This document shows, piece after piece, positions 1-64,000 of a stretch of 64,000 bases of DNA. The position numbers and the translations under genes were made by a program. Source of the stretch: Streptomyces sp. Q6 (GTDB lineage Bacteria; Actinomycetota; Actinomycetes; Streptomycetales; Streptomycetaceae). Where the stretch lies: contig NZ_CP146022.1 of assembly GCF_036967205.1 (NCBI RefSeq), forward strand, positions 8,370,001-8,434,000, read 5' to 3'. A model generated the notes under the pieces. That model ran no database searches. It was not told where the DNA came from and saw only the letters and a program-made list of their open reading frames with translations. How positions within the stretch are numbered: position 1 is the stretch's first letter; the number at the start of each line of letters is the position of its first letter.

Positions 1-351
1 GGTGCCGAGCGGGCCGAAGCCTGCGCCGCCTCCGAGGCCACCCGGCGACTCGCCCACGCAGACGGACTCGTCAACGCGTCATCCGTCGGCACCGAACACG
101 ACCTGCGACTGCCCCTGCCCGAGGAGGCCCTGCATCCCGCTCTCTGGGTGGCGGACATCAACTACCACCCCCTCCTGACGCCCCTTCTGCACGCCGCAGG
201 TGCCGTGGGGTGCACGGTCTTCCACGGCGGAAGCATGCTGGTCCACCAAGCGGCGGAGGCCTTCCACCTGTTCACGGGCCGAGCCCCGTCCGTCGCCCAC
301 ATGCTCGCGGACTTCGCGGAACTCACCGCGGACGGCCAGGCCCACACCTAG
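1..351 (+). CDS. Shikimate/quinate dehydrogenase family protein, C-terminal part (cut by window edge)
   Basis: The frame is open from base 1 to a TAG stop at 349-351 and encodes about 116 residues. It carries the DGLVNASSVGT segment typical of the NADP-binding half of shikimate dehydrogenases, followed by WVADINYHPLLTPLL and the family C-terminal signature GGSMLVHQAAEAFHLFTG. Family members reduce 3-dehydroshikimate to shikimate in the cytoplasm (aromatic amino acid pathway) or oxidise quinate/shikimate. The start lies outside the window, so housekeeping AroE cannot be told apart from a catabolic paralogue. The internal GTG at 148 is not the real start, because homologous sequence continues upstream of it. 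Its stop overlaps by 4 bp the stop of the leftward methyltransferase gene (tail to tail). Confidence 0.85.
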   Translation, partial: GAERAEACAASEATRRLAHADGLVNASSVGTEHDLRLPLPEEALHPALWVADINYHPLLTPLLHAAGAVGCTVFHGGSMLVHQAAEAFHLFTGRAPSVAHMLADFAELTADGQAHT

Positions 352-1055
352 GTCCTGTCCGGCCGCTCCTGCCCGTCCGACTCGGAGATCGGCTCGGAGA
401 CCGACTCGGAGACCGGCTTGCGGGCGAGGATCTGGATCCCCTGTGACGCGTGTCCGCTCATGGTGCTCACGGTGATGTCCCGCGTGTCCACGGTCTCGAA
501 CTCGCGCAGCAGCGAAGGGAACCACGAACGGGGGTGGTGCCGGAAGACCGCACCCTCCTCTGTCTCGAAGACGCCGTACTGGTCCTGGCGCGAGGCGCTC
601 CGGTCGTAGCGGTCGCGGTTGCGTTCGTCGTCCTGGAGCAGGAAGTCGCTGACGTACAGGACGCCGCCGGGCTTGAGAACCCGGTGGAGTTCGGCGATCA
701 GCCGATGCTGGGCACCCTCGTCGGGGACACAGGTCAGCACGGCGAACAGCACGGCCGCGTCGAAGGCCGCATCCGGGAACGGCGAGGCCGGTGGCGTCTC
801 CAGAACCGTCAACCGCGCGCCGAGACCAGCTCGACGGGCACGTTCGATCATGGCCGACGAGGTGTCGACGCCCGAGAGATGGTCGAAACCGTGGTGCGTG
901 AGCTCGCGCAGAGTGCGGCCGTATCCGCAGCCGTAGTCGAGGATCGCGGCGTGCTTGCCGATGCTGGTGAGCCACGGCAGATGCAGTGGGTGCGTGAACG
1001 TCTTCGTGGCCGCGGCGGCGTCCCAGTAGGGCGTCTGGCTGTCCAGGTCTGACAT
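348..1055 (-). CDS. Class I SAM-dependent methyltransferase (methyltransferase-11 type)
   Basis: A 235-residue protein with the SAM-binding glycine loop ILDYGCGYGRTL (motif I) near residue 47, an acidic loop after the next strand (GVDTSS), and a PGGVLYVSDF post-motif typical of small-molecule methyltransferases. The ATG at 1055 is chosen because AAGGAGG lies at optimal spacing before it; the frame stays open upstream, but with no ribosome binding site. The substrate cannot be deduced. It stands alone, convergent with the dehydrogenase-like gene and divergent from the membrane nuclease gene. The C-terminus is acidic and repetitive (SESVSEPISESD). Cytoplasmic. Confidence 0.85.
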   Translation of the reverse strand: MSDLDSQTPYWDAAAATKTFTHPLHLPWLTSIGKHAAILDYGCGYGRTLRELTHHGFDHLSGVDTSSAMIERARRAGLGARLTVLETPPASPFPDAAFDAAVLFAVLTCVPDEGAQHRLIAELHRVLKPGGVLYVSDFLLQDDERNRDRYDRSASRQDQYGVFETEEGAVFRHHPRSWFPSLLREFETVDTRDITVSTMSGHASQGIQILARKPVSESVSEPISESDGQERPDRT

Positions 1056-1201
1056 GCGGGATGCCTCCTTCGCGGTGCGGTGCTCCGCGGCCACGCCCAA
1101 CTGTCACCGCGCGCAACCCGGTTCCGCAGATACGGGCCCTCTTGCCGGGGCGGAACGGCCATTTCACACCGCGGACCACGGGCGGGGGAAGTGGGGGAGT
1201 C

Positions 1202-1984
1202 ATGGCAGCGCGACGACGGCGTCGACGTACGAGGAAGCGGACGCGCAGGCGGTTGCAGCTCTGGGGCGTCGTGGTGGCGCTGATCGCCGCGGTGTGGGTC
1301 GCCGTCAACTGGGCCACGGTGTGGCCCTTCTTGGCGACGACGGCAGGCATCGCGGTCGTGGGTGGCGCCGGCTGGAGACTGCTCCTTGCGCACCGGCTCG
1401 CCGTCGACGAGGACCGGCGGTGGCGGGCGCAGGAGGAGGCGAAGGCGCGGGAACTGTCCATGGCGGAGGTCGACGCCCTGTCCTGGCAGGACTTCGAGCG
1501 CTACGTCGCCGATCTGTGCCGCCGGGACGGCTGCACGAAGGCCGTCGTCAGCGGCAAGAGCGGCGACCTGGGCGCCGACGTCATCGGCTACCTTCCCGAC
1601 GGCCGCAAACTGGTCGTCCAGGTCAAGAAATACGCGCCCGAGCGCAGTGTGCCCTCGCAGAACATGCAGAAATTCGTCGGTACCTCGCGTCCTGAACACG
1701 GCGCGGACGTCGCCGTGTTCAGGACCACGTGCCGAGGCTTCACGAAGGCCGCCCGGGGGTTGGCGGTACGTTCTGCCTGGCCAGGCCCACGGGGCAGGCG
1801 GCGTCCGTACGGTCCGGGAATCCGGGTGGTCGCCGACCGCGTTCGATCAACAGCCCCTCATACGCGCTTGCTTCGTCGCCCAGGAGACCTCGCTCATGTC
1901 AGAGACAGAGATCGATGCCCTTGTGTTCGATGTGCTCGGCACGCTCGTCGACGAACCCGCCGGAATCCGCGCCGGTATCCGTGA
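1202..1984 (+). CDS. Membrane protein with Mrr-type restriction endonuclease domain, C-terminus atypical
   Basis: The ATG at 1202 follows a GGGGGAG motif. The N-terminus is very basic (runs of Arg) and is followed by two hydrophobic segments (about residues 22-38 and 42-62), then a cytoplasmic Mrr_cat-like domain. The nuclease core is visible as LSWQDFERYVADLCRRDG, SGDLGADVIGY and VVQVKKY, matching the D...QxK catalytic pattern of Mrr/PD-(D/E)XK nucleases. In family members this architecture is a small membrane-tethered nuclease of uncertain role. After FTKAARGLAVRS the sequence stops resembling the family and becomes Pro/Arg-rich. The frame then runs 89 bp into the next gene (start 1896). 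The C-terminus is therefore probably damaged by a rearrangement or frameshift, and the exact end is uncertain. Confidence 0.65.
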   Translation: MAARRRRRRTRKRTRRRLQLWGVVVALIAAVWVAVNWATVWPFLATTAGIAVVGGAGWRLLLAHRLAVDEDRRWRAQEEAKARELSMAEVDALSWQDFERYVADLCRRDGCTKAVVSGKSGDLGADVIGYLPDGRKLVVQVKKYAPERSVPSQNMQKFVGTSRPEHGADVAVFRTTCRGFTKAARGLAVRSAWPGPRGRRRPYGPGIRVVADRVRSTAPHTRLLRRPGDLAHVRDRDRCPCVRCARHARRRTRRNPRRYP

Positions 1985-2585
1985 ACTCGCCCCCGCTCTC
2001 GACGATCCGCGGGCCGAGCACCTTCTGTCGCTGTGGCAGCAGCACATCGACCGCGAGCAACGCCGGATCCTCGACGGCGCCCGGTCCTACGTCACCAGCG
2101 ATGTCCTCGACCCCGAAGCCGCCCGCCTCGTCGCCGACGCCGCCGGAGTGGACGAACCGAACGCCGTATCAGCGCTGGCCCTGTCAGGTCGCAGGCTCCC
2201 GCCGTGGCCCGACACCGTGGCAGGACTCGCCCGACTCTCCCAACGGTTCCCGCTGATCGGACTCTCCAACGCGAGCCGGACGGCGCTGCTCGGTCTCAAC
2301 GCCCATGCCGGACTCCGCTGGCACCAGGCCCTGTCCGCCGAGGACGCCCGGACCTACAAACCGGACCCAGCGGTCTACCAACTGGCCGTCACCGTCTCCG
2401 GACGACCGCCGGAGCGCCTCCTGATGGTCGCCACCCACGCCTGGGACCTGCGCGCAGCGCAAAGCCTCGGCCTGCGCACCGCGTACGTCGCCCGCCCCGT
2501 CGGCGACCCGCCCATCCCCACGGACCGGTTCGACCTGTACGCCGACGATCTGGCGGACCTGGCCGCGCAACTCGACCATGCCTAG
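1896..2585 (+). CDS. HAD-superfamily hydrolase, haloacid dehalogenase type II-like
   Basis: The 229-residue protein has all HAD motifs. Motif I is FDVLGTLVDE, with nucleophile Asp12. Motif II is LIGLSNAS, motif III is the Lys in YKPDPAVYQLA, and motif IV lies in MVATHAWDLRAAQSLG. The segment after motif I fits the cap of class I L-2-haloacid dehalogenase-like enzymes, and the length matches that family. The start at 1896 has AGGAGA about 8 nt upstream. The substrate is unknown: many actinobacterial members are general phosphatases or dehalogenases. It overlaps the odd 3' end of the upstream nuclease gene, which itself suggests that gene is disturbed. Confidence 0.85.
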   Translation: MSETEIDALVFDVLGTLVDEPAGIRAGIRELAPALDDPRAEHLLSLWQQHIDREQRRILDGARSYVTSDVLDPEAARLVADAAGVDEPNAVSALALSGRRLPPWPDTVAGLARLSQRFPLIGLSNASRTALLGLNAHAGLRWHQALSAEDARTYKPDPAVYQLAVTVSGRPPERLLMVATHAWDLRAAQSLGLRTAYVARPVGDPPIPTDRFDLYADDLADLAAQLDHA

Positions 2586-2680
2586 AGCGCATGTCCAGGG
2601 GGCTCAAGGGGCGCAGCACGGTTCCTCGTCGCGCCCCTTCGTCCCCGCTTCCCACATCGCCTGCGGAAGGATCGGACACC

Positions 2681-2878
2681 ATGTCCGACGGTCTCGCGTG
2701 GATTGCTGACGCCTGGCGCGGCGTGAACACCCTGCACGCCGCCGACCGCTACCTCACGTGCGCGCGGCCTCAGCCCCGAGGAGCTGGCAGAGCGCATCGC
2801 CGACCACGGGCCGGTCAAGAGGCCGACCTCGTACCGACTGAGGCGACGTATCGGCGTACGCCGATTCACCGTCCTTGA
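2681..2878 (+). pseudogene. Possible broken small gene, unknown
   Basis: From an ATG at 2681 the first 26 codons look natural (MSDGLAWIADAWRGVNTLHA and following). The peptide then turns Pro/Arg-rich, while natural-looking sequence (LSPEELAERIADHG, RLRRRIGVRRFTVLDL) continues in another frame from about 2765. This suggests a frameshifted small cytosolic protein of roughly 65-80 residues. I do not recognise the family. It lies between the HAD gene and a strong terminator hairpin. It may instead be non-coding. Confidence 0.25.
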
Positions 2879-2887
2879 CCTGCGCGT

Positions 2888-2934
2888 GTCCCGTGCGGGG
2901 CCGGACGTCGCACAGTCCGGGCCCCGCACGGGAC
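2888..2934 (-). terminator. Strong hairpin terminator
   Basis: Arms 2888-2902 and 2920-2934 are perfectly complementary (15 bp, core CCCGTGCGGGGCC). The stem extends inward through GGAC/GTCC with one bulged base. It ends 7 bp past the stop codon of the leftward methyltransferase gene (2941) and could also stop rightward transcription from the HAD gene. There is no U-tract, as is usual in Streptomyces. Confidence 0.75.
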
Positions 2935-2940
2935 GAGGGA

Positions 2941-3687
2941 TCAGCGCTTCATGAGCGCGAAGACGCCCCAGCCGAGGTACTCACGCCCGTACCGCGCGTA
3001 GGCGGCGGGCTCGGTGGCGAGTTCCTCCCGTACCGCGGGGGCGAGGTCGTCGGCCGGGTTCCGGTCGAGCCAGCGGCGCATGTTGAGCCACTGGGCCGCG
3101 GCGTAGCGGTCCCAGCTGTCCTGGTCGGCCAGCATCATTTCGACGACGTCGTACCCGAGATCCTGGAACTGTCCGATCAGTTCCGGGAGACGCAGGAAGT
3201 CGGCGACGGACGACGCGTGGCACGCCTTGGCCGTCTCCTCGTCCGGCGGGGTCCGCCGCCAGTACGGCTCGCCGATCAGCATCAGTCCTCCGGGGCGGAG
3301 GCTGCGGTCGAGCAGTTCGGCCGTCCCGGCGACGCCGCCGCCGATCCAGGTGGCGCCGACACAGGCGGCCAGATCGACCGGCTGGTCGGCGACGTGGCCG
3401 GCCGCGTCACCGTGGACGAACTCGACCCGGTCGGCGACGCCGAGTTCGGCGGCGCGGGCGCGGGCCTGCTCGGTGAAGACCGAGCTGATGTCCACACCGG
3501 TGCCCGTGAAGCCCAGGTCACGCGCCCAGGTGCACAGCATCTCGCCCGAGCCGCTGGCCAGGTCGAGCACCCGCGTCCCGGGGGAGAGGTGGAGCGATGC
3601 GCCCAGGGCGGCGAGCTTCTCCGCGGTCAGCGGGTTGTGGATCCGGTGGCTGCTCTCACGGATGGTGAAGATGCGAGGAAGGTCCAT
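2941..3687 (-). CDS. SAM-dependent methyltransferase
   Basis: The 248-residue class I methyltransferase has motif I VLDLASGSGEMLC, acidic motif II (GVDISS), and a later LIGEPYWRRTPPDEE segment seen in a group of actinobacterial methyltransferases of unknown substrate. The ATG at 3687 has AAAGGA 8 nt upstream. An alternative ATG at 3708 adds MTERNTV and overlaps the rsgA stop as ATGA. Either way the gene is translated just behind rsgA and is probably cotranscribed with it. No regulator is adjacent. Cytoplasmic. Confidence 0.82.
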   Translation of the reverse strand: MDLPRIFTIRESSHRIHNPLTAEKLAALGASLHLSPGTRVLDLASGSGEMLCTWARDLGFTGTGVDISSVFTEQARARAAELGVADRVEFVHGDAAGHVADQPVDLAACVGATWIGGGVAGTAELLDRSLRPGGLMLIGEPYWRRTPPDEETAKACHASSVADFLRLPELIGQFQDLGYDVVEMMLADQDSWDRYAAAQWLNMRRWLDRNPADDLAPAVREELATEPAAYARYGREYLGWGVFALMKR

Positions 3688-3704
3688 GACCGTGTTCCTT
3701 TCCG

Positions 3705-4865
3705 TCATGCCTTGAAGTTCGGGGACTGCTTGAGGGCACGGAGATGGCGCGAGATCTCCTTCCTCGGCCGTTCCAGCTCGGCGCGCAGCCGCGCGTCGGT
3801 GCGGGAGGCGGCATAGGTGTTCTCGCGCTGCAACCGGTGGTAGCTGTCGAGGCGCCGTCGGGTGAGGTGTCCGTTCTCGATGGCGGCCAGCACCGCGCAC
3901 CCCGGCTCACCGGTGTGGGCGCAGTCCGCGAACCGGCAGTCCAGGGCCAGTTCGGTGATCTCGGCGAAGGTGTGGTCGAGGCCGTCGTCGGCATCGTGCA
4001 GACCCACGCCGCGCAGGCCGGGTGTGTCCAGCAGGACACCTCCGTGCGGCAGCGGCAGAAGCTCCCGCCACGCGGTGGTGTGCCGGCCCTTGCCGTCGCT
4101 GCCGCGCACCGCGCCGGTCGCGAGGAGGTCCTCGCCCAGGAGGCGGTTGCCGAGGGTGGACTTGCCCGCGCCCGAGGGCCCGAGCAGGACGACCGTGCCC
4201 GACAGGACCGCGGTGAGTACGTCGACGCCCTCGCCGGTGGTGGCACTGGTGACCAGCACCTCCACTCCCGGGGCCGCCTCGGCGACCTCGGCCGCCGCGG
4301 AGGCCGGGTCGGCGCACCGGTCGGCCTTGGTGAGGACCACCACCGGGGTGGCGCCGCTCTCCCAGGCCAGGGCGAGCATCCGCTCGACCCGCCCGAGCTT
4401 GAGCGGATCGGAGAGAGAGACGGCCACCGCCACGGTGTCGACGTTCGCGGCCAGTACCTGGGCGTGCGACGTACGCGAAGAGGTGGAGCGCCGCACGGCG
4501 GTCCGGCGCTCCAGTACCTCCACGATGACGGGCGACGCGGCCGCGGCCGCGGGCCGGACGGCCACCCAGTCACCGGTGCACGGCGTCAGCCGGTCCCCGG
4601 TGTCCGAGGACGGCACGACCATCGCGCGGACAGGCCCGGTCTCGGCGACGACGTCGCACAGACCGCGTTCGGCCCGCACCACGCGGCCCGGGACCAGATC
4701 CTCGCCCCTCGACGGGGCGAAGGAGCGCTCGCGCTCCGCGTCCCAGCCGTAGTCGGCCGGAGTCAGGTCATGCGAAGGGAAGGAGAGAGCAGAGGAGTGT
4801 GGTGAAGCATGTGAAGGAAACACGGAAGAGACCCTTGAGAGGGGGTCTCGCCGGACGGCAGACAT
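3705..4865 (-). CDS. rsgA: Ribosome small subunit-dependent GTPase RsgA (YjeQ family)
   Basis: A 386-residue circularly permuted GTPase that helps late maturation of the 30S subunit. Motifs occur in the diagnostic G4-G1-G3 order: TKAD at 179-182, GPSGAGKST at 229-237, DTPG at 290-293. Before them is an OB-fold region (about 60-125). The C-terminal zinc site has Cys310, Cys315, His317 and Cys323. The N-terminal 30 residues are Ser/Pro-rich and unlike the family core, so a later start is possible. The ATG at 4865 has GGGAG about 10 nt upstream. It is followed directly by a methyltransferase gene, possibly translationally coupled. Confidence 0.93.
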   Translation of the reverse strand: MSAVRRDPLSRVSSVFPSHASPHSSALSFPSHDLTPADYGWDAERERSFAPSRGEDLVPGRVVRAERGLCDVVAETGPVRAMVVPSSDTGDRLTPCTGDWVAVRPAAAAASPVIVEVLERRTAVRRSTSSRTSHAQVLAANVDTVAVAVSLSDPLKLGRVERMLALAWESGATPVVVLTKADRCADPASAAAEVAEAAPGVEVLVTSATTGEGVDVLTAVLSGTVVLLGPSGAGKSTLGNRLLGEDLLATGAVRGSDGKGRHTTAWRELLPLPHGGVLLDTPGLRGVGLHDADDGLDHTFAEITELALDCRFADCAHTGEPGCAVLAAIENGHLTRRRLDSYHRLQRENTYAASRTDARLRAELERPRKEISRHLRALKQSPNFKA

Positions 4866-5160
4866 GCCGGAACCACTCCCACTGAGGGGAGGCAGGCAGG
4901 GGAAAGGTCAGGACGAGACCCGAGAGATGCGAACGAGTCGGGCACCGCGCGCAGCGGTGGTCACAACGACCGTCATCTCGCATCTCCTCCGATCTCCATG
5001 GGTGGCAAGGTCGCCACTTCACCGACAACGCTAGCACCTCTGTGCGACTACCGAGGCCGACGGGCAGATATTGGTCCCCGTCACCCCGTCACCCCGTCAC
5101 CCCGTCATCAAGGGTCCTCCCGGTTGGCGAGGTCCTTGGTCTCCCCGGTCTCCGCGAAAC
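4866..5160. other. Intergenic region upstream of rsgA
   Basis: No convincing gene. It should hold the rsgA promoter on the minus strand, but I could not pick a clear -35/-10 pair. It contains the 8-bp tandem repeat at 5076-5107, listed separately. Confidence 0.5.
5076..5107. repeat. Tandem repeat, 4 x 8 bp (CCCCGTCA)
   Basis: Four exact head-to-tail copies of CCCCGTCA in the gap between rsgA and the esterase gene. This is a simple sequence repeat likely to vary in copy number, with no visible function. Confidence 0.9.
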
Positions 5161-5200
5161 ACCCTGTCGCCCCCGCGGTGCACCGCGGGGGCGACAGGGT
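5161..5200 (-). terminator. Perfect 18-bp stem terminator
   Basis: Arms 5161-5178 and 5183-5200 are exactly complementary (ACCCTGTCGCCCCCGCGG on the left) around a TGCA loop. It begins 10 bp beyond the stop codon of the leftward esterase gene and is the obvious terminator for it. Confidence 0.9.
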
Positions 5201-5209
5201 GTGGTGCGG

Positions 5210-6187
5210 TCAGCTGTCGTGCAGGGCGGTCCGCAGCGCGTCGACGGCCAGCTTGCGGGCGACGTTCGCCGCGCGGGTGTCACGGAGGCTGTCGAGGAGC
5301 AGGAAATCGTGGACCATGCCGGCGACTCGCACGGAGGTCACGTCGACCCCGGCCTCGCGGAGCTTGTTCGCGTACTTCTCGCCCTCGTCGCGCAGGACAT
5401 CGGCCTCGTCCGTGATGACCAGCGTGGTGGGCAGCCCCTTGAGCTGGTCGAGGGAGGACTGGAGCGGGGACGCGTAGTGCTGCTTCCGCTCGGCGGGATC
5501 GGTCGTGTAGGCGTCCCAGAACCACTTCATTCCGTCGCGCGTGAGGTAGTAGCCCTCCGCGAACTGAAGGTACGACGGGGTGTCGAAGTCCGCGTCGGTC
5601 ACCGGGTAGAGCAGGACCTGGGCCTTCAGGTCGAGACCGTCGTCGCGCTCCTTGTTCATGAGGGCGAAGACGGCGGACATGCACCCGCCGACGGACTCGC
5701 CGGTCACCGCCACCCGGGACGTGTCCATCCCGTGGTCGGCGCCGTTCTTCCGGACCCACTGGCCGACCGCGTAGTTCTGCTCGACCTGCGTCGGGTACTT
5801 CGCCTCCGGCGCGCGGTCGTAGACGGGGAAGACGCCTACGGCGCCGGCGCCGACGACAAGCTCGCGGAAGAGACGGTCGTGGGTCTTGTCGTCGCCGAAC
5901 ACCCAGCCCGCGCCGTGGATGTAGACGACCACGGGCAGCGGGCCGGAGGCACCCTTGGGGCGGATGACGCGCGTGCGGACCGTGCCCCACTCGCCGGCGT
6001 CCACGTCGACCCACTCCTCGTCGACCTCCGGCCGGTCCACCCCCTCGCCGCTCTGGAGACCGGCGAGGATGTCCCGGCCCTGCTCGGGCGGAACCTCGTA
6101 GATCCGCGGGTGGGGGTCGGTGGCCTCGGCGAGTTCGCGGGCAGCGGGCTCAAGGTACGGGGTGACGGGGTCAGGCAGGTTCGACAT
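5210..6187 (-). CDS. Alpha/beta hydrolase, hormone-sensitive lipase-like esterase
   Basis: A 325-residue carboxylesterase of the HSL group. The oxyanion-hole motif HGAGW is at 91-95 (family HGGGW). The nucleophile elbow GESVGG holds Ser165. The acid is Asp263 in DEADVLRDEG and the base is His293 in MVHDF. Length and spacing are normal for the family, and there is no signal peptide, so it is cytoplasmic. The ATG at 6187 is preceded by GGAGG at 9 nt. It is a single gene followed by its own terminator. The natural substrate is unknown. Confidence 0.9.
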   Translation of the reverse strand: MSNLPDPVTPYLEPAARELAEATDPHPRIYEVPPEQGRDILAGLQSGEGVDRPEVDEEWVDVDAGEWGTVRTRVIRPKGASGPLPVVVYIHGAGWVFGDDKTHDRLFRELVVGAGAVGVFPVYDRAPEAKYPTQVEQNYAVGQWVRKNGADHGMDTSRVAVTGESVGGCMSAVFALMNKERDDGLDLKAQVLLYPVTDADFDTPSYLQFAEGYYLTRDGMKWFWDAYTTDPAERKQHYASPLQSSLDQLKGLPTTLVITDEADVLRDEGEKYANKLREAGVDVTSVRVAGMVHDFLLLDSLRDTRAANVARKLAVDALRTALHDS

Positions 6188-6413
6188 GCTCGCACGCCTC
6201 CAGAACGAGGAAGTTGCAGGGACCTGGCCGCGATGGCGGATGTGCCCTGGCCACGGCCGCGCGATCTTGTCGCGGGCGCGTACGCGGCTCAGATTTCATG
6301 GTTTGCCGACCTGCCTGGAACGTCAACTCGGCGTCACATTCCGTAGCAATTCACGCCGGACCGCCTCCCCGGCCGAGGCGAGGCCGAGTACCAGGGCGAA
6401 CCCGGGTTCGCCG

Positions 6414-7883
6414 TCAACGGCTGCTCGTGGACGCCTTGTTCGACTCGGTGACCTCGGCCGGGTCGGCGGACCGCAGCGGCGCCGCCGAGCCGTCCGCGGG
6501 ATGAGACCTCGCCAGCCACAGACCGGTGAACACGGCGGTGGCCGTCGTGGCGGCACCGGCGACGAGGAAGGCGCTGTCGAGCCCGGCCTCGAAGGACGCG
6601 CCGCCGGACTGCCGGGCGCGGACGACGGCTCCGAGCACTGCCACGCCGAGCACCGCGCCGATCTGCCGGGTGGTGCTGCTGATGCCCGAGGCGAGGCCGC
6701 CCTCCCGCGCACTGACCGCCTGGATGGCGGCTCCCGTCAGCGGCGACATGGTCAGGGCGAAGCCGACGCCCACGATTCCCAGCCGCCACCACACGTTCCC
6801 GTAGCCGGTGTCGGCGTGCACGGTCCCGAGCGCGAGCAGCCCCAGGCCGGCCAGCGCCAGGCCGATGGTCACCACGACGCGGAAGCCGTGCCGGGCGGCG
6901 AGCCGGCCCGCGTACGGGCTGACGATCACCATCCCGAGCGACATCGGCAGGGTTTGCAGGCCGGCGCGCAGGATCGAGCTGCCCTGGACGTACACGAAGA
7001 ACTGGGAGAAGAAGAACGACGAGCCCATGAGCGCGAACCCCACCACGACCATGGCGGTGTTGGACACGGTGAACAGGCGCTCCCGGAACAGCCGCAGGGG
7101 CAGCATCGGAGCGGACCGACGCGCCTCGACCGCGATGAAGGCGGCGAGGAGGACCAGCGCGGCGGCGAAGCTGCCCAGGATCAGCGGTGACGTCCAGCCG
7201 CGCGCACCGCCCTCGATCAGCCCGTACGTCAGCGTCCCCACCGCCAGAACGGACAGGACCGTCCCCGGGACGTCGATCGCGTGGGCGTTCGGGTTGCGGG
7301 TCTCTTCAAGGCTGCGCAGACCGAGCAGCAGCAGAATCACGCCGATCGGCAGGTTGACCAGGAAGATGGCGGGCCAGCCGAAGGCATCCGTCAGGACGCC
7401 GCCGGCGACGGGGCCCGCGGCCAGACCGATTCCGCTGAGTCCGGCCCACAGCCCGATCGCCCGGACGCGTTCCTGCGGTACGGGATGGGCGGCGGCGAGC
7501 AGGGCGAGCGAGGCAGGGGCCAGCGCCGCGGCCCCGACGCCCTGGAGCACCCGGCCCGCGATCAGCCAGCCGAGCGAGGGTGCGAGGGCGCACACCCCGG
7601 ACGCAGTGGTGAACACCACCACGCCGGTCAGGTACACCCGCTTGCGGCCGAACCGGTCGGCGAAGACACCGCCGGACAGCAACAGCATGGCGACCAGCAG
7701 GACGTACGCGTCGACGATCCATTGCAGACCGGTCAGCTCCGTGTGCAGCCGGTGCTGCATATCGGGCAGCGCCGCTCCCACGATCGTGTTGTCGAGCAGC
7801 ACCATGAACTGGCCCAGGCAGGTCACCGTGAGCAGCACGACCCGCTGGGGTCGACCGCCGACGGCCGCAGGCGATGCAGCCAA
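6414..7883 (-). CDS. MFS drug:H+ antiporter, DHA2 (14-TM) family
   Basis: About 489 residues with 14 predicted membrane segments. Motif D1 LDNTIVGAALPDM is in TM1, motif A FADRFGRKRVYL follows TM2, and a motif C-like glycine/proline stretch (GLAAGPVAGG) is in TM5. DHA2 members export hydrophobic or cationic drugs and sometimes native antibiotics. I place the start at TTG 7883, which has GGAGAGG 7 nt upstream. An upstream GTG at 7919 would add 12 residues but is poorly spaced from any ribosome binding site. It is divergent from a TetR-type repressor across a region with two related dyads, a classic efflux/repressor pair. Confidence 0.88.
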   Translation of the reverse strand: MAASPAAVGGRPQRVVLLTVTCLGQFMVLLDNTIVGAALPDMQHRLHTELTGLQWIVDAYVLLVAMLLLSGGVFADRFGRKRVYLTGVVVFTTASGVCALAPSLGWLIAGRVLQGVGAAALAPASLALLAAAHPVPQERVRAIGLWAGLSGIGLAAGPVAGGVLTDAFGWPAIFLVNLPIGVILLLLGLRSLEETRNPNAHAIDVPGTVLSVLAVGTLTYGLIEGGARGWTSPLILGSFAAALVLLAAFIAVEARRSAPMLPLRLFRERLFTVSNTAMVVVGFALMGSSFFFSQFFVYVQGSSILRAGLQTLPMSLGMVIVSPYAGRLAARHGFRVVVTIGLALAGLGLLALGTVHADTGYGNVWWRLGIVGVGFALTMSPLTGAAIQAVSAREGGLASGISSTTRQIGAVLGVAVLGAVVRARQSGGASFEAGLDSAFLVAGAATTATAVFTGLWLARSHPADGSAAPLRSADPAEVTESNKASTSSR

Positions 7884-7947
7884 GGGGATTCCTCTCCGTT
7901 GTCGGGTGCGCCGCTCCACGGCGGACGTGGTCGGCCTCCCGACTCCT

Positions 7948-8019
7948 TAAAGCAGCCAGCGGCTGCGTTAGGCGACTATAGAGAGGCGCGGATCGTAAAC
8001 GCAAGAGTCAACTGCGTTA
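7948..8019. promoter_or_regulatory. Two related dyads, probable TetR operators, in the efflux/tetR intergenic region
   Basis: Site 1 (7948-7970) reads TAAAGCAGCC-AGC-GGCTGCGTTA, arms of 10 bp with one mismatch. Site 2 (7996-8019) has half-sites TAAACGCA and TGCGTTA. Both use the half-site TAACGCA. They lie between the divergent starts at 7883 and 8031. Shared half-sites beside a TetR gene suggest autoregulation and efflux control, inferred by analogy with TetR/QacR systems. Confidence 0.65.
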
Positions 8020-8030
8020 AGGTGGGTGGC

Positions 8031-8594
8031 ATGAGCGAGCCACAGCGAACCCGACGGCCCGGCGGGCGCAGCGCCCGCGTCGGCGCCGAGGTGCACCGGG
8101 CCGTCACCGACCTGATCGGTGAGCGCGGCTACGGCAACTTCACCGTGGGGGAGGTGGCGGTCCGCGCGGGTGTCGCCGACAGCACCGTCTACCGACGGTG
8201 GGGCAGCCTGGAGGCCCTGCTCACCGACGTGGCGCTCACCCGCCTCAACGCGCAGTCGCCGATGCCCGACACCGGGAACCTCGTCGGCGACCTGCGGACG
8301 TACGCGGCTCAAGTGGCCCGTGAGATCACCGGGCCTGACGGACTGTTGCTGGTGCGCCTGGCCGTCGCCCTGTCGAGCATCGGCCCACAGGGTCTACGGG
8401 CTCGTGACGACCTCCGCGACGAACGCACCCGGCAGCTGCAATCCATGCTCGATCGCGCGACCGAACGCGGCGAGCGGGCGCCCGACGCCCTCGACGTCCT
8501 GGACCACATCCTGGCCCCGATGTACATCCGCGTCCTGTTCGGCATGGAGCTCACGCCGGAGTACGTCGACGGACTGGTCGACCGCATGCTGTGA
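8031..8594 (+). CDS. TetR/AcrR-family transcriptional repressor
   Basis: The 187-residue protein has an N-terminal helix-turn-helix (about residues 20-65; FTVGEVAVRAGVADSTVYRR) and a C-terminal ligand-binding helical domain of the TetR_C_16-like kind. The ATG at 8031 follows AAGGTGG. It is divergent from the DHA2 exporter with dyads between them, so it probably represses the exporter and itself until a toxic ligand binds. The ligand is unknown. Confidence 0.88.
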   Translation: MSEPQRTRRPGGRSARVGAEVHRAVTDLIGERGYGNFTVGEVAVRAGVADSTVYRRWGSLEALLTDVALTRLNAQSPMPDTGNLVGDLRTYAAQVAREITGPDGLLLVRLAVALSSIGPQGLRARDDLRDERTRQLQSMLDRATERGERAPDALDVLDHILAPMYIRVLFGMELTPEYVDGLVDRML

Positions 8595-8738
8595 CGCCCA
8601 CCGGTGTGCGAGGTCACCCCTGAGCCCCCCGGGATCAGCGCTTCGGGGCGACACGCAGGCGGGAAAGAATGATCTGATATCAATAGTTTCTGGGCTAACT
8701 TCCGTTTTGTCGCACTTGATTGACTTCGGGAGTTCGTC

Positions 8739-10881
8739 ATGAGGCCGCCAGCCAGCCGCACCGTCCGATCGACCTGGCGGACCGGATCGTGCCGGACGGT
8801 GATCGCCGCCGCGAGCCTCGTCCTGGGCGGCGCCGCCGTGGCCACGGGGGCCGGAGCAGAAGTACCGGTGCCGGTGGCGGGCACGTCGGTCGTCACGGTG
8901 AAGACCGGCGGCGACCGTGACGGCGACTCGTCCGTCGGCGCGCTCCCCGGTGTGCAACTCGCCCTCTACGCCGACGAGAACGCCACCACCCCGGTCACCG
9001 GTGCCTGGGCCCGGTGCACCTCCGACGCCGACGGCGATTGCAGCTTCACCGTGCCGGACACCGCGGCGGGGGGCGCCAACGCGGGGCAGAGGTTCTGGGT
9101 CCGGCAGGTCGACGGAGGCGTGCCCGCAGGCTGGTTCACGAACGCGACGCTGCGCACCGGCAAGGGCAGCGGCTCGGGCTCGGTGGAATCGACGTACCAG
9201 TTCCGCACCCCTGCCCTGGCGGAGGGTCAGACGTACTCCTCCACCAGCGACTTCATGATCAGTACGAACTGGTCGTCGAGCCCCTACGTGGCCTCCGGCG
9301 GCATCTGGCAGCAGTCCCGTACGAACCCGGAGATGCCGCAGGCCTGCGGGCTCGACGTCGCCGTGGTGCTCGACCTGTCGTCCTCGGTCGGCAGCGCGCT
9401 GCCGGATCTCAAGAAGGCCACCGACCAGCTGACGAACACCCTCACCGGGACCCCGTCGCGGATGGCGCTGTTCTCCTTCGACAAGACCTCACCGCCGACC
9501 ACCGGGGTGAGCGGCAACAACCCCGAACTGATCTCGGTGTCCACCAAGGCGGGCGCGGACCGGTTCAAGGCGCAGTACGCGGACTGGACCCTGGGCTCGG
9601 GCACCAACTGGGACCAGGCCCTGTACGCGGTCGCCAAGGCCCAACCGGTCTACGACGTCGTGGTCGTGCTGACCGACGGCAACCCGACCCGCTGGAACAA
9701 CCCGTACGCGGGCGACGGCACCAACACGCACTTCGCCGACGTCGAGGGCGGCATCTTCGCCGCCAACGCCGTGAAGGCGAAGGGCCAGCGCGTCGTCGCG
9801 GTCGGCGTCGGCAAGGGCGTCGAGGGAGTCTCCGGGCTCAACCTCAGGGCGATCTCCGGCGAGGAGATCTTCGACGGATCCAACCCCACGACCGCCGACT
9901 ACTACCAGACCGACGACTTCGCGGCGGCCGGCGAGGCCCTGCACAACATGGCGCTCACCCACTGCGACGGGACCCTGTCCGTCATCAAGCAGATCGTGCC
10001 CGGCGAGAACACCGGCGAGGACGTGACCGGCGCCGAGAACGCGGGCGCGGGCTGGCAGTTCGACGCGTCGACCACCACGAGCGGCATGGGCGGCCTGCCG
10101 GACTCCCGGACCACGACCGACGACGGTACGGGCGGTGTCGTGTTCACCCCCACCTACCCGTCGGGAACCACCGAGGCCGACGTGACCGTCGCGGAGACGC
10201 AGCAGCCCGGCTACGACCTGGTCACCCAGGGCGGCAAGAACGCGGTGTGCACGAACCTCGACGACGGTTCCGCGGTCGACGTCACCAACACCGGCACCGC
10301 CACGGCCCCCGCCTTCACCGTGAACGTGCCGAGCCTGAACGCCGTCAGTTGCGTCGTCTACAACCGACCGCCCCGGACCGCGGACGTCACTGGTGAACGA
10401 GCACGGCGGTACCGCCGCGCCGTCCGACTGGACGCTTTCCGCCGCCGGGCCGACGCGGATCTCCGGAACCTCCGGGGCGGACGAGGTGACCGCCGCCGAC
10501 ATCGAAGCCGGGAGCTACACGCTGTCCGAAACGGGCGGCCCGGACACCTACGACGTCGGCGACTGGGACTGCGAGGACACCGACGGAGCACTGCCGGTGA
10601 ACGACAGCAAGGTCACGGCGGCCCCCGGAGCCGACGTGACGTGCACGATCACGAACACGGACCGGCCCACGCAGCCGTCCCCGTCGGCGACCAGCACCCC
10701 GGAGCCCACGCCCACGCCGAGCGAACCGCAGCCCAGCGAGCCGACCGCGACCCGCCCGCCCGGTGGCGGCAGCCTGGCGGAGACCGGCGGGAACTCCACC
10801 GGCCTGTGGCTCGCGCTGTCCGCCGCGCTGCTGGTCGCCGGAGGCACACTGCTCGCGACGTGGCGGCTGCGACGCCGCTGA
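8739..10881 (+). pseudogene. Secreted von Willebrand factor A protein with LAETG sortase anchor, frameshifted
   Basis: The ATG at 8739 (GGGAG upstream) begins a long signal sequence (about 1-40). An SpaA/prealbumin-like domain follows, then a VWA domain with the MIDAS pattern DLSSS (Asp212, Ser214, Ser216), then prealbumin-like repeats. At about 10390 the frame changes: the protein reads ...RTADVT in one frame and VNEHGGTAAPSDW... in the next. The downstream frame supplies a Pro/Thr/Ser-rich spacer, the sortase signal LAETG, a hydrophobic helix and an Arg tail, ending at 10881. LAXTG is the class E sortase signal in Streptomyces, so the product would be covalently wall-anchored. A strand of the repeat appears to be missing at the junction, so this break may be a small deletion rather than a one-base error. 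Confidence 0.75.
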
Positions 10882-11346
10882 CCGGAGAACCACCGAGCTG
10901 CGCGCTGCAGTGATCGTCGTCAGCGCCACGTCTGGTCCGCCCCGCCCTGTTCGGCTCCGGCCCATCTCCTTCTCCAGAAGCACGAGCGCGTCGGCTTCAC
11001 CGCCCGGAAGGAGATCGCCACCGGCTACGCGTCACCACCAAGTGGCGCCCGGCCGCACCACGGCCCGTCAACGGGTGGGCAGACGGGCTGAGACGAGCAC
11101 GGCCGAGGAGGAGGAACGCCCCGGGCGTGGCCACCTGCGCAGAAGAAAAGACAGCCATAACGGCAGAGGCCCCTACAGGGACGACTCTCCGTGTAACGTC
11201 AGGGCCAGCAGTCATGGTTCCGAAGTACCGCCCGTGAGAGCGAGTTCACGGGCAGCTTGCTGTCTCAGCGTCTCTGAGGACCAGGACGACCACCTCCGGT
11301 CCCCGCACGGTGCGGGAACCGACTACGAGTCCCCTTGGAGGACAAT
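10882..11346. other. Intergenic region and probable 5' leader of the cold-shock gene
   Basis: No convincing gene in 465 bp. Near the cold-shock gene there are two dyads: 11230-11253 (GCCCGTGA / TCACGGGC) and a CCCGCAC-G-GTGCGGG hairpin around 11303-11318, shortly before the ribosome binding site. Cold-shock mRNAs often carry structured leaders, so these may modulate translation; this is an inference. Confidence 0.45.
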
Positions 11347-11550
11347 ATGGCTACTGGAACCGTGAAGTGGTTCAACGCGGAAAAGGGCTTCGGCTTCATC
11401 GAGCAGGACGGCGGCGGCCCCGACGTCTTCGCCCACTACTCGAACATCAACGCCTCCGGCTTCCGTGAGCTCCAGGAAGGCCAGAAGGTGACCTTCGACG
11501 TCGCCCAGGGCCAGAAGGGCCCGCAGGCCGAGAACATCGTTCCCGCCTGA
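11347..11550 (+). CDS. Cold-shock protein (CspA family)
   Basis: A 67-residue single cold-shock domain. It contains RNP1 (KGFGFIE) and RNP2 (VFAHYS), the nucleic-acid-binding aromatic patches, and begins [18 protein letters not shown] as in Streptomyces SC 7.0-type proteins. GGAGG lies 5 nt before the ATG. It binds single-stranded RNA/DNA in the cytoplasm as an RNA chaperone. It is a single gene followed by a perfect terminator and preceded by a possibly structured leader. Streptomyces carry several paralogues, so no specific symbol is given. Confidence 0.96.
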
Positions 11551-11564
11551 TCCGCACGTCTGCT

Positions 11565-11594
11565 GAGCCCGCCCCGGCATGCCGGGGCGGGCTC
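11565..11594 (+). terminator. Perfect 15-bp inverted repeat terminator
   Basis: GAGCCCGCCCCGGCA is followed immediately by its exact reverse complement, 14 bp after the cold-shock gene stop. It probably also terminates the leftward litR transcript, whose stop codon is at 11730. Confidence 0.9.
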
Positions 11595-11729
11595 GGTGCT
11601 TTCAGGGCGTCTGTCCGGGCCCATCGCAGCGCCGGTGCGGCGGAACTGACGATCCGTCGTGAGCGCCGCGGTGTTCCGTTCGCGAGCCCGTGACCGGCCC
11701 GGCACCAGCGCGCCGCATGGACGCCTCGG

Positions 11730-12730
11730 TCAGTTCGTGTCGCGCGCCGGGGACAGCAACTCGTTGAATCCGGCCATCGCCTCCCGCAGCCCGCCGGGAC
11801 GTTTCGTTCCTTCGATGGACGTGGGACCCCACCCGGGGCCCGCGAGATGGACGCGAGGGTACTGGCGTGCCCCCTTCAGACCCCACGCGGTGCGGGCCAG
11901 ATGCGCCGCCAACGGCGTACTCGCCGAGGAACGGGACTGCGACCACAGCATCACGGCGGCGGGACCGGTGCGCCGGACGGATTCCGTCAGCGCCTCGGCC
12001 GGGACCGCGGCGCCCAGCATGCGCACGGGCAGACCCGCCAGCGTCAGCGCCGCGTACACCGCCTCCAGCGGCAACGTGTGCTGCTCGCCGGGTACGCAGG
12101 CCAGCAGGACCGGCGGCACTCCGCGGACGGGCGGCCGACGGTCGAGGAGCAACGGGGCGTTGCGCAGAGCCGTCGACACATGCCAGGACAGCAGGTGCTC
12201 CACCTCGACAAAGCGGTCGCCCGCGGTCTCCCACTTCCGGCCCACCGCGTGCAGCGTCGGCATCATGACCTCCTCCCAGGCGGCCACCACACCGTGCTCG
12301 CGCACGAACGCGTTCAAGTGCTCCTGCACGGACTCGGAATCGAGGCGCATCGCGGCACGGGCGAGCCCGCGGCACTCGGACCGGACCGCGCCCGCCCGCG
12401 GCGCCGCGCCGTCCGGTGCGTCGAGCTGGAGGGTGTCGTCCGCCGAGGCGGGCTGCGACATCGGCGGGGGTGACCCGCGCGAGCGCGCTCCCGCGCCACC
12501 CGGGCGGCCTCGGCGGGAGGTACTCCGGCCGCGGTCAGTCGGCACATCTCCTCGAGCATCGCCACGTCGTCCTCCGACCAGCGGCGGTGCCGGCCGGCGT
12601 CACGCACGGCAGGGCCGAGTCCGTAGCGCTGATCCCAGGAGCGCAGCGTCGTCGGGGAGATGCCGAGGCGCCGGGCCAGAGATCCCGTCGTCATTCCGGC
12701 GCCGTCGACGGCGCTCACGGGTTCGCTCAC
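11730..12730 (-). pseudogene. litR: LitR: MerR-family light-response regulator with B12-binding domain, frameshifted
   Basis: From GTG 12730 (GAGG upstream) the first frame gives a MerR helix-turn-helix (TTGSLARRLGISPTTLRSW, GRHRRWSEDDVAMLEEM). After VARERARA the domain continues in the next frame with MSQPASADD and a LitR/CarH-type sensor. The sensor has a helical bundle with W...EVEH, then a Rossmann-like B12 domain with GEQHTLPLEAVYAAL. Adding one base to the G5 run at 12466-12470 joins both halves in frame, so I regard this as one protein of about 333 residues. LitR controls light-induced carotenogenesis in S. coelicolor, and CarH relatives sense light through adenosylcobalamin. The putative lower-axial His is kept (E-x-H instead of D-x-H). 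It is divergent from the sigma-factor operon it probably controls. Confidence 0.8.
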
Positions 12731-12935
12731 CGTGGGCCTCGTGCAGAATCGTCCATGCTTTGACCATACGACGCAAAATCGCTGCATGACAGCCCGGGGG
12801 GCCTGAACAAGGCTTCTGAAGGTCGTTCGGGTGTGGCGCGCATCCGCGGACCCCGCGTTCGCGGAACGGTAGGGGAGAGGCTGGAACGGGGATGCGCTCG
12901 TCTCATCCTGCCCAGCGCCCCAGCGGAGGTGGCTC

Positions 12936-13160
12936 ATGCGCGCGCCGTTTCGGGACCGGCATCCGTCCCTCGGGGATCTGGCCCTCTTCGTACTGGGTGA
13001 GGAGGCGTCGAGCGCGACGAAGAGGCATGTGGACCGGTGCCGTACCTGCCGGTCGGCGGTCGCCGAGTTCCGCCGGGCCCTGGTGGCCGGGCGGGCGGGC
13101 GGCCAGGCGCCGACGCCACCGCCCGCGTCGGTCTGGGAGGCGATCAGCCGTCGGCTCTGA
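12936..13160 (+). CDS. Small zinc-finger anti-sigma-like protein (zf-HC2)
   Basis: A 74-residue protein with a perfect GGAGGTGG ribosome binding site. It carries the H-x3-C-x2-C signature His31, Cys35, Cys38 (HVDRCRTCRS) of ZAS-type anti-sigma factors, and has no transmembrane segment. Such domains bind an ECF sigma factor and release it on a signal. Here it precedes the litS-like sigma gene by 111 bp on the same strand, the reverse of the usual sigma-then-anti-sigma order. Functional pairing with that sigma factor is inferred from position only. Confidence 0.75.
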   Translation: MRAPFRDRHPSLGDLALFVLGEEASSATKRHVDRCRTCRSAVAEFRRALVAGRAGGQAPTPPPASVWEAISRRL

Positions 13161-13271
13161 GGGGCCGTCGGCCGCCCTGCCGTAAAACAATGCATATTCG
13201 ACGCGAGTGGAGCGGCGGCGCCCGGGCTGGCGAAGGTGGGGTCACCAGCCAGAGGCGAAGGGGTTCCTCCC

Positions 13272-13892
13272 ATGACTGCTCAACCCGCCATCGAGTCGCC
13301 GACGCCCGCCCCCTGGGCTCCCGTCGAGGAGTCCCGCGCCGACGAGCAGCTGGCCGTCGGCCTGCGGGACGGGCAGGAAGCAGCCCTGGAGGCCGCCTAC
13401 CAGCGGTGGGGCACGCTCGTGCACACGCTGGCCCACCGCTCTCTCGGCGACCCTCGCGAGGCAGAGGACGTCTGCCAGCAGGTCTTCCTCGCCGCCTGGC
13501 GCGGCCGTTCGGGCTTCGACCCCGCGCGTGGCACGCTCGCCGGCTGGCTCGTGGGGATCACCCGCCGGAAGGTGGCCGACGCGCTGAGCGCCCGGACCCG
13601 CCGCGCGGAACTGGTGGCCGCGTCCGGCGCCGCACTGAACGTCACCGCGCAGGTGACCCACGACATGGCCAACCACGTCCTCGACCAGGTGGTCGTCCAG
13701 CACGAGCTGACCAACCTGCCCGCACCGCAGCGCCGGGTGCTGGAGCTCGCCTTCTACGAAGACCTGACCCAGCCCCAGATCGCCGAGCGGACCGGACTGC
13801 CCCTGGGCACGGTGAAGAGCCACGCCCGCCGGGGAATGCACCGCCTGCGCGAGCGGCTCGTACGCAGCGACTTCTCCGCGGCGCGCGGCTGA
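13272..13892 (+). CDS. litS: ECF sigma factor, LitS-like
   Basis: A 206-residue sigma-70 family ECF factor. Region 2 (about 45-110) includes EAEDVCQQVFLAAWRGR, and region 4 (about 145-195) includes the helix-turn-helix LTQPQIAERTGLPLGTVKSH. The ATG at 13272 has AAGGGG 8 nt upstream. It sits between a divergent litR and the crt operons, the arrangement seen for light-induced LitS of S. coelicolor, which directs RNA polymerase to crt promoters. The symbol is given by neighbourhood and family rather than close sequence comparison. The C-terminus is short with no sensory extension. A tandem repeat follows the gene. Confidence 0.82.
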   Translation: MTAQPAIESPTPAPWAPVEESRADEQLAVGLRDGQEAALEAAYQRWGTLVHTLAHRSLGDPREAEDVCQQVFLAAWRGRSGFDPARGTLAGWLVGITRRKVADALSARTRRAELVAASGAALNVTAQVTHDMANHVLDQVVVQHELTNLPAPQRRVLELAFYEDLTQPQIAERTGLPLGTVKSHARRGMHRLRERLVRSDFSAARG

Positions 13893-13938
13893 CGGCGTCC
13901 GTCGCCGGCCGCGCTCCCTTCCGGAGCCAGGAGCCCAC

Positions 13939-14050
13939 CGACGTCCGCGTACGTCATCGAACGTCCCGGATCAGACCGCCGTACGCGTACGTCATGGAAC
14001 GTCCCGGATCAGACCGCCGTACGCGTACGTCATGGAACGTCCCGGATCAG
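13939..14050. repeat. Tandem repeat, about 3 x 38 bp, between convergent litS and crtV
   Basis: The 38-bp unit runs 13979-14016, repeats exactly for 34 bp at 14017-14050, and is preceded by a diverged copy at about 13939-13978. Each unit contains the 12-bp palindrome CGTACGCGTACG (changed in copy 1) and the segment GTCATGGAACGTCCCGGATC. The TCA inside the last unit (14047-14049) is the stop codon of the leftward crtV gene, so the array appears to have grown outward from that gene's 3' end. Confidence 0.92.
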
Positions 14051-15060
14051 TACGGCAATTGCCCTCGCGAGCGGAGCTGCCAGCGGCGCTCCGCGTAGGC
14101 GAGGTCGTCGCGCCACAGCCGTCCCGCCGCCGCACGCATGACGGGCCGCAACGCCCCGGCCGCGTGCCGCGCGACGCTGAACCCCGGGCGGCCCGACGTC
14201 GCGATCACCGCCTCCACGACCGCTGTCCGAGGCTGTGCGTGGCCCGGTGGCGTCAACGGGGTGGCGTGCGTCTCGACGACGGAGTCCTGCCCTTCGCCGT
14301 CGACGATGTGCATGACGACCGTCCGCGGCTCGGGGGCGGTGAACGCGGCACGCACCGGGACCACCAGACGCGACGTCAGCTTGAACGAGACCTCGACGAC
14401 GAACGCGTCCGACGCGTCCGCCTCGCCCTCGTCGGGACTGTCGACGACGCGAAGGTCCACGAAGGAGTACGGGTGGAACCAGGCCCCGTGCCAGGGGTCG
14501 AGACGGTTGGCCACGATGTCCTCCGGCTCGCACGCGCCCGCCCCCGTGTAGACGGCCGTGACCGCGCTCGCCGGCGCGGGCCGAGCGGGGACGACAGGCC
14601 GGTCGAGCGGCGGCTCCGCGCCGACGGCGTCCAGCCGCACCCAGACGAGGACGCCGTCGTCGTGCACGGGCAGCGGCTCCCAGCCGGGGAACCCCTTCCC
14701 GTCGAGATGCAGGCCGTGCCAGTGACAGACGAGGGTTCCGCACCGTACGGGGCTGTCCTTGAGCGGTGCGCCCAGGTGCGGGCAGGCTCCCGGTCCGGCC
14801 ACCACCTCGCCCCGATCGTCGCGCCAGACGACGAGCTCCCGCCCGCCGACGGTCCGTCCCCACGGAGTGCGCTCGGGGACGTCGCGGCTCGCGCCGATCA
14901 CGAACCAGTTGCCGGACGCGCGTGCCTGGGCCCGCTTCAGCGCGGAGTCGATCACGGCCGGGCGCGCCTCACGCCAGGTGGGCCGCTGCTGCTCCCAGGC
15001 GACGGGGCTGCTGCGCAGGGTCAGCGGGAAGCGGGTCCTTCGGTTCGGTCGCGAGGTCAT
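14047..15060 (-). CDS. crtV: Rieske [2Fe-2S] protein with DUF5914-type C-terminus, in crtV position
   Basis: A 337-residue protein. An N-terminal helical stretch is followed by a Rieske domain with ligands Cys93, His95, Cys112 and His115 (CPHLGAPL...CHWHG), then a longer C-terminal domain of the DUF5914 kind found in actinobacterial carotenoid clusters. The ATG overlaps the crtB stop as ATGA, so it is translationally coupled and is the last gene of crtE-I-B-V. The order matches S. griseus/S. coelicolor crtV, whose product was called a putative methylesterase and has no settled function. The symbol rests on position. The Rieske centre suggests an electron-transfer or oxygenation step. Cytoplasmic or membrane-associated. 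Confidence 0.75.
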
Positions 15061-16106
15061 GCCGTCTCCCGTGACGCGGCGGAGGCGCACTCGCCGCAGG
15101 TCTCGTGTGGTGCGTCGTGGGTTTGCGTGCCGTCCACGTGGCGGTGAGGCGTTCCGGTGCTCGCGTGGGCGTCGTGGTGCCGCAGCCGTGCGTGCAGGAC
15201 GCGCACGAGCCCGTCGAGGGCGACCGCGGCCCGGCGCCGGCGGGGTACGACGGCGCGCCGGTGCAGTACCGCGTAGCCGTCGGCGGCGACGGCGTCGAGG
15301 ATCCCGGAGTACAGGACGAACGCCGTGCGGATGCACGGCCGCGACACCGGGTCCAGCATCGCCAGGCCCGGCAACGCCGCCCGGTACTCCTCGCGGGTCA
15401 GTGCCTCGAACTCCGTGAGCGCCCGCGTGATCCGCGAGCTGCGCCGGCCGGTGTCCCTGCTCCACTGCAGGATGTCGCGGTCGATGCGGTGGGCGTCGAG
15501 GAGGTCCGCGGGCAGGTAGACCCGTCCGCGGTCGAGGTCCTCGCCGACATCGCGCAGGAAGTTGGTCAACTGGAAGGCGACGCCGAGCGCGGCGGCGTAC
15601 GGCTCCGCCTCCTCGCGCGGTACGACCGTGCCGAGTACAGGGAGCATCTCCAGGCCGATGACGGCCGCCGACCCGTGCATGTAGCGGCGCAGATCGGCGT
15701 AGGTGGCGTAGTCCGTGACCGTCAGGTCGTCGCGCATCGCCGTCATGAAGTCCGCGAAGTGGGCGTGGTCGATGGAGTAGCGCCTCGCGGTGTCGGCGAC
15801 GGCCTGGACCACCGGCTCCTCGCTGTGTCCGGCGCGCAGGCCGGAGTCCAGGCGCGTCGACAGCCGGTCGAGGGCGGTGACCCGGTCGGCGGCCGACACG
15901 TCGTCGGCGAGGGAGTCGACGATGTCGTCCGCCCAGCGCGCGAAGCCGTACAGGGCGTGCACGGCCGGGCGGCGGTCCACCGGCAGCAGTCGTGTCGCGA
16001 GGAAGTACGTCTTGCCGTGGCGCGCGTTGAGGCGGCGGCAGTGCTCGTAGGCAGCGCGCAGGGCCGGGTCGGTGATGCCGGCGGCGTCGAGTTCACGAAG
16101 GGTCAC
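15057..16106 (-). CDS. crtB: Phytoene synthase
   Basis: A 349-residue squalene/phytoene synthase that condenses two geranylgeranyl diphosphates to phytoene. The Asp-rich motifs are present: DDIVD at 60-64 (after YGFARWA) and [14 protein letters not shown], with Asp186 and Asp190, binding Mg-diphosphate. The GTG start at 16106 overlaps the crtI stop as GTGA, and the crtB stop overlaps the crtV start, so the operon is tightly coupled. The C-terminus carries an extra His/Thr/Cys-rich tail of about 40 residues of no known role. Probably membrane-peripheral. Confidence 0.95.
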
Positions 16107-17644
16107 GCCGGTACACCGCCGCCCGTGGCCGGGGTGCCCGCGGCCGGCCGCGGGGCACGCGAGCGCAGGCCGGTGATGCGGGCCGCGGCGAGCTTTCCGG
16201 ACAGCAGCACCGTCGGCACGCCGACGCCCGGCGTGGTCCCACAGCCCGCGAGGACCACGTTCCGTGTGCCGCGCACCAGGTTGCGAGGGCGGAACGGGCC
16301 CGTCTGGGCGAACGTGTGGGCGGCCGAGAAGGGGGTGCCGGCCGCGTGGCCCTGACCCGTCCAGTCGGCCGGGGTCACGAGGCACTGTTCCTCGATCGAC
16401 GCACCGAGGCCGTCCAGGCCGCGGCGCTCCAGCTCCGCGATCAGCTCGTCCCGGTAGCGCGGGCCCAGGTCGCCCCACTGCGCCGGCCCGGGACCGATGT
16501 CGGTGTTGGGGCAGGGGGCGAGGATGTAGTGCAGGTGTCTGCCGGGCGGAGCCAGGCCGGGATCGGTGGTGGTGGGCCGCGTGATGAGCAGCGACGGGTC
16601 GGACATCAGTCTTCCCTTGCGGGTGAGTTCGTCGAACGTCTCGTGCCAGGCGGCGCCGAACGAGATGGTGTGGTGGGCCAGTTGGGGCCAGGTGCGACGG
16701 GTTCCCGCGTGCAGGATCACCGCCGACGGGGCGTGCCCGAGCCGGACGGGACGGCGCGGTCGACGGCCGAGGAGGCGGTAGGCGACGGGCAGATCGGGTG
16801 TCAGAACCACCGCGTCGCAGGGGATCCGCCCCTGGTCGGTGACGACGGCGGTGACCTGATCGCCGGACCGTTCCAGGCGCAGCACCTCCTGCCCGTACCG
16901 GAGTTCGGCCCCGGCCGTCGCCGCGGCGTCCGCCATGCCCTGCGGCAGCGCGTGCATGCCGCCGCGCGGGAAGTACACCCCGGCGACGGTGTCCATGTAC
17001 GCGATGACGGCGTAGGCGGCCAGCGCACGCTTCGGCGGCACCCCCGCGTACAGGGACTGGAAGGAGAAGACGCGGCGCAGCCGCTCGTCCTTGATGAAGT
17101 GCCGGATCCGCGCGTCGAGGCGGCCGAACCCGCCGAGCGCCGCCAGGCGTGCCAGATCCGGGGTGAGCAACTGGAACGGGGAGTCGAAGTTGGTGTCGAT
17201 GAAGTGCTTCATCTGTGCCCGATAGAGGCTGTGCAGCCAGACCCGCAGCCGACGGTATCCGGCCGCCGCCTCGGGTCCCGCGAACTCCTCGACCGCCTGC
17301 TGCATCGCCTCCGAGTCCGTGTGCACGTCGAGGGCGCTGCCGTCGGCGAACGCCGCGCGGTAGGCGGGATGGAGGGGAATCAGGTCGACGCGGTCCGCGA
17401 GGGATTCCCCGACGGCAGCGAACGCCTCGTCCGCGAGTTCCGGCATCGTCAGCACGGTCGGACCCGTGTCGATGCGGTAGCCGCCGCGCAGGAGACTGCC
17501 CGCCCGGCCGCCGGGCGCCGCCTCGCGTTCCACGATCGTGACGCGGCGCCCCGCGCCCAGCAGGTGCAGCGCCGCCGCGAGCCCGGACAGCCCCGCACCC
17601 ACGACCACCACATGGTCGGTGCGCCCGCTCACCGTCCTCATCAT
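16103..17644 (-). CDS. crtI: Phytoene desaturase (CrtI type)
   Basis: A 513-residue FAD enzyme converting phytoene to lycopene. The N-terminal dinucleotide-binding motif [16 protein letters not shown] is followed by [13 protein letters not shown]. The C-terminal bacterial phytoene-dehydrogenase signature is visible as [21 protein letters not shown]. The ATG at 17644 overlaps the crtE stop as ATGA, and a second ATG follows directly. Length is typical of CrtI. Second gene of the leftward crt operon. Confidence 0.95.
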
Positions 17645-18938
17645 CGGCTCCCTTCCGCCGGGACGGACACGAACGAGCCGAACGGCATCCCGCACTCCGG
17701 GGAGCCGACGCCTTGGTGTGCGGCGTGTGCGGCGTGCGAGGGGACCTTCACCGCGGTACGCATCAGAGCCACCAGACGCTCGCTCGCGACCGGGTCGACC
17801 GCCACCGAGTCCAGGTGGCGCAGGCCCTGTGCCACGAGCCGGGCGATCTTCTCCTCGACCAGCCGGGCGGCGCCGGTGGCGTCGAACACCTCCCGCACCT
17901 CGGCCAGTCCGCGGTCATCGAGGTCGGACCGGCCGAGCGAGCGGCGCAGGACGGCCAGGGCACGACGGTCGCCACCGCTCTCGGCCCGGGCCTGCGCCAC
18001 GGCGGCGAGATAGGTGGGCTTGCCCGAGCGGACGTCCTGTCCGGCCGGCTTGTCGTGCCGCGGGCCCCCGAAGACGTCGTCGAGGTCGTCGCGCAGTTGG
18101 AAGGCGAGCCCCGCGCACCGGCCCGCCGAACACAGGGCGCGCACGGTGTCCTCGTCCGCGCCGCCGAGGAGGGCACCGAGCTGGAGCGGCCGCTCCACCG
18201 TGTAGAGCGCGGTCTTGAGGCAGGCGGCGCGCACGGCCCGGCCGACCGAACGTTCCCGCGTGAACTCACCGTGGATGTCCAGATACTGGCCCGCCACCAT
18301 CTCCATGCGCATCCGGGCCCAGACCTCCCGTACGGCGCCGGCCCGCCCACGGGGCGGCTCCAGCGCCGCGACCTCGTCGTCGGCCCACGCGAGGGCCAGG
18401 TCGCCCGCGAGGATCGCGGCCGACTGCCCGAACCGTGCGCGGTCGACGCCGGACCCCGCCGGGGCGGGGAGGAGAGGGCGACATGCATCGCCGGGCGTCC
18501 GCGGCGCGTCGGCGCGGCGTCCATGATGTCGTCGTGGACCAGCGCGCAGGTCTGTATCAGTTCGAGGGCGGCCCCCAGGCGGAGCGCGGTCTCGGCCACC
18601 TCCGGTCCGGGCAGGCCGCACGCCCGCAGCCCCCACCACAGGTACCGGGGCCGCACCCGCCGACCACCGCTCAGCGCGAATCCGGCGACGCGCTCCGCCA
18701 CCTCCCGGCCGAACAGCTCGTCCACGGCCCTGGCCTGCCCGACACGGTCCCTGAGCACCGCGTCGAGACGGCGCTCCACGGCGCCGGCCACGTCCGCGTC
18801 GATCTCGCGCACGTACGCCGCCGCGGAACGGCCCGTCGCACGGGGGGCCGAGTCGGCGCCGGGCGTCCCGGCCCTTTCGTCCCACGCACGGCAGGACGCG
18901 CCTGCCGCGGTGGCGCCCACTGCATCGTCCGGGGGCAT
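17641..18938 (-). pseudogene. crtE: Geranylgeranyl diphosphate synthase CrtE, frameshifted
   Basis: The ATG at 18938 has GGAGGAG before it. The first frame gives a polyprenyl synthase N-terminus with ALSGGRRVRPRY and the first Asp-rich motif DDIMD (136-140), then RRGRPAMHVAL. Continuing protein is found in the next frame (RFGQSAAILAGDLALAWADD, second motif DDLDD, GKPTYL) to the stop at 17641. One extra C in the CCCC run near 18470 fuses them in frame as ...LSSPAPAGSGVDRARFGQ. Restored, the enzyme would have about 432 residues, including a loose N-terminal extension of about 40, and supply GGPP for CrtB. First gene of crtE-I-B-V. If the frameshift is real, pigment would depend on another GGPP synthase. 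Confidence 0.85.
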
Positions 18939-18981
18939 GCCTGGCTCCTCCGTGTCGTCACTCTGGAAGGTCTCGAAGGCA

Positions 18982-19012
18982 TTCCGCATACCTGCCACGA
19001 TCAGATGCGGAA
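18982..19012. promoter_or_regulatory. Inverted repeat in the divergent crtE/crtY promoter region
   Basis: TTCCGCAT (18982-18989) and ATGCGGAA (19005-19012) are exact reverse complements, 15 bp apart, in the gap between divergent crtE and crtY. This could be a shared operator for LitR or another regulator. I could not identify -35/-10 boxes with confidence. Confidence 0.5.
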
Positions 19013-19153
19013 GGGGCCGGTCAGCTGTGACCGTTCCGTCGGTACCCCCCGGACGAGCGATTCCTCTGGACCGGATGCGGCCCGCCGCATCCACCGGAGC
19101 CCCGGACGAGGAAGGGTGTGCAGGAAGCGGCGGGGCACGATCGGGAGGCGACT

Positions 19154-20383
19154 GTGGAGCGGGCGGACGTGGCGATCATCGGGGCCGGCGCCGCGGGCCT
19201 GTCACTCGCCGATCACCTCGCGCCCACCCCGCACGGCTCCCCGCTCACCGTGACCCTGATCGACGCTCCACCCGGCCCGCTGCGTCCGCCGCGGCGGACC
19301 TGGTGCTTCTGGGAGAGCGCGACGGGCCGCTACGACGAGGCCGTCACCGCGTCCTGGCGCACGCTGCGCGTGCACGGCCGCGACGGCCGCGCCGTCCAGG
19401 ACTCCCTCGGCCCGCTGCGCTACAAGATGATCCGCTCCGACGACTTCGAGGCACTGATCGACCGGCGGCTCGCGCACCGCCCCGGCTTCACCCGGCGCGA
19501 CGGCACGGTCGAGGCCGTCGAAGGCGCCGCCGACGGCGCCCGCGTGCTCCTGCGCGAACCCGGTGGCGCGCTGCGGACCGTCTCCGCCCGCTGGGTCTTC
19601 GACTCCCGCCCGCTCGACAGCCTGCCCCGCGCCCGCACGACGCTCCTCCAGCACTTCCGCGGATGGTTCCTGCGCACGCCGGAGCCCGCCTTCGACACCC
19701 GCGCTGTGGAGCTGATGGACTTCCGGACCCCGCAGCCCGAGCGCGGCCTCGCTTTCTGCTACATGCTGCCCACCAGCTCCCGGACCGCGTTGGTGGAGTA
19801 CACCCGGTTCTCCGCCTCGCTGCTCGCCGATGAGGAGTACGACCAGGCCCTGCGCTCCTACACGCGCCAGGTGCTCGGTCTGCGCGACATCGAGATCGAG
19901 GCGACCGAGGACGGGGTCATCCCCATGACCGACGCCCGGTTCGCGCGCCAGGTCGGCGACTCCGTCTTCCGGATCGGCACGGCCGGCGGTGCGACCAGGC
20001 CCTCGACCGGCTACACCTTCTCCACCATCCAGCGCCAGGCACGCGCGACGGCTCAGGCGCTCCTCGCCGGCCGCCGCCCCGTACCGCCCCGCCCGCACTC
20101 CCGGCGCTCCCTCGCGATGGACGCGGTCCTGCTGCACGGACTCGACAGCGGCCGTATCGACGGCGCCGCCTTCTTCACCCGCCTGTTCTCCCGCGTCCCG
20201 ATGGAGCGCCTTCTCGGCTTCCTCGACGGCGACACCACACTGCTCCAGGACATCGGTATCGGGCTGCGCGGACCGACAGGGCCGCTGCTGCGCAGTGCCG
20301 TCGCACTCCCGGCCGTCCCCCTGCGCGCCGCCCCCGGCCGCCGACCCCGCCCCCTTCAGGAGAACCATGCCGACCCTGCGTGA
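19154..20383 (+). CDS. crtY: Lycopene beta-cyclase (CrtY/CrtL family)
   Basis: A 409-residue flavoprotein that closes beta-ionone rings on lycopene to give beta-carotene. The N-terminal nucleotide-binding fold is DVAIIGAGAAGLSLADHL; family segments include RRTWCFWE, GGATRPSTGYTF and FYMLP-like CYMLPTS. The GTG at 19154 has GGGAGG 5 nt upstream. A second GTG at 19118 (GAGGAAGGG before it) would add 12 residues and is also possible. Its 3' end overlaps crtT by 17 bp. First gene of crtY-T-U, divergent from crtE. Confidence 0.93.
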   Translation: MERADVAIIGAGAAGLSLADHLAPTPHGSPLTVTLIDAPPGPLRPPRRTWCFWESATGRYDEAVTASWRTLRVHGRDGRAVQDSLGPLRYKMIRSDDFEALIDRRLAHRPGFTRRDGTVEAVEGAADGARVLLREPGGALRTVSARWVFDSRPLDSLPRARTTLLQHFRGWFLRTPEPAFDTRAVELMDFRTPQPERGLAFCYMLPTSSRTALVEYTRFSASLLADEEYDQALRSYTRQVLGLRDIEIEATEDGVIPMTDARFARQVGDSVFRIGTAGGATRPSTGYTFSTIQRQARATAQALLAGRRPVPPRPHSRRSLAMDAVLLHGLDSGRIDGAAFFTRLFSRVPMERLLGFLDGDTTLLQDIGIGLRGPTGPLLRSAVALPAVPLRAAPGRRPRPLQENHADPA

Positions 20384-21089
20384 CGCCTCCCTGGCCCAGG
20401 CGTTCGACCACGCCGCGCGCAGCTACGACGCACTCGTCGCCGCCAACCCCGGCTACCACTCCCACCTGCGGCGATCCGCCCGCCGACTCGGCCTGCCCGA
20501 CCGCGGGCGCGGGCTGCGCGTGCTGGACCTCGGGTGCGGCACCGGGGCGTCGACCGCCGCGCTGCTGTCCGTCCTGCCCGACGGGCACATCACCGCGGTC
20601 GACGCCTCCCGCGGGATGCTGGACCGGGCCGCCGCGAAACCCTGGCCGTCCACGGTCACCTTCACCCACACCCCGGCCGAACGGCTCGCCGAGGCGGGCG
20701 TGCACGGCCCCTTCGACGCGGTCTTCGCCGGGTACCTGTTCCGCAACACACGCGATCCCGACGCGGTCCTGCGCGCCGTGCGCGAGGTCCTCGCGCCGGG
20801 CGGACGGCTCGCCGTGCACGACTACACGCTCAGCGGCAAGCGGCGCCATCGCGCCCTGTGGTCCGCCGTCTGCGGCGCCCTGGTACCCGTGACGACCGCT
20901 CTCGGCGACGGGGCGCTGTACCGCCATCTCTGGCGCAGCGTCGTCGAGTTCGACACCGCCGACGAGTTCGCCGCCCGGCTGCGGGGCGCCGGATTCGAGG
21001 AGGTACGGATCCTGCCGCTGCCCGGGTGGCAGACCGGCATCGCCCACACCGTCGTGGGCCGGGTACCGAACGGAGCACCCCGGACGTGA
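20367..21089 (+). CDS. crtT: CrtT, SAM-dependent methyltransferase of the isorenieratene cluster
   Basis: A 240-residue UbiE/methyltransferase-11-like enzyme. Motif I is VLDLGCGTGASTAALL, with an acidic loop AVDASRGML and post-motif PGGRLAVHDYTLSG. AGGAG precedes the ATG at 20367, within the end of crtY. In Streptomyces crt clusters it always sits between the cyclase and crtU. Its role in carotenoid formation has not been settled; an accessory or C-methylation role was proposed from homology. The stop overlaps the crtU start (GTGA). Confidence 0.9.
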   Translation: MPTLRDASLAQAFDHAARSYDALVAANPGYHSHLRRSARRLGLPDRGRGLRVLDLGCGTGASTAALLSVLPDGHITAVDASRGMLDRAAAKPWPSTVTFTHTPAERLAEAGVHGPFDAVFAGYLFRNTRDPDAVLRAVREVLAPGGRLAVHDYTLSGKRRHRALWSAVCGALVPVTTALGDGALYRHLWRSVVEFDTADEFAARLRGAGFEEVRILPLPGWQTGIAHTVVGRVPNGAPRT

Positions 21090-22642
21090 GAAGCACCGCC
21101 GCCCTGCCGCACGGGGCGCGAGACCGCCACGCCCATCGCCTGCCCGCCCGCCCCGGCGCGCCCGAGGCGGTCGGCGAGCCACCCGCCGTCGCGGTCGTCG
21201 GCGGCGGGATCGCGGGCCTCGCGGCGGCGACCGCGCTCGCCGAGCGCGGCGTGCGCGTCACCGTCTTCGAGCGGGAACCGGCCCTCGGCGGGCGCCTCGC
21301 CGGCTGGACCACCACCTTGCAGGACGGCTCCAAGGTCACCATGAGCCGCGGCTTCCACGCGTTCTTCCGCCAGTACTACAACCTCCGCGCCCTGCTGCGC
21401 CGTTCGGACCCGCGCCTGGAGCGGCTCACCGCCCTCGCCGACTATCCGCTGCGGCACGCCAACGGCCTCCAGGACAGCTTCCGCCACGTCCCGCGCACGC
21501 CGCCGTGGAGCGCCCTCGGCTTCGCGCTCACCAGCCCGACCTTCCGGCCGGCCGATCTGCCCCGGATGAACGTGGGCGCGGCCCTCGCCCTCATGGACGT
21601 ACGGGTTCCCGACGTCTACGAGCGTCTCGACACCACCAGCGCGCACGACTTCCTCGGCGCGATCCGCTTTCCCGAGGCCGCCCACCATCTGGCGTTCGAG
21701 GTGTTCTCGCGCAGCTTCTTCGCCGATCCGCGCCGCCTGTCGGCCGCCGAGATGGTCCTGATGTTCCACATCTACTTCCTGGGATCGGCGGAGGGGCTCC
21801 TCTTCGACGTGCCCGACGATCCGTTCCCGGCCGCCCTGTGGGACCCGCTGGGCGGATACCTGGAGCGACTCGGCGTCGACGTGCGCGTCGCCGAGCCCGT
21901 CGACCGCGTCGCCCGGACCTCACGGGGCGGCTTCCGCGTGAGCGCCGGGCAGCGCGAGCGGACGTACGACGCCTGCGTGCTCGCACTCGACACCTCCGGC
22001 CTCCAGGCACTGGCGCGACAGAGTCCCGACCTCGCCGACGCCACCTGGCGGGAGCGGGTGGCACGGCTGCGGACCGCCCCGCCCTTCCTCGTCTCCCGTC
22101 TGTGGCTGGACCGCGCCGTCGCCCCCGACCGACCGGGATTCCTCGGCACCAGCGGCTTCGCCGGCCTGGACAACGTGAGCGTGCTCGACCGCTGGGAGCG
22201 CGAGGCGTCCCACTGGGCCCGCAGGACCGGCGGCTCGGTCGTCGAACTGCACGCGTACGCGGTCGAGGAGGGCGCGGACCGTTCCGCGGTGGAGCGGCGC
22301 TTCGTCGAGCAGCTGCACGCCGTCTACCCGGAGACACGGGACGCCCGGATCGTCGACGCGCGGCACGAGTGGCGGGACGACTGCCCGCTGTTCGCGGTGG
22401 GCGGCTACGCGGACCGCCCGGCCGTCCGCACGAGCGACCCGCACCTGATGGTCGCCGGGGATCTCGTCCGCACCGGGCTACCGGTGGCGCTGATGGAACG
22501 AGCGGCGACCAGCGGCCTGCTCGCCGCCAACGCGCTCCTCGACCGCTGGCGCTTGCAGGGCCACACCCTGTGGACGGTGCCGCTGCGGGGCCGCAGCGCT
22601 CTGCTCCGGAGCCTGGCGGGCCGTAGCGCCCGGCGCACTTGA
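21086..22642 (+). CDS. crtU: CrtU, beta-carotene desaturase/methyltransferase to isorenieratene
   Basis: A 518-residue FAD-dependent amine-oxidase-fold enzyme that desaturates and rearranges methyl groups of beta-ionone rings to aromatic rings. The FAD motif is VAVVGGGIAGLAAATALAE, followed by FEREPALGGRLAGW; the C-terminal FAD segment is LMVAGDLVRTGLPVALMERA. GTG 21086 overlaps the crtT stop. The first 30 residues, before the FAD motif, are an unconserved leader. Last gene of crtY-T-U. The set crtE-I-B-V/Y-T-U is diagnostic for isorenieratene producers. Confidence 0.93.
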   Translation: MRSTAALPHGARDRHAHRLPARPGAPEAVGEPPAVAVVGGGIAGLAAATALAERGVRVTVFEREPALGGRLAGWTTTLQDGSKVTMSRGFHAFFRQYYNLRALLRRSDPRLERLTALADYPLRHANGLQDSFRHVPRTPPWSALGFALTSPTFRPADLPRMNVGAALALMDVRVPDVYERLDTTSAHDFLGAIRFPEAAHHLAFEVFSRSFFADPRRLSAAEMVLMFHIYFLGSAEGLLFDVPDDPFPAALWDPLGGYLERLGVDVRVAEPVDRVARTSRGGFRVSAGQRERTYDACVLALDTSGLQALARQSPDLADATWRERVARLRTAPPFLVSRLWLDRAVAPDRPGFLGTSGFAGLDNVSVLDRWEREASHWARRTGGSVVELHAYAVEEGADRSAVERRFVEQLHAVYPETRDARIVDARHEWRDDCPLFAVGGYADRPAVRTSDPHLMVAGDLVRTGLPVALMERAATSGLLAANALLDRWRLQGHTLWTVPLRGRSALLRSLAGRSARRT

Positions 22643-22664
22643 GGCGAGGATCGCTCGCTCCACC

Positions 22665-22724
22665 ACCCGTACCGACACCTGTACCGACACCCTTATCGAC
22701 ACCCGTATCGACGTCCGTACTGAC
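22665..22724. repeat. Tandem repeat, 5 degenerate copies of 12 bp
   Basis: Five head-to-tail units of consensus ACCCGTACCGAC lie just after crtU: 22665-22676, 22677-22688, 22689-22700, 22701-22712 and 22713-22724, each with one to three changes. The repeats sit about 150 bp upstream of the fasciclin gene. They could be regulator half-sites (repeated GTAYCGAC) or simple sequence expansion. Confidence 0.85.
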
Positions 22725-22873
22725 ACCGACCGAGCGGCAAAAGTGAAGAAGTCCGGCATTTAGGGCATCCGTTCGGTCGTCGGCTCCGAATTACTCATGA
22801 GCGGACGCACACGAGACGCGCCACCCCCGGCCCGTCGGCGTCGGCTCTGGTCACCTCGAAGGAGCGTGTGATC

Positions 22874-23452
22874 ATGACCGCTCACCGTGCACGCAGCCAG
22901 GCACTGATCGCCGCGGCCGCGCTCGCCCTGCCCCTCACGCTGGCCGCCGTAGCACCGGCCGCCGCCGACGACATGGACGAGCCGTTCGGTCCGGCCTGCG
23001 CGTCGGTGCCCAAGGACGGAGCGGGATCGTTCGACGGCATGGCCGAGGACCCCGTCGCCACGGCCGCGTCCCACAATCCGGAACTGTCCACCCTCGTCAC
23101 CGCGGTGAAGAAGGCCGGGCTCGTCGACACCCTGAACAACGCGGACGACATCACCGTCTTCGCTCCCACCAACGACGCCTTCGCCAAGATCCCGAAGGCG
23201 GACCTCGACAAGGTGCTCAACGACAAGGAGCAGCTCACCAAGATCCTCACCTACCACGTCGTGGACGACGAGATCGGCAAGGACCAGCTGGCCGACGGAT
23301 CCTTCACGACCATGGAGGGCAGCAAGCTGACGACCGACGGTTCCAAGGACGCGTACAAGGTGAACGGCACCGCGAACGTGGTCTGCGGCGACGTCGCGAC
23401 CAGCAACGCCACGGTGCACATCATCGACTCCGTCCTCATGCCGAAGAGTTGA
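22874..23452 (+). CDS. Secreted fasciclin-domain protein
   Basis: A 192-residue protein with a Sec signal peptide (about 1-33, AAAALALPLTLAAVAPAAADD) and one FAS1 domain (about 60-190). Both FAS1 landmarks are present: ITVFAPTNDAFAKIP (H1-like) and a YHVVDDEI ... SNATVHIIDSVLMP end (H2-like). AAGGAG stands 9 nt before the ATG. FAS1 domains bind other cell-surface molecules, and in some prokaryotes and animals bind carotenoids or mediate adhesion. Its place between crtU and the photolyase, 19 bp before the latter, suggests co-regulation with the light island. Extracellular. Confidence 0.9.
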   Translation: MTAHRARSQALIAAAALALPLTLAAVAPAAADDMDEPFGPACASVPKDGAGSFDGMAEDPVATAASHNPELSTLVTAVKKAGLVDTLNNADDITVFAPTNDAFAKIPKADLDKVLNDKEQLTKILTYHVVDDEIGKDQLADGSFTTMEGSKLTTDGSKDAYKVNGTANVVCGDVATSNATVHIIDSVLMPKS

Positions 23453-23471
23453 GAGGCACGGAACACGCGAG

Positions 23472-24983
23472 ATGACAGCACACCGGTCCGCCGCGGTCCA
23501 CTGGATGTTCGGCGATCAGCTCGGCCCCCACTTCACCGACCCCGCGGGCGGCGGCCCGCCGCGCGACGCCCCACTGCTGATGATCGAGTCCCGCGCCGTC
23601 TTCGCACGGCGCCGCTTCCACCGGGCCAAGGCCCACCTGATCCTCTCGGCCATGCGGCACCGCGCGGCGGAACTCGGCGACCGCGTCCGGTACGTGAAGG
23701 CCGACACCTACCGCCAAGGGCTGCGGCAGGCCGTGGGCGACCGCCCCGTCACGGTGCACCACCCCACGTCCCGGGCGGCCCTCGACTTCGTCCGCGCACT
23801 GCCGTCCGTACGGGTCCTGCCCGCGCGCGGCTTCCTCGTGACGCACGACGCGTTCGAGCACTGGGCCGACGAGCGGACGGGGACGGGCGGACGGCTCCGG
23901 CAGGAGGACTTCTACCGCTGGGTGCGCCGGAGCCACGACCTGCTGATGGAGGGCGACCACCCGGCCGGCGGCCGCTGGAACCTGGACCACGACAACCGGG
24001 AACCCCCGCCCCGGGGCGCCACGGACCTCGGCGTCCCGGCGCCCTACCGCCCCCGGGAGAGCGAGATCGACGACGAGGTGCGCGCCGATCTGGACCGCTG
24101 GGCCCGTGACGGGGACATCGAGTTCGTCGGTGAGGACGGGCCGAGGCGCTTTCCCGCGACGCGCCGCGAGGCACTCGCCGCGCTGCGCCGCTTCGTCGAC
24201 CACCGGCTCCCCACCTTCGGCGCGCACGAGGACGCGATGCTCACGGGCGACCCCACGATGAGCCACAGCCTGCTGTCCTCCTCGCTCAACCTGGGTCTGC
24301 TGGACCCGGCGGAATGCGTCGAGCGGGCGCAGGACCGGTGGCGCTCCGGCGACGCGCCCCTCAACAGCGTCGAAGGGTTCGTACGACAGGTCGCCGGATG
24401 GCGCGAGTTCGTCTGGCACGTGTACTGGTACTTCGACGAGCGGTACCGGGAGGGCAACGCGCTCGGCCACCGGGCCCCGCTGCCGGACTGGTTCACGGAG
24501 CTCGACCCGGACGGCACCGACGCGCACTGCCTCGCCCACGTCCTGGAACAGGTCAGGACGACGGGCTGGACGCACCACATTCCGCGCCTGATGATCCTCG
24601 GCAGTCACGCGCTGCAACGCGGCTGGGAACCCGGCGCCGTCACGGACTGGTTCCACCGCAGCTTCGTCGACGGATACGACTGGGTCATGGTCCCCAACGT
24701 GGTGGGGATGTCCCAGTTCGCGGACGGCGGCCGCATGACCACCAAGCCGTACACGTCGGGCGGCGCGTACATCAACCGTATGAGCGACCTGTGCGGTTCC
24801 TGCCGCTTCAAGCCGACCGTACGGGTCGGCCCGGACGCCTGCCCGTTCACCGCCGGCTACTGGAATCTCCTCCACCGCCATCGGGAGCGCTTCTCCCGCA
24901 ACGCGCGCATGAGTCAGGCGGTAAGGGGCCTCGACCGCCTCTCCGACCTGGAGGCACTGCTGGAGCAGGAGCGGGCGCGGTAG
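23472..24983 (+). CDS. Iron-sulfur bacterial cryptochrome/photolyase (FeS-BCP, PhrB/CryB type)
   Basis: A 503-residue member of the photolyase-related (DPRP) family, which uses FAD and light and includes Agrobacterium PhrB (a (6-4) photolyase) and Rhodobacter CryB. Four Cys for the [4Fe-4S] cluster are seen: Cys353, Cys441, Cys444 and Cys457, the same spacing as in PhrB. The N-terminal antenna domain begins WMFGDQLGPHF. The FAD region includes GDPTMSHSLLSSSLNLGLL, NSVEGFVRQVAGWREF and NVVGMSQFADGG. It follows the fasciclin gene by 19 bp and sits inside the crt/lit island, so light-induced expression under LitS is a fair inference. DNA repair or a signalling role cannot be decided from sequence. 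Confidence 0.93.
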   Translation: MTAHRSAAVHWMFGDQLGPHFTDPAGGGPPRDAPLLMIESRAVFARRRFHRAKAHLILSAMRHRAAELGDRVRYVKADTYRQGLRQAVGDRPVTVHHPTSRAALDFVRALPSVRVLPARGFLVTHDAFEHWADERTGTGGRLRQEDFYRWVRRSHDLLMEGDHPAGGRWNLDHDNREPPPRGATDLGVPAPYRPRESEIDDEVRADLDRWARDGDIEFVGEDGPRRFPATRREALAALRRFVDHRLPTFGAHEDAMLTGDPTMSHSLLSSSLNLGLLDPAECVERAQDRWRSGDAPLNSVEGFVRQVAGWREFVWHVYWYFDERYREGNALGHRAPLPDWFTELDPDGTDAHCLAHVLEQVRTTGWTHHIPRLMILGSHALQRGWEPGAVTDWFHRSFVDGYDWVMVPNVVGMSQFADGGRMTTKPYTSGGAYINRMSDLCGSCRFKPTVRVGPDACPFTAGYWNLLHRHRERFSRNARMSQAVRGLDRLSDLEALLEQERAR

Positions 24984-25134
24984 ACGCGGAGCGGCCCCGC
25001 CGAACGGTGAGGGCTCAAGGGCGTGGGACGAAAACAGGATGTTCCGAGATGAATGCAACCGAAAGGAGCCGACGAACAGAAGCAGGGGAGAGGGGGCACG
25101 AAGAGCGGCATGCGATCAGAGAGGTGCCCGCATC

Positions 25135-25698
25135 ATGGAGCTCAAGGACGAACTTCCTGTCGACCACAAGCTGGCGCAGGTCTACCGCTGGGGCGCCGCG
25201 TTCTGCGGCGTCGTACTCCTGGTCTTCGGCCTGCTCGGGTTCGCCGACCAGCTGAGTCCCTTCAACACGGATGGCAGCCGGATCGCCGGTATGAGCACGA
25301 ACGGCGTGCTGAGCCTCATCTCCGTCGTGGTCGGGCTCGCCCTCATCGCCGGCGGAATCATCGGCGGCAACATCGCGTCGACCCTGAACATGACCGTGGG
25401 CACCCTGTTCCTGATCAGTGGCTTCGTCCACATCTTCATCCTGGACAAGGGCGCGAACGTACTCGACTTCGGCATGACCAACGTCATCTTCAGCTTCGTG
25501 ATGGGGCTGGTCATCCTCACGTTCGGCATGTACGGGCGCGTGTCCAGCAGGCTGCCGCACGACAACCCGTACTGGCGTCGGCGCCACCCGCGTGAGGCGG
25601 CGCGGGAGGCCGCGGCCCGTCGCGCTCTCCAGGCGGGCGGCCCCGCCGCACTCGCCCGGCGCGTACCGTCCGGGACCCTCGGCGCGGGATCCGAATGA
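25135..25698 (+). CDS. DUF4383 membrane protein
   Basis: 187 residues with four membrane segments (about 18-38, 58-80, 86-105, 115-137) and a cytoplasmic Arg/Ala-rich tail. HKLAQVYRWGAAFCGVVLLVFGLLGF and the NMTVGTLFLISGFVHIFIL region fit DUF4383; function unknown. Upstream of ATG 25135 a GAGAGG lies about 10 nt away. The stop overlaps the next gene's start (ATGA), so both are coupled. About 150 bp separate it from the photolyase. Confidence 0.8.
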   Translation: MELKDELPVDHKLAQVYRWGAAFCGVVLLVFGLLGFADQLSPFNTDGSRIAGMSTNGVLSLISVVVGLALIAGGIIGGNIASTLNMTVGTLFLISGFVHIFILDKGANVLDFGMTNVIFSFVMGLVILTFGMYGRVSSRLPHDNPYWRRRHPREAAREAAARRALQAGGPAALARRVPSGTLGAGSE

Positions 25699-26948
25699 AC
25701 ACCACCGACGTCGTCGTCATCGGCGCAGGGGTCGCGGGACTCGCCTGCGCCGCCGACCTCCAGGCCGCCGGTGTCCGCGTCCAGGTCCTGGAGGCATCGG
25801 ACGGTGTGGGCGGCCGGATGCGGTCCGACCGGGTCGACGGATTCCTCATCGACCGGGGCTTCCAGGTGTTCAACACCTCGTATCCGCAGGTCCGTAGGCG
25901 GCTGAGGCTGCGGGACCTGCGGCTGAGGCCCTTCGCCCCCGGGGTGCGCGTGCACACGAGTGCCGGGGGCGTCGCCGCCTTCTACGACCCCTTCCGCAGG
26001 CCGCACGCGCCGACCGCGTCGACCGGCGGACCCGGTCGCTCGGTCCTGTCCGTACGGGACGTCGTCGCGCTCGGCGGTATGTCGGCCCGCGACATGCTCC
26101 TGCCGGCCTCGCTGCTCAAGCGGGGCGCGGACCGGACCACGCTCGCCGCCCTGCGCCGCGCCGGGTTCACCGAGGAGTTCACGGAAGAGGTGCTCAGGCC
26201 GTTCCTGTCCGGGGTCTTCCTGGAAGAGGGGCTGGAGACCTCCAGCCGGATGTTCCACCTGGTCTGGCGCAGCATGCTGCGCGGCACGCTGTGTCTGCCC
26301 ACCGACGGGATCGGGGCCGTGCCCCGCGCCCTCGCACGCGCCCTTGGTGACGGCACGGTGCGGCTGGAGGCCCCGGTCGACCGGCTGACCGAGTCCGGAG
26401 TCATGACGGCGGCGGGCACGTCCGTACCCGCCAAGGCCGTGGTGGTCGCGGCGGGCCCCCGGGCGACGGCGTCGCTCCTGCCGCAGGTGGAGGTGCCCGA
26501 GTACCGGAGCACGACGACGTACTACCACGCCGCGCCGACCTCGCCGTTGAAGGAGCCCGTGCTGCTGCTGGACGCGCGGCGACGCTTCCTGAACACCTGC
26601 GTGATCAGCGAAGTCGTCCCGTCCGCCGCTCCCGCCCACCAGGCGCTGGTCGCGACCTCCGTACTCGGCCCGGACGGACCCGGCCGCGAGGCGACCGTGC
26701 GCGAGGCACTGTCCGCCGCGTACGGCACGGACACCGCGGCGTGGGATCTGGTGGCCGTGCGCGACATTCCGCAGGCCCTCCCCGTGATGACCCCGCCCCA
26801 CCCGCTGAGCCGCTCCACACGTGTCGAGGACGGCCGCTACGTGTGCGGCGACCACCGGGCCACGGGGTCGGTGCAGGGGGCCATGGCCTCGGGAGCGCGG
26901 GCCGCGCGAGAGGTGCTGCGGGATCTGGCGCGGCGTCCCCGGTCCTGA
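25695..26948 (+). CDS. FAD-dependent oxidoreductase, desaturase/protoporphyrinogen oxidase-like
   Basis: A 417-residue amine-oxidase-fold flavoprotein. The FAD motif VVVIGAGVAGLACAADLQAAG is followed by LEASDGVGGRMRSD, and the C-terminal FAD contact is YVCGDHRATGSVQGAMASG. The sequence FLIDRGFQVFNTSYP is typical of plant-like/actinobacterial desaturase relatives close to CrtI/CrtU. It is coupled to the DUF4383 gene by ATGA. Being in the carotenoid island it may modify a carotenoid, but its substrate is unknown and it is not one of the standard crt genes. Confidence 0.82.
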   Translation: MNTTDVVVIGAGVAGLACAADLQAAGVRVQVLEASDGVGGRMRSDRVDGFLIDRGFQVFNTSYPQVRRRLRLRDLRLRPFAPGVRVHTSAGGVAAFYDPFRRPHAPTASTGGPGRSVLSVRDVVALGGMSARDMLLPASLLKRGADRTTLAALRRAGFTEEFTEEVLRPFLSGVFLEEGLETSSRMFHLVWRSMLRGTLCLPTDGIGAVPRALARALGDGTVRLEAPVDRLTESGVMTAAGTSVPAKAVVVAAGPRATASLLPQVEVPEYRSTTTYYHAAPTSPLKEPVLLLDARRRFLNTCVISEVVPSAAPAHQALVATSVLGPDGPGREATVREALSAAYGTDTAAWDLVAVRDIPQALPVMTPPHPLSRSTRVEDGRYVCGDHRATGSVQGAMASGARAAREVLRDLARRPRS

Positions 26949-27021
26949 GGACGGCCTCGATCCGGCATCGCCTTCCGCGCGTGTTCCCGACCGTCCTGCG
27001 GCGACGTCACGGGCGGCGGTG

Positions 27022-27053
27022 CCACCTGCGACGTCTGTAGGGTGGGCAGGTGG
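27022..27053. promoter_or_regulatory. Inverted repeat and -10-like element covering the marR start codon
   Basis: CCACCTGC (27022-27029) and GCAGGTGG (27046-27053) are exact complements, and the second arm contains the GTG start (27050). TAGGGT at 27038-27043 is a fair -10 element 7 nt before the GTG, which would make the mRNA leaderless. A MarR dimer on this dyad would block its own promoter (inference). Confidence 0.5.
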
Positions 27054-27574
27054 AAAATCGTGATCCCGAGCAAGTGCCCGCAGCCGAGGGAGATGCCGCC
27101 GACGAGGGCCGCGGGGCACGGGCTCCGCATCCCGATCTGCTGTCCCTCGCCGTCGAGTTGCGGCGGCTCGACGGCGAACTCCAGCGGCTCGTGCACGCTT
27201 TCGCGGCCGGGCAGGACCTGCACTCCACGGACGTCCAGGCGCTCGCCGCCATTCTGGACTCCGCGACCCCGATGACCCCCAGCCTGCTGCGGCAGCGGCT
27301 GGGCATCACGTCCGGCGCCGTCAGCGCCTGTATCGACCGTTTGGAGCGCGCGGGGCACGTGAAGCGGGTCCGCGAGAGTACCGATCGAAGGGTCGTCCAC
27401 CTGCACTACGTGCCCGGCGCGCAGGCACAGGCACGTAAGTACTTCGCGCCGCTGGCGGAGGCGACCGACCAGGTGCGCCGCCGCTTCGACGCGTCCGAGA
27501 TCGCCATCGTGCTGACGTTCCTCCGTGCCCTGAACGAGGAGTTGGGCGAGACCAGGGCAGGCCCGCAGATCTAG
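27050..27574 (+). CDS. MarR-family transcriptional regulator
   Basis: A 174-residue protein. The winged helix (about 65-125) includes TPSLLRQRLGITSGAVSACIDRLERAGHVKR and the wing ESTDRRVVHL. The N-terminus has a charged extension of about 25 residues. No ribosome binding site precedes the GTG at 27050, consistent with a leaderless message. It lies just upstream of an MMPL exporter whose leader holds a dyad, so control of export of a small lipophilic compound is likely. Confidence 0.85.
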   Translation: MENRDPEQVPAAEGDAADEGRGARAPHPDLLSLAVELRRLDGELQRLVHAFAAGQDLHSTDVQALAAILDSATPMTPSLLRQRLGITSGAVSACIDRLERAGHVKRVRESTDRRVVHLHYVPGAQAQARKYFAPLAEATDQVRRRFDASEIAIVLTFLRALNEELGETRAGPQI

Positions 27575-27634
27575 CGGACGTCTCTGCATCCGTGGGGCGC
27601 CCCCGGCCCGAAGGGGGTACGTATGTTGTCGGTT

Positions 27635-27655
27635 TCAATCTAAGTCAATGATTGA
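27635..27655. promoter_or_regulatory. Dyad upstream of the MMPL exporter gene (candidate MarR operator)
   Basis: TCAATC (27635-27640) and GATTGA (27650-27655) flank TAAGTCAAT in an unusually AT-rich stretch between the marR-like gene and the exporter. Size and symmetry fit a MarR operator. A partial third copy, CGTTGAGATA, follows near 27668. Confidence 0.55.
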
Positions 27656-27754
27656 GATACTTTCTCGTTGAGATAGTTTTTCCGCGTTGCCGGCCACTCG
27701 TCCTCTCGTCTCGATTCCCGTCGACTCGTCCGCCGTCTCTGATCTGGGAGAAGC

Positions 27755-29839
27755 ATGTCCCGCACACCACGAGCCACTCCCTGGCTCGTGCCCCTCGTCC
27801 TGCTGATCGTCTGGCTCGCTGTCGGGGGCACGCTCGGCCCGTACGCCGGACGTCTGGGCGAGGTCGCGACCAATGACCAAGCGGCGTTCCTGCCGCGCAA
27901 CGCCGAGTCGACGCGCGTGATCGAGGCTCAACGCGCCTTCCAGGAGGACGAGACGCTTCCGGCGATCGTCGTCTGGACCTCGGACGGCGACGGCCGCATC
28001 AGCGCGGGGCAACGAGCCGAGGCCACCCGTGCGCTCGCCTCCCTGGAGGGCACCGCCGGAGTGACGGGCCAGGTGTCCCCGGCCATCCCCTCACGCGATC
28101 AACGGGCACTGGAAGGTGTCGTCCCCCTCCGTCCCGACCTCGGCGACGAACTGCCCGCCACCCTGGAGCGGATCACCCGGCAGGCATCCGCGGTCAGCGG
28201 CACGACCGCCGTCCTCGCGGGCCCCGCGGCGAGCCAGGCCGATCTCTCGGACGCCTTCGCGGGGATCGACGGACTGCTCCTCGGAGTCGCTCTGATCACG
28301 GTGCTGGTGATCCTGCTGCTGGTCTACCGCAGCGTCCTGCTTCCCTTCGTCATCATCATCGGCGCGGTGTTCGCCCTGGGGGTCGCCTGCGCCGTCGTGT
28401 ACGTCCTCGCCGACCACGACCTCGTCCGGGTCGACGGCCAGGTGCAGGGCATCCTGTCGATCCTCGTCATCGGCGCGGCCACCGACTACGCCCTGCTCCT
28501 GACCGCCCGCTACCGCGAAGAACTCGCGGCCGGGCACGACCGGTTCCTCGCCATGCGTGCCGCGCTGCGCCGGTCGACCGGGGCGATCGTCGCCAGCGCC
28601 GGCACCGTCGCGCTCGGCCTGCTCGCCCTGTTGCTGAGCGATCTCACGAACAACCGCGCCCTGGGCCCGGTCGGCGCGATCGGCATCGCCTGCGCCGTGC
28701 TGAGCACCATCACCTTCCTTCCCGCGGCCCTGGTCCTGCTGGGCAATGCCGCCTACTGGCCCGCCCGCCCACGTCCGGCGGAGGCAGCCGGTGGCGGTCA
28801 CGGCGTATGGCGCCGGATCGCGCGTGTGGTGGAGAGGGCGCCGCGCAAGATCTGGGCGATCGCGCTGGCCGGGCTTCTCGCCTGCGCCGCGTTCGCCCCC
28901 ACCCTGACCTCCAAGGGAGTTCCGCTCGACGAGATCTTCGTCAACGACGCGCCGTCGGTCGCCGCGCAGGCCACCCTGGCCGAGCACTTTCCCGGCGGCT
29001 CCGGCAACCCGGCCGTCGTGATCGCCGACGCACGGTACGAGAAGCAGGTCACCGAGCGGGCCAAGGCGACGGACGGCGTCGCCGACGCGACGCTCCTGAC
29101 CGGACAGGGGCGCCCTGGCGCGGGCGCGCCACGGATCGTCGACGGCCGGATCCGCGTCGACGTCACCCTGAAGGACGCCGCGGACAGCGACGCCGCGAAG
29201 GCCACGGTCTCCCGGCTCCGCACCGCCCTGCACCAGATCGACGGGGCGGACGCCGTGGTCGGCGGCTACACCGCGCAGCAGTACGACACCCAGACCACCG
29301 CGGAACGCGACCGCATGCTCATCGTCCCCGTGGTCCTGGCGATCATCCTGGTCATCTTGATCGCCCTGCTGCGATCCGTCCTGATGCCGCTGATCCTGGT
29401 CGCGACGGTGGCTCTCAACTTCGCCGCCACGCTGGGCATTTCGTCACTCGTCTTCCAGCACGTCCTCGGGTTCTCCGGCACCGACGCGTCCGTGCCGCTG
29501 TACGGGTTCGTGTTCCTCGTCGCCCTGGGCGTGGACTACAACATCTTCCTGATGTCGCGGGCCCGGGAGGAATCACTGGAACACGGCGTCCGCGAGGGCA
29601 TCCTCCGGGCCCTCGTCGCCACGGGCGGAGTCATCACCTCGGCCGGCGTCGTCCTGGCGGCCACCTTCGCCGCCCTCGGTGTCATCCCGCTCGCCTTCCT
29701 CGTGCAGATCGCGTTCATCGTCGCCTTCGGCGTGCTCCTCGACACCCTGGTCGTACGGTCCCTGCTCGTACCCGCACTGGTCCGGGACATCGGACCGAAG
29801 GCCTGGTGGCCGGGGCGCCTGAGCCGTTCCACGGAGTGA
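27755..29839 (+). CDS. MMPL/RND-family membrane exporter
   Basis: A 694-residue protein with the two-fold MMPL layout. TM1 (about 8-27) and an external loop are followed by TM2-6 (about 170-340); TM7 (about 365-385) and a second loop are followed by TM8-12 (about 520-680). Intramembrane acidic motifs GAATDYALLLTARYREE and LGVDYNIFLMSRAREE are present, as in proton-driven MmpL transporters. The ATG at 27755 has GGGAG upstream. Related Streptomyces proteins move lipids or hydrophobic metabolites. The adjacent MarR regulator and dyad suggest inducible expression. Confidence 0.9.
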   Translation: MSRTPRATPWLVPLVLLIVWLAVGGTLGPYAGRLGEVATNDQAAFLPRNAESTRVIEAQRAFQEDETLPAIVVWTSDGDGRISAGQRAEATRALASLEGTAGVTGQVSPAIPSRDQRALEGVVPLRPDLGDELPATLERITRQASAVSGTTAVLAGPAASQADLSDAFAGIDGLLLGVALITVLVILLLVYRSVLLPFVIIIGAVFALGVACAVVYVLADHDLVRVDGQVQGILSILVIGAATDYALLLTARYREELAAGHDRFLAMRAALRRSTGAIVASAGTVALGLLALLLSDLTNNRALGPVGAIGIACAVLSTITFLPAALVLLGNAAYWPARPRPAEAAGGGHGVWRRIARVVERAPRKIWAIALAGLLACAAFAPTLTSKGVPLDEIFVNDAPSVAAQATLAEHFPGGSGNPAVVIADARYEKQVTERAKATDGVADATLLTGQGRPGAGAPRIVDGRIRVDVTLKDAADSDAAKATVSRLRTALHQIDGADAVVGGYTAQQYDTQTTAERDRMLIVPVVLAIILVILIALLRSVLMPLILVATVALNFAATLGISSLVFQHVLGFSGTDASVPLYGFVFLVALGVDYNIFLMSRAREESLEHGVREGILRALVATGGVITSAGVVLAATFAALGVIPLAFLVQIAFIVAFGVLLDTLVVRSLLVPALVRDIGPKAWWPGRLSRSTE

Positions 29840-30174
29840 CCTGATCCGGCCCGGTCGCCTTCCCGGGGCTGCTTCCGCCGGGCACGTACCCACCGGGCTA
29901 CGCACGTCGGCCGACGCGGCGGTAGTGCCGAGGGCTCCGGGGCCCTCGTGCCGTCGCATGTCCCGCGCCTGTAGAGGCGTGACCGCCCCTCGTCATCGGC
30001 CCCTCCGCCGGCACCGCCCTGAACAGGAAGAACAGGGTGTGCGGGCGGCGGGGCCGTCGAGGAGGCGGTGAACCGGCGCGGGCGCTTCCGCTCAATCAGG
30101 TGAGAGCTGTCCACCGGGGGTACCGACAGAGACACCCAGCTCTTCCAGAGGGCTTTTCGAGAGGAGGGTCTGAC
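29840..30174. other. Intergenic region, no gene recognised
   Basis: 335 bp between the MMPL gene and a small ORF. No convincing coding frame. A GCTCCGGGGCCCTCG mini-dyad around 29934-29949 may be a weak terminator. The 3' end holds the ribosome binding site (GAGGAGGG) of the small gene. Confidence 0.4.
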
Positions 30175-30417
30175 ATGACAACGCCAGCTCCGGACTGTGT
30201 GGTGCTCGACATTCCGCAGGGTCTGCGGCTCGATCTCCTGGGTCTGATCGTCGAAGTCGGCCAAGTCCGGATCGTCGCCGACCGGGCCGGCCTGCTCGGC
30301 GGCCTCATCGCCTCGCTGACCTGCGGGGGCGGCGCCGCCGCGGCCCAGAGCCTGGAGGCCATGGCGCAGATGCTGCGGGCGCAGGAGGCGGCCGCCGCCA
30401 ACGGGGACCGGTCCTAG
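30175..30417 (+). CDS. Small hypothetical protein, 80 residues
   Basis: A GAGGAGGG ribosome binding site stands 7 nt before the ATG, and the third-codon-position GC is high, so it is probably real. It starts MTTPAPDCVVLDIPQGLRLD, followed by a long hydrophobic/aliphatic middle (LLGLIVEVGQVRIVADRAGL) and an Ala/Gln-rich C-terminal helix. I recognise no family. It is convergent with glgX, the two stop codons almost touching. No signal peptide or clear membrane helix. Confidence 0.6.
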   Translation: MTTPAPDCVVLDIPQGLRLDLLGLIVEVGQVRIVADRAGLLGGLIASLTCGGGAAAAQSLEAMAQMLRAQEAAAANGDRS

Positions 30418-30421
30418 CCCC

Positions 30422-32532
<2,111 letters not shown>

Positions 32533-32536
<4 letters not shown>

Positions 32537-33036
32537 GACGGGGTGCCCGCTCGCGCCGGCGCCGAGACCATGGTGGCGCCGGACAGGGTGACGCGGGGCA
32601 GCCGCAGCGCCTCGTCGGAACTGGGCGTGGGGTGCTTCGGTACGAGCGCTTCGCGGACCTCGGGCCGGCTGCGCAGGGAGAACCAGACGATGTGCCGGGC
32701 GTTCGCGGTGCAACTGCCCCAGCCGTCACTCATCGCCGCGATCTGTGTCGAGCACCGCCGGGAGAGTTCGTGGGTGTGGCGGGCGGCCGGGCCGTCGTAC
32801 GACACCGCGTTGATCAGGTGCTGCCCGTTCCACCACGCTTCGATCTCGATGCGGCCGTCCGGCCGCTGCTCCGCCGCCAGCTCCACGAGGAGCCCGATGC
32901 CTCGGGAGGCGGAAGTCGCCAGTCCGTCGAGTCCCCAGTAGCGGACGTGCGCCGCCAGGATGCGCTGGATCTGCGCGGCGCGATCGGGGGACGCGTCCAC
33001 AGCGATGTGGTAGTAGCAGGGCGTTGCCGGATGCAT
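32533..33036 (-). CDS. Conserved hypothetical protein, possibly degenerate GHKL ATPase-like, coupled to glgX
   Basis: 167 residues, ATG 33036 with GAGGAG 8 nt upstream. The pattern IQRILAAHVRYWGLDGL followed by a helix and IEIEAWWNGQHLINAVSYD resembles the first helices and strands of serine-kinase-like HATPase (anti-sigma RsbW-type) proteins of Streptomyces. The glycine-rich ATP-lid motifs are absent, so ATP binding is doubtful. The C-terminus carries RLPRVTLSGATMVSAPA. It may be a regulatory partner in glucan metabolism; this is only suggested by the GTGA overlap with glgX. Confidence 0.6.
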
Positions 33037-33321
33037 GGTTCTCGCTCCTCACCGCGGAGCTCGCGGTCCGCCGCTGGGCTGGACCGAGCGCACGGACCGT
33101 GAGCCAGGGTCGCTTGAGAGTCACTGATCAGCGTGTGGTCCGTACTCCATTCGTGCAACCGGAGCGTGACTGAGCTGCGACGTTCGGTTCAACAGGACGG
33201 ATCCCGGCGCGCATCGCACCATGGGTGGGGGAGCGGCCGATGGTGACGGCGCGCTCCCTCTCCGTGAACGTCCCACGGGCCGTCGGGTCCGACGTCGCGG
33301 AGGTGCGGAGGTCGATCAGCG

Positions 33322-33566
33322 ATGGGTTCATCGCGTTCCGCCGGAGAAGCCGACCGGTGCCTGGCCAGGTATCGCTTCTGGCAGCGCCGCTTTCTGGCTT
33401 CCCCTGCCGATTTCGAGATCAGGAGAGACTTCGAGCGCGCGGTCGCGGCGTTGTGCCGGGCCACGGGCCGGCGCTGCGGGCGTGAGGCGGCCGAGGCGGC
33501 CGAAGCGGCGGGGCTGTCCCGCGCGGCGCGTGCGGTCGGGTCCCCGCGGGAGGTGACGTCACATGA
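33322..33566 (+). CDS. DUF5133-like small protein, probable one-base error near 3' end
   Basis: The ATG at 33322 has GGAGG 10 nt upstream. The first 60 residues (CLARYRFWQRRFLASPADFE, then ERAVAALCRATGRR) match the helical DUF5133 pattern of small Streptomyces proteins, function unknown. As written the frame fails to stop and runs to 33771, 200 bp into glgE. With one added base before about 33550 it would stop at TGA 33564-33566, overlapping the glgE ATG (33563) as ATGA. I give that end. It would be the first gene of the glgE operon. Confidence 0.5.
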
Positions 33567-35536
33567 CGGTGGTGCCCGGGTCCGTGGTGCGGATCCCGAT
33601 CGAGGAGGTGCGTCCGGCCGTCGACGGCGGACGCCGTCCGGCCAAGGCCGTGGTGGGGGAGTCCTTCACCGTCACGGCGCTGGTGTTCGCCGAGGGCAGC
33701 GCCGTCGTGCGCGCCGAGGCCGTGCTGTGCGCGCCGGACGGACGAGTGGTGCAGCGCCGGGCGATGCGTGAACTGGCCCCGGGCACCGACCGGTGGGGCG
33801 CCGACGTCACCCCCGACAGTCCGGGCCGATGGAGCTTCCACGTCCGCGCTTGGTGCGACCCGGTGGCCGCCTGGGTGCGGGACGCCGCGATCAAGGTCGA
33901 GGCGGATGTGGACTGCGCGATCACCCTGGAAGAGGGCATGCTGCATCTGGAGCGGGCGCTCACCCGCAGCGACGATCACCAGGTGAGTGGCGTCCTGAGC
34001 GCGGCGCTCACGGCGCTGTGCGACGAGACGCGCGGCCCGCGGGAGCGTTTCGCGGCGGCCACGACGGATGAGGTTCGCGCCGCGCTGAACGTCGATCCCG
34101 CGCGGGATCGGGTCACCGACAGCCGCTCGCTGCCGCTTCTGGTGGAGCGGGAGCGGGCGTTGTACGGGTCCTGGTACGAGTTCTTCCCGCGGTCGGAGGG
34201 TGCGGTCGTGGTGCCGGGGAGGCCGCCGGTGAGCGGTACGTTCGCGACGGCGGCGGAGCGGCTTCCGGCTATCGCGGCGATGGGTTTCGATGTCGTCTAT
34301 CTGCCGCCGGTGCATCCGATCGGGATGACGTTCCGTAAGGGGCCGGACAACAGTCTTTCGCCCGGCCCGGATGATGTGGGGGTGCCGTGGGCGATCGGTT
34401 CGCACGAGGGCGGGCACGACGCGGTCCATCCGGATCTGGGCACGCTGGAGGACTTCGACGCCTTCGTGGCGCGGGCGGGTGAGCTGGGGCTGGAGGTGGC
34501 GCTCGACTTCGCGCTCCAGTGCTCGCCGGATCATCCGTGGGTGCACAAGCATCCGGAGTGGTTCCACCACCGGGCGGACGGGACGATCGCGTACGCGGAG
34601 AATCCGCCGAAGAAGTATCAGGACATCTATCCTCTGGCGTTCGACGGTGATCTGCCGGGGCTGGTGGCGGAGACGACGCGGGTGCTGCGGCACTGGATGG
34701 CGCACGGGGTGCGGATCTTCCGGGTGGACAATCCGCACACGAAGCCGGTCGTGTTCTGGGAGGAGGTGATCGCGGACATCAACCGGAGTGATCCGGATGT
34801 GATTTTCCTGGCCGAGGCGTTCACGCGTCCCGCGATGATGCACACTCTCGCGCAGATCGGTTTCCAGCAGTCGTACACGTACTTCACGTGGCGTAATTCG
34901 AAGCAGGAACTGACCGAGTACGTGGAGGAGTTGAGCGGGGAGGCGGCCTCTTACATGCGGCCGAACTTCTTCGTCAACACGCCGGACATCCTGCATGAGT
35001 TCCTCCAGCGGGGTGGGCGTCCCGCGTTCGAGTTGCGGGCGGTGCTGGCCGCGACGCTGTCGCCGTCGTGGGGTGTCTACAGCGGCTACGAACTGTGCGA
35101 AAACACTCCGCTACGGGCCGGTAGCGAGGAGTATCTGCACTCGGAGAAGTACGAACTACGGCCCCGGGACTGGGAGTCGGCCGAGCGGGAGGGCCGCACG
35201 ATCGCCCCGCTGCTGACCGCGCTCAACGACGTCCGCCGGCGCAGTCCTGCGCTGCGTGCTCTGCGCCCGGTGCACTTCCACCACGCCGACAAGGACGAGG
35301 TGATCGTGTACTCGAAGCGGGAGGGCTCGAACACGGTTCTGGTGGTCGTGAACCTCGACCCGCACCACACCCAGGAAGCCACCGTACGCCTCGACCTGGA
35401 GGCCCTGGGTGTCGCTCCGGACGCGTCCGTCCCGGTGCGGGACGAACTGTCCGGCCGGACATATGTGTGGGGCGCCACCAACTACGTGTGCCTGACGCCG
35501 GGCCAGTCGCCCGCGCACATCTTCACCGTCGGCTGA
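33563..35536 (+). CDS. glgE: Alpha-1,4-glucan:maltose-1-phosphate maltosyltransferase GlgE
   Basis: A 657-residue GH13_3 enzyme extending alpha-1,4-glucan with maltosyl units from maltose-1-phosphate. The N-terminal domain (GRRPAKAV, MRELAPGTDRWGADVTPDSP) is typical. Catalytic residues are Asp389 in RVDNPHTKP and Glu418 in LAEAFTRP, the same 29-residue spacing as the S. coelicolor enzyme (394/423). NPPKKYQDIYP is also diagnostic. Its partners treS, pep2 and glgB follow on the same strand. Codon choice in the middle (34150-35100) is less C-ending than in neighbouring glgB. Cytoplasmic. Confidence 0.96.
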   Translation: MTVVPGSVVRIPIEEVRPAVDGGRRPAKAVVGESFTVTALVFAEGSAVVRAEAVLCAPDGRVVQRRAMRELAPGTDRWGADVTPDSPGRWSFHVRAWCDPVAAWVRDAAIKVEADVDCAITLEEGMLHLERALTRSDDHQVSGVLSAALTALCDETRGPRERFAAATTDEVRAALNVDPARDRVTDSRSLPLLVERERALYGSWYEFFPRSEGAVVVPGRPPVSGTFATAAERLPAIAAMGFDVVYLPPVHPIGMTFRKGPDNSLSPGPDDVGVPWAIGSHEGGHDAVHPDLGTLEDFDAFVARAGELGLEVALDFALQCSPDHPWVHKHPEWFHHRADGTIAYAENPPKKYQDIYPLAFDGDLPGLVAETTRVLRHWMAHGVRIFRVDNPHTKPVVFWEEVIADINRSDPDVIFLAEAFTRPAMMHTLAQIGFQQSYTYFTWRNSKQELTEYVEELSGEAASYMRPNFFVNTPDILHEFLQRGGRPAFELRAVLAATLSPSWGVYSGYELCENTPLRAGSEEYLHSEKYELRPRDWESAEREGRTIAPLLTALNDVRRRSPALRALRPVHFHHADKDEVIVYSKREGSNTVLVVVNLDPHHTQEATVRLDLEALGVAPDASVPVRDELSGRTYVWGATNYVCLTPGQSPAHIFTVG

Positions 35537-35594
35537 GTCGGGACAAGTGCTCTGTCGGCTCGTTATCGAACCGCACGAAAGAGGGTGACCCCTC

Positions 35595-37316
<1,722 letters not shown>

Positions 37317-37320
37317 CGCC

Positions 37321-38661
37321 ATGACCCCGACGCTGACCGAACCCGGCGCTCTGTCCTCGCCGGTGCTCAACTCGTCGCTCACGGACCTGCTGAGACGGTG
37401 GCTGCCCCGGCAGCGCTGGTACTCCGGTAGCGGGCACCCGATCACAGAGGTCGCTGTCGCCGCCGCGACCCAACTGGCGGCCGACTGCTTCCATCTCGTG
37501 GTGCGGGTCCAGGAGGACACCGTCCGCGACGCCGCCCACTACCAGCTGATCCTGGGGGCGGCCGTCAGCCCGCCGCCGCGACTGCGGCACTGCCTGCTCG
37601 GCTCCGTGGGCGGTCCTGCCGGGCGTGAGCTGATGGTCTACGACGCCGTTCACGACCACCGCACGGCGGTGCTGCTGCTCGACCGGATCCGTCGCGGCGG
37701 GCGGACCGGGGCACTGCGCTTCGAGTCCATGCCCCGCACCTCGGTGCCCGCGGACCTCACGCCCCGGGTCCTGGACACCGAGCAGTCCAACACCTCGATC
37801 GTGTACGGGGACCGACTCATACTCAAGCTGTTCCGCCGTGTCCAGCGCGGGGTGAACCCGGACCTGGAAGTGCCCACCGCGCTGGCGAAGCTCGGATACC
37901 CGTGGGCGCCGGCGCCCACGGCCTGGTTCTGCACCGTCGACCCGTTCTGGTGCACGCTCGGAATCGTCCAGCCCTTCCTCGCCGGTGCCACGGACGGCTG
38001 GATCCTGGCCCGGCGCTCCGCGGCCGAGAGGGAGGACTTCGTGACGCAGGCGCGGGACCTGGGCCGGACGACGGGCGAACTGCACGCGGCGCTCGCACGC
38101 GCCTTTCCCACCCGGACACCGTCGGCCCACCACGAGACGCGCCTCGCCGAGGAGATGATGGGTCGGCTCGAGAAGGCCGCCTCCGCGGTCCCGGCCCTGC
38201 GCCCCCACGTACCCGGCCTGCACGCGGTGTTCGCGAGCATCGCGACCGGAGTCGGTCACCCGCCCCTCCAGCGGATCCACGGCGACCTCCACCTGGGCCA
38301 GGTGCTGCGGGCCTCGGGCCGCTGGTACGTGGTCGACTTCGAGGGCGAGCCCGCGAAACCCATGGCCGAGCGGTGTGCCGAACACTCGCCGGTCCGCGAC
38401 GTCGTCGGCATGCTGCGGTCCTTCGACTACGCGGCCCACAAGCGGCTCAGCCCGCGACGGCAGTGGGCCGACGAGTGCCGCGCGGCGTTCTGCGCGGGCT
38501 ACGGCGAGTCCGGGGACTTCGAGCCGGCGGACCTGCCGAAACTGCTGCGCGCCTACGAAGCCGACCGGGCCGTCTACGAGGTGCTGTACGAGGCGGCGCA
38601 CCGCCCCGACTGGATCGTCATACCCCTTCACGCGGCCGCCCGCCTCGCGGGGAGTCGCTGA
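37321..38661 (+). CDS. pep2: Maltokinase (Pep2/Mak)
   Basis: A 446-residue aminoglycoside-phosphotransferase-fold kinase that phosphorylates maltose to maltose-1-phosphate with ATP. The N-terminal cap has LRRWLPRQRWYSGSG. The catalytic loop is IHGDLHLGQVLR and the metal site DFEGEP, followed by PVRDVVGMLRSFDYAA. All are conserved in mycobacterial Mak. It starts 4 bp after treS, consistent with a TreS-Pep2 complex. Supplies the GlgE substrate. Cytoplasmic. Confidence 0.94.
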   Translation: MTPTLTEPGALSSPVLNSSLTDLLRRWLPRQRWYSGSGHPITEVAVAAATQLAADCFHLVVRVQEDTVRDAAHYQLILGAAVSPPPRLRHCLLGSVGGPAGRELMVYDAVHDHRTAVLLLDRIRRGGRTGALRFESMPRTSVPADLTPRVLDTEQSNTSIVYGDRLILKLFRRVQRGVNPDLEVPTALAKLGYPWAPAPTAWFCTVDPFWCTLGIVQPFLAGATDGWILARRSAAEREDFVTQARDLGRTTGELHAALARAFPTRTPSAHHETRLAEEMMGRLEKAASAVPALRPHVPGLHAVFASIATGVGHPPLQRIHGDLHLGQVLRASGRWYVVDFEGEPAKPMAERCAEHSPVRDVVGMLRSFDYAAHKRLSPRRQWADECRAAFCAGYGESGDFEPADLPKLLRAYEADRAVYEVLYEAAHRPDWIVIPLHAAARLAGSR

Positions 38662-38718
38662 CGCCGTTCGGCGTCCGGCGCCCACCGCGCCGCCCCCGAG
38701 GCCAAGTAGGAGGCACCC

Positions 38719-40974
38719 ATGGTGGCCGAGCTCGCCGCCGACACACTCACGTACCGGGACGCACGCGCCGTACCGGACGTCGACAGCACCACCCGTACGC
38801 GTCTGCTGAGCGGAACGCACCACGATCCGCACGCCGTTCTCGGCGCGCACCCGGATCCGGACGGGCTCACCGTGCGGTGCCTGCGCCCGCGCGCGCAGGC
38901 GCTGGCCGTGGTCGTCGGTGACACCGCCTGGAGGCTCGCCGACAGGGGAGACGGACTGTTCACCGGTGGACTGCCACTCGTCTCGGTCCCGCCCTACCGG
39001 CTGCACACCACCTATCCCGACGCGCGCGTGGAGGAGGAGGACCCCTACCGCTTCCTGCCCACGCTGGGGGAGCTGGACCTGCATCTGATCGGCGAGGGTC
39101 GGCACGAGGAACTGTGGACCGTGCTCGGAGCACACGTCATCGCGCACGAAGGGGTGCGGGGCACTCGCTTCACGGTGTGGGCGCCCCATGCGCTGGGGGT
39201 ACGTGTGCTCGGAGACTTCACCGGCTGGGACGGCACGTCGACACCCATGCGCTCGCTCGGCTCGACGGGCATCTGGGAGCTGTTCGTGCCCGGGATCGGG
39301 GAGGGCGAGCTGTACAAGTTCGAGGTGTTCGCCCCCGACGGCTCCAGCTCCCTGCGAGCGGATCCCATGGCGCGTCGGACGGAGAAGCCGTCGGCGACGG
39401 CATCGATCGTGCACGTCTCGCACCACGCCTGGGGGGATGCGGAGTGGCTCGCGCGGCGCGGGGACCGTCCCGCGCACCGGGCGCCGTTCTCCGTCTACGA
39501 GGTCCACCTCGCGTCCTGGCGCCCGGGACTGACCTACCGCCAGCTCGCCGAGCAACTCCCCGCCTACATCGCCGATCTGGGCTTCACCCATGTCGAGTTC
39601 CTGCCCGTCGCGGAACACCCCTTCGGCGGATCCTGGGGCTACCAGGTCACCGGCTTCTACGCCCCCACCGCCCGCCTGGGCACCCCCGACGACTTCAAAC
39701 ACCTCATCGACACCCTGCACCAAGCAGGCATCGGCGTCCTCATGGACTGGGTCCCGGCCCACTTCCCCCGCGACGACTGGGCACTGGCCGAATTCGACGG
39801 CAAACCCCTCTACGAACACGAGGACCCCCTGCGCTCGGCCCACCCCGACTGGGGCACCCTCGAATTCGACTACGGCCGCAAGGAAGTCCGCAACTTCCTC
39901 GTCGCCAACGCCCTCTACTGGTGCGAGGAGTTCCACATCGACGGCCTGCGCGTCGACGCCGTCGCCTCCATGCTCTACCTCGACTACTCCCGCGAGGAAG
40001 GACAGTGGACCCCCAACCAGCACGGCGGCCGCGAGAACCTCGACGCCGTCGACTTCCTCCAGGAAATGAACGCCACCCTCTACCGCCGCGTCCCCGGCGT
40101 CGTCACCATCGCCGAGGAATCCACCGCCTGGGACGGCGTCACCCGCGCCACCCACCACACCGGCCCCACGGGCTTCGGCGGCCTCGGCTTCGGCCTGAAA
40201 TGGAACATGGGCTGGATGCACGACACCCTGGACTACGTCAGCCACGAACCCGTCCACCGCAAATACCACCACCACGAGATGACCTTCTCGATGGTCTACG
40301 CCTACAGCGAGAACTACGTCCTGCCCATCTCCCACGACGAAGTCGTCCACGGCAAACGCTCCCTCGTCTCCAAAATGCCCGGCGACTGGTGGCAGCAACG
40401 CGCCACCCACCGCGCCTACCTCGCCTACATGTGGGCCCACCCCGGCAAACAACTCCTGTTCATGGGACAGGAATTCGCCCAGGGCGCCGAATGGTCCGAA
40501 GCCCACGGCCCCGACTGGTGGCTCCTCGACCCCGCCTACAGCGCCGCACCCGACCACCGCGGCATCCGCGACCTCACCCGCGACCTCAACACCGTCTACC
40601 GCGACACCCCCGCCCTGTGGGAACAGGACACCGACCCGGCCGGCTTCACCTGGATCATCGGCGACGCCGTCGAAGACAACGTCTTCGCCTTCCTGCGCCA
40701 CGCCACCGACGACACCCCCCTGCTCGCCGTCGCCAACTTCTCCCCCGTCGTCCGCCACGACTACCGCCTCGGCGTCCCCCCCACCATCCCCGCCTGGCAC
40801 GAAACCCTCAACACCGACCACACCCGCTACGGCGGCAGCGACATCACCAACCGCGACCCCGTCAAACCCGAAGACACCCCCTCCCACGGCCACCCCACCA
40901 GCATCCGACTCACACTCCCCCCACTGGCGACCGTGTGGTTGACCCCGGCACAGACCGAGGGCGCCGGTGAGTGA
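38719..40974 (+). CDS. glgB: 1,4-alpha-glucan branching enzyme GlgB
   Basis: A 751-residue GH13_9 enzyme making alpha-1,6 branches. It has an N-terminal domain (about 30-120; HHDPHAVLGAHPDPDGL) and CBM48 (about 125-225), followed by the catalytic barrel with nucleophile Asp413 (LRVDAVASMLYLDYSR) and acid/base Glu466 (TIAEESTAWDGVT), HDEVVHGK, and a C-terminal beta domain. AGGAGG precedes ATG 38719. From about 39600 onward nearly every codon ends in C, a striking local bias compared with glgE. Last gene of the glgE operon. Confidence 0.96.
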   Translation: MVAELAADTLTYRDARAVPDVDSTTRTRLLSGTHHDPHAVLGAHPDPDGLTVRCLRPRAQALAVVVGDTAWRLADRGDGLFTGGLPLVSVPPYRLHTTYPDARVEEEDPYRFLPTLGELDLHLIGEGRHEELWTVLGAHVIAHEGVRGTRFTVWAPHALGVRVLGDFTGWDGTSTPMRSLGSTGIWELFVPGIGEGELYKFEVFAPDGSSSLRADPMARRTEKPSATASIVHVSHHAWGDAEWLARRGDRPAHRAPFSVYEVHLASWRPGLTYRQLAEQLPAYIADLGFTHVEFLPVAEHPFGGSWGYQVTGFYAPTARLGTPDDFKHLIDTLHQAGIGVLMDWVPAHFPRDDWALAEFDGKPLYEHEDPLRSAHPDWGTLEFDYGRKEVRNFLVANALYWCEEFHIDGLRVDAVASMLYLDYSREEGQWTPNQHGGRENLDAVDFLQEMNATLYRRVPGVVTIAEESTAWDGVTRATHHTGPTGFGGLGFGLKWNMGWMHDTLDYVSHEPVHRKYHHHEMTFSMVYAYSENYVLPISHDEVVHGKRSLVSKMPGDWWQQRATHRAYLAYMWAHPGKQLLFMGQEFAQGAEWSEAHGPDWWLLDPAYSAAPDHRGIRDLTRDLNTVYRDTPALWEQDTDPAGFTWIIGDAVEDNVFAFLRHATDDTPLLAVANFSPVVRHDYRLGVPPTIPAWHETLNTDHTRYGGSDITNRDPVKPEDTPSHGHPTSIRLTLPPLATVWLTPAQTEGAGE

Positions 40975-41479
40975 CGAGGCCTCGATTCGTTGGGTGTGTG
41001 CCCGGCTCGCCGGGTCCGAACGGATCGCTACCGACCGCACCTGTCGCGCTGCCTGAACCCGCGAAGACAGCCGCGGGTCCGAACTGCTCCTCCGCCATGA
41101 CCCGTTCCTCCGGGAATGGGGAACTCCTGACTGCGCGTGCCCTGTCGTCCGCTGATGGACGGCGGGGCACGCGCGTGCTTCCGGTCGGCCTCGGGCGCCG
41201 CGGGTCCGGTTCGGGATCCATCGGGACTCAGCGGATCCCGAGCGAGGGGAGTGGTAAATGCCAAGCGTTCACCCGAACGGCCCTCGTCAAAAGGCCCCGG
41301 GGTCATCGCGTCACATCGCCTGTGCCCACCCCGAGAACCGGTTCTCACCAGGCATTTCAGCTACAGCGAGTGAAGCCCCTTGTTGCGCGCTCCGCCGTTT
41401 CGCCGCGCGATGGATATGTGGCACATGGCCAACTCGGTGGCGCTCCGCCGCCTCCATGTCCCGAAGGGAGTGATCACGC
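40975..41479. other. Intergenic region with hairpin 41135-41172
   Basis: 505 bp without a convincing gene. Hairpin 41135-41172 has outer arms GCGTGCCC/GGGCACGC and inner arms CGTCC/GGACG and could be the terminator of the glg operon. The 3' part is less GC-rich and should carry the promoter of the PRC-barrel gene, which has GAAGGGAG before its ATG. Confidence 0.55.
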
Positions 41480-42412
41480 ATGACGCAGGGCGAGATCAGC
41501 AACCCCGATGCTCTCGTTGGGCTCACCGCTTACGACCGCACCGGAGAGAAGATCGGCAGCGTCGAGCGGGTCTACCTTGACGACAAGACGGGCAAGCCAG
41601 ACTGGGCGACGGTCAAGACGGGTCTCTTCGGCATGAAGGAAACCTTCGTGCCGCTGAACGGAGCCGCGCACAAGGACGACCGGCTCCAGGTGATGTACAC
41701 CAAGGAGGCGGTCAAGGACGCGCCTCGAGTCGAAGCCGACCAGCACCTCGACGAGTCGGAGCAGCAGCAGCTGTACGCGCACTACGGCCTGAGCAGGCCC
41801 GCGGCCGCCCCGGCCGGCAACGCCGGAGCCGGGAACCGCACTGATCGCACGGGCCAGGGTGTGGGCGGCGCGGCAGGAGCGGGCGGTGCGGCGGGTGCGG
41901 GTGCAGGTGCGGCAGGCTTCGCGACCGGCGAGGCCCACGGCCGCCACGCCGCGGGCGCCCGGGAACCCGCGATGCGTGGCGCCGCGGACGTACCGGGCAA
42001 GGCCGACGAACTCATCCGTTCCGAGGAGCGCCTGCGGGTCGGCGTGGAGGAGCAAGAGGTCGGCCGTGCCCACCTGCGCAAGGTCGTCGAGACGGAGAAC
42101 GTGACCACCACGGTCCCCGTGTCGCACGAAGAGGTTCGTGTGGTGCGGGAGCCGATCCGGGACGGCGACGTCCAGCGCGCCACGATCGGCGAGGCGGAGA
42201 CCGAGGTGACGCTGCACGCCGAACGTGCGGTCGTCCGCAAGGAGACCGTGCCGGTCGAGCGCGTCCGGCTCGAGACCCAGAAGGTCACGGAGACGAAGGA
42301 GGTCTCCGACACCGTGCGCAAGGAGAAGATCGAGTTCGACAACCCCAAGGGCGATCCGGGCATGCCCGGTGAGGGCGGGATCGGTCGTCGCGGCAAGGGG
42401 CCGCGTCACTGA
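41480..42412 (+). CDS. PRC-barrel and DUF2382 domain protein
   Basis: 310 residues. A PRC-barrel domain (about 8-85; DALVGLTAYDRTGEKIGSVE, ATVKTGLFGMKETFVPL) is followed by a helical patch rich in Gln, then a Gly/Ala-rich linker (about 110-160) and DUF2382 (about 175-290; RSEERLRVGVEEQEVGRAHL and repeated VRKETVPVERVRLETQKV). This architecture is widespread in actinobacteria and Deinococcus as a stress-associated protein of unknown biochemical role. Cytoplasmic, no signal. It is alone, with a perfect terminator 14 bp downstream. Confidence 0.9.
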   Translation: MTQGEISNPDALVGLTAYDRTGEKIGSVERVYLDDKTGKPDWATVKTGLFGMKETFVPLNGAAHKDDRLQVMYTKEAVKDAPRVEADQHLDESEQQQLYAHYGLSRPAAAPAGNAGAGNRTDRTGQGVGGAAGAGGAAGAGAGAAGFATGEAHGRHAAGAREPAMRGAADVPGKADELIRSEERLRVGVEEQEVGRAHLRKVVETENVTTTVPVSHEEVRVVREPIRDGDVQRATIGEAETEVTLHAERAVVRKETVPVERVRLETQKVTETKEVSDTVRKEKIEFDNPKGDPGMPGEGGIGRRGKGPRH

Positions 42413-42425
42413 GCGCAGCACAGGA

Positions 42426-42461
42426 AGGGATGGGCCCGGCCGCGCGGCCGGGCCCATCCCT
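42426..42461 (+). terminator. Perfect 18-bp inverted repeat terminator
   Basis: The arm AGGGATGGGCCCGGCCGC is followed directly by its reverse complement, 14 bp after the PRC-barrel gene stop. Confidence 0.9.
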
Positions 42462-42571
42462 GTGACGTGTGGCGCGGCGTCCGAGCCGTACGGCGGCCGT
42501 TCGTGTGAATCACGCCAGGTGTGCGCGCGCCAGGGCGGCGCCCGCCCCGGGTGGCGACCAGCATCACCGAA

Positions 42572-43821
42572 ATGATCATCGGACGATCGGGCCGCACCCG
42601 TACCTCGCTGCGCAGCTTGCTGCTGGCTGTTCTGCTGGGGGCGGCCTGTTGCTGGACGGCCGATGCTCCGACCGTGGCCGACGGTGCGGAGGCGAACGGT
42701 CTCGCGCTCGACGTCACCGTGAACACACGCCCTGGCCTGGGCGCGCTGCGGCCCGGAATCCGAACCGACGCGACCGTGGTGAAGACGTACCGGCTGACCA
42801 ACCGGGGCGGCGCCGACCTCTACGGGATCCGGATCGATGATCCGGCGTTCCCGGGAGCCCGTATCCGGTGCCCCGGCGGCGGTGACCGGGTGCCCCGGCT
42901 GACCGGGCTGCGGTCGACGCGTTGCACCGCGACGGGACGGGCCCGCGCCGGTACCTGGGTCGGCAAGGCGGAGGCCGCCGGGAGACAGCCGTACCTGCGA
43001 GCCACTGTGCGGGCGAGCGCCCGTTCCGGATACGCGGGAGTGGGCGCCCGATTGAACCTCGTGCAGACCGCACGCGTCACCGGGCCCGCACGGGCAGTGG
43101 TCCGCTACACCGTGAGCAACCCCGGAAACCGGACGGCGTATCAGGTCCAGGTCACCGATCCGGCGCTCGCCCCGGCCCGAGTCGGCTGCGCCGGCAGGAC
43201 GTCGGTCGTCCCCGGCTCGCGCCCGGAGCGTCGGCCGTCTGCACCGCCGAGGTGCGGCGCGCGCCCGGCAGGTACGTCGGGCGGGGCCGCGCCCTGGGCA
43301 CCGACCGGTTGCGCACGCTCGGGCCCGGGGGCGGGGAGGTGGCACCGCCGCGGCTCATGGCTACGGCTTCGGCGCGTTTCACGTTGACCGGAACGGCCGT
43401 ACGGACGTCACCTCCGCGCTCCCGGGCGACGGCGCCCCCGCAGACTCGGCGCGAACCGGCGGCGAACCTGCCGCCCGGCGCGTTCGAGGTACCGCCCGAG
43501 GTGCTGGGGCTGCCGCCCGTGCCCGTCGGCCCGGCGCCCGTTCCGCTCGCCGCCGCGCTGCTGGCCGCCGTCCCTCCTCCGCCGGGCGTCGCGCCGCCCG
43601 GAGTCGCACCGGCGTCTCCCGTGCTGCCCCTGCCCCACCGGCAGGCCGCTCCTCGTCAGGAGGCAGCCACCCGTCAGGAGGCCGCGCCGCAGCGTCCGTT
43701 GCTGCGTCGCTTCGTCCGGGACGACCACACGCCGACCGGACTCGGACTCATGACCGCCCTGTTCCTCATCCTCCTGCCGGCCGCGCTCGCGGCGGTCCTG
43801 CTCGGTTCCCGCAGGAACTGA
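42572..43821 (+). pseudogene. Secreted DUF11-like repeat protein with C-terminal membrane anchor, frameshifted
   Basis: ATG 42572 begins MIIGRSGRTRTSLRSLLLAV, a signal peptide, then two DUF11-like beta-sandwich units (TYRLTNRGGADLYGIRIDDP and VRYTVSNPGNRTAYQVQVTD). After CAGRTSVVPG the same fold continues one frame over (LAPGASAVCTAEV), then a Pro-rich region, two QEAA repeats, and a membrane helix with SRRN tail. Adding one C to the run at 43210-43213 gives VVPRLAPGASAVCTAEV in one frame. The product would be exported and membrane-anchored. No sortase motif. Function unknown. Confidence 0.7.
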
Positions 43822-43879
43822 GAGCGCCGACCGCCTCCCGCCGCCCCCGCCCATCGCCTCCCGACCGACCAGGACCCTG

Positions 43880-44620
43880 ATGATCGAAAGTCTCGCCATC
43901 GTCCTCGGCGTAGCGCTGCTCGCCGCCGCGATCGTCGTGCTCAAGCACCGCCTGTGGCCGATGGGCCCGGACGAGGAACCCCGCGAGGACGTCGCCGAGT
44001 ACATCTCGATGATGGTCGGCGTGCTCTACGCGCTCGTCCTCGGCCTCGCCCTCGTCTCCGTGTGGGACACGCACTCCAGCGCCGAGGACCACGTGGCGAC
44101 GGAGGCGAGCGCCGCTCACCAGATCCATCTGCTCGCCGCCGGGCTGCCCACCGCGCAGGCCGAACGGATGCGCGTCGACATGAACACGTACGTACGTCAC
44201 GTCGTCGACACGGAGTGGCCCTCGATGGCGCAGGAGAGCGCCCCCGACACTGCCGGCTGGCACCTGCTGGACCGAGTCCGTGCCACGGCCCAGGAATCGA
44301 CCGGTGAGACGCAGGTGCAGCAGGCCACGGTGCAGGAGACCCTCGCGCAGCTGAGCACCTTGGACGAGGCGCGGCGCGGACGGGAGTCGGATGCCGGGGA
44401 GCGGCTGTCTCCCGTGATCTGGTTCGGCCTGATCGTGGGCGGCTTCCTCACGGTCGCCTTCATGTTCATGTTCGGTGTGACGCGCAGCTTCACCCACGTG
44501 GTGATGGTGATGGGCCTGTCCGCGCTCATCACCTTCACGGTGCTGCTCATCTACCAGCTCAACACGCCGTTCAGCGGCATGTTCGCGGTCGATCCCGAGG
44601 CGTTCACCCGCTACTTCTGA
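43880..44620 (+). CDS. DUF4239 membrane protein
   Basis: 246 residues. There is one N-terminal helix (about 5-22) and a second (about 45-65, SMMVGVLYALVLGLALVSVW). A soluble loop of about 110 residues follows, then two C-terminal helices (about 180-200 and 205-225), ending MFAVDPEAFTRYF. This is the DUF4239 layout, distantly related to bestrophin-like channels; function unknown. The ATG at 43880 has no strong ribosome binding site (AGGACC only). Confidence 0.85.
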   Translation: MIESLAIVLGVALLAAAIVVLKHRLWPMGPDEEPREDVAEYISMMVGVLYALVLGLALVSVWDTHSSAEDHVATEASAAHQIHLLAAGLPTAQAERMRVDMNTYVRHVVDTEWPSMAQESAPDTAGWHLLDRVRATAQESTGETQVQQATVQETLAQLSTLDEARRGRESDAGERLSPVIWFGLIVGGFLTVAFMFMFGVTRSFTHVVMVMGLSALITFTVLLIYQLNTPFSGMFAVDPEAFTRYF

Positions 44621-44671
44621 GCGTCGACGCGGGCGAAGGGCCCACGCGGAGCGTGGAGGGCCGAGAGTGCT

Positions 44672-44707
44672 GACTCGGGACGGTGACCTCGGCTACCGTC
44701 CCGAGTC
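44672..44707. promoter_or_regulatory. Perfect 13-bp inverted repeat abutting the Nudix start codon
   Basis: GACTCGGGACGGT (44672-44684) and ACCGTCCCGAGTC (44695-44707) are exact complements around a 10-nt loop; the next base is the A of ATG 44708. Inside it lie a candidate -35 (CTGACT, 44670-44675) and a -10 (TACCGT, 44694-44699) with 18-bp spacing, placing transcription start at the ATG (leaderless). It is therefore likely an operator over the promoter. A terminator for the upstream gene is the alternative. Confidence 0.6.
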
Positions 44708-45121
44708 ATGGCCGAGGACAAGGGTGTGGGGGTGCCGGAGAAGGTGGCGTGGATCCTCGTCCGTGACCACCGGGTGCTGGTCACGCGGAGCCACGGCAGA
44801 GATCGCTTCTACTTCCCCGGCGGTCATCGTGAGGCGGGTGAGTCCGACCGCGACACCCTGGTGCGCGAGATCGACGAGGAACTGCGGACGGCGATCGACC
44901 CCGATTCGATGGTGCACTTCGGCACGTTCGAGATCGGCGAGGGCCACCCGGATCACGACCCCTTCAGGATGATCTGCTACGTCGCCGACCACCGCGGCGA
45001 ACTGACCCCGTCCAGGGAGATCGCCGAGAAGGCGTGGTTCCGGTACGCCGACCGGCACCGGGTCTCCGCCGTCGACGGGCTGGTTCTCGACGCGCTGCAC
45101 AGATCCGGGTGGCTCGCCTGA
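44708..45121 (+). CDS. Nudix hydrolase
   Basis: 137 residues. The Nudix box is complete except for its last Gly: GGHREAGESDRDTLVREIDEEL, with Glu in REIDEE as Mg ligands (split here for length limits it begins at about residue 38). Nudix enzymes hydrolyse nucleoside-diphosphate-X compounds; substrate unknown. No ribosome binding site precedes the ATG, which follows a perfect inverted repeat, consistent with a leaderless message under a repressor. Convergent with the metallo-hydrolase gene. Cytoplasmic. Confidence 0.88.
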   Translation: MAEDKGVGVPEKVAWILVRDHRVLVTRSHGRDRFYFPGGHREAGESDRDTLVREIDEELRTAIDPDSMVHFGTFEIGEGHPDHDPFRMICYVADHRGELTPSREIAEKAWFRYADRHRVSAVDGLVLDALHRSGWLA

Positions 45122-45137
45122 CGCCGCTCCCGCCGAC

Positions 45138-45914
45138 TCACCTGCGGGTGCGGCCCCTCGCGTGATCGCGTGCCGCCGAGACAGCCTCGCGCACCTGGCC
45201 GCGATGCACAGGACCATGCCCGGGGATCAGTACGTCCGCCTCCATCCCTTCGAGCAGATCCAGGGAGTCCAGGGCGCGGGACCGGTCGGTGTGGAACATG
45301 TTCGGGAGCAGCTGCGGCCCCTGGGTGCGTGCCGTGGGATGAGCCGTCACCACGGCGTCGCCGGTGATGAGAATCCCGTGGGTGGGCAGGTGGTAGGCGC
45401 AGTGGCCGCGCGTGTGTCCCGGCGTGTGCACGGGAACGGGGGAGCCGGGCAGGTCGAGGCCCCCGGAACCGGGGAAGCCCTGCGGCTTGGCGATCGGGAC
45501 ATGCTGGGTCCCGCCGGAGCGCAGCGCGTGGACGGCCCAGGGGAGGACACCGGGACGCCACGCCCGGGCGAGGATCTGGCCGACGGACACCTGGTCCAGG
45601 AAGTCACGGCGGGCGTGCGGGACTTCCTCCTCGTGCATGAGGACCGGCACTCCGTGTTCGGCGCTCAGGTACTCGGCCGCGCCGATGTGGTCGTTGTGCG
45701 CGTGCGTGACCAGGACGGCGGACACGGCCCCCGGGCGCAGTCCGACCTTCTCCAGAGAAGCGAGCACCGCGTCGCGGTCGCCCGGGTAGCCGGTGTCGAT
45801 GAGGGTGCCGCTGTCACCGTCCTTGACGATCACCCAGTTGGTGTTGCTGCCCGAGACGGCGTAGACATCGCTCGTGACCCGCACGATGGCGTCGTCGTGA
45901 AGAACCTTCGGCAT
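45138..45914 (-). CDS. MBL-fold metallo-hydrolase
   Basis: 258 residues with the metal-binding motifs THAHNDHIGAAEY (HxHxDH), HTPGHTRGHCAYH, GDAVV and a final PGHGP. Family members include glyoxalase-II-like and lactonase-like enzymes; the substrate is not evident. The ATG at 45914 has AGGA 10 nt upstream; the frame is open further upstream but less well supported. Cytoplasmic. It converges on the Nudix gene with 16 bp between stops. Confidence 0.88.
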   Translation of the reverse strand: MPKVLHDDAIVRVTSDVYAVSGSNTNWVIVKDGDSGTLIDTGYPGDRDAVLASLEKVGLRPGAVSAVLVTHAHNDHIGAAEYLSAEHGVPVLMHEEEVPHARRDFLDQVSVGQILARAWRPGVLPWAVHALRSGGTQHVPIAKPQGFPGSGGLDLPGSPVPVHTPGHTRGHCAYHLPTHGILITGDAVVTAHPTARTQGPQLLPNMFHTDRSRALDSLDLLEGMEADVLIPGHGPVHRGQVREAVSAARDHARGRTRR

Positions 45915-46166
45915 GGAAGGCTGATCCTTTTCTCGCGTGGAGTGCCACACGTGTGTGGCGGGCGGATCGCGGTGCCCGGCGCACATGTCCATGGGGTGCG
46001 CTTCGGTGCGGTGTCCGGCCGCTCCGGCCGGGTGACCGGACACCGCGGATGATGCGGGAGGTGTGCCGTGGGCGCGGGGGTGTGCGCCCGAACGCCCGCC
46101 CGGAACCTCGACGGGGCGTCGCCGTCACACTAGTTGGTGCCGCCGCGGTACGGGTCCCCCTGGACG

Positions 46167-46194
46167 AGCGGGGCGTCCGGAGTGCCGGACGCCC
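46167..46194 (-). terminator. Perfect 12-bp stem terminator
   Basis: CGGGGCGTCCGG / CCGGACGCCCCG around AGTG, 8 bp beyond the stop of the leftward FG-GAP gene. Confidence 0.88.
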
Positions 46195-46202
46195 CGGGGT
46201 GG

Positions 46203-47621
46203 TCAGGGGCGCGTCGTCGCGCCGAGCGCCGAGCCGAAGCGGGCCTTGACCGCCGGGTGGTCCAGGTCCTGCGGGGTGAAGAGGATCGACCCCGTGCCGG
46301 TCGGCCCGTCGGCGGAGCCGGGGAGGACGCTGACCGCGCCCGTGCCGAGGTACTTGCCGGGGGCGCCGACGGTCAGATCGGCGGCGCCGTCGGCGTTGTA
46401 GTCGCCGGCGGTTACCGCGGAGCCGAAGAGGTCATTTCCTTCACTGGCTCCGGCCACGCCCGTGGTGGCCAGCGAGATGGTGCGCGCGCCGTCCGCGTCC
46501 AGACCCGACGTGGTACCCGGCACCACCGTGACGGCGCCCGCGTTGTTGAAGCCGTCGGGGTCGGGGACGGTGACGTCGGACGTGACGAGGTCGGCGTGGC
46601 CGTCCCCGTCGAGGTCCGCGAGGGTCGCGGCGCGACCGGGCTGGGCCGTACCCGGGTAGGCGACCCCCGCTCCGAGGCCGGACGCGGTGCCGGGGAACAT
46701 CCGCAGCAGGAAGTCGTCCGGGCCGTCCGAGTATCCGGTGCTCACGACGATGTCGGCGCGGCCGTCGCCCGTGACATCGCCGGCGACGATGCTGTACCCG
46801 GCGAACGGCAGCCCGGTACGGCCCAGCGCCTTGCCGGTGATTCCCTGGGCCGAGCCCGCCAGGACACCGAGGGTGCCCTCGTCCGCGGGGTCGTCGAAGT
46901 AGGCGACGGTGGCGAGGTCGGTGTACCCGTCGCCGTTGACGTCGGCGGCCGCGACCTGCTCGGCCCCGGCGCCACCGCCGGGCGGCGTGTACGCCTTCAT
47001 GGCCGGCTTCGACGTATCGCGCAGTTTGGCTGCGCCCTTCACGACCTGGACCTTGGCGCCGGCCGCGACGGCGATGTCGTCCCGCCCGTCGTGGTCGAAG
47101 TCGCCGACGGCGAGCTTGTTGCCGAATGCCTGACGGGCCGTCGGGGTCGGCGCGTGGAAGGCGATCGCGTCGTTGCCGAGGCCGCCCTTCGCGCCGAAGA
47201 CGACGGTCACCGAGCCGGCGCCCTTGACCGAACCGATCGCTTCGCCGCCCGACCCGATGACGAGGTCGGCGTATCCGTCGCCGTCCACGTCACCGACGGC
47301 GGTGGCCGAGCCGAACCGGTCGCCCGCCTCCGGGGTGCCCGGGATGCCCGCGGTGCGCTGGGTGATTCCCTTGTGGCGGGTGGTGCGTACGCCCTGCGCG
47401 GTGCCGTACGCCACGGAGACGTAGCCGGCCTTCGCGTGCCCCGCGATCGTCCCCTCCGGAGCACCGACCGCGAGATCGCCGAAGCCGTCGCCGTCGAGAT
47501 CGCCCGCGCGGGCGGCTGCCGACTGCGTACCGGTGGCGGCCTGAGCCGGCAGCACCGCCAGAACTCCGCCCGTCACCGCCAGCACTGTCGCGCATGCCGC
47601 GAGAGTTCGTTGCCGTCCCAT
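46203..47621 (-). CDS. Secreted FG-GAP (integrin alpha-like beta-propeller) protein
   Basis: 472 residues with a Sec signal (about 1-29, cut after PAQAA) and about seven FG-GAP repeats whose calcium-binding loops are clear: GDLDGDGFGDLAVGAPEG, GDVDGDGYADLVIGS, GDFDHDGRDDIAVAAG, ADVNGDGYTDLATVA, GDVTGDGRADIVVS, ADLDGDGHADLVTS, GDYNADGAADLTVGAPG. Such proteins form a Ca-binding beta-propeller outside the cell; partners unknown. The ATG at 47621 has AGGAG about 10 nt upstream. Single gene with its own terminator. Confidence 0.92.
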   Translation of the reverse strand: MGRQRTLAACATVLAVTGGVLAVLPAQAATGTQSAAARAGDLDGDGFGDLAVGAPEGTIAGHAKAGYVSVAYGTAQGVRTTRHKGITQRTAGIPGTPEAGDRFGSATAVGDVDGDGYADLVIGSGGEAIGSVKGAGSVTVVFGAKGGLGNDAIAFHAPTPTARQAFGNKLAVGDFDHDGRDDIAVAAGAKVQVVKGAAKLRDTSKPAMKAYTPPGGGAGAEQVAAADVNGDGYTDLATVAYFDDPADEGTLGVLAGSAQGITGKALGRTGLPFAGYSIVAGDVTGDGRADIVVSTGYSDGPDDFLLRMFPGTASGLGAGVAYPGTAQPGRAATLADLDGDGHADLVTSDVTVPDPDGFNNAGAVTVVPGTTSGLDADGARTISLATTGVAGASEGNDLFGSAVTAGDYNADGAADLTVGAPGKYLGTGAVSVLPGSADGPTGTGSILFTPQDLDHPAVKARFGSALGATTRP

Positions 47622-47979
47622 GCCGTTCACACTCCTGTAGCTCCGGATGCGGTGGTGCCGGTCCGTCCGTGCCGCTGGGCGTCTGTACCGCAGGGCGACA
47701 GAGGTTGGACCGGCACCAGGGCAGACCGGCAAAGAAGGTGACAGGTTGCACCCACTGATGTGAAGAAGAAGTGAACGACCGGGACTCGTGAGCCTCAAGA
47801 GGCGTCCCTGGCCCAGGCGTCCAGGCGTCCAGGCGTCCAGGCGCTCAGGTTTCGAGGGCCCAGGTGTGTGAGGTGTCGGCGGGAGTGGCCGCAAGGGGCC
47901 GCACGGGCTTGCCCATCACCCGCACGTCAAGAGTTAGCGTCCGGGCCTGCCCAGCCACTTCGGCGCCCGGAGGTTCCCC
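47622..47979. other. Divergent promoter region between FG-GAP and oxidoreductase genes
   Basis: 358 bp with no gene. It should carry both promoters. An 8-bp tandem repeat (47813-47844) lies in the middle. GGAGG near 47969 is the oxidoreductase ribosome binding site. Confidence 0.5.
47813..47844. repeat. Tandem repeat, 4 x 8 bp (CCAGGCGT)
   Basis: Four head-to-tail copies of CCAGGCGT, the last ending in C instead of T. A simple repeat with slippage potential in a divergent promoter region. Confidence 0.9.
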
Positions 47980-48999
47980 ATGCCCACACCGTCCATCGGC
48001 CGCGAGATCCGCCTGGCGGCCAGCCCCGCCGGTCTGCCGGGGCCCGAGCACTTCGAGGTCGCCGAGGCGCCCGTCCCACGCCCCGCCCCGGGTCAACTCC
48101 TCGTCCGCAACCGGCACTTCCTGGTGTTCCCGGGGCTGCGCACTCTGATCTCGGCCGGTGCGAAGGACTTTCCGTTCCCACCGCTGAAGCCCGGCGAGAC
48201 CCTGTTCGGGCCCGCGCTGGGCGAAGTGGTGGCGACCGGGCCCGGCGTCGCGGACGTACGGACCGGCGCCTTGGTCACACACATGCAGGGGTGGCGGGAG
48301 TACGCGGTGGTCGCCGAGGACGCCGTACGTCTCGTGCCCGACGGACACCCGGACCCGGTGGCGTTGCTGTCCACGGCGTCGGCCGCGTACGGGGCGCTGA
48401 CCCGACTGGCCCGACTGCGGCCCGGTGAGACGGTGTTGGTGACCGGCGCGGCCGGCGGGGTCGGTTCGCTCGCCGGGCAGACCGCGCGACTGCTCGGCGC
48501 CACGCGGGTCGTCGGCACCACCCGCAGCCCGGCCAAGGCCGCGCGGCTGCGGCAGGAACTCGGATACGACGCCGTGGTCGTGCCCGGCGACCCTGGAGGA
48601 CCCTCACTCGCCGAGGCCGCCCCGGACGGCTACGACGTGATCGTCGACAACGTGGGCGGTGAACAGCTCACTGCCGCACTGGAGTTGACGCGGCCCGGCG
48701 CGCGGGTCGTCGTGGTGGGCGCCCTGGCCGGACAGTTCGATCCGGCGCTGTCCGGCGGGAGTTCGCCGACCGTGATCGACACGTTCGTCCTGGTGAAACG
48801 CTCGGTCTCGCTGCTCGGCTATCAGACCGTGGACCATCCCGGAGTGGAGGAGGAGTGGCACGAGCGTTTCACCGACTGGCTGCGGGCCGGGCGGATCACC
48901 TTCCCGTACACGGTGCTGCCGGGCATGGAACGCGCTCCGTCCGCGTTGCAGGAACTACAGCAGGGGCGGCACTTCGGAACCCTGGTGGTCGAAGTCTGA
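47980..48999 (+). CDS. Zinc-independent MDR NADP-dependent oxidoreductase
   Basis: 339 residues. A GroES-like N-terminal half is followed by a Rossmann domain with VLVTGAAGGVGSLAGQTARLLGA, then DVIVDNVGGEQLTAALELTR. This pattern fits the PTGR/curcumin-reductase/leukotriene-B4 dehydrogenase-like group that reduces enones with NADPH. No zinc-ligand cysteines. GGAGG lies 6 nt before the ATG. A MerR-type gene begins 29 bp later, so the pair is probably co-regulated, perhaps by electrophile stress. Confidence 0.88.
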   Translation: MPTPSIGREIRLAASPAGLPGPEHFEVAEAPVPRPAPGQLLVRNRHFLVFPGLRTLISAGAKDFPFPPLKPGETLFGPALGEVVATGPGVADVRTGALVTHMQGWREYAVVAEDAVRLVPDGHPDPVALLSTASAAYGALTRLARLRPGETVLVTGAAGGVGSLAGQTARLLGATRVVGTTRSPAKAARLRQELGYDAVVVPGDPGGPSLAEAAPDGYDVIVDNVGGEQLTAALELTRPGARVVVVGALAGQFDPALSGGSSPTVIDTFVLVKRSVSLLGYQTVDHPGVEEEWHERFTDWLRAGRITFPYTVLPGMERAPSALQELQQGRHFGTLVVEV

Positions 49000-49028
49000 C
49001 CGCACGCGATGCGAGAGGGAGGTCCTGG

Positions 49029-49405
49029 ATGCGGATCGGCGACGCGGCGGCGGCCGCAGGCACCACACCGCGCGCCCTGCGCTTCTACGAGGAGCGGGGC
49101 CTTCTGCCGGCGCCGAGGCGCACCGCGTCGGGCCAACGGGTCTACGTGGAGCGGGACGTGGCCCGCGTCCGTGTGGTGCGCGAACTGCTCTCGCTCGGCC
49201 TGACCGTGGCGGACGTCCGGGTGTGCGCCGACCGCATCGACCTGCTGATCGCCCAGCCCGGGCGCCGGTGCTCCGCGCCCACGCCGGGTGCCGCCCAGGG
49301 GTCGTGGCCGGGCGGATCGCCGCACTCGACGCCGAGATCGCCCGGCTCACCGCGCTGCGCGAGCGTCTCGCGGAGCAGATCGCGGCGCCCGAGCCTGCCG
49401 TGTGA
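49029..49405 (+). pseudogene. MerR-family regulator, frameshifted
   Basis: ATG 49029 (GGGAGG upstream) gives a clean MerR N-terminus: MRIGDAAAAAGTTPRALRFY, EERGLLPAPRRTASGQRVY, with the dimer helix starting VVRELLSLGLTVADVR. After PGRRCS the protein continues in the next frame (AHAGCRPGVVAGRIAALDAE, ending ERLAEQIAAPEPAV) to stop 49405. One extra base near 49268-49280 joins them into a normal protein of about 126 residues with a Cys pair that could bind metal or sense redox. It follows the oxidoreductase by 29 bp. Confidence 0.75.
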
Positions 49406-49510
49406 CGGAACAGGCGCGGGCCGCCCAAGCGGCGGCCCGCGCCTGCGGGATCACCTCAGATGAATCGGCGCAGATGAGATCGGCGCGGATGAGACCAGCT
49501 CAGGTGCGGA

Positions 49511-50635
49511 TCAGCTCAGGGTCTTCAGCGAGGCGGCGTCGTACGGCTTCAGCTCGTCGAAGCGGTCGGCGAGGACCTTCGCCGCCCACTCGGGGTCCTG
49601 AAGCAGCGCGCGCCCGACGGCGACCATGTCGAACTCCTCCGACTCCAGACGGTCGAGGAGGTTGTCGATGCTCTTGACCGGCGATCCCTTGCCCAGGAAG
49701 GCGTTGACGAAGTCGCCGTCGAGGCCGACCGAACCGACGCTGATGACCTGCTTGCCGGTGATCTTCTTCGTCCAGCCGGCCAGGTTGAGATCCGATCCGT
49801 CGAACTCCGGCAGCCAGTAACGGCGGGTTGAGGCGTGGAACACATCGACGCCGGCCGCGGCGAGCGGGGTCAGGATGGCCTCCAGCTCCTCAGGGGTCTC
49901 GGCGAGCCGGGCCTTGTAGTCCTGCTGCTTCCACTGCGAGTAGCGGAACAGGATCGGGAAGTCCGAGGAGACCTTCTCGCGCACGGCCGCGACGATCTCC
50001 GCGGCGAACTTGGTCCGGGCCACCGGGTCGCCGCCATAGGCGTCCGTGCGCCGGTTCGTGCCCTCCCACAGGAACTGGTCGAGCAGATATCCGTGGGCGC
50101 CGTGCAGCTCCACGCCGTCGAAGCCGATGCGCTCGGCGTCCGCGGCGGCCTGGGCGAACGCGGCGACGACGTCGTCGAGGTCCTGCTGCGTCATGGCCCT
50201 GCCGGTGGCCTCGGCACCCGCGGTGGCCAGGCCCGAGGGGCCGACGGCGGGAGCCTCGGGGAAGGGGGCCTCGCCCTGATTGCGGACCATGCCGATGTGC
50301 CACAGCTGCGGGACGATCGTGCCGCCCGCCGCATGGACGTCCTCGGCGACCTTCGCCCAGCCCGCGAGCTGCTCCTCGCCGTGGAAGCGCGGCACGTCGT
50401 CGCTCTGTCCGGCCGACTCGTGTCCGACGTACGTGCCCTCGGTGATGATGAGGCCGACTCCGGCGGCGGCCCGACGGGCGTAGTACGAGCGCACGTCGGC
50501 GCCGGGGACGCCGCCCGGGGAGAACATCCGGGTCATCGGCGCCATCGCGATCCGGTTCGGGACGGTCAGGCCGTTGAGGGAGATCGGGCGGGACAGTATC
50601 TGGGCCGCGCGGGAAGTGGTCGTCGTGCCGGTCAC
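49511..50635 (-). CDS. Alkene reductase, Old Yellow Enzyme family
   Basis: 374 residues, an FMN-dependent (beta/alpha)8 barrel that reduces activated C=C bonds with NAD(P)H. Signatures: RIAMAPMTRMFSPGG, IVPQLWHIGM, and the active-site stretch GVELHGAHGYLLDQFL followed by TNRRTDAYGG; the FMN-phosphate site is near VAVGRALLQDPEW. GTG 50635 is preceded by AGGAG at 7 nt. The second enone-reducing enzyme in 3 kb. Monocistronic. Cytoplasmic. Confidence 0.92.
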   Translation of the reverse strand: MTGTTTTSRAAQILSRPISLNGLTVPNRIAMAPMTRMFSPGGVPGADVRSYYARRAAAGVGLIITEGTYVGHESAGQSDDVPRFHGEEQLAGWAKVAEDVHAAGGTIVPQLWHIGMVRNQGEAPFPEAPAVGPSGLATAGAEATGRAMTQQDLDDVVAAFAQAAADAERIGFDGVELHGAHGYLLDQFLWEGTNRRTDAYGGDPVARTKFAAEIVAAVREKVSSDFPILFRYSQWKQQDYKARLAETPEELEAILTPLAAAGVDVFHASTRRYWLPEFDGSDLNLAGWTKKITGKQVISVGSVGLDGDFVNAFLGKGSPVKSIDNLLDRLESEEFDMVAVGRALLQDPEWAAKVLADRFDELKPYDAASLKTLS

Positions 50636-50927
50636 GTGGGTGCTCCTGGGGGGTTCGCCGGATACCGGTCAGTATGTGATCATGCATTGTTACAGCACAT
50701 GAACTAACTACGGCAACGCCGGTCTCTATTCCGCGTTCCGTTCCCTGATCCGCACGACGTCAGACGCCGGTCCGGAGCCACGACATCGGCGCGCGGCCAC
50801 GTCCGGGCGGGCCACGTCCGGGCGGGCCGCGTCAGGTGGGCCGTTCTCGGCGTCACCGCCGTACGCGCCCCGGCGTCTCGCGCGCCAGGGGGTCAGAGGG
50901 CGGCGCCCCGCACCGGACGCGCGTGGG
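50636..50927. other. Intergenic region upstream of the alkene reductase
   Basis: 292 bp without a gene. 50665-50705 is unusually AT-rich (ATGTGATCATGCATTGTTAC...CACATG) and is the probable promoter of the leftward reductase. A 15-bp direct repeat GGCCACGTCCGGGCG occurs twice around 50796-50825. Confidence 0.5.
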
Positions 50928-51380
50928 TCACGACGTCCGCCGGGTGGCATCAAGCGCCGACGTCAGGAAGCGACGCACCGTCTCCAGTTCGTGCGCGTCG
51001 AACTCTTCGGCGACGCCTCTCACGTCGTTGATCACCGGTCCGAAGAAGGCCCATCCGAGTTCCTGTGCCTTCTCCTCCACGTGCAGGAGGACGCGTCGCC
51101 TGTCGGCGGTGTCCCTGGTCCGCCGGATCAGTCCGAGTCGCTCCAGGCGATCGATCAGGGCTGTGGTCCCGGCCGAGTTGAGGCTCAGTCGTTCGCCGAG
51201 CCGGCCGGGTGTGGCGAGGGAGTCCTCCCGTGCCGCGTCCAGCAGGTGGATCAGGGCGCGCACATCGGTGGGGTGGAGCCCGTGACGCGCGGCGAACTCC
51301 GCGCCGAGCAGGTCGAACTCCACGGCGACCGCGCGCAGCAGGTGCACCAGTCCCATCGCCGGACTCTGATCGTCGTTCAC
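50928..51380 (-). CDS. MarR-family transcriptional regulator
   Basis: 150 residues with the MarR fold. The recognition region is LGERLSLNSAGTTALIDRLERLGLIRR and the wing is RDTADRRRVLLHV. GTG 51380 is chosen because GAGGAG stands 6 nt upstream; a GTG at 51386 is too close to it. Divergent from an alpha/beta hydrolase, with a perfect palindrome between the starts that is very likely its operator. MarR proteins are released by small aromatic or oxidising ligands; the ligand here is unknown. Confidence 0.88.
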   Translation of the reverse strand: MNDDQSPAMGLVHLLRAVAVEFDLLGAEFAARHGLHPTDVRALIHLLDAAREDSLATPGRLGERLSLNSAGTTALIDRLERLGLIRRTRDTADRRRVLLHVEEKAQELGWAFFGPVINDVRGVAEEFDAHELETVRRFLTSALDATRRTS

Positions 51381-51407
51381 GCACACTCCTCGGGCCTCTT
51401 GGATATT

Positions 51408-51424
51408 ATCTCGCTCAGCGAGAT
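51408..51424. promoter_or_regulatory. Perfect palindromic MarR operator
   Basis: ATCTCGCT-C-AGCGAGAT: 8-bp perfect arms around one base, in the 68-bp gap between the divergent marR-like (51380) and hydrolase (51449) starts. It overlaps the AT-rich TATTATC element (51404-51410), which reads as a -10 on either strand. Strong candidate for autoregulation and repression of the hydrolase. Confidence 0.75.
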
Positions 51425-51448
51425 TCTTTCCGAGCGAGGGGAAAGCCC

Positions 51449-52276
51449 GTGCAGCTGTCCGCTTTCGACCGTGCCTATGACGAACTTCGCTCCCACTGGC
51501 CCGCCTCCACCGAGGAGCAGGATGTCACCACGCCGTACGGGCCCACCCGCGTTCACGTGTACGGCCCTCCGGGCGCCCGCCCTCTGATGCTGCTCCCCGG
51601 AGGATCAGCCACCGGCCTGGCCTGGTACGCCAACGCCCCCGCCCTCGGCGAGCGGTACCGGGTCCATGCGGTCGACCTGCTGGGCGACGCCGGCCGCACG
51701 GAACGCCGGGGCGCGGTGCTGAAGAGCACCGAGGACATGATGGCTTGGCTGGACGCTCTCCTGGACGGGCTCGCGCTCTCGCGCACACACCTGTGCGGCC
51801 ACTCGTACGGAGCCTGGCTGGCCGTGAACTACGCACTCCACGCACCGCAGCGCATCGACCGCCTCGCCCTCGTCGACCCCACCCAGGTCTTCGCCGGCTT
51901 CCGCCCCGGCTACCTGCTGCGCGCCCTGCCCCACCTGCTGCGCCCGAGCGAACCCCGCGCCCGTGCCTTCCTGGCCTGGGAGACGGACGGTGTCCTGCTG
52001 GACGAGACCTGCCGGCGTCTTTACGCGGCGGCCGCCGCAGTCCCGGGCCGCAAGATCGTCACAGGCCGCCGTCCCCGCACCGCGGACCTGCGGATGCCCG
52101 TACAGGTCCTGCTCGCACAACGCAGCCGCGCCCACCACGCCGCGAAGGTTGCGGCCGGCGCCCGCCGCGCCCTCCCGCAGGCCGAGGTGGCCGTGCTGCC
52201 CGGGGCCACCCACCACTCCCTGCCCTCCACCGACCCCGAGGAACTCAACGCCCGCCTGCTGGACTTCCTGGACTGA
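51449..52276 (+). CDS. Alpha/beta-fold hydrolase
   Basis: 275 residues. The nucleophile elbow is LCGHSYGAWLAVNYAL (Ser near residue 115), the oxyanion hole LLPGGSATGLAWY, and the terminal His region LPGATHHSLPSTDPEE, giving a complete triad. GTG 51449 follows a GAGGGG. No signal peptide, so intracellular. Divergent from and probably repressed by the MarR regulator. Substrate unknown. Confidence 0.87.
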   Translation: MQLSAFDRAYDELRSHWPASTEEQDVTTPYGPTRVHVYGPPGARPLMLLPGGSATGLAWYANAPALGERYRVHAVDLLGDAGRTERRGAVLKSTEDMMAWLDALLDGLALSRTHLCGHSYGAWLAVNYALHAPQRIDRLALVDPTQVFAGFRPGYLLRALPHLLRPSEPRARAFLAWETDGVLLDETCRRLYAAAAAVPGRKIVTGRRPRTADLRMPVQVLLAQRSRAHHAAKVAAGARRALPQAEVAVLPGATHHSLPSTDPEELNARLLDFLD

Positions 52277-52467
52277 AACGCCCGACTCGCCGAGTTCGCC
52301 GTACGGGGAGACCCGGCCGCACGGCCGCAGACTGCCCGCGACCGTGCCTGGCCCGGCGTCGGCAACGGCGCCGCGCGGCGCTCGGCGAGCGAGGGCGCGC
52401 CGCCCGTCATGACACCGCAGAAATACTTCGGTCGGCGCCGAACCGTACCGCGCCTGGCGTCAGGACC

Positions 52468-53226
52468 ATGACGCACGCGACGCATGAATTCACCCGGCAT
52501 ACGGACGTGCGCGCGGCGCTCGCCGACCCGGCGCTGGTCCCCGAACCACCGGCGGCGGACGACGGTCCCGTCGGGGCGAGCGTCGCGTGGCTGCGGGCCA
52601 CCGCGGCCCGATCCGGTTCCGGTGAGCCGCACCAGCGACGCAGTGCCCTCGTGGAAGCCGAACTCGCCGGGCTGGATCCGGCCGCGCTGTGGCGCGCAGC
52701 GACGGTCCCCGGTGAGGGGAGCCCCGGGTGCGAGCGGTCCATGTCCTCGCCGAGGCCCTGGAGTTGCCGGAGCCCGGAGCGGTCGCGGAGGCCGTGACCG
52801 TCGTGGCCGGGTCCTCCTCCGGGGGCGCGGACCCAGCCGCGGACGAGGCCGTGGACCGGCTGGTGGCGCTGCTCGTGCCGGAGCCGGAGCACGCGAACCA
52901 GTGCGCTCTGGAGGCCGCCGCCCACCGCATCGGCCTGCTGGTGCAGGCGTGCGCGGCGACGGCGGCGCTGGTCGACGCCGCGGTCGACGGCCACGCACCG
53001 CCGGCCCGGATGCTCCAGGAGACTCCACCGGTGCGCACCACGCGTCGCAGGGCGGTGCGCGCCACCCGCGTCGCCGGACGCGACATCGCCCCGGGCGACG
53101 TCGTGCTCCTGTATCTGGCGGTCGTGCAGAGCACGCCTCCCGTACCGCTCACGTTCGGGTCCTCGCCCCGGGTCTGCCCCGGCAGGGCCCATGCTCCGGC
53201 CTTGGCCGCCGGCCTCCTGCGGCGCC
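52468..53226 (+). pseudogene. Cytochrome P450-like protein, shortened and frameshifted
   Basis: ATG 52468 begins HEFTRHTDVRAALADPALVP, a typical P450 N-terminus. The frame changes at the C4G3 run 52722-52728 (one added base restores VRAVHVLAEALELPEPG). The second frame has an I-helix-like IGLLVQACAATAAL, a segment QETPPVRTTRRR lacking the ExxR Arg, and the haem ligand loop FGSSPRVCPG. Only about 253 residues, compared with about 400 in normal P450s: most of the substrate-recognition region is missing, and the frame runs without a stop into the next gene. Probably inactive or a specialised short P450. Confidence 0.7.
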
Positions 53227-53228
53227 CG

Positions 53229-54044
53229 CTGACCCCCTTCGCCGAACTGCACCATCAGGCCGCGCCGCTGTTGTTGCCCAACGCCTGGGACCACGCCTTC
53301 GCCGCCGCCTTGGCAGCCCAGGGTTTCCACGCGATCGGCACCACCAGCCTGGCCGTGGCCGCGGCCCTCGGCCTGCCGGACGGAGCGGCCGCCACCGCAG
53401 AGGCGACCGTGGCGCTGGCCCGCCGACTCGGACGGGGCGCATTCCAGTTCACCGTGGATGCCGAAAGAGGGTTCAGCGACGACCCGGAGGAAGTGGCCGA
53501 ACTTGCTCGAAGTCTGCACGAAGCCGGTGCCGCGGGGATCAACCTCGAAGACGGCCGCTCGGACGGCACCCTCGCCCCCGTAGGTCTGCTTGCCGCGAAG
53601 ATCTCCGCCGTCAAAGCCGCCGTACCCGCGCTGTTCGTGAACGCCCGCACCGACACCCACTGGCTCGGCCACCGGGAGGACCAGGAGGAGACGACCGCGG
53701 AGCGCCTCGCGGTCTACGAACAGGCCGGGGCGGACGGGGTGTTCGTGCCGGGGCTGTCGGATCCGGACGGGATCGCGGCCTTGACGCGGACTCTCGTCGT
53801 GCCCCTGAACATCCTGTACTCACCGACCGGCCCGGACCTCACCGAACTGGCCGCGCTGGGCGTGCGCAGGATCAGTCTCGGTTCGCTTCTCTACCGGAGG
53901 GCTCTGGCAGCGGCCGTGACCACCGCGACCGATATCCGCGACGGTCGGCCGACGGACCTCGGTGCCCTCTCCTGCGCCGAGGTGCAGGCGGCTTCCGAGG
54001 AAATCCCGTCACGCCCGCGGAACCCTGACACGATCCGCCGGTAG
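53229..54044 (+). CDS. Isocitrate lyase/phosphoenolpyruvate mutase family protein
   Basis: About 271 residues of the ICL/PEPM (beta/alpha)8 superfamily, which make or break C-C or C-P bonds next to an oxyacid. Family landmarks: LLLPNAWDHAFAAALAAQGF, GTTSLAVAAALGLPDG, ERGFSDDPEEVAELA, INLEDGRSDG, FVNARTDTHWL, VPLNILYSP. Homologues begin at TPFAELHH, but no ATG/GTG is present there. The only candidate is CTG 53229, which overlaps a TGA (CTGA). The reading frame is open continuously from the P450 remnant upstream, so translation may instead give a fusion. Confidence 0.82.
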   Translation: MTPFAELHHQAAPLLLPNAWDHAFAAALAAQGFHAIGTTSLAVAAALGLPDGAAATAEATVALARRLGRGAFQFTVDAERGFSDDPEEVAELARSLHEAGAAGINLEDGRSDGTLAPVGLLAAKISAVKAAVPALFVNARTDTHWLGHREDQEETTAERLAVYEQAGADGVFVPGLSDPDGIAALTRTLVVPLNILYSPTGPDLTELAALGVRRISLGSLLYRRALAAAVTTATDIRDGRPTDLGALSCAEVQAASEEIPSRPRNPDTIRR

Positions 54045-54116
54045 CCGGCGCGCTCACCGCGCGCACCGGACCAGGGGGCGGAAAATCACTGTTCTGCCCG
54101 CCCGCGAGGACGCAAG

Positions 54117-54710
54117 ATGGCCCGCATGACTGTGGCCACCCCGACCTTGCAGACCGCTCGCCTGCGACTGCGCCCTTTCACCGAGGCCGACGCGGACCCT
54201 CTCTACGCGCTGCACAGCGACGCCCATGTGATGCGCTACTGGGACTCCCCACCGTGGACCGAACGGGCCCGCGCCGACCGGTTCGTCACGAGGTGTCAGA
54301 AGATCGCGGACGAAGGCACCGGAGCACGGGTGGCCATCGATCGTGCCTCGGACGGCGCCTTCGTCGGCTGGTGCGGCCTGACGGAATGGAACCCGGAGTA
54401 CCGCAGCGCGTCCCTGGGCTACTGCCTCAAGGAGGCGATGTGGGGCCACGGCTACGCGACAGAGGCCGCGCACGCCCTGCTGCGGTGGGCATTCGACACA
54501 CTGGACCTGAACCGCGTCCAGGCCGAGGCCGATACGCGCAACGAGGGATCCGCCCGCGTCCTGGAGAAGGTCGGATTCGTCCGTGAGGGGACGCTGCGCG
54601 AAGACTGCGTGGTGAACGGCGAGGTGTCCGACTCGTGGGTCTTCGGTTTGCTCAGACGAGACTGGCGACCGTCCGACCCACCGCATGCGGCCGACCGGGC
54701 CGCCGTCTGA
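54117..54710 (+). CDS. GNAT-family N-acetyltransferase (RimJ/RimL type)
   Basis: 197 residues of the Acetyltransf_3 group. Typical strand RLRLRPFTEADADPLY, acceptor segment GWCGLTEWNPEYRSASLGYC, the acetyl-CoA loop WGHGYATEAAHALLRWAF, and NEGSARVLEKVGFVREG. GAGGA stands 6 nt before ATG 54117; a second ATG at 54126 has none. Relatives acetylate protein N-termini or small amines; the substrate is unknown. Cytoplasmic. Confidence 0.9.
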   Translation: MARMTVATPTLQTARLRLRPFTEADADPLYALHSDAHVMRYWDSPPWTERARADRFVTRCQKIADEGTGARVAIDRASDGAFVGWCGLTEWNPEYRSASLGYCLKEAMWGHGYATEAAHALLRWAFDTLDLNRVQAEADTRNEGSARVLEKVGFVREGTLREDCVVNGEVSDSWVFGLLRRDWRPSDPPHAADRAAV

Positions 54711-54973
54711 CGGGCCCCGCACGCGCGCCGTGAGAGCGCGTGGACAAGGGGGCGAGGCACCCGCGGTCGGCTCATCGACCGGCCGGCCGCGGCGATCGGG
54801 TTCGACGGTTTCCTCGTCCCCCGCGCACAGCGCTACCGACGCGGCCGTTACTCGGCCGACGGATGCTCCCTCGACGGCCACCATCACACCGCACCGCACC
54901 GCACCGCACCGTGCCGCGTCCTGCCGGACCCGCTGGGCCCGAACGGACACCGAGCCGCCCCCCCCGGGACGTG

Positions 54974-56563
54974 TCATTGGCGGCTGAGGGCCCTGGACAC
55001 CCCGGCGGTCAGGGTCGTCGCCAGAACCCATCCGGCGGTGGTCAGGGCGTAGGCGAGCCACTGCCCGGCACCTTGGGGCGCGAAGGCGGCCTTCTGCCCG
55101 AAGCCGATGATGGGGAGCAGGAGGTCGAGCGCGTAGAACACCGGGCTGAACGGAGGCGCCTTGGCCGCTTCGAGCGGAGCGGGTCGATGCGCCGCGAAGA
55201 AGGACGCCCCCACGGCGAGGAGAGCGATGATCCACAGGGCGGCGAGCGCGGGCCGGTAGCCGTAGCCCACCGTGGCGTCCTGGAGATAGCCCCAGACACG
55301 CGCGTGCAGGGGGAGTCCGGAGCGGCGGTGGCGCTGCTTGGCGAGCAGCACGGTGCGGGCTTCGTCCTCGTGCCCCAGACGGCGGTAGGCCGCAGCGAGT
55401 TGTTCGTAGGGCTGGGGTTGGTAGCCGTCGGTGCTGCGCCGGATCCAGGCGAGCCGCTCGCCGGCCCGCAACGGGGTGGCGAGAGCGTCGTACGCCGTGT
55501 CGGACAGTCGCAGCCTGCCGGGCCAGGTGGCGGGCGCGTCGTAGAGGACGCCGAGTCGGGCGTTGCCGGCGTCGACGATGCCGTCGATCGGCCGCCGGGT
55601 GCGCAGATCGGTCTCTCGCGCCTGGACCAGGCGCAGCGACAGCGCGGTGCCCGTGGGATGGGTCATGGTGGTGTCGTTGAAGCTGAGCCGGGTGCCGACG
55701 TGGGTGCCGTCGAGCTTGACGCCGCCGTTCACGGTGAGGCCCTCGCCGAGGTCGAAGTTGCGGCTGACGGTGACGTCGACGGCTTCGAGGGCGACGCTCC
55801 CCGGATTGTGCAGGCGGGCTCCGCAGAAGCCGATGGCCGCCGCCACGTCGGCGCCCGACAGGATGATGCGGCCCTCGGCCCTGAATCCGGGGTGGAAGGT
55901 CAGGTCCTCGGAGATCTGCACGTGGTAGGCGTCGAGGGCGGTGCCGCCCGGGTTGCTCAGGTGCGCGCCTCGCAGGTCGAACTCGCCGGATACGGAGGCG
56001 CCCGACAGTCGCACGGCGCCGTGCACGGTGAGGTGGGTGCCCAGCAGATCCCCGCCCGTGGTGAGACGTACCGCGGACACGGCCTGTTCGTCCGGGGCCG
56101 TGATCACCGTGTGCGTCAGGTCCAGATCGCTGCGGATCTCGGCACGGGAGAGAACGAGAGGGCCGGACAGCCGGCAGCGCGAGAGTACGAACCTGCCGTC
56201 GACCTGGGCCAGGTCGGCGTTCAGTCCGGGCAACTCGCAGCCGGTGAAGGCGAGTTCCCGGAACTGGGACCCTCGCAGGACAGGGACTTCGGTGAACTGA
56301 CAGTCCGTCAGGACGATGGGTACGGTGACGTCGGCGAACCGCAGGTCGAGCGTGCCGGTGATCTCGGCACCGCTCAGCCGCAGCGCGGGGCGTTCACCCG
56401 GACCGGGCTCGGGACCGGCGCCGAGAAGCAGGGCCAGGACGCATTCGGCGCGGATGGCGGGCCGGGCGGCACGCGGTGTGGCGGGTCGAACGTCGACCGG
56501 CCGGCCGTGAGCGTAGGAGAGCCACAACTGACGCTCGGCAGGGCCCAGTTCTTCGAGACGCAT
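54974..56563 (-). CDS. Large beta-helix-like repeat protein with C-terminal membrane segments
   Basis: 529 residues. From about 60 to 330 there is a regular pattern of short strands (LRLSGAEITGTLDLRFADV, VLSRCRLSGPLVLSRAEI, VRLSGASVSGEFDLRGAHL, IILSGADVAAAIGFCGARL), a right-handed beta-helix related to pentapeptide-repeat proteins. A helical region (about 370-440) follows, then three membrane helices (about 445-465, 480-497, 505-523). Possibly a membrane-attached scaffold; function unknown. No clear ribosome binding site before ATG 56563. It is isolated between long intergenic regions. Confidence 0.75.
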   Translation of the reverse strand: MRLEELGPAERQLWLSYAHGRPVDVRPATPRAARPAIRAECVLALLLGAGPEPGPGERPALRLSGAEITGTLDLRFADVTVPIVLTDCQFTEVPVLRGSQFRELAFTGCELPGLNADLAQVDGRFVLSRCRLSGPLVLSRAEIRSDLDLTHTVITAPDEQAVSAVRLTTGGDLLGTHLTVHGAVRLSGASVSGEFDLRGAHLSNPGGTALDAYHVQISEDLTFHPGFRAEGRIILSGADVAAAIGFCGARLHNPGSVALEAVDVTVSRNFDLGEGLTVNGGVKLDGTHVGTRLSFNDTTMTHPTGTALSLRLVQARETDLRTRRPIDGIVDAGNARLGVLYDAPATWPGRLRLSDTAYDALATPLRAGERLAWIRRSTDGYQPQPYEQLAAAYRRLGHEDEARTVLLAKQRHRRSGLPLHARVWGYLQDATVGYGYRPALAALWIIALLAVGASFFAAHRPAPLEAAKAPPFSPVFYALDLLLPIIGFGQKAAFAPQGAGQWLAYALTTAGWVLATTLTAGVSRALSRQ

Positions 56564-57383
56564 GGTCGATGATCATCGCAGCGCGGGAGCCTCACGTACA
56601 GGCTCCGCCACCGGGTGGGGCGAGCCTGGGCCGCGCGGAACGGCGGCCGCCGCCAGGACCGGACGCCATCGATACGTTCGAGCAGTGCTCGGGCTTCGAC
56701 GGAGCGGCGGTGTTCCGGGCCGAAGGAGGCGCCCGTATCTGGATGGCGCTGGTGGTCGGGCAGCGCGCGGCAGGCGCCGCGTGAGGGCAGGGCGGCGGGA
56801 CAGCGGATTCCGGCGACGGCGAACCGCCACCCTCTGGCCATCTGACCTGCACGTTACTGCTTGCGCCGCCCGTACGCGTACGAGCGGTGTTCGGTGCGGT
56901 GGACTCTCGTCCAGGTGTGTGACGATCAAGCGCTCCGGCACGCTGAACGAACTGTGTTCCCCGGCTGTCGGCGGCCGGGGAACACCTGGCCCCGTCGGTT
57001 CGAGGAACGGGGCCAGGCGTCCAGGAGGCGAGTCCGGCGGCAACGTGTGCACTTCCCCCGTCTGCGCCGCAGGCGGCAGGCGCCACAGCCGGACTCGGTG
57101 GATGCAACGAGCCAGGATCCGCCATGTTCTGCCATGAGGCGTGGGATTGACGGTGTTCGCCAGATCTGCGGCTCTCCTTCACTGTTCCCGCATGGCTGTG
57201 CCTGCTCGTCCACCGGTGAGCGAGTGCGCTGAACGCACCCCCGCTGAATCGTGAGAACCCCCGCGACGTTCGCGACTACGAACGCCTTGCCCGTTCTCCG
57301 AAGCCCACGTGGACCGTTCCCGCCGAGGTGAGTCCCCATGGCGAGATCACTGACCGCCTCGCCGGCGGCGGGTCGCCGACCGC
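56564..57383. other. 820-bp intergenic region with two adjacent perfect hairpins
   Basis: No frame in either direction looks like a protein. The notable content is the hairpin pair at 56954-57017, listed separately. From 57110 to 57330 the sequence is somewhat less GC-rich and could contain a promoter, but no clear boxes were seen. Confidence 0.5.
56954..57017. terminator. Two back-to-back perfect hairpins
   Basis: Hairpin A: GTGTTCCCCGGC (56954-56965) with GCCGGGGAACAC (56974-56985). Hairpin B: CCTGGCCCCGT (56985-56995) with ACGGGGCCAGG (57007-57017). They share one base and sit about 370 bp downstream of the next leftward gene's stop (57384). Could be a double terminator or a structured small RNA. 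Confidence 0.6.
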
Positions 57384-58055
57384 TCAGGATGTCGGGGCGA
57401 GCGCGTCCCACACGATGTAGTGGAACTGCCGTCGGCCGCCCTCGATCGGACCCAGGTACTCAAGGCCCGCCACGTGCCCCGCGCTGGTCGGCATGCAGAA
57501 CCATGTGCCTGCCGGAGCCATGGATGCCGAACCCGTGGAGTAGTCGCGGATGAGGTCCACGCAGTGTGTGAGAGTCGCCCCCTCCAGGGAGCGGGCGACC
57601 CGTCCGTTCAGCGCGGCGAAATCGTCGTCCCCGCTCCACGAGATGTCCGGGCTCTTCACCGCTTTGCCGGCGGTGCCGTGCTCCAGGTCCGCACTGTGCC
57701 CCGGCTCCAGAGCGAAGTTGCCCGATCCGAGAACGGCTGGGGCCGCGCTCGACGGGGACGAGGGCGAGGCGGTGTCCGCGTCCTGGGCGGCTGAGGCCCG
57801 CGGAGTCGTGGGCGTGGTGGCCGGTGGAGCGGGGGCGGGGGCTGAGGTGTGCCCGACCGGGGCGCCCGCCTGCGGTGTGCCGGATCGCTGCTGGGTGAGC
57901 ACGGTCACGACGAGGCCGATGACCGGGATCAGGATGCCGACCACCCACCATGCCCAGCGCGGCGGCGCGCCGTGGGCGGTTGAGGGCGCGGGCGGCGGGA
58001 CCTGAGGGGGACGCGAAGGCGCAGGCGGCAACGAGCCGTTCGGATCATGCGTCAT
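57384..58055 (-). CDS. Hypothetical membrane-anchored protein with extracellular domain
   Basis: 223 residues. A Pro-rich cytoplasmic N-terminus (about 1-32; LPPAPSRPPQVPPPAPS) and one membrane helix (about 34-55; WAWWVVGILIPVIGLVVTVL) are followed by a Pro/Ala/Thr/Ser-rich stalk (to about 105) and a C-terminal extracellular domain of about 115 residues with two Cys (THCVDL and WFCMPT, probable disulphide) and GRVARSLEGATLTHC. Resembles membrane-bound proteins of unknown function that sit near regulators in Streptomyces. ATG 58055 has GGGGGA 7 nt upstream. Confidence 0.75.
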   Translation of the reverse strand: MTHDPNGSLPPAPSRPPQVPPPAPSTAHGAPPRWAWWVVGILIPVIGLVVTVLTQQRSGTPQAGAPVGHTSAPAPAPPATTPTTPRASAAQDADTASPSSPSSAAPAVLGSGNFALEPGHSADLEHGTAGKAVKSPDISWSGDDDFAALNGRVARSLEGATLTHCVDLIRDYSTGSASMAPAGTWFCMPTSAGHVAGLEYLGPIEGGRRQFHYIVWDALAPTS

Positions 58056-58436
58056 CCCGAGTTCCCCCACCAGCGAGCCGTTCCGAATTCACTCTCTGCA
58101 AGATCTGCACCGTACCCAGTGCGTCGGGTACATGCCACCGATCGTGCCGTGGTGAGGCGGGTCGTACCGGTCGAGCGTGCTCGAAGGTCCAGAGGGGCGA
58201 GGTGGGTGGCGTTGGTCGCGGCCATCGCCGAACGCATCACCCGCAAGGCCCTGACCCCGCAGACCACCGACACCGCGGGAGCACGCGGCATGACGTCCCC
58301 TCCGCCGACGCGGTCTACGCGATGCCTTTCGTCGGCGCCTCGATGAAGGTCTCCGCCACCATCGCCGCCTACCTGGTCGGCGGCAGAGGCGGTGCGAAGG
58401 CCATGGCGGTCTGCGCGCTACGGATAATCTGCGTCG
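58056..58436. other. Intergenic region with possible coding remnants
   Basis: 381 bp. Short natural-looking peptides appear on the plus strand in different frames (ALVAAIAERITRKALTPQTT near 58210-58265; DAVYAMPFVGASMKVSATIA near 58306-58365), suggesting a decayed gene of unknown identity. The sequence GGATAATCT just before ATG 58437 looks like a -10 for a leaderless ADP-ribosylglycohydrolase message. Confidence 0.4.
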
Positions 58437-59390
58437 ATGAAGCGGATTCAGCGGGCCGCCGGCGTGATCGTCGGCTCGGCGGTGGGCGACGCGCTGGGAG
58501 GCCCCTTCGAGTTCGGTCACCAGGGTGCGTTTTCCGCCCGGTTTCCTGTGACCGATGTCGATGCCGGTGCCGGTGGCGGTGGCGGTGGCGAGATGTGCGG
58601 AGGTGGCGGCTGGGATCCCGGCGAGGCGACCGACGACACGCAGATGGCCGTCCTGGTCGCTGAGTCGCTGCTGGAGCGGGGCGGACTGGATCTGCCGGAC
58701 ATATTCGCCCGCTTCCAGCGGTGGGCATCGTCGGAACCGAAGGACATCGGTTTGCAGACCGAAGACGTCCTGACCAACGGCAGGCCCTGGGACCTCGCCG
58801 CCGCGTTCCACGTCCAGGTCAACGAACGAGCAGCGGGCAACGGCTCCTTGATGCGGGCATCGACCTCCGCGGTCCGCTTCGCTGCCGCCGGCCGGGAAGC
58901 CACCATGGACGCGGCCCGCCGGATCGCTGCTCTCACGCACGGCGACCGCGCGGCCTGGGAAGGAACCGCGATTTTCCACGAACTCGTCCGCGTAACCCTC
59001 GACGACGCAGACCCTCTCGCCGCGCTCCCGGACATCCTGGCTCATGTCCACCCCGACCACCGCGACCGCTACGCCACCGTCCTCGCGCCCCATTGGCACC
59101 CCGACCAGGCGACCGAGTTCAACGGTGCCGTGTGGCCCTGCCTGGGCTCCGCCGTGTGGGCCCTGCGCACCACCGATGGCTTCGAGGACGCGCTACGCGC
59201 GGCGATCGACCTCGGCGGTGACACGGACACCGTCGCGGCGGTGACCGGAGGTCTCGCGGGGGCGTACTACGGCCTGGACGCCATCCCCGCCCGCTGGACC
59301 CAGCCGCTCCATGTCCCCCTCCCCGGATTCGGCGGACGGGTGCTGCACTTGCCGGATCTTCTCCGACTCGCGTACCGCCTCGGGGGCTGA
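58437..59390 (+). CDS. ADP-ribosylglycohydrolase (DraG family)
   Basis: 317 residues. Dinuclear-metal motifs are all present: GSAVGDALGGPFEF (about 13-26), ATDDTQMAVLVAESLL (about 64-79) and DLGGDTDTVAAVTGGLAGAYYG (about 258-279). Such enzymes remove ADP-ribose from proteins or metabolites. A low-complexity GAGAGGGGGGE loop near 43-52 is encoded by a GGTGGC repeat. No ribosome binding site precedes ATG 58437; a TAATCT 6 nt upstream suggests a leaderless transcript. Cytoplasmic. Confidence 0.92.
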   Translation: MKRIQRAAGVIVGSAVGDALGGPFEFGHQGAFSARFPVTDVDAGAGGGGGGEMCGGGGWDPGEATDDTQMAVLVAESLLERGGLDLPDIFARFQRWASSEPKDIGLQTEDVLTNGRPWDLAAAFHVQVNERAAGNGSLMRASTSAVRFAAAGREATMDAARRIAALTHGDRAAWEGTAIFHELVRVTLDDADPLAALPDILAHVHPDHRDRYATVLAPHWHPDQATEFNGAVWPCLGSAVWALRTTDGFEDALRAAIDLGGDTDTVAAVTGGLAGAYYGLDAIPARWTQPLHVPLPGFGGRVLHLPDLLRLAYRLGG

Positions 59391-59772
59391 ACCGGGAGCC
59401 CCTCCACAGGCGGCGCGGTCACCTGACCAGTGGCTCCGCGAGGAGGCCGGCTCGATCGGTTACGACAGACGACGGTCTCTGGCGGCAGGGCCGGGTGGAG
59501 CGAGCTGGGGATCGCCCCGGCGAACCGTTCCTCGCGGGTGGCCGCATCCGCATCGAGGCGGCAGGTGCTCGTGGCGAGGCTCGGTCCGGCTTCGGGGTGC
59601 GTGGCCAGGGGGGGGCGAAAGGTCGCGGAGTCTCACGTGCGCGCGACGGTCAGTCGCGGGCCTGCGCGACAGCATCGCTCCCGTCTTGGGTGGCAGCCCC
59701 GTCATGGGCGGGTGTCCGCCCATGGTCCTGTTTCGGCAGCGTGCGTTTACCTCTCGAACATGCGACTGGAAA

Positions 59773-59817
59773 TCTACTTTGGCGAGAGTAGACATTGTGC
59801 GGCGGTGTGGCTATGGT
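59773..59817 (+). promoter_or_regulatory. Sigma-70-type promoter with overlapping operator-like dyad
   Basis: TAGACA (59789-59794) and TATGGT (59812-59817) are separated by exactly 17 bp, a good HrdB-type promoter. The dyad TCTACT-N8-AGTAGA (59773-59792) overlaps the -35. Predicted transcription start is near 59824. No gene follows on this strand. Confidence 0.65.
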
Positions 59818-60456
59818 TTCTCTCGCAGGTGAGAACGAGCAAGGCCCGGGCAGGCATGGACTGCCCGGTAGCAGTACGTAGTTGAAGTACGCAGGTCGGT
59901 GCGGCGGTGGAGTTCCGGAGCCAGGTTTCTCGTAGGACGGCGACGGGACTGACGGCCGGACCGGGTGGCCCGCAGTGATCAGGGGCTGCCGAGAGCGGGA
60001 CCGTAGTTCATGTAAGTGCATGACCCGGCAGTGAAGTGCGTGGAGTTGTTCCCCGGTGAAGGCGTCTCGCTGCCGACGCGCGCACCGGGAAGTTCGGCAG
60101 TGGGGGTTCCGAGCCAGAGCAGTGGAAGGACGGGCGAGGAGCCGGCTGTCGAAGTGTGGCGCTCGCGCAGGCCACGGAGCAGGAAGCGGAACAAGCAGTA
60201 CCAGCGGTATGAAGTCCCCCTTGCGAAACGCACGATGCGCAGTTGTTCACGCGGGTGAGAACGGAGGAAGCGGCATCATCAGGATCGCCCGGGCGCTGTC
60301 ACCAGGCCCGGGTACCGCAGGACATCGATAGTGAGGTGATCTCCGGTCGAGCAACCGCGATCCCCGCATCCCCCCGCCCCCTTCCGGGAAGTACGTGGAT
60401 GCACGAGGCCGGCGCAGGACCCGGGCCGGCGGATGGTGTAGCTGTTCTGTTCCTTC

Positions 60457-60488
60457 GGGGCCCTGGTGCCACCTGGCACCAGGGCCCC
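60457..60488 (+). terminator. Perfect 14-bp stem hairpin
   Basis: GGGGCCCTGGTGCC and GGCACCAGGGCCCC around ACCT. It lies about 640 nt downstream of the orphan promoter at 59789-59817 and could end its transcript, or serve the leftward symporter gene (stop at 60856). Confidence 0.75.
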
Positions 60489-60605
60489 TCAGACCGCGCG
60501 GGACCGGAGCTCCCCCGGATCCGGTCCTGGCGCGTGGAGCCCTTCTGGCGTGCGGGCGAGGCCGCGTGAGCTGCCTTGTCGCCCGGCCACGTGGCGGAGG
60601 GCTGA

Positions 60606-60641
60606 GGCTGGAGCCGTATTGTCGGCGATACGGCTCCAGCC
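60606..60641 (-). terminator. Perfect 14-bp stem hairpin
   Basis: GGCTGGAGCCGTAT and ATACGGCTCCAGCC around an 8-nt loop, 215 bp past the stop of the leftward symporter gene. Probably its terminator or a structured element. Confidence 0.65.
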
Positions 60642-60855
60642 GAACCCGGTTGTCCCGGCTCGCGGCCGGGCGCTTGAGGGCGATCAGGCCGGGCGGACTT
60701 CGCACAGGTCAAGGCCACGGGCCGGACGGTGCGCTCCGCAGTTCGAGACCCACGGACGATCTGCCTCCACCACGACGGCGCCGCGTGTCCGTCGGACCCG
60801 CCCCGGTGCCTCTCCCGGAGACCGACCGGTCGTCAGAGAACCGGGAACGACCGGG

Positions 60856-62451
60856 CTACGACCGTTCGCCCCCGCCGCCCTGACCTGATGTCACCAGGCC
60901 GTGCCAGGCGCGTTGCCGCGTCTCATCAGGGTGTGTGCGCCCCACGAGTCCGAGCAGGAAGCCCACCGGAATGGTGATCAGTCCGGGCGTCTGGAGCGGG
61001 AACCAGTGCACGTCCTGGTCGGGGAAGACCGCGATGGGCGAACCGGTGACAGCCGGGGACCCGGCCAGCAGGAACAACGTGAGGGGGATGGTCCCGTAGA
61101 CGCTCCAGCGCACACCGGTGGCCGAATACCCCGGCAGGAAGAGCGCGTACACCAGGACCGGGGCGAGCACGGAGGCCGCGACGGTGAACGACAGGGAGAT
61201 CAGCGTCAGCCTGCCGCGGTCCGCGAGGGCGGCCGAGAGGATGACAGCGACAGCTCCCACGAGCACGATGCTCAGGCGCGCCCTGCGGATCTCCCGGGCG
61301 GCCGACGACGTCGAGGCGCTGCGCGAGGCTCGGCCCAGGTCGCGAGTGATGCTGCACGCGGCGGCGAGCGTGATTCCCGCCACGGCCGCGAGGGTGGTCG
61401 CGAAGACGGCGCACGCGATGATGGCGAACAGCATGCTGTGCCGCGCGCCTCCGGCGGCGGGGTCGAGCGCGCCCGTCACCATGAGCAGCGCGGTCGCCCC
61501 TCCGGGGTCGGCTGCCCGGATCGCGTCACGGCCGATCAGCGCACAGGCCCCGAGCCCCGCCACGACCACCCCGGTGCACACGACCGCGACGGGGCCCACG
61601 GCCCAGCCCACGGCGCGTCGCGCGGTGAGGTCGTCCCTGAGCGGGTGCAGGCGCATGGTGAGGTGCGGCAGACAGGCGGCGCCGATCAGCAGGGTGGCCT
61701 GAAAGCTGATCAGGTCGAGGTGGCCTGCCACGGAGGAGCCGAAGTGCTGGCCCGGCCGCAGGTAGTCGGCGCCGGCTCCGGATCGGTCGTGGGCGGCGTC
61801 CACGAGGGCCAGGGGCGACCAGCCGTACCGGGCGAGGACGATGCCCGCCAGCAGCGACAGCGCGATGAGCACCACACCGACCTTGAGGATCTGTACGTAG
61901 CCGATCCCGCGCATGCCGCCGAAAGCGGCGTAGCCGATCATCAGGGCTCCACCCGCGACCGTACATCCGGTGAGCGCGCCGTCCGGGAGGCCGAACATGG
62001 CGGCCAGGATCCGTCCGGCGGTGGTCAGCTGCACCAGGAGCAGAGGAGTGAGGACGACCAGGCTCGCGACACCCAGCGCCCTGCGAACCGACGGATCGCC
62101 GAGCCGGTCGGCGAGGAAGTCGCCCAGGGTGAACGCGCCGACGCGGCGCAGGCGTTCGCCCAGGAACCGCATCACGAAGAACAGAGACAGGACCGTGGCA
62201 CCGGCGAACAACATGCCGTCCGCGCCGTCGAGGGCGACCGCGCCCGTGGTACTGAGCAAGGTCGCCGCGGAGATGTAGTCACCGGCGATGGCGAGCCCAC
62301 CGCCGACCGGTCCGAAGGCCGCGCTGCCTCCCGCGTAGAAGTGCTCGGGGTCGTCCAGATCGGCCGCCGCGAGCCCGCACAGCAGCAGCGACACAGCGAC
62401 GAAGCCGAGAAAGACCACGACCGCGAACGACTGTCCGTCGCCGCCGCTCAC
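60856..62451 (-). CDS. Sodium/solute symporter (SSS family, acetate permease-like)
   Basis: 531 residues with about 13 membrane helices. SSS features: the first helices with AGGSAAFGPVGGGLAIAGDYISAATL, GDFLADRLGDPSVRR, and an unwound TM1-like GLAIAGDYISAA matching cation/acetate symporters (ActP). Substrate is probably a monocarboxylate such as acetate or pyruvate, by family only. GTG 62451 follows GGGAG at 9 nt. The small DUF485 gene often found next to ActP is not present. Inner membrane. Confidence 0.88.
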   Translation of the reverse strand: MSGGDGQSFAVVVFLGFVAVSLLLCGLAAADLDDPEHFYAGGSAAFGPVGGGLAIAGDYISAATLLSTTGAVALDGADGMLFAGATVLSLFFVMRFLGERLRRVGAFTLGDFLADRLGDPSVRRALGVASLVVLTPLLLVQLTTAGRILAAMFGLPDGALTGCTVAGGALMIGYAAFGGMRGIGYVQILKVGVVLIALSLLAGIVLARYGWSPLALVDAAHDRSGAGADYLRPGQHFGSSVAGHLDLISFQATLLIGAACLPHLTMRLHPLRDDLTARRAVGWAVGPVAVVCTGVVVAGLGACALIGRDAIRAADPGGATALLMVTGALDPAAGGARHSMLFAIIACAVFATTLAAVAGITLAAACSITRDLGRASRSASTSSAAREIRRARLSIVLVGAVAVILSAALADRGRLTLISLSFTVAASVLAPVLVYALFLPGYSATGVRWSVYGTIPLTLFLLAGSPAVTGSPIAVFPDQDVHWFPLQTPGLITIPVGFLLGLVGRTHPDETRQRAWHGLVTSGQGGGGERS

Positions 62452-62896
62452 GGTCGACGCTCCCGCACGACCGGTCTCCGACGGTGGGTGAGGGGGATGC
62501 GGACGGCTGAAGGAATCGGACTCGGACTCGGATACGGAGTCCCCGTCCGAGTCGAACGAGGTGCGGGAGAAGACATGCCGGGTATGGCATCAGCCGCTCG
62601 GCCGACGCGTACAGACGAAGGAACGTTCTGAAGGCGTCCGCACAACGTGGCCGAGAACGTGTTGTGCAGGCGTACAAACCCTCAGCTCGGCGGCGGGTAC
62701 GCCGAAGTCGTGGCCGGCGCCGTGAACGAGGACGTCCCCCGCGACGCGAACGCCGGAACCACCCCGCTCCTCAAGAGCAGCTCTTCCAGCCTGATGGCGG
62801 CTCCCCAGGAGCGCTGACCGGCCGGACGTTCCGATGCTGCCGGCCGTCCGCGACCACGTATCGCATCCAGGTCACCTCCACCTCGGCCCAGTGCGT
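62452..62896. other. Intergenic region upstream of the symporter
   Basis: 445 bp. It holds a dyad GACTCGGAC/GTCCGAGTC (62519-62553) 70 bp before the symporter start and a second, GCACAAC/GTTGTGC (62640-62667). A 56-codon frame (GTG 62647 to TGA 62817, containing NPQLGGGYAEVVAGAVNEDV) looks protein-like but is too short to support; it may be a gene remnant. Confidence 0.45.
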
Positions 62897-62935
62897 GCGA
62901 GAGGCCCGGCGCGTGGTCGCGACCGGGCCTCTCGC
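62897..62935 (-). terminator. Perfect 13-bp stem terminator
   Basis: GCGAGAGGCCCGG (62897-62909) pairs with CCGGGCCTCTCGC (62923-62935), beginning 66 bp past the stop of the leftward LPETG protein gene. Confidence 0.85.
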
Positions 62936-63001
62936 CGGCTTCCTACGTGGAGATCCCTTCGATCCAGCCTGTCGGTACAGGGCGTCGAGTCGGGTCGGGA
63001 C

Positions 63002-64000
63002 TCAGTCGCCCGTGCGGCGCGAGCGGCGTGCGCCGGCGAAGAGCAGGGTGCCGAGGCAGAGCAGGATCGCGGCGCCGATGCCGGTGAACAGCATGGCGTC
63101 GGAGGATCCCGTCTCCGGGAGATGGCCCTGCGGCGACGCGGGCGTGCCGGGCTTGTCCGGTGTCCCGGGCGTGTGGGGCTCGTTCGGCACGCTGGGAGTG
63201 GGCGGCGGGATCTTTCCGGTGGTGGAGCACTCTGAGCGCGTCGTTCCGGTCCGGCAGTCGGAGTCGTCGGGGCCGATGACCGTGTTGGTCATGGTGCGGT
63301 CGCCGGTGACCGGGTCGTCGACGGTGACGGAGTAGGTGACGGTCACGGTCTTGCCAGCCGGGACGGTGCCGCTCCAGGTCAGCTTCGGCCTGGTGTAGGA
63401 GACCGTGCCGGCGGTGGCGGAGGCGGCGCCGCTGTAGGAGGCGTCGTCGAGAAGGCCGGTCAGGTCGTCGGTGAAGGTGGCGCCGACGTACTCCGCCGAA
63501 CCGCTGCTCGCGACGGTGACGGTGTAGGTCACCGTGTCGCCGGGCTCGGGCGTGGTGGTGGAAGCGGTTTTGGCGAGGACGAGATGGGCGGCCTCGACCG
63601 GGACCGCGTAGTCCTCGATCTCACCGGGGCCGCCGAACCCGGTCGGTGACGGATCGCCGGGAGCCCGCTTGCCGAACACGGCGCTCCAGGCGGCCCGTTC
63701 GACCGGTGTGCCGCTCGCCGGGGTGGGATCGGTGCCCAGGCTCTCGGCGCCGAACAGGCGAAGCCGCAGGAACGTGGTGTCGGCGGTGAGGTCCTCCAGG
63801 CCGTTCCAGGTGAGGGTGGCGCTGGTGGCGCCGGGCGGAACCGTGGCCTGTACCGCCTCGCGGGCCTCGAACTCGCCGTCCTGGTCGCGGTCCAGCCAGC
63901 CCACCAGGAGGGCGGGACGGTCCGTGGTGTTGGTGACCTTGGGGTGCAGCGTGACGGAGCCCTGGTGGGTGGAGAGGCGGGGCGCGCTGAGGGCGTCCTC
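63002..64000 (-). CDS. Sortase-anchored (LPETG) surface protein, C-terminal part (cut by window edge)
   Basis: The frame is open to the window edge; 332 residues are visible. A GEVED-like domain with calcium-type loop GWLDRDQDGEFEA and GGPGEIEDYAVPVE is followed by a DUF11 domain (about 175-275; TASTTTPEPGDTVTYTVTVA, YSVTVDDPVTGDRTMTNTV), a Pro/Thr-rich stalk (PPPTPSVPNEPHTPG), the sortase signal LPETG, a hydrophobic helix and a basic tail (RRSRRTGD). It is exported and covalently linked to the wall; binding partner unknown. The canonical LPXTG contrasts with the LAETG of the VWA protein at 8739. Confidence 0.88.
   Translation of the reverse strand, partial: EDALSAPRLSTHQGSVTLHPKVTNTTDRPALLVGWLDRDQDGEFEAREAVQATVPPGATSATLTWNGLEDLTADTTFLRLRLFGAESLGTDPTPASGTPVERAAWSAVFGKRAPGDPSPTGFGGPGEIEDYAVPVEAAHLVLAKTASTTTPEPGDTVTYTVTVASSGSAEYVGATFTDDLTGLLDDASYSGAASATAGTVSYTRPKLTWSGTVPAGKTVTVTYSVTVDDPVTGDRTMTNTVIGPDDSDCRTGTTRSECSTTGKIPPPTPSVPNEPHTPGTPDKPGTPASPQGHLPETGSSDAMLFTGIGAAILLCLGTLLFAGARRSRRTGD

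Follow-up and report, generated by a model that had tools for sequence, protein, structure and literature searches.

An orphan copy of a putative structured RNA element linked to HspR-like merR genes in Streptomyces

Positions 59770 to 60490 of the window (the whole 64,000-nucleotide stretch of Streptomyces sp. Q6 DNA analyzed here) are, on comparative evidence, a member of a family of structured RNAs that runs from an operator to a terminal hairpin. Comparison across relatives supports the unit itself and, with it, the fold, the operator, and the link to a MerR-type regulator. The explanation that we rank first, and to which we give about an even chance, is that the window holds an orphan RNA-plus-regulator locus, whose intact counterparts would be RNA leaders with a regulatory loop.

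Parts of the element and distribution of the family

The promoter TAGACA-17-TATGGT (59789 to 59817, plus strand), which an earlier note on this DNA had singled out, is one of 2 sigma-70-like sites in the part scanned (58500 to 61500; 0.1 expected), and its boxes and spacing are the same in relatives. The predicted operator, AAATCTACTTTGGCGAGAGTAGACATT (59770 to 59796, plus strand), overlaps the -35 box and contains the dyad TCTAC-N10-GTAGA (59773 to 59792) that had also been pointed out. This dyad is the sole match with at most 1 mismatch across the window (0.26 expected); 22 of 100 shuffled sequences hold one as well, so the dyad by itself is unremarkable, and it is as part of the operator that it is conserved in relatives. 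The reported fall in GC content around the promoter was likewise found (0.59 at 59700 to 59899; flanks of about 0.65 to 0.75).

The predicted transcript of about 667 nucleotides (59824 to 60490, plus strand) is supported by homology to the element 5' of merR in relatives and by covariation, its start and end being predictions. All of its parts lie on the plus strand. The internal hairpin described earlier is present near the 5' end (59845 to 59868) and is kept in relatives. Stem module A (59894 to 59965) comes from the consensus fold, and stem module B (60084 to 60155) is probably its duplicate: gapped local alignment of the two scores 35 (maximum of 30 among 500 base-composition shuffles), and this repeat, absent from the list of an ungapped repeat finder, is visible by gapped alignment only. 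The most conserved part is a 3' domain (60263 to 60452) with outer helices P1 and P2 and an inner core of P3 to P5 and P7. It is followed by a terminator-like, perfect 14-bp hairpin (60457 to 60488; −35.8 kcal/mol; z = −6.97), as the earlier note had claimed; the hairpin has no T run, and in relatives the merR ribosome-binding site comes next. At the corresponding place in the window (60491 to 60605, plus strand), neither a ribosome-binding site nor a start codon was found, and no trace of merR remains. The fold of the whole stretch (59824 to 60492) is moderately above shuffles (z = −2.45; 20 shuffles); given this and the unremarkable dyad, the case for the element rests on conservation. Beyond it lies a second long hairpin without a T run (GGCTGGAGCCGTAT...ATACGGCTCCAGCC; 60606 to 60641), which may end the minus-strand transporter gene at 60856 to 62451.

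Sequence searches found a second, shorter RNA copy at 6.92 Mb in the same genome and matches to the stretch in 133 of 150 Streptomyces genomes. Many of the matches listed cover query positions of about 29 to 751, corresponding to 59768 to 60490 of the window, at roughly 70 to 77% identity (others are partial), indicating that the element starts at the operator and stops at the hairpin. Matches also occurred in 62 plasmid records (60 Streptomyces, 1 Embleya, and 1 Kitasatospora). To follow the core, we used a covariance model, R1, built from 33 rows; it scores 94.2 bits on window positions 60272 to 60368, a match that is partly by construction since the window is among the rows, and the blastn support is independent of the model. 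Scanning 60 Streptomyces genomes with R1 gave 103 RNA cores in 52 of them, and in a class-level sample of 296 genomes the RNA was found in 58, spanning 15 of 114 genera. A phage origin was rejected, with no match among 50,697 phage records; 65 viral contigs carrying a 16-base core pattern gave no match to R1 at an E value of ≤0.01 (0/65).

Between the -10 region and the start of merR (or its equivalent position) lie 345 to 901 nucleotides (142 sequences, window included). A hallmark of the stem module was counted in 110 RNAs of the Streptomyces set: 38 have a single copy, 59 have two, and 6 have three; the locus L002 has one. The window RNA seems to have two modules and the short copy at 6.92 Mb one, and such differences in copy number would account for part of the length range. 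An annotated hypothetical protein that overlaps the start of one plasmid RNA copy (L041, 5783 to 6055) is probably a misannotation.

No known RNA family in Rfam 15 fits the element. The window has no match at the gathering score and nothing credible at an E value of ≤5, and within the RNA no family was found in 18 relatives, nor in L002, L163, and L176 at an E value of ≤0.5. Two Rfam matches lie outside the RNA near distant loci: a cobalamin riboswitch (L176, 2027 to 2171) and a group II intron end (L151, 2228 to 2305). An RNA of this kind is not named in open-library listings with the starts of abstracts, and a description in print elsewhere is possible.

The search for covariation that the earlier note had proposed was positive. 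Rows at least 93% alike (alignment A2, of the 3' domain) or at least 92% alike (full length) were removed before counting. The consensus fold of the 3' domain has 50 pairs, with 98.0% of cells paired across 92 non-redundant sequences (67 from the Streptomyces set and 25 distant), compared to 35 to 47% for slid versions of the fold. Two-sided changes affect 22 of the 50 pairs and 147 cells (11.0 and 28.4 in shuffles, respectively), and none of 500 shuffles reached either value. Full-length RNAs of the Streptomyces set (56 non-redundant of 83) gave a consensus of 190 pairs, 40 of which show two-sided changes (shuffle mean of 17.7 and maximum of 23; 200 shuffles). Of 110 Streptomyces-set loci, 108 have a hairpin stem of 12 to 15 bp (G-U allowed), as do 30 of 31 distant loci. 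The motif GCAGUA is enriched throughout, with a mean of 5.3 copies per Streptomyces-set RNA (0.32 in shuffles) and 1.2 per distant RNA (0.15 in shuffles); it occurs at least three times in 100 of 110 and 6 of 31 of these RNAs, respectively. These counts bear on a possible CsrB-type protein sponge RNA, a type defined by numerous copies of one short motif that binds a protein; in the 4 RNAs folded, GCAGU sites were not clearly more unpaired than the remaining positions.

The same alignments speak to whether the stretch might contain a short unrecognized peptide gene, one of three options left by the earlier note. Chance open frames do occur in G+C-rich DNA, but when the window is compared with 82 other copies, 90% of the indel runs have a length not divisible by three; moreover, in 57 of 83 copies it is the minus strand that has the longest complete frame, and paired positions covary. 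A conserved protein-coding frame was looked for across relatives and not found. We therefore rejected a peptide gene, which is now highly improbable.

The operator and the MerR partner

Five annotated plasmids have a gene for a MerR family regulator of about 112 amino acids immediately after the hairpin. The same gene was found in 29 of 29 further loci fetched by their RNA (L009 to L037) and beside the 6.92 Mb copy. The partner protein passes the Pfam family MerR_1 (37.5 and 37.1 bits; gathering score of 21.6). Its best NCBIfam match is HspR (NF047375; E value of 2 × 10−9; residues 16 to 102 of 112), and an inverted-repeat operator at its own promoter adds to the likeness. However, it scores far below the HspR cut-off (37.1 and 36.7 bits, compared to 105), and the genome encodes a true HspR elsewhere, at 4.48 Mb (148.8 bits). 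The operator of the RNA-merR family also differs in sequence from the HspR site.

The linkage also holds when loci are fetched by the protein, with some RNA match upstream in 78 of 80 (the best 80 of at least 577), although for L115 this is merely a 55-nucleotide piece and for L046 and L063 merely the 3' end. The resulting set of 115 MerR loci includes L009 to L042 (34 loci) and L002, which were fetched by RNA, and leaves out L003, L004, L123, and L124. Among the 60 Streptomyces genomes, MerR lies 135 to 188 nucleotides 3' of the core for 91 of the 103 cores; 12 cores, that of the window included, are without it, and 34 of 125 MerRs have no core match. In the class-level sample, MerR is present in 65 genomes and in 57 of the 58 that bear the RNA, the exception being G356 (Fisher P of about 5 × 10−51, relatedness ignored). 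The hairpin is separated from the merR start codon by a median of 26 nucleotides in the Streptomyces set and by 19 to 40 nucleotides in distant loci, with one at 73.

The operator follows the consensus AAATCT-N12-GTAGACA with a -10 box of TAnnnT, to which the window copy conforms. A fuller form, AAATCT[A/G]T-N10-GTAGACAT, lies over the -35 box in 111 loci of the Streptomyces set and in 31 distant ones. These loci had been prefiltered by their TAGACA-17-TATGGT score, which dropped 12 of 154, so the -35 and -10 letters of the consensus are partly selected by the filter and the AAATCT half is free of this selection; L115 was additionally left out of the RNA-element comparison. At one locus (L199), the operator is a perfect palindrome. 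A scan of the 9-Mb genome of the strain found two exact sites and no site with a single mismatch, and both exact sites are RNA promoters. A wider regulon in this genome was rejected (98 matches at ≤3 mismatches; 106 for a reversed-pattern control), and no operators were recognized ahead of neighboring cold-shock genes in the fetched loci with the strict pattern. In two loci (L208 and L215), the RNA is gone and the operator-promoter is kept right before the merR start. There it lies about 50 to 60 nucleotides 5' of the start codon, and the transcripts are apparently leaderless. We infer that the MerR of this family binds the operator. If so, the lone MerR at 6.92 Mb, the only family member in this genome (E value of ≤10−8) beside its 2 RNA cores, would be able to control the window copy from a distance, in trans.

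In the window, tblastn found no merR match in 60450 to 61500 at an E value of ≤1 and none across the whole length at an E value of ≤0.01; we call the RNA an orphan because merR is absent directly downstream. Two further options of the earlier note, a regulated noncoding RNA and the control region of a lost gene, are partly supported and prove to be the same thing, since a structured RNA with its operator-promoter normally precedes the merR gene that is missing here.

Gene neighborhood and temperature

Cold-shock-type neighbors were found at 43 of 86 Streptomyces-set loci within the fetched flanks (mostly 2.5 kb per side). By type, 33 loci had a cold-shock gene, 29 a DEAD-box helicase, 22 an SCO5918-type gene, and 18 a CBS-domain gene, and all 114 scored matches are co-oriented with merR (114/114). 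Such neighbors occur at 4 of 33 distant loci, and SCO5918-type neighbors occur at 5 of 22 fetched MerR loci that lack the RNA. On one annotated plasmid, the gene order is cold-shock, DEAD-box, CBS, SCO5918 family (a name confirmed by NF038312), two opposite-strand genes, RNA, and MerR. The window itself contains a cold-shock gene (11347 to 11532) with 92% identity over 62 amino acids to neighbors of RNA-merR loci; it lies 48 kb from the orphan RNA.

Related genes of Streptomyces coelicolor have been studied, in part with respect to temperature. SCO4684 to SCO4688 are described as cold-shock, DEAD-box, two uncharacterized, and MerR-type genes (PMC6637917, PMC9534924). A cluster of the cold-shock type also includes SCO5917, for which the largest gain in polysome association is reported when 42°C is compared with 30°C (PMC6009599), and Bucca et al. 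propose a thermosensor within the coding part of such genes. SCO5917 is also listed as down-regulated upon acid shock, as is hspR (PMC2631018). From homology to HspR and numbering adjoining SCO5918, it follows that SCO5917 would belong to the RNA-linked MerR family. It may itself be without an RNA, given the 5 of 22 RNA-less MerR loci with SCO5918-type neighbors.

Leader, trans-acting RNA, or relic

According to the explanation ranked first, a single promoter overlapped by the inverted-repeat operator would, at an intact locus, yield a large folded RNA ending in a strong hairpin, with the small HspR-like merR gene starting about 20 to 40 nucleotides 3' of it. MerR would bind the operator and limit its own promoter, and most transcripts would stop or be cut at the hairpin, leaving a stable RNA. 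A temperature shift may then cause read-through or improve access to the merR start, so that MerR is made and the loop closes, a step that the neighboring cold-shock and DEAD-box proteins may assist. The constant placement right before merR in most loci argues for such action in cis, as do six truncated loci (L195, L198, L200, L201, L214, and L216) in which merR is preceded by just the 3' tail of the RNA and its hairpin. The cold-shock-type neighbors and the reported polysome gain of SCO5917 also speak for this explanation. Thermosensing leaders and attenuators of the cspA type offer a precedent, being long leaders found among cold-shock genes, with a hairpin by the ribosome-binding site; however, the cspA leader is roughly 160 nucleotides, the RNA described here is several times longer, and switching in it by ligand or temperature, as in a riboswitch or RNA thermometer, is a proposal. 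Several observations count against a leader: the MerRs without a core suggest that the protein can manage without the RNA, L208 and L215 have lost it, RNA-only units exist, the hairpin lacks a T run so that termination is only predicted, cold-shock neighbors are few at distant loci, and SCO5917 may itself lack the RNA and is reported among acid-shock down-regulated genes (PMC2631018). The departures of the window copy from the consensus, set out below, count against it as well. The order of promoter, RNA, hairpin, and small protein gene is also that of type III toxin-antitoxin systems; this candidate was rejected, as the downstream protein is of the MerR_1 DNA-binding type and not a nuclease toxin.

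A tentative alternative, compatible with the leader, is that the RNA itself does the work, as a large ornate RNA or ribonucleoprotein ending at its own terminator, with MerR a mere dedicated regulator. Orphans like the window copy would then be live RNA genes. The length, modularity, and GCAGUA richness of the RNA favor this, as does a group of 5 genomes (family f18) in which six tandem RNA-only units (L313 to L318) lie 5' of another RNA copy that has a MerR in 5 of 6 cases (G409 being without). Each unit has its own operator-promoter and a 14- to 18-bp hairpin (G-U allowed), the hairpins differing in sequence, and the unit cores show 14 compensatory changes (5.7 expected). However, pairing in these cores is looser, 43 pairs being broken (52.4 expected at random; the counts come from automatic addition to alignment A2 and probably overstate breakage), and two score merely 59.4 and 42.1 bits. 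The 11 other Streptomyces orphans cut both ways. Three lie at contig ends, and the 8 that are readable all retain the hairpin (8/8), a retention that is partly selection because orphans were found by their RNA; yet these 8 resemble decay, with merR lost or degenerate and a mismatch or bulge in 3 of the hairpins. Like the large RNAs OLE, GOLLD, and ROOL, the RNA is several hundred nucleotides long and richly structured, and OLE lies close to the gene of its protein partner; the RNA described here differs from them in lacking an Rfam match at the gathering score and in its tie to a DNA-binding regulator. A fuller version, in which a large modular RNA of Actinomycetes acts in trans as a stable RNA or ribonucleoprotein, is remodeled by the adjoining cold-shock protein and DEAD-box helicase under one MerR switch, and has live RNA-only units driven by a MerR elsewhere, is possible but rather unlikely. 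It is unlikelier still, and a matter of the window copy alone, that the family is real and this copy is a dead relic, untranscribed or without a role. Its merR is lost, it deviates at 5 of the 132 near-invariant columns (3 of 67 rows, window included, deviate at least as often), it breaks one pair kept by the other 91 rows, and it has 2 GCAGUA copies (mean of 5.6); still, 48 of the 50 pairs are intact, and so are the operator, the promoter, and the hairpin. These features suggest a mildly decayed copy, and deletion of merR right after the hairpin is its simplest history. Under the leader explanation, the window RNA may still be transcribed and controlled, since promoter, operator, and nearly all pairs are kept, and the control would come in trans from the lone MerR at 6.92 Mb.

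Rfam 15 lacks a large structured RNA that 52 of the 60 Streptomyces genomes searched carry and that spans 15 of 114 genera in the class-level sample, and the RNA-merR element offers structural studies a new target among large RNAs. The regulator's S. coelicolor relatives, with the same gene order, are in print for heat-induced translation with their role unassigned. If the SCO5917 leader carries it, the RNA would be a concrete candidate for the cause of this published translational control.
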